IMG/VR virus record: IMGVR_UViG_3300044825_003208
Coordinates: 1-23,638 of that record
Direction: 5' to 3' (one strand)
Origin: a virus
DNA length: 23,638 nucleotides
Position numbers and translations under genes: made by a program. Numbering within the stretch: position 1 is the stretch's first letter; each line of letters begins with the position of its first letter. The notes beneath the pieces are model-generated. The model saw only the letters and a program-made list of their open reading frames with translations. It did no database searches and was not told the origin of the DNA. Shown here piece after piece: positions 1-23,638 of the stretch.

Positions 1-19
1 TGAAGATATCGAGCGCCAT
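1..19 (-). CDS. Start of next tail gene (partial)
   Basis: Only the first six codons are inside the window (M-A-L-D-I-F), cut by the left edge. The ATG at 19-17 overlaps the stop of the tape measure gene (TGA at 21-19) in a TGATG arrangement, the same coupling seen elsewhere in this operon. By position it should be a distal or minor tail protein, but six residues are too few to name a family. Confidence 0.6.
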
Positions 20-3000
20 CAGTTGCTCCTCACGCCAGAGAGGCGACCACCGTCACGCATTTCCTTGTCGATCGCGGTGCGGACCATTTCCTGCGCCGCA
101 CGCCCCATCTGGGTGCGCACCTGTGCAAGAGCGCCTGGGCTGATCCCGTTCTCGCCGATGGCGCTGCCCTGGATCGTCATCGGCATGTTGATCTGGATGT
201 TCGTGCCCGCGTTCCCGCCAGCACCTCCAGCAGCCTCGACACCCAGGCGGCCGTTCGGCAGGCGGCGCAGCGGCATGATGGCTTCCTCGCCTACTTCGCC
301 GGCGAGGCCGGTGCCGCCATTCGCCATCGGGAAGAAGGTCGGCCGATCGATGACGCCGCCGGTGGCGAAGCGCATCATGTTGCCGCCGACGAACACATTT
401 CCCATTGCGGAGGCGGACGGGCTGGCTGGGAGAAGGTCCCACTGCCCGCCATCGCCGATCCCACCACCACCGCCGCCTCCGCCTCCGAAGAGACCGCCGA
501 ACATGTTCATGAGCGGTCGGAACATGAACTGCTGCGCCGCCATGCCGGCGATCGTCTGCAGCAGCTGCTTCATAACCTGGTCGGCCTTTGCGCCGCCGAC
601 GGCGATCTGCTGGAAAGCCGCGAAGGCGGCATTCCCCATGCCCTGGAAGGTCTGGCGCGCCGCGTTCACGTCCTCGAGCTGCGTCTTCAGGTCCAGCAGG
701 TCGCGCTGCTGCTGCGCCCAGGCCCGCGTGGTGTCGTTCTCCCCTTCATTCTGGAAGCGCTGGCTGATCTGCGCCTCCAGCACGCGCCGGTTCTGCGACG
801 GGCCCCAGGAGAACATCCCGCCGGCGAGATCGGCCTGCATCAGCTCCATCTGCTGGCCGGTGCGCGCCATCTCGCGCGTCGTGTTCAGCTGCTGCGCCGC
901 GTCGGCCTCGGTCTTCCTGAGCGCGATCACCTTGGTCAGCTGGGCGATCAGGTCATCGAGCGCGCGCGCTTCCTCGCTGCCGGTCTGCGCGACCTGGCGG
1001 CGCTGCTGCATCGTGTTGAGCTGCATCTGCAGGTCGGCGGTCTGCTCCGCCTGCATGCCGCCGCGCATCCCGCCCGCCTGATAGCCCTGCATGATCAGCT
1101 GGGAGCGCATGATGTTGCTGTAGGACTGGTCGTACTGGGAGCCGAGCTGGCCGTAGAACCCGGCGATGCGCTCGCGGTTGATCGCGCCGGCGGCGGCGGC
1201 GCGCTGCTCGGGGCTGTATTGACCGGCGCTGATCTGCTGCTGAACCACCTGGCGCTCGGTGGTGAGCTGCTCGACGGCAACCTTGTTGTTCACCTCGCGC
1301 GCCTCGGCCAAGCGGCGCTCGATGTCGAGGAGGCGGTTGGATGCCTCCACCGCATCGTTGATCGCGGTGTTCTGGCCGGCGACAACATTCCGGCGATCCT
1401 CACCGGCGGCGAAGGTCTGGCCGGGGGTGAGCGGACCGAGGCCCAGGCCGACCCCACGCGCGATGACGTCGTCGCTGATCGAGCGGCCGTTTTCCACCGC
1501 CGTCATCGCCCCGACCATGCGGCGCAGCACCAGCGGATCGCGGATGTTCAGCGGGTCGTTCACGCCGATGCCCACCGCCGAGGCGACACGCGCGGCGTAG
1601 GCCCCGGTATTGTTCTCTCCCGGTGGCGCCCAGCGGCCGATCTGCTGGCCGATGGTGCCCAGGCCATGCTGGTCCGCGTTCCAGAGCAGCTGGCGCACCG
1701 ATGCGGCGATCCCCTCCTCCATGGAGGCGTAGACCCCGAAGCGGCCATCCGAGCCGGTCGCGCCCTGGTTCGGCAGATACGAGAGGTTCAGCGGGTTGTT
1801 GTTGCGGATGCCGCGTGGCGCGGTCATGTCGCGCGGTGTCGGCACGATCCCGCCCGGCGCCGAATACGCCCCAGGCTCCAGCGCGCCCATGCCGGGGTCG
1901 GTCGGGGCTGCCGCGCCGCCATAGCCGCGCTGCTGCTCCCAGATCTGGCGCTGGATGGGTGTCCTGGCGAACGCGCGCTGGTTCGCCGGCAGGCTGCGGA
2001 TGTAATCCTGGAAGTCGGCTTCCATGCCGGCGTCCTGGCCCAGCTTGAACATCGCCGCTTCGCGGTTCACCGCGGCGATTTCATCGCGCAGCCGCTTCGT
2101 CTCCTCGATGGCGCGCTGCACCTCCCGTACGCGGCGATCCGGGTCATCGGAGGCCCGCGCCTTGGCCATCTGTTCCTCGAACTGCCGCTCCACCTCGATC
2201 GAGCGGAGCAGGCTGTCCTGCGCGCCCTGGCGCTCGTTGGCGACGGCCAGCAGGCGGCGCTGGATGTTCAGTTCCTGCTCGGAGGCGGCGACGATGTCGC
2301 GCGCGCCGATGGACGCCTCGCGGCCATAGCGGAACCGCATCCGTCCGGACGGGTCGGCGCGGCCGCTATCCTCCGCCTGCACCTGCGCGTCGCGGATGTC
2401 CTGCTCCAGGCCGGCGGCGCGGCGGGAGACGGGGTCGGAGCCGGCGCCCCCGAAACGCCTGTCGCGCTCTTCCAGCGCCTGCAGCTGGAGGTTCTGCTGC
2501 TGGGCTTCCTGTTCGAGCTGGGTGGTGAGTTGCGCGCTGGCCCGTTCGCGCGCGTTCGCGACGGCGATATCCCGCTCGGCGACGGACAGCTTGGCGGCGA
2601 TCGCGGCCTGCAGCGCCTGCTGCGCGGCGGCTTCCTGCTGCACCGCAGCAGAACCACCAGGGATGGCGTTGCGGATCGCCTCCTGGCCGGCCATGAACTG
2701 GCCCTGGCTCTCCGTCATCGCCTGGATGGACTGGCCCTGGCGCATCCCCTCGTTGCGACGGAAGGCCGCAAGCAGCGCCGCCGACGGCACGCCCGGGCCA
2801 CCGGACGTGCCGGACATCAGGTCGCCGAGCGAGAAGCCGGCCCTGCCCCACACCATGCCCGGCATCTGCACGCCCAGCTCGGAGCGGGTGAACGCGGCCA
2901 TCCGCGACGCCAGGCCGCGTTGCTCCATCGGCTGGCCCATCAGCCATTGCTGGTCCAGAAGGCCCGCCTCTTCCATGCCGCCCGGCGTGCGCATCGCAGC

Positions 3001-4470
3001 GTCGAGCAGGCCCATCTCGTGGCGGCGCGCGGCGAACCGGTCAGCACCCCACTCGTCGCCGAAGGCGCCGCGATAGGCGCCCAGCACGTCGTCCCGGCGC
3101 GCCCCGTCGGCCATCAGCATCTGGCGAGATAGCTGCAGGCGCTGCGAGGCACGCGCGCCGTCGCCGAACTCCCCGAGCAGCATTTCGGCGATTTCCTGCG
3201 GGGTGCGCTCGCGCAGGTCCTGGCGCGGCGTGGCGTAGCGGTCGCCCATGCCCAGGCTGACCCGCCCGGTCAGGCTGGACAGCAAGCCGAGGGGACCGGG
3301 GATGTTCTCCAGGGCGCCCGTCGTCAGCCGGGTCCGCTGGCGCTGGCTCAGCGGCAGGTTCTGCATCCCGCGCGTGATGATGTCCTGGTCCATGTTGGCT
3401 GCGGCGGTATCGAACCCGCCGCTAAACTGCCACTGCCACCAGTCGGGGATTCCAGTGCCGCGCCACGCGTCGCCGATCGTCCGCGACCAGGTGCGCCGGC
3501 CGCGCGCGAGCGGATCGTTCGGGTTCGCCGCCATCCACTCCATCGCCGCCAGATCCCCGGCCTGGGAACCCGGCGAGATGTTGAACATGCTCAGCGGCCC
3601 CAGCTCGCGGCCGAGGCGAGCACGATCCGACGTGGACAGGCGTGGCGCCAGGCCAAACGGCCCGTAGGAATTCACGTTGTAGCTGCCCGACAGGTCATCG
3701 TATCGCTGCTGGGCGCGCTGGTTGTCCCTGGCCCGGTAGGCGGCCTCGCGCGCCGACTCCGCCACGCGCTGGTCGAATTCGGACTGGCGCTGGCGCGCCT
3801 CGCGCGTCTCGATCGGCACGTATTGCGGGTCGGCGATCTTGCCGAACGCATCCGGGGTCAGCGGACCCAGGATGTCCTGCGCGACGCGGAACCGGCCGGC
3901 CGTGTCGCGGAAATTGCGCATGCGGTCGGTGATCTGCTCGAACGCCTTGGCGATATCGTTGACGCCCATGCCCTGGAGCGAGATGCCCAGCTCCTGCATG
4001 CTGCGGCGTGCCTCGCGGCCGAGGGCGGTCTGGTTCTCCAGCGCGGCGGAGATCCGCTGCATCGCGGAGGCGGTCTGCTCGGCGGTGAAGCCGAGCTGGC
4101 GCGCCTGGCGCTCGAACTGCTCCATCGCCACCGAGTTCTGGCCGAAGGTGCGGCCCAGCGCGTCCACCTGGGTCTGCACCTTCACGAATTCCTGGAACGC
4201 CAGGGTGCTTTCCGAGATCTTCGCCCGGGTCTGCTCCAGCTTCAGCAGCATCCCGTCCAGCATGGACTGGGTCTGGGTGAAGGCGGCGTTGTTCAGCTGC
4301 GCCTGGTTGGCGAGGCCGGTCAGCGCCGTCTTCAGGTCGTTGGCGGAGAGCGACAGCGCCCGGTTCGAGCGCTCCACGTTGACTGAGGTGCCATGCAGCC
4401 GGTCCAGCCGCTCCTGCGCGGTCTGGGCGTCCTTGCTCTCGATGGCGATGCCGAGGGAGGCGATGTCCAC
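19..4470 (-). CDS. Tail tape measure protein with embedded lysozyme-like domain
   Basis: A 1483-aa protein that would set tail length and occupy the tail lumen. The N-terminal part (about 1-250) is helical and Gln/Ala/Arg-rich, as in lambda-type tape measures. Around residues 883-995 sits a GIRNNNPLNL...GRFGVYASMEEGI...RWAPPGENNT...AVENG block. This matches the GIRNNNPGN family of virion-associated peptidoglycan-degrading domains (often labelled structural protein P5), so the protein may also open the cell wall during DNA entry. Coiled-coil-like Gln/Glu/Arg segments flank it. The C-terminus has a Gly run and the FATGGVIDRPTFFPMANGGT...GEVGEEAIMPL signature of the lambda gpH-like C-terminal domain. 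The start is GTG at 4470, one base after the upstream TAG and behind a GGGGGAG ribosome-binding site. Family assignment is strong; enzymatic activity is inferred from motif similarity. Confidence 0.93.
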   Translation of the reverse strand: MDIASLGIAIESKDAQTAQERLDRLHGTSVNVERSNRALSLSANDLKTALTGLANQAQLNNAAFTQTQSMLDGMLLKLEQTRAKISESTLAFQEFVKVQTQVDALGRTFGQNSVAMEQFERQARQLGFTAEQTASAMQRISAALENQTALGREARRSMQELGISLQGMGVNDIAKAFEQITDRMRNFRDTAGRFRVAQDILGPLTPDAFGKIADPQYVPIETREARQRQSEFDQRVAESAREAAYRARDNQRAQQRYDDLSGSYNVNSYGPFGLAPRLSTSDRARLGRELGPLSMFNISPGSQAGDLAAMEWMAANPNDPLARGRRTWSRTIGDAWRGTGIPDWWQWQFSGGFDTAAANMDQDIITRGMQNLPLSQRQRTRLTTGALENIPGPLGLLSSLTGRVSLGMGDRYATPRQDLRERTPQEIAEMLLGEFGDGARASQRLQLSRQMLMADGARRDDVLGAYRGAFGDEWGADRFAARRHEMGLLDAAMRTPGGMEEAGLLDQQWLMGQPMEQRGLASRMAAFTRSELGVQMPGMVWGRAGFSLGDLMSGTSGGPGVPSAALLAAFRRNEGMRQGQSIQAMTESQGQFMAGQEAIRNAIPGGSAAVQQEAAAQQALQAAIAAKLSVAERDIAVANARERASAQLTTQLEQEAQQQNLQLQALEERDRRFGGAGSDPVSRRAAGLEQDIRDAQVQAEDSGRADPSGRMRFRYGREASIGARDIVAASEQELNIQRRLLAVANERQGAQDSLLRSIEVERQFEEQMAKARASDDPDRRVREVQRAIEETKRLRDEIAAVNREAAMFKLGQDAGMEADFQDYIRSLPANQRAFARTPIQRQIWEQQRGYGGAAAPTDPGMGALEPGAYSAPGGIVPTPRDMTAPRGIRNNNPLNLSYLPNQGATGSDGRFGVYASMEEGIAASVRQLLWNADQHGLGTIGQQIGRWAPPGENNTGAYAARVASAVGIGVNDPLNIRDPLVLRRMVGAMTAVENGRSISDDVIARGVGLGLGPLTPGQTFAAGEDRRNVVAGQNTAINDAVEASNRLLDIERRLAEAREVNNKVAVEQLTTERQVVQQQISAGQYSPEQRAAAAGAINRERIAGFYGQLGSQYDQSYSNIMRSQLIMQGYQAGGMRGGMQAEQTADLQMQLNTMQQRRQVAQTGSEEARALDDLIAQLTKVIALRKTEADAAQQLNTTREMARTGQQMELMQADLAGGMFSWGPSQNRRVLEAQISQRFQNEGENDTTRAWAQQQRDLLDLKTQLEDVNAARQTFQGMGNAAFAAFQQIAVGGAKADQVMKQLLQTIAGMAAQQFMFRPLMNMFGGLFGGGGGGGGGIGDGGQWDLLPASPSASAMGNVFVGGNMMRFATGGVIDRPTFFPMANGGTGLAGEVGEEAIMPLRRLPNGRLGVEAAGGAGGNAGTNIQINMPMTIQGSAIGENGISPGALAQVRTQMGRAAQEMVRTAIDKEMRDGGRLSGVRSN

Positions 4471-4471
4471 C

Positions 4472-4831
4472 CTACTTCTCCCCCATTACCCGGATGAACG
4501 TGCCGTCGAGCAGGCGAAGGACGCGCAGTTCCCATGACCGAAGCCGGATCCCGTTGAGGCGGGACCAGGCGTCGATCTCGACCATGGGGATGGGCATGAA
4601 CCCCGCCGTGGTGACGGGGCGACCCGGGTGCAGCTGCCAGAACCAGTCCATGAGGTAGGCCAGGGCGCTCGGCATTTCGGGCGGCGGCACGTCATCCGCG
4701 TGCCGCTTCCCGCCATGCGCCCGCGACCAGGCAGCGAAGACCTCACGCTGGGAGACTTCGCTGCCCGGCACCGTCCTGAGCATCTGGAACTCGTGTTCGG
4801 CATGGTCCAGCAGCCGCCGGGTCAGCTGGCC
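4472..4831 (-). CDS. Tail assembly chaperone, frameshift-extended T-like part
   Basis: This frame is open from the slippery site at 4831 to a TAG at 4474-4472. It reads GQLTRRLLDHAEHEF, then MLRTVPGSEVSQREV and on to VMGEK. An internal ATG at 4783 would give a 103-aa product, but the codons between 4831 and 4783 look coding, so the main product is probably the C-terminal part of a -1 frameshift fusion with the upstream chaperone (about 151 + 119 = 270 aa). The Trp/Arg/Leu-rich stretch (YLMDWFWQLHPGRPVT...WELRVLRLLDG) resembles small chaperone-like proteins found between tail tube and tape measure genes. In lambda, gpG and gpGT coat the tape measure protein during tail assembly; the same role is inferred here from position and frameshift architecture. 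Whether the 103-aa form is also made independently is unclear. Confidence 0.8.
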   Translation of the reverse strand, partial: GQLTRRLLDHAEHEFQMLRTVPGSEVSQREVFAAWSRAHGGKRHADDVPPPEMPSALAYLMDWFWQLHPGRPVTTAGFMPIPMVEIDAWSRLNGIRLRSWELRVLRLLDGTFIRVMGEK

Positions 4832-5283
4832 AAAAAATTGACGTCCGCCCCCACGAAGGAGATGGCCGCGGAGAAGATCAGCGCGAACCGGCGGTCGGAC
4901 CAGAATTTCCGGGCGTTCGCCTCGGAGTAGGGGAACGGCTTGCCGTCGAGGACGTCGAAGTTCCAGTCGCGCGTGCAGGCCACCAGGACCTCCACGTTCT
5001 CCCCGCGCATGTGCTCGTCATCGAGGGAAGCGCCGCGGGCCTGCAGCTCGGTGCGGCGCAGCGCGATGCGGCGGAGGACGGTGCGATAGGTCTCGGAATT
5101 GGACCCGAGCAGCTTGATGTAGACCCCGGCGCCGTCGGCGCGGACCAGCTGCTTGTTCGTGCGTGGGTGGATCACGGGCATTTCAACGCCCGCTTCGGAG
5201 AGGGTCAGGGTGTCAAGGTAGGCGAGGTCGAAGCCCGTCAGGACCTGGACAGGGGCCTTATCGGCAGTGGTTTCTTCGGTCAT
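4822..5283 (-). CDS. Tail assembly chaperone, G-like (zero-frame product)
   Basis: A 153-aa protein directly upstream of the tape measure module. It begins MTEETTADKAPVQVLTGFD behind a strong GGAGG site 5 nt before the ATG. Its content fits the small helical chaperones that precede tape measure genes (motifs RTNKQLVRADGAGVYIKLLG and FWSDRRFALIFSAAISFVG). It ends GADVNFLAS, with the slippery heptamer covering the codons for F-L. In the lambda model the zero-frame product is made in excess over the frameshifted fusion and both bind the tape measure protein. Sequence similarity to lambda gpG itself is not obvious; the call rests on position, size and frameshift. Confidence 0.82.
   Translation of the reverse strand: MTEETTADKAPVQVLTGFDLAYLDTLTLSEAGVEMPVIHPRTNKQLVRADGAGVYIKLLGSNSETYRTVLRRIALRRTELQARGASLDDEHMRGENVEVLVACTRDWNFDVLDGKPFPYSEANARKFWSDRRFALIFSAAISFVGADVNFLAS
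4831..4837 (-). other. -1 programmed ribosomal frameshift slippery heptamer
   Basis: On the coding strand the zero frame reads GTC AAT TTT TTG GCC AGC TGA. It contains the heptamer T TTT TTG, of the X XXY YYZ type, three codons before the stop. Slipping back one base enters exactly the frame of the downstream chaperone ORF, with no stop in between. A short stem (CCAGC pairing with GCTGG, 13-nt loop) can form about 2 nt downstream, closer than the usual 5-9 nt spacing. Confidence 0.85.
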
Positions 5284-5356
5284 GTTGCCTCCGGCAGTGA
5301 GGGTTCAGTCACCTCATCAGCCGATGGCCCGCTGGTTCCCCCGGCAAGGCATCACC

Positions 5357-5397
5357 TTGAATTTCGCGCCGGACGGTCATTATGGTGCGGCAGGAGG
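5357..5397 (+). promoter_or_regulatory. Possible promoter and strong ribosome-binding site of the membrane-protein moron
   Basis: TTGAAT at 5357-5362 and TATGGT at 5381-5386 are separated by 18 nt and each match 4 of 6 sigma-70 consensus bases. AGGAGG at 5392-5397 sits 4 nt before the ATG at 5402 and is a near-ideal Shine-Dalgarno. Transcription from this promoter would start almost at the Shine-Dalgarno, giving a very short leader, so the promoter part is weak while the ribosome site is convincing. Confidence 0.3.
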
Positions 5398-5401
5398 AAC
5401 G

Positions 5402-5827
5402 ATGACCCATCCCACCGAGAACATCTGGACGCAGGCGTCGCCTGCCGCGCCACCCCCTTCGCCTGCCCCGCGCCGCCCGGGCTGGAAGATCCCGGTGTCG
5501 ATCGCCGCCGGCGTCGTCGCGCTCATGGTCGTGGTGAGCTGGATTTCACAGGCGCCGAGCGGCCCTTCCTCGGTGCGCATGGCGAATGCCGAAGGCGGGT
5601 ACACGGACTGCGCCAGCCGGTCGGACGCGATCTCGACATTCGAGAATTCGTCCTACGCTCTGGCCAACCAGGTGCGGATCGTCGAGGTGATCGAGCGCCG
5701 GCCGCTTTCCGGGACCTGCTACATGGACCTGATCACGAATGCTGGCCGGCTCACGTTCTCGCACAAGCTGCGCGAGGTGAACGGGCGGGTCTTCGTCGAC
5801 GGCCAGATCCGGCCCGCCATCCAATAA
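5402..5827 (+). CDS. Single-pass membrane protein moron, unknown function
   Basis: A 141-aa protein on the plus strand, opposite to the tail operon, between the chaperone and tail tube genes. I chose the ATG at 5402 because AGGAGG lies just upstream; the longer open frame to 5267 has no such site and would overlap the chaperone start. It has a Pro-rich cytoplasmic N-terminus (about 1-29), one hydrophobic segment at about 30-48 (IPVSIAAGVVALMVVVSWI), and a C-terminal domain of about 90 residues predicted outside the membrane. That domain has two cysteines (C70 and C106) that could form a disulfide. I see no lipobox and no family I can name. Its own ribosome site, a hairpin after the stop and its reversed orientation are typical of a moron expressed from the prophage, for example a lysogenic-conversion or superinfection-exclusion protein, but that role is only inferred. 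Confidence 0.7.
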   Translation: MTHPTENIWTQASPAAPPPSPAPRRPGWKIPVSIAAGVVALMVVVSWISQAPSGPSSVRMANAEGGYTDCASRSDAISTFENSSYALANQVRIVEVIERRPLSGTCYMDLITNAGRLTFSHKLREVNGRVFVDGQIRPAIQ

Positions 5828-5831
5828 GCTG

Positions 5832-5864
5832 GTGGGGTCCCGGCCCGCCCGCCGAGACCCCTAC
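5832..5864 (+). terminator. Hairpin after the membrane-protein moron
   Basis: A GTGGGGTC arm pairs with GACCCC-T-AC (one bulged base) across a 16-nt C/G-rich loop, beginning 5 bases after the TAA at 5825-5827. There is no T-run on either side, so it is at best an imperfect or factor-assisted terminator. It could act for either strand. Confidence 0.35.
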
Positions 5865-5920
5865 CCCCTGTTCCCAACGAGACGGCGGGGGCCGCGTGGC
5901 GCGAGAACTGCCGTCCCGCG

Positions 5921-7159
5921 CTACGCCAGGCTGTCCTGCAGAACGATGGACGTGGCGTCGAACTTCGCGCCGGTGCCGGCGCCGGACACCTTCTCCAGCG
6001 CCACGAAGTTGTATTGGCGCATGATCGCTCGGTCGCTGTCCGACTTCGTCGAACTGGACAGGCGCACGCGCGGCAGGGTGATCGTCACGAAATCAGCATC
6101 CGCATCCGGCGTGGTGGTCAGGTGCAGCGTGAGCGTGACGTCGTTCTCGCTCAGGAAGTCCTCGGTCAGCGTGTCGCCGGCGGCGTCCTGAAGCAGCGCG
6201 GTGAGCGAGCCACGGATACGCAGCGTGCCGATGAAGATTTCCGGCAGGATGTTCGAGCCCACCACCGGGGTGGTCTGGATCTCCGGCGCGATCTGCAGGT
6301 TCACACCCGTCACGAAGGCGAGGTCGACACCCTCGTAGGTGAGCTTGCCGTCCACCGCGGTGAGCGAGATCGTCGAGGTGGCGGCGGCGGCCGAGCTGTA
6401 GACTTCGGAGCTGCCATCCACGGGCTGGTTCAGCCCGACGAAGCCGGCCTGGAACGTGACAAATCCGGAGGCCGGGATGTTCAGCGACATCTGCGTCGCG
6501 CGGCAGCCGAGATACAGCTCGGAGGTGGCGATGTCGGAGAACCACTGCTCGATGGTGTAGGACTTGTAGATCTGGCCGGTGGCCGGAACCCACAGCTTCT
6601 TGCCCACCACCGCCACCGTGATCGTCTCGCCGGAGGCCCAGCCGACCACGTCGGCATTGGGAGCGAAGGTCATGGTGTGCGGGCTGGCCGTGATGTTCAC
6701 CACGCGCAGGTTGCGGTTGTTCGTCACCGCCTCCGGCCCGGACGCGCCGGTGATGCGCACCGTATCGCCCACCTTGAAGCCGGCGGTCAGCCAGTTCGTG
6801 CCGGTGGAGACGAGGGTGATGTTGGACGTGCCGGGCGTGGTGTTGGTCAGGGCGGTGTCGGTCAGGCCCGTCTCGTCGACGCCGGCGACCCATTCCTTCC
6901 GCAGCAGCCCCTCGAAGATCATCTTGTAGGAGGCTGGCGAGAGCTGGCCGGAGAGGTTGCCCGCAACCTGGCGCGGCCCGTTCCGGTAGTCACGGACCTG
7001 CTGGCTGGGCAGGATTTCCTGGCTCTCGATCGGCTGGATGTTGAGGTTGAAGTCGGCGGAGACGCGGCGCAGCTTCTGGCCAGAGGCCACGGACTGCACC
7101 CCAAGCGTCGTCTCCTCAGCGATGGCAATCGTCTTGGCGACGCCTCGGGCGAAAGTCAT
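5921..7159 (-). CDS. Major tail tube protein
   Basis: A 412-aa protein of the siphophage tail tube type (resembles the Phage_tube_2 family). The N-terminal motif KTIAIAEETTLGV, then QPIESQEILPSQQVRDYRNGPRQVAGNL and GLNQPVDGSSEVYSSAA, fit this family. The tube domain is interrupted at about residues 110-186 by an extra beta-rich segment (TNWLTAGFKVGDTVRITGA...GWASGETITV), a common accessory insertion in phage tube proteins. I chose the ATG at 7159, behind GGGAGG with 7-nt spacing, and not the upstream in-frame start at 7204, which would run into the tail terminator gene. The next gene on this strand is the chaperone, after a gap that holds the plus-strand membrane-protein gene. Confidence 0.9.
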   Translation of the reverse strand: MTFARGVAKTIAIAEETTLGVQSVASGQKLRRVSADFNLNIQPIESQEILPSQQVRDYRNGPRQVAGNLSGQLSPASYKMIFEGLLRKEWVAGVDETGLTDTALTNTTPGTSNITLVSTGTNWLTAGFKVGDTVRITGASGPEAVTNNRNLRVVNITASPHTMTFAPNADVVGWASGETITVAVVGKKLWVPATGQIYKSYTIEQWFSDIATSELYLGCRATQMSLNIPASGFVTFQAGFVGLNQPVDGSSEVYSSAAAATSTISLTAVDGKLTYEGVDLAFVTGVNLQIAPEIQTTPVVGSNILPEIFIGTLRIRGSLTALLQDAAGDTLTEDFLSENDVTLTLHLTTTPDADADFVTITLPRVRLSSSTKSDSDRAIMRQYNFVALEKVSGAGTGAKFDATSIVLQDSLA

Positions 7160-7172
7160 GGCAGGCCTCCCG

Positions 7173-7583
7173 CTATGGGTCGGTGCAATACCAACTGACG
7201 ACAACGGGCACCGACCGCCAGCCGCCAGTAGTGATCGCCGGTTGGGCGCTCACGTTCTCGAAGTGGACGAATGGTCCGGTTCCCAGCGCAACCCCCTGGC
7301 CGCGCCGGAACAGCGTCGTGAGCGCATCAGCCATCTGCGCCGCCGGCAGCGGCCCTTCGCCGGCCGGGCGGTTCACCATGACCTGGAAGGTGCCCGCCTC
7401 CTGGTAGACGCAGTCGGCGCCGAACCCCGTCGGGTTGCGCGCGTAGCTGGATAGCGTGGCGAACAGGTAGGGCCTGTTCTGCTGGGGCTCGTAGAGCTGC
7501 CCGTCGATCACCACGTCGCCGCCGGCGGTGAAGGTCTGCAGGTGGGTGAACAGCGCCTCGATGATGGCGGCCTGGTTGCTCAT
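7173..7583 (-). CDS. Tail terminator / tail completion protein (DUF4128-like)
   Basis: A 136-aa protein beginning MSNQAAIIEALFTHLQTF. It shares the pattern of the DUF4128/tail-terminator-like family: N-terminal helix, QNRPYLFATL, EAGTFQVMVNRPAGEG, ADALTTLFRRG and a C-terminal strand VPVVVSWYC. Such proteins cap the tail tube on the head-proximal side and join it to the head-closure ring. The ATG at 7583-7581 overlaps the upstream TGA (ATGA), and the gene ends 13 nt before the tail tube start. The long in-frame extension to 8120 is a shadow of the gp10-like gene. Confidence 0.85.
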   Translation of the reverse strand: MSNQAAIIEALFTHLQTFTAGGDVVIDGQLYEPQQNRPYLFATLSSYARNPTGFGADCVYQEAGTFQVMVNRPAGEGPLPAAQMADALTTLFRRGQGVALGTGPFVHFENVSAQPAITTGGWRSVPVVVSWYCTDP

Positions 7584-8041
7584 GCCACCCCCCGCGTGAT
7601 GCGCTGGACCGCGCGCTGGGCGATCTGGGGCATCTCGGTGATGGTCTGCTGCATCATGCCCCGGCCGGGCTGGTTGTAGAACCGGCCGCGGCTGTCCTGG
7701 CCGACAAAGCCGAACTCGACGCGGCGCGCGTAGACCGCCGGGTTCATGATGAGCAGGCGGTCGCCCATCTTGAAGCCGATCGCGCCGCCGTCGGCGGCAT
7801 ACTGGGTCAGCGCCAAGCCCCCATCGAGGCGGCCCGCCGGCGTGCCTGGGCCGCGCTCCAGCTCGTTCTCCTGGCCGGCCGGCACGACCTGCCAGTTGGC
7901 GCGGAGGTTGCCGGTGATGACCGGGGTCAGCTCGCGCACGCGGGCCAGGGCGTCCTGGGCGATGGCGAGCATGGCCTGCTGGCTCAGGCCAAGGGCCTTG
8001 CGCACCCAGCGCTCGATCTGGATATCGAAGGCTTCCATCAT
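7580..8041 (-). CDS. HK97 gp10-like head-tail joining/tail component
   Basis: A 153-aa protein. The N-terminal helix (FDIQIERWVRKALGLSQQAML) is followed by RVRELTPVITGNLRANW, the PV-TG-LR-N/S signature of the HK97 gp10 / minor tail component family. A strand-rich middle has YAADGGAIGFKMGDRLLIMNP and YARRVEFGF, and the C-terminal helix is TITEMPQIAQRAVQRIT. It starts at the first of two consecutive ATGs (8041 or 8038); the first overlaps the preceding stop as ATGA. It overlaps the next gene by ATGA as well. Proteins of this family sit at the neck or tail end near the tail terminator. Confidence 0.85.
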   Translation of the reverse strand: MMEAFDIQIERWVRKALGLSQQAMLAIAQDALARVRELTPVITGNLRANWQVVPAGQENELERGPGTPAGRLDGGLALTQYAADGGAIGFKMGDRLLIMNPAVYARRVEFGFVGQDSRGRFYNQPGRGMMQQTITEMPQIAQRAVQRITRGVA

Positions 8042-8637
8042 CTGGCCTGGATCTCCCAGCGCACCACGCGATCGCCGGCGTAGGTTGGGGTGACGCCCAT
8101 GATGGAGCGGATATCGGCACCGATGATGATCTGGTCGGTCAGGCTGGGCTGCTCGAGGCCATAGGCGGCGATCGTCACCATGAGGTCGCGCGACTGGATG
8201 CGCGTGCCGTCCACCAGGCGGAGGGGATAGGACTGCACCAGGGCGGTGACGGTGGTGTCGGCGGACCAGATCGGGGTGATCTCCGCCCCGTCGGTGAGCG
8301 AGGCGACCAGGCCCGGCGTGATGGCGACCGCATCGAAGCCTGGTTCGGTGGCGGTCAGCGCACGGGAATTCGCTGTGGCGGTGATCCGGTAGATGATGTC
8401 GCCGATCCGCAGCTTGTCGCCATCGAGCATGCGGCCGCGGGCGTCCTCGGCGCGGATTGCGATGGTCGACGTGCCGGAGGCGGTGTCGCCGTCCAGCACC
8501 GGGCTGACCAGGGTCGGCGGGTTGGGCAGCAGGTGCGGCGGGCCGGACGTGGTGAGGTGGCGCAGCGTGACGCGCTGGTTGCCCCGCCTGGCCAGCGCAT
8601 CGGCGACCCGGCGGTTGAGGGTGTCGGGCGTGCTCAT
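8038..8637 (-). CDS. Head-closure (stopper) protein candidate with beta-domain insertion
   Basis: A 199-aa protein between the gp6-type connector and the gp10-like protein, the usual place of the head-closure or stopper protein. The start (NQRVTLRHLTTSG) and the end (DGTRIQSRDLMVTIAAYGLEQPSLTD...DRVVRWEIQAR) look like two halves of a small neck protein. Between them, at about residues 48-124, is an inserted beta-rich module (TSTIAIRAEDARGRMLDGDK, IGDIIYRITAT, SLTDGAEITPIW) of the kind often seen in phage tail and neck proteins. It has ATGA overlaps on both sides. I do not recognise a named family with certainty. Confidence 0.65.
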   Translation of the reverse strand: MSTPDTLNRRVADALARRGNQRVTLRHLTTSGPPHLLPNPPTLVSPVLDGDTASGTSTIAIRAEDARGRMLDGDKLRIGDIIYRITATANSRALTATEPGFDAVAITPGLVASLTDGAEITPIWSADTTVTALVQSYPLRLVDGTRIQSRDLMVTIAAYGLEQPSLTDQIIIGADIRSIMGVTPTYAGDRVVRWEIQAR

Positions 8638-9179
8638 CCGAAGAAGACGGCTTTGTAATCGTCGAGCAGTACCTTGGCCTGCGGCGGGACGGAGCCGGGG
8701 CCATCCTGCCAGAAGCCGCCCGAGCCGATGCCCGCGTAGGACTCGCTCGACAGGTTCATATCGGTGCGGCGCGCGTCCCAGATCGCCTTCGCGGTGTAGA
8801 GCACCGCCTGCTGGACATCCTCGGGGATCGCGGCGAGCCCCGCCGTGTAGGTGACGATGACGTTCGCCTGCCCGCGCGGGATGATGCCCGACTTCCGGTA
8901 GAGCATGTTGTCGTTGAAGCGGAAGCCGGAGACATCGACCGCCACGTCATCGATGGTGATGCTGGCGATGGCGGTGATCGGGAAGCGCCGGAGCGGGAGC
9001 GCGGGGCCGTTCAGGCCGTTGCGGGTTTCGGTCTCTTCCGCGCTGGTGAGATCGCGGTTCATGTAGCCGATGCACGCCTTGGTGGCGGCCGTCACGCAGG
9101 CCTGCAGCGCGTCATCCTGCGCCTCGTCCTCGGGGCGCAGGAAATCGCGGGCCTGTTCGATCGTGACGTAATCGGCCAT
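8634..9179 (-). CDS. Head-tail connector protein (HK97 gp6-like)
   Basis: A 181-aa protein with the typical layout of gp6-like connectors: TIEQARDFLRPEDEAQDDAL at the N-terminus, a helix with AATKACIGYMNRDL, the LPLRRFPITAIASITID strand pair, VIVTYTAGLAAIPEDVQQAVL, then a helix and C-terminal tail. The family forms the ring under the portal and makes the first part of the neck. Most members are 100-110 aa; this one is longer through an extended central beta region and a Gly/Ser/Pro-rich C-terminal tail. It starts with ATG at 9179, 12 nt after the preceding stop, with AGGCGG upstream, and overlaps the head-closure gene as ATGA. Confidence 0.87.
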   Translation of the reverse strand: MADYVTIEQARDFLRPEDEAQDDALQACVTAATKACIGYMNRDLTSAEETETRNGLNGPALPLRRFPITAIASITIDDVAVDVSGFRFNDNMLYRKSGIIPRGQANVIVTYTAGLAAIPEDVQQAVLYTAKAIWDARRTDMNLSSESYAGIGSGGFWQDGPGSVPPQAKVLLDDYKAVFFG

Positions 9180-9191
9180 GCGTTACGCCGC

Positions 9192-9740
9192 CTAGGCCGG
9201 CATCTCGGTCGGCAGGTTGTTGGCCTTCGCCAGATCCTGCAGGTGTTCCACCGTGGCGCGGCCGTCAAAGCTGATGCTGGCCTTCTTCAGGATGTCGCGC
9301 AGGAAGGTCTTCAGCCCTTCGCGGACGTCGCGCTTCTGCGCCGTCTCCTGCTGGCGCATCTGCACCTCGATGGGAGCGACCAGCGTGCACTTGCAATGCT
9401 CCTCCAGGAGCCGCGCGGTTTCATGCGGGCAATTCTCGACGGCGACGATGCCATCCTCGTCAACCTGGAATTCGGCGGCGCCGACGGAGACGCAGGAGAC
9501 GTTATGTGGCGCCTTGAAGCGGATCACACCGGGCCAGATCGCGCCGCTCACCGCGGCGGTGGCCTTGATCTCGGCGAGATTGGCGGGGACTGGCGCGAGC
9601 GGCTCGGCCTTCATCAGCATCAGCTTTTCCATCGTGGAGCCGGAATGTCCGGTCGCATCGATGATGCCGTTTTCGTCGGCGAAGAACTCGTGTCCATCGA
9701 CACCGACGCACGACGTATTCGGGGGGAGGCGGAATTTCAT
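9192..9740 (-). CDS. 182-aa protein with internal domain duplication, possible capsid accessory/decoration protein
   Basis: It lies between major capsid and connector genes. Residues 2-28 and 74-100 align without gaps (offset 72) with about 13 of 27 identities, including F-x-x-P-x-N-x-S-C-V-x-V, E-F and D-E-x-G-I. Each copy looks like the small beta motif with the pattern G/A-x-E-F/Y-x-x-D-x-x-G often seen in short proteins next to phage capsid genes. The C-terminal part (about 125-182) is helical and includes VREGLKTFLRDILKKASISF and RATVEHLQDLAKANNLPTE. Cysteines at 11, 83, 104, 116 and 118 are unusually many for such a protein. A role in capsid decoration or neck assembly is suggested only by position. 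AAGGG lies about 11 nt before the ATG. Confidence 0.7.
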   Translation of the reverse strand: MKFRLPPNTSCVGVDGHEFFADENGIIDATGHSGSTMEKLMLMKAEPLAPVPANLAEIKATAAVSGAIWPGVIRFKAPHNVSCVSVGAAEFQVDEDGIVAVENCPHETARLLEEHCKCTLVAPIEVQMRQQETAQKRDVREGLKTFLRDILKKASISFDGRATVEHLQDLAKANNLPTEMPA

Positions 9741-9784
9741 GGTGGCAGTTCCCTTGAAATTTCGAATGGGAGAAGATTGCGAAT

Positions 9785-9806
9785 GGGGGCCGGTTTCCCG
9801 GCCCCC
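9785..9806 (-). terminator. Strong GAAA-loop hairpin after the capsid gene
   Basis: A perfect 9-bp stem (GGGGGCCGG with its complement) closes a 4-nt loop that reads GAAA on the minus-strand RNA, a GNRA tetraloop. It starts 17 nt after the capsid stop and lies before the 182-aa gene. No U-tract follows, so it may act less as a terminator and more as a 3' block that stabilises capsid mRNA. Confidence 0.6.
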
Positions 9807-9822
9807 GTTGCAGGCGGTAGGA

Positions 9823-11313
9823 TCAGCTGTTGCCGATGTTCGTGATCACGCCCATCGACGGAATGAAGTAATGCTGCAGGACCTGGTCAGAATAGACACC
9901 ATACTCGTAAGCCCTTGTTTTCAAAGGCCATTCGATCTGGTGATAATCCCGACGTGCCCGGATCTGCATCACGTTCTGGATGTTGTTCATCTGATACGGA
10001 AGCTGTGACGTCAGGAACAGAACCGTGCCCGGCGGCATGTTCGGATGCAGCATGATCGGGATTTCCTGCGGCCCGCCGCTCATCGCGTACGGGTTCAGGT
10101 AGCCCTTCGCCATGCCACCGCCGACCATCTGGCCCTGCTGCATCATGAAGGTGAAGCGCGCCGTGGTCGCCGAGGTGCCGCCGCCCAGGATCTTCTTGCG
10201 GATGTTCGTTGCTTCCTGCGAACCAACGATGATGAGGTCCGGGGACAGACGAAGATTGTCCCAGAAGCTCTTCAGCGCGACGTCCCATTCGACGATGCCG
10301 GAAGCGCCGTCGCCGGTCAGGCCGGAACCGTTCAGCGAGCGGAAGTAGGGGCTCATCGAAGAGTCGGCGATGAAACCGAGCAGGCCGTCATGGATCAGCG
10401 TGTTCTTGCTGTAGTCGGTGGCGGCCAGGGCGGTTGCGAGCTGCGTCGAAGACGGCACCGCGGTGGTGTGCGTGTAGGTGTTCACCGTGGTGACGGCGGC
10501 GAAACGCTCGGTGCCGGCGGAGGTGCCGACATACCAGGCATAGGCGTAGGCGCCCTGCACCGCGGTGACGGTCGCGACGAGAGACGACGCGTTGCTGGAC
10601 GAGCCCGTGGTGGCGGTGCCGGCGGACGATTTGATCGCGGTGCCGCCGTTCACCGTCTCGGTGGTGCCATCCTGGTTCGACCGCGAATAGGTCTGGGTCA
10701 GGCTGGAGGCCGAGGCGTTCAGCATGTAGCCGTCGTAGGTCAGCGCCACGCAGATCACGCGATGCGCGGTCGAGTCCGCCAGCGCGCCGCCGGTGGTGAC
10801 GATGGAGACGGACGGGGTCGGCGTGGTGCCGAGCGCGGTGGAGCTGTTGCCGCCGAGGATGATCTTTTCCTCGTCGATCATCTGCGCCTGCAGCAGCGAC
10901 ATCACGGCGCGGGCCTTGATGTCGTCGAAGCCTTCGCCGGCCAGCTCGGCTTCGAACGTGACGTTCGATTCCTGGCCGAGCGTGCGATAGGAGGCGAGGC
11001 GCTCGACCACCGTGACGTTCATCAGACCGCCACGACGACCCTCGCTGATGCCCTGCGGCACGGGGGTCGAATTAATTGCGGTCACGGAACGCCAATTGGC
11101 CTGGATACCGCCACGGCCGGAGACGCGCGGGATCATGTTCCGCAGCGGCGTCAGCACCGGATAGAGGTTCTTGGCCGGGGCTTCCAGGTCATAGGTCTGG
11201 AGGCCCGTGGTTGCGGTACCCGGCTGGGAGAACGTGGCCTTGGCCAGATCCTGGCCGTTTGCCAGCGCCGCCTTGAGCAGGGCGAGGGTTTCGGGGTTTA
11301 GAGGAGCGTTCAT
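9823..11313 (-). CDS. Major capsid protein, HK97 fold with inserted domain
   Basis: A 496-aa protein. After a short N-terminal extension (1-25), residues 26-63 (ATFSQPG...YDLEAPAKNLYPVLTPLRNMIPR) give the N-arm pattern of an HK97-type capsid family. Other core features are SEGRRGGLMNV, TFEAELAGEGFDDIKARAVM, LIHDGLLGFI, DNLRLSPDLIIVGSQEA, TVLFLTSQLPY and the end HYFIPSMGVITNIGNS. Residues about 170-285 form a Ser/Thr-rich insertion with an AYAWYVGTSAG stretch, like the Ig/FnIII-type surface domains inserted in some capsid proteins. There is no long delta domain, consistent with a separate scaffold-like gene upstream. The start is ATG 11313 with GGGGAAG before it. The gene is isolated by hairpins on both sides. 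Confidence 0.93.
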   Translation of the reverse strand: MNAPLNPETLALLKAALANGQDLAKATFSQPGTATTGLQTYDLEAPAKNLYPVLTPLRNMIPRVSGRGGIQANWRSVTAINSTPVPQGISEGRRGGLMNVTVVERLASYRTLGQESNVTFEAELAGEGFDDIKARAVMSLLQAQMIDEEKIILGGNSSTALGTTPTPSVSIVTTGGALADSTAHRVICVALTYDGYMLNASASSLTQTYSRSNQDGTTETVNGGTAIKSSAGTATTGSSSNASSLVATVTAVQGAYAYAWYVGTSAGTERFAAVTTVNTYTHTTAVPSSTQLATALAATDYSKNTLIHDGLLGFIADSSMSPYFRSLNGSGLTGDGASGIVEWDVALKSFWDNLRLSPDLIIVGSQEATNIRKKILGGGTSATTARFTFMMQQGQMVGGGMAKGYLNPYAMSGGPQEIPIMLHPNMPPGTVLFLTSQLPYQMNNIQNVMQIRARRDYHQIEWPLKTRAYEYGVYSDQVLQHYFIPSMGVITNIGNS

Positions 11314-11366
11314 GGCTTCCCCACACTTTCATGTGTTCGAAAGCCGTGGCCCGGCGGCGGATGGAG

Positions 11367-11398
11367 GGCCAACCCCCTGGTTTCCCAAGGAGCCAACC
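11367..11398 (-). promoter_or_regulatory. Capsid leader hairpin 1 (GNRA loop)
   Basis: On minus-strand RNA, CUCCUUGG and CCAGGGGG (core at 11373-11392) close a GAAA tetraloop. The stem extends to 14 bp when G-U wobbles are counted. Two of the core pairs are G-U on this strand and would be C-A mismatches on the other, so the structure belongs to the capsid-sense RNA. It lies about 55 nt before the capsid ATG. Confidence 0.55.
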
Positions 11399-11431
11399 GG
11401 TCGGCCCATCCCGGCAACAATCCCGAGCCCG

Positions 11432-11467
11432 CTACGCCTCACACAATAATGTGTTTCATCGGCGTAG
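11432..11467 (-). promoter_or_regulatory. Capsid leader hairpin 2 (two-tier inverted repeat)
   Basis: The outer arms CTACGCC and GGCGTAG are perfect complements (7 bp). Inside them ACACA and TGTGT form a second 5-bp stem around a 4-nt loop, with small internal loops between. On the minus strand a six-codon frame, M-K-H-I-I-V then TGA (11459-11439), lies entirely within it; no ribosome site is visible, so a leader peptide is doubtful. As DNA the symmetry could also be a protein-binding site. Confidence 0.5.
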
Positions 11468-11476
11468 ATGTCGTTG

Positions 11477-11510
11477 GACAGGGAGACCGGGCTTCCCCGG
11501 TTTCCCTGTC
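11477..11510 (-). promoter_or_regulatory. Capsid leader hairpin 3 (15-bp stem)
   Basis: GACAGGGA-G-ACCGGG pairs with CCCGGT-T-TCCCTGTC around a 4-nt loop, giving 15 paired positions with a single G-T type pair. It starts 10 nt after the stop of the scaffold-like gene. No U-tract follows on either strand. It could be a weak terminator or attenuator between scaffold and capsid, or a processing/stability element. Confidence 0.6.
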
Positions 11511-11520
11511 AAGCAGAAAT

Positions 11521-13149
11521 TCAGGCGGTCTTCGTCAGCTCGTTGACGCGCTTCATCATCGGCACGCCACCGGCGGCATGCACCAGCTTGGTCATCTCAG
11601 TGGCCCGTTCGAATGGCGGCAGGTTGGCGATGCGCCGGGCTTCCTTCTCCAGATCCTCCTCCGAGGTGCCGGAGCCGCCACCGGTATCGGCGGCCTTCGT
11701 CAGGCTATTCAGCTTGGCGCCGGGCCCGACGACAGCCTTCGGCTCCTCGGGCTGCTTGGCCAGCTTCTCCAGCGTGCCCTCCATGTTGGTGACGACCTTC
11801 TCCAGCGCGTCGGCATCAGCCACGAGGGCGACCGTCACGCCGGAGAAGTCGGGCACCGCAGAGCCCATCTTCTTCAGGCTATCGCCGGCCGTGTGCAGGC
11901 GCTTGACGAGGTCCTCGGTGCGTGCGGCCTTCTCGGCACGGCGCTTCGCTTCCTCGTCCTCCTCGCCACCACCTTCACCGCCGGCACCGCCTTCGCCACC
12001 ACCTGCTGCAGGCGGCTTCTCTTCACCGCTCGGCTGGGCATCGGCGCGCGCCGGCGGCGGCTCTTCCTCACCACCACCCGCGGGAGGCTCCTCCTCGCCA
12101 CCAGCCGGAGGCTGTTCCCCTTCGCCCGGAGGCACTTCCTCCTCACCGCCACCCGAAATCTGGTCGACGGTGAACAGGATCGCCGCGGCCAGGCGCCCGA
12201 TCATCTCGACCGGGTCCATATCCTCGCCTTCCTCGCCCCCGCCCGGCTCCACTTCGCCCGGCGGGATTTCCTCGCCGTCGGCCTTGGCCAGGAAGGCGTC
12301 CAGGTCGGCCTTCTCGATGCCGGCCAGCACCATCAGGTCGGCACCCAGGGATACGGCGGCGTCCGCCAGGATGCCCGGGTCCAATGCCCGCTCGGCGAGT
12401 TCGACGGGCAGCGTGGTCTTCACCATCACCCCGTCGTCCTCGGGCAGACCCGGCACCGCGACCTTCATCAGGATCATGCCGGCGGGCAGATGGTCGGTCG
12501 CCTTGCCCATCTCGTCGAATTCGGCCTTTTCGGCCGGCGCGACCTTCTCGTTCACCGCCGCGCTCATCGCCAGCATGCCGGCGTTCAGCATGCCTTCCAG
12601 GAGCGCGTTCACCGTGGCGGAGGCAGGATCGGAGGCCTTCTCCTGGCCCGACCAGTCCTTGCCCTCCTTGATCGCGTTGATCCGCTCATCGACGTAGGAG
12701 ACCAGCTGCGCCACCCGGCCGACGGTGCCCAGCCCCTTGTACATCGGCTTAGCCGCGACCAGCTCGCCGCCCTTGGCCAGCGCCTCGATCTGCTCCTCGA
12801 CGGCCTTACCCAGGTCCGCGTCGACCTGGCCGACGAGCGCATCCTGGAACTCCTGGAAGGTCGTCTTCAGCAGCGCTTCCCGATCAGCGGTGTCCGCCAG
12901 AGCGATGCCGGACACGCTCTTCGACAGCGTGTCGACCATCGAGATGATCGTGTCCTTACCCATGGTGATGTCACCCTTTCCCATTGCCTGGCCAGAGCCG
13001 GATTTCCGCTTGCGGGCGGCCATTTCCCGCAAACGGCGTAGCCAACCCGGCCCAGGGGACGGGTGGAGGGTTTTCGCCCCCCTCTCGAGGTCGTAACCTT
13101 GCAGGCCGCTGGTTCCCGATGCAGGTGCGGCGAACGTCGCTCCACTCAT
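11521..13149 (-). CDS. Acidic scaffold-like protein with capsid-like N-terminal segment
   Basis: A 542-aa protein. Residues 4-34 (ATFAAPASGTSGLQGYDLE...AKTLHP) match residues 26-56 of the major capsid protein at about 17 of 31 positions. A basic linker (WLRRLREMAARKRKSG) follows. A helical region from about 63 (MGKDTIISMVDTLSKSVSG) comes next, then a globular part (DHLPAGMILMKVAVPGLP), a low-complexity Glu/Pro/Gly stretch at about 295-400 and a helical C-terminus (EEDLEKEARRIANLPPFERA). Acidic, helical composition and position between protease and capsid genes suggest a scaffolding protein. The ATG at 13149 overlaps the preceding stop as TGATG, which supports the long form; ATGs at 12984 and 12963 with a GGGAAAGGG site upstream could give a form lacking the capsid-like part. 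Scaffold function is inferred, not shown by a recognised domain. Confidence 0.7.
   Translation of the reverse strand: MSGATFAAPASGTSGLQGYDLERGAKTLHPSPGPGWLRRLREMAARKRKSGSGQAMGKGDITMGKDTIISMVDTLSKSVSGIALADTADREALLKTTFQEFQDALVGQVDADLGKAVEEQIEALAKGGELVAAKPMYKGLGTVGRVAQLVSYVDERINAIKEGKDWSGQEKASDPASATVNALLEGMLNAGMLAMSAAVNEKVAPAEKAEFDEMGKATDHLPAGMILMKVAVPGLPEDDGVMVKTTLPVELAERALDPGILADAAVSLGADLMVLAGIEKADLDAFLAKADGEEIPPGEVEPGGGEEGEDMDPVEMIGRLAAAILFTVDQISGGGEEEVPPGEGEQPPAGGEEEPPAGGGEEEPPPARADAQPSGEEKPPAAGGGEGGAGGEGGGEEDEEAKRRAEKAARTEDLVKRLHTAGDSLKKMGSAVPDFSGVTVALVADADALEKVVTNMEGTLEKLAKQPEEPKAVVGPGAKLNSLTKAADTGGGSGTSEEDLEKEARRIANLPPFERATEMTKLVHAAGGVPMMKRVNELTKTA
11945..12265 (-). repeat. Degenerate Glu/Pro/Gly-coding repeats in the scaffold-like gene
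   Basis: Irregular repeats of the type PPGEGEQPPAGG / EEEPPAGGG / EEEPPPA, encoded by near-repeated triplet-rich DNA (GGAGGC, CCACCA, TCCTCC blocks on the plus strand). This acidic low-complexity linker separates two helical parts of the protein and is a likely site of length variation. Confidence 0.6.
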
Positions 13150-16100
13150 CAGCGCAGCCCCTCGAAATATCGGCCGATCCTGCTGGAGGCCTTCTTGTCG
13201 TAGCCGGTGAACCAGCGATGGATCTGCTTGCCCACCTCGGCCCCGGCCACTGAGCCGGCGGTGGCCCCCGCGAAGGAACCGACCGGGCCACCCACCGCGC
13301 CAGCCGCGCCGCCGGCGATCACACCCACGGTGGAGCCGACGAACTCAGCCGCGATCTGCCCGAAATCCGTGGCGGCCGGCGGCTCGTATCGGCCCGGCGA
13401 CTTCCGGCCGGCCGCGCGATATCCCGCGTCCACGGCCCGCTGCGCCGCCTCATTCGCCACCGCACCACCAGCTGCTGCACCAGCAATCGAAGCGCCCAGG
13501 CGCACCGCGGTGCCGGCCACGCCGCCCATGGCGGGCAGGAACCTGGTGGCGAGGCGCATCACCGCGCCGGTGCGCGCCGGTGCGGCACCGGCCAGGGCGG
13601 AGACGGCGGCCCGGCGGCCGGCACGCGCGTTCAGGTAGCGATCGGCCAGCTTGAACGCGGCGATGCCACCACCGGCAGAACCGACCTCGGCCGCGAACGC
13701 GCCGGACATCCGGTGCGGATCGGTGAAGGCCCGCTCCTTGACCGGCTTCTGCCCACCCACCGGCAACTCGGACTGCGGCCCGCCCATCTTACTGCCGCCC
13801 GCTTTCGGGGGGCTGGGGGTGCTGGCGCTGGCCGCGCCGCCACCCTTCGAGGCGAACTCCCCGCCGCGATCGCTGCCGGATGGCTGGCGCGTGATGCGGG
13901 TTTCATCGAAGGCTCGTCGGGCATAACCGAGCACGCTCTTGCGTAGCGCACCGGTGGGCGTGACCTTCTTCGCCTCGCGGCGGAGCTTCTCCACCAGGTC
14001 CTGCGCGATGCGGTCCATCTCGTTGTAGAACACGTCGTATTCGCCGGCCCGGATCGAATCCCGCGCCGCGCCGCGCGAGAGGGCGGACGAGTCCATCGCA
14101 GCCCCGACCAGCGTGTCGGCCACCACGCTGATGGAATGCCGCATCCCCAGCCGATGATCGGCATGCACCTTGCGGGCAAGCATGCCGATGGCGATACCCA
14201 GCCCGGTGGTGTCGTCCTTCTCGTGCATCGCCAGCGCCTTGGCGACACGCGGCGCATGCCCTTGCGCCACCTCCTTCACCTCGTCGGACTTCCAGCCCTC
14301 CGGCAGATCGAACTGCGAGGTGCTGGACTTGCGTGCCCGTGGCGCTTCGGTGCCGGCGCCCGAGGTTCCCTTGATCGAGGCATGGATGCTGGCCAGGCTG
14401 TCGGCCGGGATCTTCTTCGTCATCCCGACGATGTGCACGGCGCGGTGCAGGTTGGCGCGCTGGCGGTCATCGCGCGGCGCGTTCTCGCGCATGATGCGGG
14501 AGATTTCGTCCGACAGCGCCTCGGTGGCGGCGTCGGCATCGCCTCCCTTCAATCCCTCGTTCTTGGCAAACATGCCCTGGCGGAACATGCCGTCGCCGCT
14601 CCAGCCAGTGATCAGGTTTGTCATCTGGCCCGGCTTCAGAATGGCGCCCTGGCGCGAGAACAGGTCGCCCAGCGTGTTCCAGAAGCCGCCCTTCTCCGGC
14701 GTCTGCCCGCCGATCTCCTTTCGGATGTGGTTCATGAACTCGCCGGCGGCGCCGTTGCGGGCGCTGTCGGCATCAGCCCCCTTGCGGAACTTCACCTCCG
14801 GCGCGCCATCGAAATCGGGCTTCGCCGCCTCGATCTGCTTGTCGTCCCAGCCATCCTGGATTTTCTTGGCCAGATCCTTCGGCAGGTTGCGCGCGTCGCC
14901 ACCCTGCTGCTGCCCGCCACCACCGCCCTGGCTGTTCTGGTTCTGCCGGTTGCGGAAATCCGACACCCGGCCGCCGGCGAAGATCTGCTCGCGTGGCGCG
15001 CCGTCGCGGGCCCAGCGCCGGCCCCACAGGAACACGCGCTCGTTCTTGTTGTCGGGATCGGTCATGGAGACGCCGACGAAGCCGCCACCGGTCACCGGGT
15101 CGGTGTGCCGCTCCAGCTTCATGTTGTTCGGCATCTTCTCTCGCGCGCGCTGGCCGGGCGGCTTCGTCATCTTGCCGTAGAGCCAGTCGCCATAGGCCAT
15201 GGCCGCGCCACCCGCACCGGCCAGCAGCGGCCACGCGCGCATGATCCGCTCGGGCGAGAGCACCGTCTTGTCGCCCTGCTGCTCGGTGAACAGGCTGCGC
15301 AGCGTGCTCTTGAATTCGGTCTTGCCGCGCCGCGCCATCGTCCCGAGCGTGTCGAGGAGGTTCTTGGTGGTGGGCTTGGCCGCGAATTCGGCGACGCGCC
15401 GGCTGACCGCGCCCCGGATCTGGCCATAGTCGCGCATCGCCACGTCGAGCTGCTTGCGCACGCCAGGCGGCAGGATCGTTCTCGAGGCTTTGCTGCCGGT
15501 GATGGCGGTCTCGAACGCCTCCGCTGCCTGGGCGCGCTCGTTCGCCGCCGCGATCACCTTGTTCCGCAGCGCAGCAATCTGCTCTTTCGGCGCGCCGGCG
15601 AGGGTCGCCTCGTTCGCCGCGTTGCGGGCCACGCGCAGCTTGCCCTGGGCGAGCAGTAGCTCTTTCCGCGCGACGCGGGCCGCACGCGGGACCGAGCCAC
15701 GCCCCACGCCAGCCGCAGCGGCGGCCGTCATCCTGGCCTTGTAGTGGCGCAGCTCCGCCAACTGCTCCCCACGCACACGCTCGAGGTTGGTGTCGAACAG
15801 ACTCTCGGCCGCGTCGCGCGCGCGTCGCTCCATGTCCAGGTTGGTACGCGCCATATCGCCAGTGGATGGCGCGGCGATGGGCTTGCCGGAGATCCCGGTG
15901 ATGTCCGGTCCCTTGGTCTTCAGGTCTTCGAACGCCTTGATCGCACGCGTCTCGGCGGTGCGGGCCTTCTTGAACGCCGCCTCCGCCGCGTCGAATTCCG
16001 CCTTCAGCTCCGCCGGCGGGTTTGCGCCCGCCTCCGCCATCCTGGTCTTCAGAGGCTCGAGCGCATCCGCCGTCTTCTGGGTCGCGTCCTCGGCCGCCTT

Positions 16101-18032
16101 CGCCGCGGCACGCCGCGTGTCGATCAGCTTCAGGTGCTCGCCCAGCTGCTTGTCGACCTGCCCGATCAGGTCGTCGCGCGCGGTACGCAGCCGCAGCAGA
16201 TCGTCCTGCTTGTCCTTCGGCAGCTTCGCGATCGCCGCCTTGAACTGCTTCAGGTCGTAGCCTTCGACGGCGCGTGCAGCTGCTGCAGCCGCGACGTTGC
16301 CACGACGCTGCGGGGAGTATTCCGCCGCGCGGACCTCGCGCAGCGTCTTGCCGTTCGCCACCACGAAATCGTCCATCTGCGCCAGCTCGGTGGCGAGATG
16401 CCTGTTGGCATCGGCACGCAGCGCTTCCTTGAAAGCATGCGGCGACGAGGCCCCATACAGGTCCGCCGCGCGCTTGGCCTCATGTAGATCCTTGATGGCG
16501 CGCACGCCGCCGGCGCCCTTGATGTCCGGCACCTTGTTGCCGGCCACCAGGTCCTCGACGATCTTCTCCTTCCGCGACAGCAGCTGGGCGGATTTGCCGT
16601 ATCCCTTGCCCGACATGACCTGCGAGGTGCGGATCTGGAACTTCGATCCGATCCGGTCGGAAATCGCCCGGGCCAGGCCCGCCATGTTGCCGCGCCGCGC
16701 CGCCATCACCGCGGCCGCGCCACCGATCAGCGCGCCGGCAGCAGCACCGGCGCCGACGGTGTGCACCGCGCGATCCTTCGAGGTGAACTTGCCGTCCTCA
16801 TCCCGGTACGGGTTGCCCTTCTTGCCGCTGCCGATCGCGCCGACCGCGCGGCTCGCGCCATAGGCTGCCCCGCCACCGAGCAGCGCGCCGCCGATCGCGC
16901 CGGCGGCACCCGCGATGGACTGGCCGACCGCGCCCAGGGCGCGCAGGCGCACCGCCTTCTGCATCTCCTCGTAGCTGCCGCCGGCGAGTGCGACCTTCAG
17001 CAGCGCCTGGGTCTTCTCGTCGAGACCTTCGCCCTTGCGCACCACGCGATAGGTGAACGGGTCGATGGAGCGCCCATGCACCTCGGGGTCGAGCCAGCTT
17101 CCCTTCACGGACTGGTTGATCTTGGCGCCGATCAGCAGGCCGGGGACGGCGATTGCCGCAAGGCGACGCACCTTCCCGCTGGTCAGGCCGGCGGCGGCCA
17201 GGGCACGGCCGACCTTGCCGGTGGGCGGATGCTTGGCGCTTTCCTCGGCGGCGCGCGCCAGGTTGCGCATCGCGCTTTCCACCGCGGCGATGCCCTTGTC
17301 CCCGATGAAACGGCCCGCCTTCCCGCCGCCGCTTACCGCCCCGCTGACGACGCGCCGCGCCGCCTCGGGGCTGATGCCATTCCAGTTGCGACCGGCGACC
17401 TTGCCCGCGAGCGTGACTCCCTTGTTGGCCACCGTCCGGGCGCCATGCACCGGCACACCAACCAGGAGGGCGGCGGAGACGCGGCCAATCTGCTCGCCGA
17501 GCTTGCCCGTGCCGCGACGCACAAAGCCTGTCTTGCCTGGCGCGCGGGTGCGCGCGAGGGAGGCAGCCGCGGCGACGCCGGCTCCATAGGTGCCAAGCGT
17601 GCGGATCGACTCGCCGGCGGCGCGATATCGGTCGGATACCAGGGCGGTAGAGGTGGCGGCCTCGTAGCCGGCGTTCTCCTCCTGCAGCTTCTTGTGCTCG
17701 TTTCGGGTGCGCGGCATCGGCGGGGATGGCGGAGGGGTGGAGGCGCCTGCCCCCTTATCCGTGAAGCGCCCGTTCTCGTCGCGCGGGTGCTCGTGCTCCT
17801 CGAAATTGTCCTCGGCCACCTTGCGCAGCCCCGCCAGGTGCTCGTCCACCTTGGCCAGGGCGCGCTGGTGCGGGTTGGCGCCGCGATAGTGGCGCTCATA
17901 CTGGTCCTTCAAAGCCTGCAGCCGGGTGGTCGGCCGGCCGTCGCCCAGGGCCACCCAGGCGGCATGATCGGCGACCCGCTTCTTCAGGTCGGCGATCAGC
18001 TCGGCCGAAAAGCGCGCGCGCGGTCGGCTCAT
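13149..18032 (-). CDS. Giant (1627-aa) capsid-module protein with glycine-zipper segments, unknown function
   Basis: I recognise no named domain. Visible features: a charged N-terminus; an HPRDENGRFTDKG motif at 82-94; hydrophobic Gly/Ala-rich segments near 149-160, 185-194 and 292-304; a double glycine zipper at about 368-402 and 424-446, with a second motif (YRDEDGKFTSK, 409-419) between them; a Lys/Ala/Glu-rich coiled-coil-like middle (about 600-860); a further hydrophobic patch (WPLLAGAGGAAMAYGDWLYG); and a Gly/Asn/Gln-rich linker (QNQNSQGGGGGQQQGG). A third motif variant (SGSDRGGEFASKGGG) lies near 1385, followed by a long Gly/Ala-rich C-terminus with repeated GxxxG spacing. The start overlaps the protease stop (ATGA) and its stop overlaps the scaffold-like start. 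Size, membrane-active-looking segments and position suggest an internal capsid protein, possibly ejected with DNA; this is inference. Confidence 0.75.
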   Translation of the reverse strand: MSRPRARFSAELIADLKKRVADHAAWVALGDGRPTTRLQALKDQYERHYRGANPHQRALAKVDEHLAGLRKVAEDNFEEHEHPRDENGRFTDKGAGASTPPPSPPMPRTRNEHKKLQEENAGYEAATSTALVSDRYRAAGESIRTLGTYGAGVAAAASLARTRAPGKTGFVRRGTGKLGEQIGRVSAALLVGVPVHGARTVANKGVTLAGKVAGRNWNGISPEAARRVVSGAVSGGGKAGRFIGDKGIAAVESAMRNLARAAEESAKHPPTGKVGRALAAAGLTSGKVRRLAAIAVPGLLIGAKINQSVKGSWLDPEVHGRSIDPFTYRVVRKGEGLDEKTQALLKVALAGGSYEEMQKAVRLRALGAVGQSIAGAAGAIGGALLGGGAAYGASRAVGAIGSGKKGNPYRDEDGKFTSKDRAVHTVGAGAAAGALIGGAAAVMAARRGNMAGLARAISDRIGSKFQIRTSQVMSGKGYGKSAQLLSRKEKIVEDLVAGNKVPDIKGAGGVRAIKDLHEAKRAADLYGASSPHAFKEALRADANRHLATELAQMDDFVVANGKTLREVRAAEYSPQRRGNVAAAAAARAVEGYDLKQFKAAIAKLPKDKQDDLLRLRTARDDLIGQVDKQLGEHLKLIDTRRAAAKAAEDATQKTADALEPLKTRMAEAGANPPAELKAEFDAAEAAFKKARTAETRAIKAFEDLKTKGPDITGISGKPIAAPSTGDMARTNLDMERRARDAAESLFDTNLERVRGEQLAELRHYKARMTAAAAAGVGRGSVPRAARVARKELLLAQGKLRVARNAANEATLAGAPKEQIAALRNKVIAAANERAQAAEAFETAITGSKASRTILPPGVRKQLDVAMRDYGQIRGAVSRRVAEFAAKPTTKNLLDTLGTMARRGKTEFKSTLRSLFTEQQGDKTVLSPERIMRAWPLLAGAGGAAMAYGDWLYGKMTKPPGQRAREKMPNNMKLERHTDPVTGGGFVGVSMTDPDNKNERVFLWGRRWARDGAPREQIFAGGRVSDFRNRQNQNSQGGGGGQQQGGDARNLPKDLAKKIQDGWDDKQIEAAKPDFDGAPEVKFRKGADADSARNGAAGEFMNHIRKEIGGQTPEKGGFWNTLGDLFSRQGAILKPGQMTNLITGWSGDGMFRQGMFAKNEGLKGGDADAATEALSDEISRIMRENAPRDDRQRANLHRAVHIVGMTKKIPADSLASIHASIKGTSGAGTEAPRARKSSTSQFDLPEGWKSDEVKEVAQGHAPRVAKALAMHEKDDTTGLGIAIGMLARKVHADHRLGMRHSISVVADTLVGAAMDSSALSRGAARDSIRAGEYDVFYNEMDRIAQDLVEKLRREAKKVTPTGALRKSVLGYARRAFDETRITRQPSGSDRGGEFASKGGGAASASTPSPPKAGGSKMGGPQSELPVGGQKPVKERAFTDPHRMSGAFAAEVGSAGGGIAAFKLADRYLNARAGRRAAVSALAGAAPARTGAVMRLATRFLPAMGGVAGTAVRLGASIAGAAAGGAVANEAAQRAVDAGYRAAGRKSPGRYEPPAATDFGQIAAEFVGSTVGVIAGGAAGAVGGPVGSFAGATAGSVAGAEVGKQIHRWFTGYDKKASSRIGRYFEGLR

Positions 18033-18631
18033 GCGCCATCTCGCATCTGCGAGAAGGTGCGCGGGCGGGCCTTCCAGAGCGTGCCGAAAGTCGGCGGCTG
18101 GACCGGGCGCGCCTTCCAGGCTTCAGCGAAGGTGGGGATATGGCCCACCAGGCGGAGCTGCTCGACCACGCCATCCGCCTTCTGCAGCTCGGCGAACCGG
18201 GCCGTGGGGATGCAGGGGTTGTCGACCAGGGAGAGTTCGGTGACGTGCGGCGTGTACCGGGTGAGGTCGCCGTCCTTCCACTTCTTCAGGTAGGAGCCGC
18301 CGACGGAGAAGCCGGTGTAGACGCCCTGGAGGCACTTCTGCCACTCGTTCTCGTCCACCACCTTGGCGACGACATCGATGGCCATGGCGGCATCGTCGAA
18401 GGCGAGATCAACGAGCTTGCCGGCCACCGTCTTGGTGTGCATGACGCGAAGGTTGCCCTTGGACAGGCCGCCGCTGGCGTCCTCGAAGGACTTCGACCAC
18501 TTCTCGAAGGCTGGCTTCGCGGTCGCGTAGTCCATGATCTCGCGGGCGTTGTCAGGGGTTTCCTGCGCCGCCCGCCCGATGATCAGGCGCTTTTCCTCGT
18601 CGATCTTCGCAAGCGGGATGATGAAGTTCAT
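18029..18631 (-). CDS. HK97-type prohead protease
   Basis: A 200-aa serine protease that would process capsid and internal proteins during head maturation. The fold pattern is clear: N-terminal strand MNFIIPLAKIDEEKRLIIGRA, then LRVMHTKTVAGKLVDL with candidate catalytic His65, GVYTGFSVGG with Ser109, and TELSLVDNPCIPTARF with an acidic residue (Glu132) in the place expected for the third catalytic member. I chose the ATG at 18631 (GGTGGGG upstream) over a GTG at 18676, because the family starts with this strand. The C-terminal tail carries a 14-residue tandem repeat (PTFAEAWKARPVQP then PTFGTLWKARPRTF). It overlaps the 1627-aa gene as ATGA. The plus-strand Bro-N gene lies upstream. Confidence 0.9.
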   Translation of the reverse strand: MNFIIPLAKIDEEKRLIIGRAAQETPDNAREIMDYATAKPAFEKWSKSFEDASGGLSKGNLRVMHTKTVAGKLVDLAFDDAAMAIDVVAKVVDENEWQKCLQGVYTGFSVGGSYLKKWKDGDLTRYTPHVTELSLVDNPCIPTARFAELQKADGVVEQLRLVGHIPTFAEAWKARPVQPPTFGTLWKARPRTFSQMRDGA

Positions 18632-18833
18632 GCCGAAAGCCCCACCGGTTCGTGACGGGGCAATCAGGCGTGCCACTGGTTCCCGGCGCTATGGTCGTGG
18701 TAGGAAAGCGGGCGGGCCTGGAAGAGGGGTAAACAGAACAATCCGCCTCCCCGCGCCTCGCAGACGAAGGCGAGCGGGTTAACCAGCTAATGGCGGACGC
18801 TACGGGCCGCCTGACATACAGGGCCTTGATATC
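18632..18833. other. 202-bp divergent intergenic region between protease and Bro-N genes
   Basis: It separates the minus-strand protease from the plus-strand Bro-N gene. I find only weak signals: AGGG about 10 nt before the Bro-N ATG, a short CTCGC/GCGAG inverted repeat near 18765-18785, and AT-richer patches (GGGTAAACAGAACAATCC, GGGTTAACCAGCTAATGG) that might hold a promoter. No sigma-70 pair with good spacing is convincing. Confidence 0.4.
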
Positions 18834-19391
18834 ATGAGCGATAAGCCACAGAAGCCCGGCGAAAAATTCGGTCTGGACATTCCGTTTGAGGAAGCCCTTG
18901 AGCGGTTTGCGAAGGTGACCAAAGAAGAGGTGGAAGCCGCTGCTGGTGATGGGGAGGGGAGCCTTACCATCCGAGATGGAGAGACCGACGACGTTCCGTT
19001 CAAGGGAACAAAAATCCGTCGAGTGTTCCATGAAAGTGAATGGTGGTTTTCCATTGTAGATGTGGTCGGGAGTTTGACGGAAACCACCAACGCGAACCGC
19101 CTCTGGTCAGACATAAAGCGGCAAATGGTTGAAAAGGAAGGGTTTTCTGAGTTATACGACGAAATCGTAAAACTGAATATGCCCGGTAAAGATGGGAAGC
19201 AGTATCCGACCGATGCTGCAAACCCGGAGACGCTATTCCGCATTATTCAATCCATTCGCTCCCCTCGCGCGGAACCATTTAAGCGGTGGCTGGCGAGGGT
19301 GGGATATGAGCGCATTAAGGAAGTTCAGAACCCCGAAATCGCAATTAAGCGGGCTGTCATGGCCTCCGCCGCCCGCGCGTATGCTGCTTGA
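18834..19391 (+). CDS. Bro-N domain (BRO family) moron, C-terminally short
   Basis: A 185-aa plus-strand protein inside the minus-strand head operon. Residues 1-45 hold a small acidic module (FGLDIPFEEALERFAKVTKEEVE) often seen next to or fused with Bro domains. Residues about 58-175 are a Bro-N domain: KIRRVFHESEWWFSIVDVVG, LTETTNANRLWSDIKRQM, AANPETLFRIIQSIRSP, AEPFKRWLARVGYERIKE, NPEIAIKRAV. Bro-N proteins bind DNA and often act as antirepressor-like regulators. Related bacterial proteins usually continue after IDRA/IKRA with a helical C-terminal part of about 100 residues; here the frame stops after about ten Ala-rich residues. Codon and base composition are visibly less GC-rich than neighbours, which points to recent acquisition. 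Its last 67 nt overlap the 3' end of the convergent 145-aa gene. Confidence 0.85.
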   Translation: MSDKPQKPGEKFGLDIPFEEALERFAKVTKEEVEAAAGDGEGSLTIRDGETDDVPFKGTKIRRVFHESEWWFSIVDVVGSLTETTNANRLWSDIKRQMVEKEGFSELYDEIVKLNMPGKDGKQYPTDAANPETLFRIIQSIRSPRAEPFKRWLARVGYERIKEVQNPEIAIKRAVMASAARAYAA

Positions 19392-19762
19392 CGCTCGCGG
19401 CCGCGGCGAATGTGCCGCGCGGCGCCGTAAACCGCGCCGATTGCGGCCCCATGGCCAGCACCCAGGAATGCCAGGGCCGCGCGCTCCCTACCCCGCCCCC
19501 CAATCGCCCTGCCGATCGCTGCACCAACAACTCCACCGACGACGGTGTTGTTCGCCATATCGCCGATGTCCCCGATGGTGGCCAGCGTGCGGCGCACCGC
19601 ACCCACCTTCTTCCCCTCAGTGACACGCTGCTGCCGACGCCCAGACTCGTAGGCCAGCGGGTTCAGCGGATGCCATGCCGAATTGCTGATCCCAGCGAGG
19701 AAGCCGCTCTTCGCCAGCTTCTGCCCACGACCCACAGCCTTTGCCAGCGGAAGCTTGATCAT
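19325..19762 (-). CDS. Small glycine-zipper head-module protein
   Basis: A 145-aa protein beginning MIKLPLAKAV, nearly the same start as the 336-aa protein at 22612-23622. After a basic N-terminal region it has a Gly/Ala hydrophobic stretch (VVGGVVGAAIGRAIGG and LAFLGAGHGAAIGAVYGAA) with GxxxG-type spacing, then a basic tail. Such glycine zippers are found in membrane-inserting and pore-forming proteins. The ATG at 19762 makes TGATG with the upstream gpF-like stop; a GTG one codon earlier is also possible. Its 3' end overlaps the convergent Bro-N gene. I recognise no named family. Confidence 0.7.
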   Translation of the reverse strand: MIKLPLAKAVGRGQKLAKSGFLAGISNSAWHPLNPLAYESGRRQQRVTEGKKVGAVRRTLATIGDIGDMANNTVVGGVVGAAIGRAIGGRGRERAALAFLGAGHGAAIGAVYGAARHIRRGRERQAAYARAAEAMTARLIAISGF

Positions 19763-21963
19763 CACGCCATCTCCATCTCTTCGGGGTTGTCGGCTACCAG
19801 ACTGGTACCAAAGCGCGCCGCGGTTCCCCGCTCCACCAGGTGGGTGGAGAACGTGCAGCGGCAGCGCACCACCTGCCGCGCCGGCGCCTCGTCATCGTGC
19901 GGCCAGCGGATGAAATCCCCGCTCGCGGTCTGGAACCGGGTGTGCAGCCCCACCACCGCCTTGCCGTTCAGCTCGCGGTGATCGTCCCGGGTCCGCTCGT
20001 CATCGGTGGCGATCCAGGTCTTGATCACGGTGAAGCCGGGCTGCTCCTGCAGGGCCTCATCGATGGCGGCCATGTGCCCCGTGTTCGCGGCGCGCAGCCC
20101 CTCGGTGCGAGCGATGGTGAGGGCGCGGTAGGCGAGGTAGCGGCGGTGGTAGGCATCCACCATGCGGTCGATCCGCTCCGGCTCCAGCGCCGTCCCGTCG
20201 GCGATCGCGCGCTTGAGGGGGCCGTCGAACCGCTTGTCGCGCAGGGCCCGGTTCAGGGCGTTCGGGTCCAGACCTTCCAGCGCGGCGCGGTAGGTGACGA
20301 CGTGTCCGGCCTGGTTCGGGGTCAGGCCGATGGTCTGGCGCAGCAGGCGGGCCGTGGCATCTGGGGAGGCGCCGCTGCGGGCCTGGTAGAGCAGCACGCT
20401 GCGGATCGTCTGCAGCTGCTCGTCGGCGAGCTGGCCAGCGAGCTTCAGGCGGTGCCCCTCGATCGCCTGCGTCACCCAGGGGGAGCGGGCGTCGAAGGTG
20501 AAGGAGATGGTGCGTGGCGTGCCCGCGTCGTCGGTGAAGGTGGTGGGCACCGGCGTGCCGGCCCCGCCCCGGGCGGCGGCATCAAGGGGCGAGAGAGCAC
20601 CGGCAAGGTCCTCGGCGAAGGCCTCGCGCAGCGCCCCGCGGCGCACTTCCATCTCGAGCGGGCTGAGGGTCTTCCAGTCGCGGAACACGCCGGCGATGCG
20701 GCTGGCCAGCGATTCCTCGACGCCGGTGCCGGCTTCGTAGATCTCGGCGGCGACGCCAACCAGGTCGTCGGGCGCAGCCTTGGCCAGAACGTTCGGTCGA
20801 AAATTCCCGAATTCTTGCGGCGTATTTTTCTTGACAAGCTCCGACGCGGCCACCGCCTTCTCGGCCCGGCGCCGCGCGAAATGCCACGCCAGCCCGCCGC
20901 CCAGGGCCGCGCCGCCCAGGATGGCGCCCAGGCGCGCCGGCTTGCCGCGCAGCACCGCCAGCAGCTTGAACGGGACCGCCATGGCCGGCTTCACCGCCTG
21001 GCGGGCCGCCTGCACCTTCTGGCGCTCGATGTCGGCGAAGACGCGGGTGCGGTGACCGATATCGGCGCGGATCTCGCCGGCGAGCTTCTGGCGGGCGCCA
21101 CGGGTCGGATATCCCTCGTCCACCATTCGGGTATGGGCGGGAGTGACGCGCAGCGCGTTGCGGACCGTCTCCGTCACACGCGGGCGGATCAGCCTGGGGA
21201 CGGGCAGGCCTTCGCTCTGGAAGACGTGCCGGCGCATCTCCTGGGTGCTGATACCCCGGGCGATCTGCTCCAGCTCCTTCATGGAGCGGGCGCCCAGCAT
21301 CGTCTCGCCGGCGGCGAACATCTCTTCCAGGCCCTGACGGGTCAGGTTCGCCGACTTGCCGCCCGGCCAGGCCACTTTCGGCGCGCCACGACGGGTACGC
21401 TCGAACTCCTTGACCTTCGGCACCGCCACGCTGGCATCCACCCGCACACGCTTCGCGGGCCGCGCGTTCGCCGCCAGATCGTCGGCCTGGGCACGCAGGC
21501 CCGCCTGGCGCTGGCGCAGATGGCGTTCGCCCTCAGGATCGAGGCTGGCGTGCACCGTCTCGCCCTCGACCTCGTAGGGCTCGGAGAACTCCGCCATGTG
21601 GGCGCGCAGCTCCTTGCCCGTCCGGTTGGCCATGCTGCGCAGGGTGCGCGTCGCGGTGCCGATCAGCCGGGTGCCGCGCGTGCCTCCCTCGGCCAACTGC
21701 GTCGCCGTCCTGCCCTGGCGGGCGATGCGCTGCTCCGAGGTGCGGAGCTGGGCACGGAACGGCTCGCCCGCCTGTTTGGTGCGGCCGAACAGGAAGCGGC
21801 GGGCCACGCCCAGGGTGCCAGCCCCGGCCGCGGCGCCGGCGACGGCACCGGTGGTGGCGATATCGGCCTGGTGGTTCTTCCACCGCGCGCGCGCCGCCTC
21901 GCGCCGCTGCTCCAGCTCGGCGTCGGTGAGCGGGGCACCGGGCGTGCGCTTTTCCAGGCTCAT
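19762..21963 (-). CDS. Minor head protein with C-terminal Mu gpF-like domain
   Basis: A 733-aa protein. The Mu F-like (SPP1 gp7-like) domain is at about 600-705: LTIARTEGLRAANTGHMAA, KTWIATDDERTRDDHRELNG, a Gly-Asp-Phe-Ile...WPHDDEAPARQVVRCRC signature. Gp7-type proteins associate with the portal and act in head assembly and DNA delivery. Family members are commonly 250-450 aa; this one has an extra N-terminal region (1 to about 380) with two Gly/Ala hydrophobic segments (AVAGAAAGAGTLGVA near 40-54 and LGAILGGAALGGGLAWHFA near 345-365). The linker after it (VKKNTPQEFGNFRPNVLAKA, about 379-398) is encoded by unusually AT-rich DNA. I chose the ATG at 21963 because it makes ATGA with the upstream stop. 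Confidence 0.88.
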   Translation of the reverse strand: MSLEKRTPGAPLTDAELEQRREAARARWKNHQADIATTGAVAGAAAGAGTLGVARRFLFGRTKQAGEPFRAQLRTSEQRIARQGRTATQLAEGGTRGTRLIGTATRTLRSMANRTGKELRAHMAEFSEPYEVEGETVHASLDPEGERHLRQRQAGLRAQADDLAANARPAKRVRVDASVAVPKVKEFERTRRGAPKVAWPGGKSANLTRQGLEEMFAAGETMLGARSMKELEQIARGISTQEMRRHVFQSEGLPVPRLIRPRVTETVRNALRVTPAHTRMVDEGYPTRGARQKLAGEIRADIGHRTRVFADIERQKVQAARQAVKPAMAVPFKLLAVLRGKPARLGAILGGAALGGGLAWHFARRRAEKAVAASELVKKNTPQEFGNFRPNVLAKAAPDDLVGVAAEIYEAGTGVEESLASRIAGVFRDWKTLSPLEMEVRRGALREAFAEDLAGALSPLDAAARGGAGTPVPTTFTDDAGTPRTISFTFDARSPWVTQAIEGHRLKLAGQLADEQLQTIRSVLLYQARSGASPDATARLLRQTIGLTPNQAGHVVTYRAALEGLDPNALNRALRDKRFDGPLKRAIADGTALEPERIDRMVDAYHRRYLAYRALTIARTEGLRAANTGHMAAIDEALQEQPGFTVIKTWIATDDERTRDDHRELNGKAVVGLHTRFQTASGDFIRWPHDDEAPARQVVRCRCTFSTHLVERGTAARFGTSLVADNPEEMEMA

Positions 21964-22274
21964 GCCGGGTCCGGCAGCCATTCGGGCGGAATGTCGGGCA
22001 GGTCCACCACCTGGTTGGCCATGGCGTGGGTGCTGTCGGCGCAGAAGCGGATCTTCCCCGCGTGCAGGAAGTAGTGGCAGGTCACCTTCTGCTCGAGGCC
22101 GAGCCAGTATTCCGCCTTCATCGACGGGTTCAGGGTCGGCTCATCGGCCTTGCCGTTCCAGGTCCACGGGTTCGGGCCGGTGATGGTGAAGATGTGCAGC
22201 TGCGAACAGGCTGGGCACCAGTGGGCGATGTTGCCGTGCTCGGTCTTCAGCAGACGGCGGGAGAGGAGCTTCAT
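21960..22274 (-). CDS. DUF6527-type protein, second copy
   Basis: A 104-aa protein, paralogous to the neighbour upstream. Shared pattern: HWCPACSQLHIF (Cys20, Cys23, His27), NPWTWNGKADEPTLNPS, TCHYFLHAGKIRF (Cys66, His67), DSTHAMANQVVDLPDIP (His83). The conserved Cys/His set suggests a metal site, probably zinc. This family is frequent in phages and is sometimes mislabelled ammonia monooxygenase; its function is unknown. The ATG at 22274 overlaps the first copy's stop as ATGA, which rules out the longer frame to 22394. Confidence 0.85.
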   Translation of the reverse strand: MKLLSRRLLKTEHGNIAHWCPACSQLHIFTITGPNPWTWNGKADEPTLNPSMKAEYWLGLEQKVTCHYFLHAGKIRFCADSTHAMANQVVDLPDIPPEWLPDPA

Positions 22275-22615
22275 CCCTCCCCTCCCTGCAGATACCAGTC
22301 GGAGAGGTCCGGCAAATCGACGGTCTGCCCCTTCAAGGCGTGGGTGCAGTCGCCGAGGAACTCGATCTTCCCGTTGCGGAGGAAGTAGTGGCACACCTCA
22401 TCAGGCTGCGGCTCCTCGTCCTTTGACCAGGGGATGCGCACCACCATTGATGGGCTGAACGTGGGCTGCTCCGCATTCCCGTCCCAGGTCCAGCGCGCAC
22501 CCGTGTACGGATTGGGCGCGTTGACGTTGAACCGATGCGTGGTCTCGCACCCCGGGCAGTAGTGGATCGGCTCCCCGGCCAGAAGGACGATCTTTCGCGA
22601 CAGGACCTGGGTCAC
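22271..22615 (-). CDS. DUF6527-type protein, first copy
   Basis: A 114-aa protein with the same skeleton as the copy downstream: IHYCPGCETTHRF (Cys20, Cys23, His27), RWTWDGNAEQPTFSPSM, EVCHYFLRNGKIEFLGD (Cys75, His76) and CTHALKGQTVDLPDL (His92). It starts with GTG at 22615, which overlaps the upstream stop as GTGA. Metal binding is inferred from the conserved Cys/His residues; the biological role is unknown. Two copies side by side in a head operon suggest duplication and a possible heteromeric or specialised use. Confidence 0.85.
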   Translation of the reverse strand: MTQVLSRKIVLLAGEPIHYCPGCETTHRFNVNAPNPYTGARWTWDGNAEQPTFSPSMVVRIPWSKDEEPQPDEVCHYFLRNGKIEFLGDCTHALKGQTVDLPDLSDWYLQGGEG

Positions 22616-23622
22616 ACCTTCCCTCCCGTCCCGATGGTCTCGAGGATGTGCTGCGCCAGCGGCAAGGTCCGGCGTACATATTCCGGCACCTCATTCCGGA
22701 CAGACCCGCGCGGATCCTTGCCGGTGCAGGCCGCGATGATCCGGCACGCCATGTCGTGCTGCTCCATCAGGCAGGCCTGGCGCGGGTCGCGCTTCACCAG
22801 CTCCTGCAGCGGACGCGTGCGCCGGCGGACCTCGCCGGTGATCTTGTTGCGCCGCATGTCGGCGAAGGTGACGCCGAACTCGTCGCGGTAGGGCTTCCAG
22901 CTGCCCTTGGCCTTCTCGTGGAACTGCGCGCCCAGGCGGCGGCGGATGAACCGCATGTAGGGCTCCAGCGGCTTCATCTCCGCCTTCAGCGTATCGTCCA
23001 TGCGGAACTGGCTGGCATCGATGATGCCGTGGTCGTGCAGCGCGGCCAGGGCGGCATGGTTGTAGGCCGCGTTCAGCGCACCGCGCGTCGTTCCCGCCGG
23101 CACCAGCGGGGTATCCAGCGGGCTCTGGTTCTTCACCCGGAACTTCGGCTGCGGCAGGCGTTTGTCACGCTGCTGCGCCAGGGTGGGCTGCGAGCGGAAC
23201 ATCAGCCCGGCCCGCTCGATCGCCGCGCCGCGGTCGCCCCGCACGATGTCCTTCAGCTGGCGGAACAGCGCCTGGTGCTGCTCGACCGTCACCCCCTTGG
23301 GGATCTGCTCCACCACCTTGCGTTCCAGGAAGGAGCCGACCGGCTTCTCCTTCTCCCGGCTGCCGGTATAGGCGACGGGCAGGCCGGACAGCTTCGCGCC
23401 CATCCGCTGCCACGCCTCGCCGCGGGTATAGGACCGGCGTTCCGGCCCGGGCGACAACTCGCGCAGGCTGGCGAAGCGGAAGGATGGGGCACCGTTCGCC
23501 CCGCCGAACCTCCGGGGATTTGCGTCCGCACCGTCCGCACCCCCTTTCGGCGCGAAGCGGCCGTCGTCGTCGCGCTTGTGCTTGCTCTCGTCGAAGGCCT
23601 TGGCCAGGGGCAGGGTGATCAT
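22612..23622 (-). CDS. Unknown 336-aa head-module protein with PLAKA leader and RDxxGRF motif
   Basis: It begins MITLPLAKAFDESKHKRDDD followed by GRFAPKGG, so a short leader like that of the 145-aa protein is joined to the same RDxxGRF motif found in the 1627-aa protein. The rest is basic and helical (RSYTRGEAWQRMGAKLSG, EQHQALFRQLKDIVRG, EPYMRFIRRRLGAQFHEKAKG, LPLAQHILETIG), with no domain I recognise. GGAGGA lies 8 nt before the ATG at 23622. It ends in a GTGA overlap with the first DUF6527 gene. By position it is likely a head or portal-associated protein. Confidence 0.75.
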   Translation of the reverse strand: MITLPLAKAFDESKHKRDDDGRFAPKGGADGADANPRRFGGANGAPSFRFASLRELSPGPERRSYTRGEAWQRMGAKLSGLPVAYTGSREKEKPVGSFLERKVVEQIPKGVTVEQHQALFRQLKDIVRGDRGAAIERAGLMFRSQPTLAQQRDKRLPQPKFRVKNQSPLDTPLVPAGTTRGALNAAYNHAALAALHDHGIIDASQFRMDDTLKAEMKPLEPYMRFIRRRLGAQFHEKAKGSWKPYRDEFGVTFADMRRNKITGEVRRRTRPLQELVKRDPRQACLMEQHDMACRIIAACTGKDPRGSVRNEVPEYVRRTLPLAQHILETIGTGGKV

Positions 23623-23638
23623 CGCAGGCTCCTCCGGC

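Follow-up and report, generated by a model that had tools for sequence, protein, structure and literature searches.

A capsid-arm-like segment at the start of a phage scaffold-like protein is probably a working label for the forming head

Why would a phage scaffold-like protein begin with a segment that resembles the N-terminal arm of the capsid protein encoded beside it? The sequence-only reading of this locus offered three answers: a docking mimic through which the scaffold competes with or templates the capsid arm, a protease or assembly tag common to both proteins, or the remnant of a partial capsid-gene duplication. Based on the comparative analysis presented here, we propose that the segment is probably a functional label by which proteins are drawn to the head as it forms, rather than a fragment left over from a gene. 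The first two answers survive; the third does not.

The window, by which we mean the whole stretch of DNA analyzed (23,638 nt), is a virus record of 23.6 kb with all head genes on the minus strand. Their order is MuF-type head protein, XkdF-like protease, 1627-aa ORF, 542-aa scaffold-like ORF, and capsid (Table 1). The capsid adopts the HK97 fold according to its AF2 model (pLDDT 84.5) and to Foldseek matches with the capsids of HK97, SU10, SPO1, and other phages; a capsid profile compared with PDB sequences returned nothing relevant. In the model, residues 20-34 are disordered and are followed by a strand (39-42) and a helix (44-49). The poor order of the tag core in this model (residues 20-34) is an observation that counts against a head-tag reading. 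Pfam and PHROG scans gave no match for the 542-aa protein. Its putative scaffold role fits its position directly upstream of the capsid gene and its acidic, helical composition, and it shows distant matches to the scaffold parts of protease-scaffold fusions. The AF2 model of this protein (pLDDT 52, leader disordered) is too poor to interpret. Pfam detected no effector domain in either the 542-aa or the 1627-aa protein of the window; polyvalent effector domains occur in relatives only.

Table 1. Head-module features of the window and the elements of the capsid-like leader.
Feature	Position	Strand	Remarks
Head maturation protease (XkdF-like)	18029..18676	(-)	phrog_9427, E 9.4e-14
1627-aa head-module protein, between protease and scaffold genes	13149..18032	(-)	Relatives in L088 and L024
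TGATG overlap of 1627-aa ORF stop and tagged scaffold start	13147..13151	(-)	
Scaffold-like ORF, 542 aa, with capsid-like leader at start	11521..13149	(-)	Acidic, low-complexity, predicted helical
Capsid-arm-like tag, scaffold residues 4-22, ATFAAPASGTSGLQGYDLE	13084..13140	(-)	
Basic tail of leader, scaffold residues 35-54, WLRRLREMAARKRKSG...	12988..13047	(-)	
Shine-Dalgarno-like AAAGGGTGA, 7 nt ahead of nested ATG	12971..12979	(-)	
Nested in-frame ATG, predicted start of untagged scaffold form	12961..12963	(-)	
Major capsid protein, 496 aa	9823..11313	(-)	phrog_13692 family, E 1.1e-129, HK97 fold
Capsid Lys25, candidate maturation cleavage site	11239..11241	(-)	Invariant in 48 diverse capsids
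Capsid N-arm segment matched by tag, residues 26-44	11182..11238	(-)	

The similarity reported from the sequence alone was reproduced by direct count from the translations: scaffold residues 4-34 share 17 identities over 31 positions with capsid residues 26-56. Their local BLOSUM62 score is 95, versus 42 ± 6 for 500 shuffles (maximum 75), and a translated search of the window returned a second match at approximately capsid residues 25-72 (E 1.1e-5). In the tags of the window and of one relative, L090, the similarity to the capsid reaches slightly further (AKxLxP). A continuation of the match out of frame into PLRNMIPR was also considered; this gapped extension is present in the window and not in L090 and is therefore not relied on. 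The accompanying claim that the DNA is visibly similar is at best borderline beyond the protein level (score 19.0, shuffle maximum 19.5). Coupling of the scaffold start to the upstream stop is correct as described, with the TGATG overlap preceded by GAGGGG about 8 nt upstream of the start.

Searches with the scaffold as query (tblastn and a peptide-pattern scan) found no relatives, and relatives were therefore gathered through the capsid, yielding approximately 350 loci that are mostly metagenomic contigs, many of them incomplete. Homologous scaffolds, to which the sequence-only reading had pointed as a check, bear the segment out: all 13 distinct homologues, window included, are encoded directly upstream of the capsid gene and carry it as an N-terminal leader, segment plus basic tail. 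As more loci were added, the set grew to about 31 curated tag carriers; a model made from these tags (A6) missed the more divergent tag of Thermoanaerobacterium phage THSA-485A. Three Bacillota phages carry the tag as well, and L370, a relative of THSA-485A, was the one new case from a scan for additional Bacillota relatives.

Scores are inflated for models that include the tag sequences but not for an HMM trained on 166 capsid N-segments only, with the window excluded, and run against non-capsid ORFs. The nine best matches of this HMM (14.4-20.4 bits; three from near-identical contigs) are all tag-bearing head-module ORFs, versus 12.5 bits for the best antisense control and 10.3 bits for the best shuffled one. 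Chance likeness between low-complexity N-termini, which has the short length of the match in its favor and nothing else, has a negligible probability given these controls, the shuffle tests, and the recurrence of the tag across many loci.

When each locus is compared with its own capsid, a clear tag is present in approximately 28 of 273 unique capsid loci (~10%). In the other ~90% of relatives the tag is not detectable, so that heads of this design do not depend on it; likewise, no tag was detected in Brevundimonas phage Polewnik or Arthrobacter phage Mufasa8. Each of 31 tag-positive records, many of them incomplete, contains a single tag and a single capsid segment, and none has several tagged proteins. 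Both the restriction to one tag in each genome and the lack of a tag in ~90% of relatives count against a general cargo signal.

The same short peptide occurs, across phages, on otherwise unrelated head proteins. It is N-terminal in window-type scaffolds and some proteases; lies between the protease and scaffold domains of fusion proteins (L057/L273, L276, L216, L089, and phages THSA-485A and Alicyclobacillus phage MMB025); forms part of small basic ORFs (58-87 aa); and is attached to one or the other end of large proteins that contain effector domains. The domain combinations include NUDIX with Acb1 and protease (L335, L347), NUDIX with protease (L336), InPase (L271, and L214 with a C-terminal tag), ART-PolyVal (L013), and Zeta toxin (L241, L214); ParB-like proteins are also among the carriers. 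In nearly every case, the carrier is the protease/scaffold gene or the gene immediately upstream of it, the exceptions being L068 and L250, about 1 kb away. A lysine/arginine-rich stretch follows the tag in most cases and is weaker in the internal class; in the window leader, the 40 residues past the tag core contain 10 R+K versus 2 D+E. The non-scaffold carriers, the basic tail, and the nested start described below had not been foreseen by the sequence-only reading.

Cleavage may be involved, since a lysine lies immediately ahead of the capsid segment in 48 of 48 capsids and ahead of the tag in 17 of 19 carriers outside the N-terminal/scaffold class, versus 0 of 12 within it (Fisher p 6e-7, for classes defined after the data were seen and thus partly post hoc). 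In the AF2 model of the window capsid, Lys25 falls in a disordered stretch linking a propeptide-like helix (residues 5-18) to the ordered shell domain. Both observations agree with an alternative in which capsid and tag look alike as common substrates of one head protease, without any docking, as does the position of the tag at the domain junction of fused protease-scaffold proteins. We regard this shared maturation motif, the main competing explanation of the likeness, as rather unlikely. Conservation covers 15-20 residues beyond the lysine, a long stretch for a protease to recognize; scaffolds of the class that includes the window lack the lysine, yet retain the segment under selection; and the basic tail is left unexplained. 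Docking and cutting are compatible and can both be true, in that a carrier could dock first and be cut afterwards.

The structure of the tagged genes bears on a second alternative. In 11 of 11 N-tagged scaffold or protease genes examined, an in-frame ATG with a Shine-Dalgarno-like sequence lies 41-59 codons past the tag, an arrangement found at 6.9% of random positions in the same loci; nine of the eleven genes are homologous, so that the count, which is uncorrected for phylogeny, represents fewer independent events than it appears to. The conserved part of the scaffold begins at about this nested ATG (12963 in the window), also in homologues, and two products are predicted from it, a long one with the tag and a short one without. 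The upstream frame might then serve mainly to couple or regulate the nested scaffold start, with an incidental peptide, and the TGATG coupling and the nested starts would suit such a translational leader. This is very improbable, given that constraint acts at the amino-acid level, that C-terminal and internal tags have no nested start, and that the peptide resembles the capsid protein.

Selection confirms the earlier expectation that the segment is translated and also indicates that it is constrained. Among six window-type scaffolds, simple counts give a pN/pS of 0.13-0.63 for the leader versus 0.37-1.0 for the rest of the scaffold, and the leader value is lower in 15 of 15 pairs, which are not independent of one another. 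The window tag is identical to that of L335 at 17 of 19 positions versus 12 of 19 for its own capsid, and it was therefore not copied recently from the neighboring capsid gene. Across phages, tags nevertheless fit their own capsid above permuted capsids (mean 47.3 versus 39.7, p 5e-5, uncorrected for phylogeny). The clearest own-capsid likeness is in MMB025, where KTLDTSSGLQPYNL of the protease-scaffold protein aligns with KTFDTSSGLQPYNL of the capsid (score 74, shuffle maximum 47); in the same test, THSA-485A scores 51, with 2 of 300 shuffles equally good, and L370 scores 49, with 0 of 300 as good. Duplication at the DNA level was tested and is unsupported.

These results leave the idea of a decaying remnant of a partial capsid-gene duplication without support. 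The slightly longer reach of the similarity in the window and L090 and the weak DNA similarity speak for it; the stronger purifying selection on the leader, the retention of the segment in all 13 homologues, and the closer resemblance of the window tag to tags of other phages speak against it, and we consider a remnant exceedingly improbable.

Our preferred reading, towards which the balance of probability leans somewhat, is that the segment is a translated and selected head tag that imitates the capsid N-arm of its own type and acts in cis to target its carrier to the head. Targeting or docking at the forming shell is what we infer from the resemblance of the tag and from the nature of its carriers. 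Initiation at 13149 would give a long scaffold with the tag, and initiation at 12963 one without it. The former would be held at the inner face of the forming shell, where it might occupy or compete for the site of the capsid N-arm, and its basic tail might contact acidic scaffold or DNA. At tags preceded by a lysine, the maturation protease could cut later on, and the capsid is probably cut by it in the same way. Other phages would use this tag to load effector (polyvalent) proteins into their heads, much as T4 and P1 do with their targeting sequences.

A broader version, which we advance only tentatively, treats mimicry of the phage's own capsid N-arm, in this capsid family, as a mobile loading tag that has one passenger per phage, ranging from scaffold to anti-CBASS or toxin-like effectors. 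The passenger would dock at procapsid sites meant for the N-arm, perhaps ones left empty close to the portal vertex, before being cut free and injected.

Head-targeting peptides are known from other systems, and we found no description of such a capsid-arm-like tag in the open-access literature. The internal proteins of T-even phages are diverse defense proteins whose sole common part is the capsid targeting sequence, or CTS (PMC3012670), which in T4 is removed by the prohead protease (PMC5694885). Like the tag described here, the CTS of T4 internal proteins and Alt is a short, usually N-terminal peptide common to otherwise unrelated head-packaged effectors. Unlike the CTS, which many T4 proteins carry and whose bearers associate with the scaffold core, the tag looks like the capsid N-arm, is present in a single copy per genome, can be C-terminal or internal, is followed by a basic tail, and in the window belongs to the scaffold itself. 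Similarly, P1 DarB is a large antirestriction protein with an N-terminal capsid targeting signal, and its first 30 residues are enough to bring a reporter into the head; BLAST gave no consensus signal among the Dar proteins, and no capsid resemblance is reported in that study (PMC9024508).

A motif common to capsid and scaffold is known from Staphylococcus aureus phage 80-alpha, in which an N-terminal sequence cut by the host protease Prp is common to capsid, scaffold, and ribosomal protein L27; the scaffold N-terminus is absolutely required for assembly, although cutting is unnecessary (PMC5744158). The likeness lies in the N-terminal position of a motif found on both proteins. The sequence is different, however, Prp is a host enzyme, the window scaffold lacks the lysine site, and the tag also labels effector proteins. 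For polyvalent proteins with ART-PolyVal, InPase, or Zeta toxin domains, packaging in the head and injection have been deduced (PMC5512222). Several tag carriers have these domains and are encoded in head modules, and the available part of that description does not include a capsid-like tag. Finally, encapsulin cargo-loading peptides are short and load cargo into an HK97-fold shell (PMC8346489); encapsulins differ in being cellular shells.

Overall, few phages have a known signal for loading proteins into the head, and such signals are not easily recognized from sequence. A tag that can be read by its likeness to the capsid arm would allow head-packaged, injected effectors of this family to be predicted from sequence, and MMB025 and THSA-485A provide cultivated phages in which it could be tested. 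The tag could serve as a portable loading signal, and it points to a particular mechanism by which scaffold and shell might compete for a single site.

The capsid N-arm-like segment, or tag, also stands ahead of effector-protease fusions in two related-phage loci gathered through capsid similarity (L numbers; see the table) and, together with a Lys/Arg-rich basic tail, ahead of a protein in locus L068. The latter appears ParB-like by eye; it had no match in Pfam or PHROG. Within one scaffold subclade (L194, L199, L183, L192, L191 and L229), the leader is conserved past the tag as RRRRPVPLLxTSWVT, and this conservation of the tail itself suggests a putative second binding element.

Coordinates of tagged proteins, second-motif ORFs and an opposite-strand ORF
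Location	Strand	Feature
L335:6500-9649		Tag, then NUDIX, Acb1 (anti-CBASS) and head maturation protease; single ORF
L347:5541-8651		Tag, then NUDIX, Acb1 (anti-CBASS) and head maturation protease; single ORF
L068:4031-4819		Tag and basic tail, then 263-aa protein
Window 13149-18032	-	1627-aa protein; second motif, ~residue 90
Window 22612-23622		Second motif, ~residue 20
Window 18834-19391	+	BRO-like by eye; between protease and upstream head genes

Unlike the majority of relatives, in which the protease and scaffold genes are adjacent or fused, the window keeps them apart by a 1627-aa protein, an arrangement shared with L088 and L024. This protein is among the head-module proteins with a second recurring motif, [HK]xRD(D/E)xGRF.xKG (instances HPRDENGRFTDKGAG and HKRDDDGRFAPKGG). 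The motif occurs in no antisense ORF and in 24 sense ORFs spread over 23 loci, and it is possibly a further signature of head proteins.
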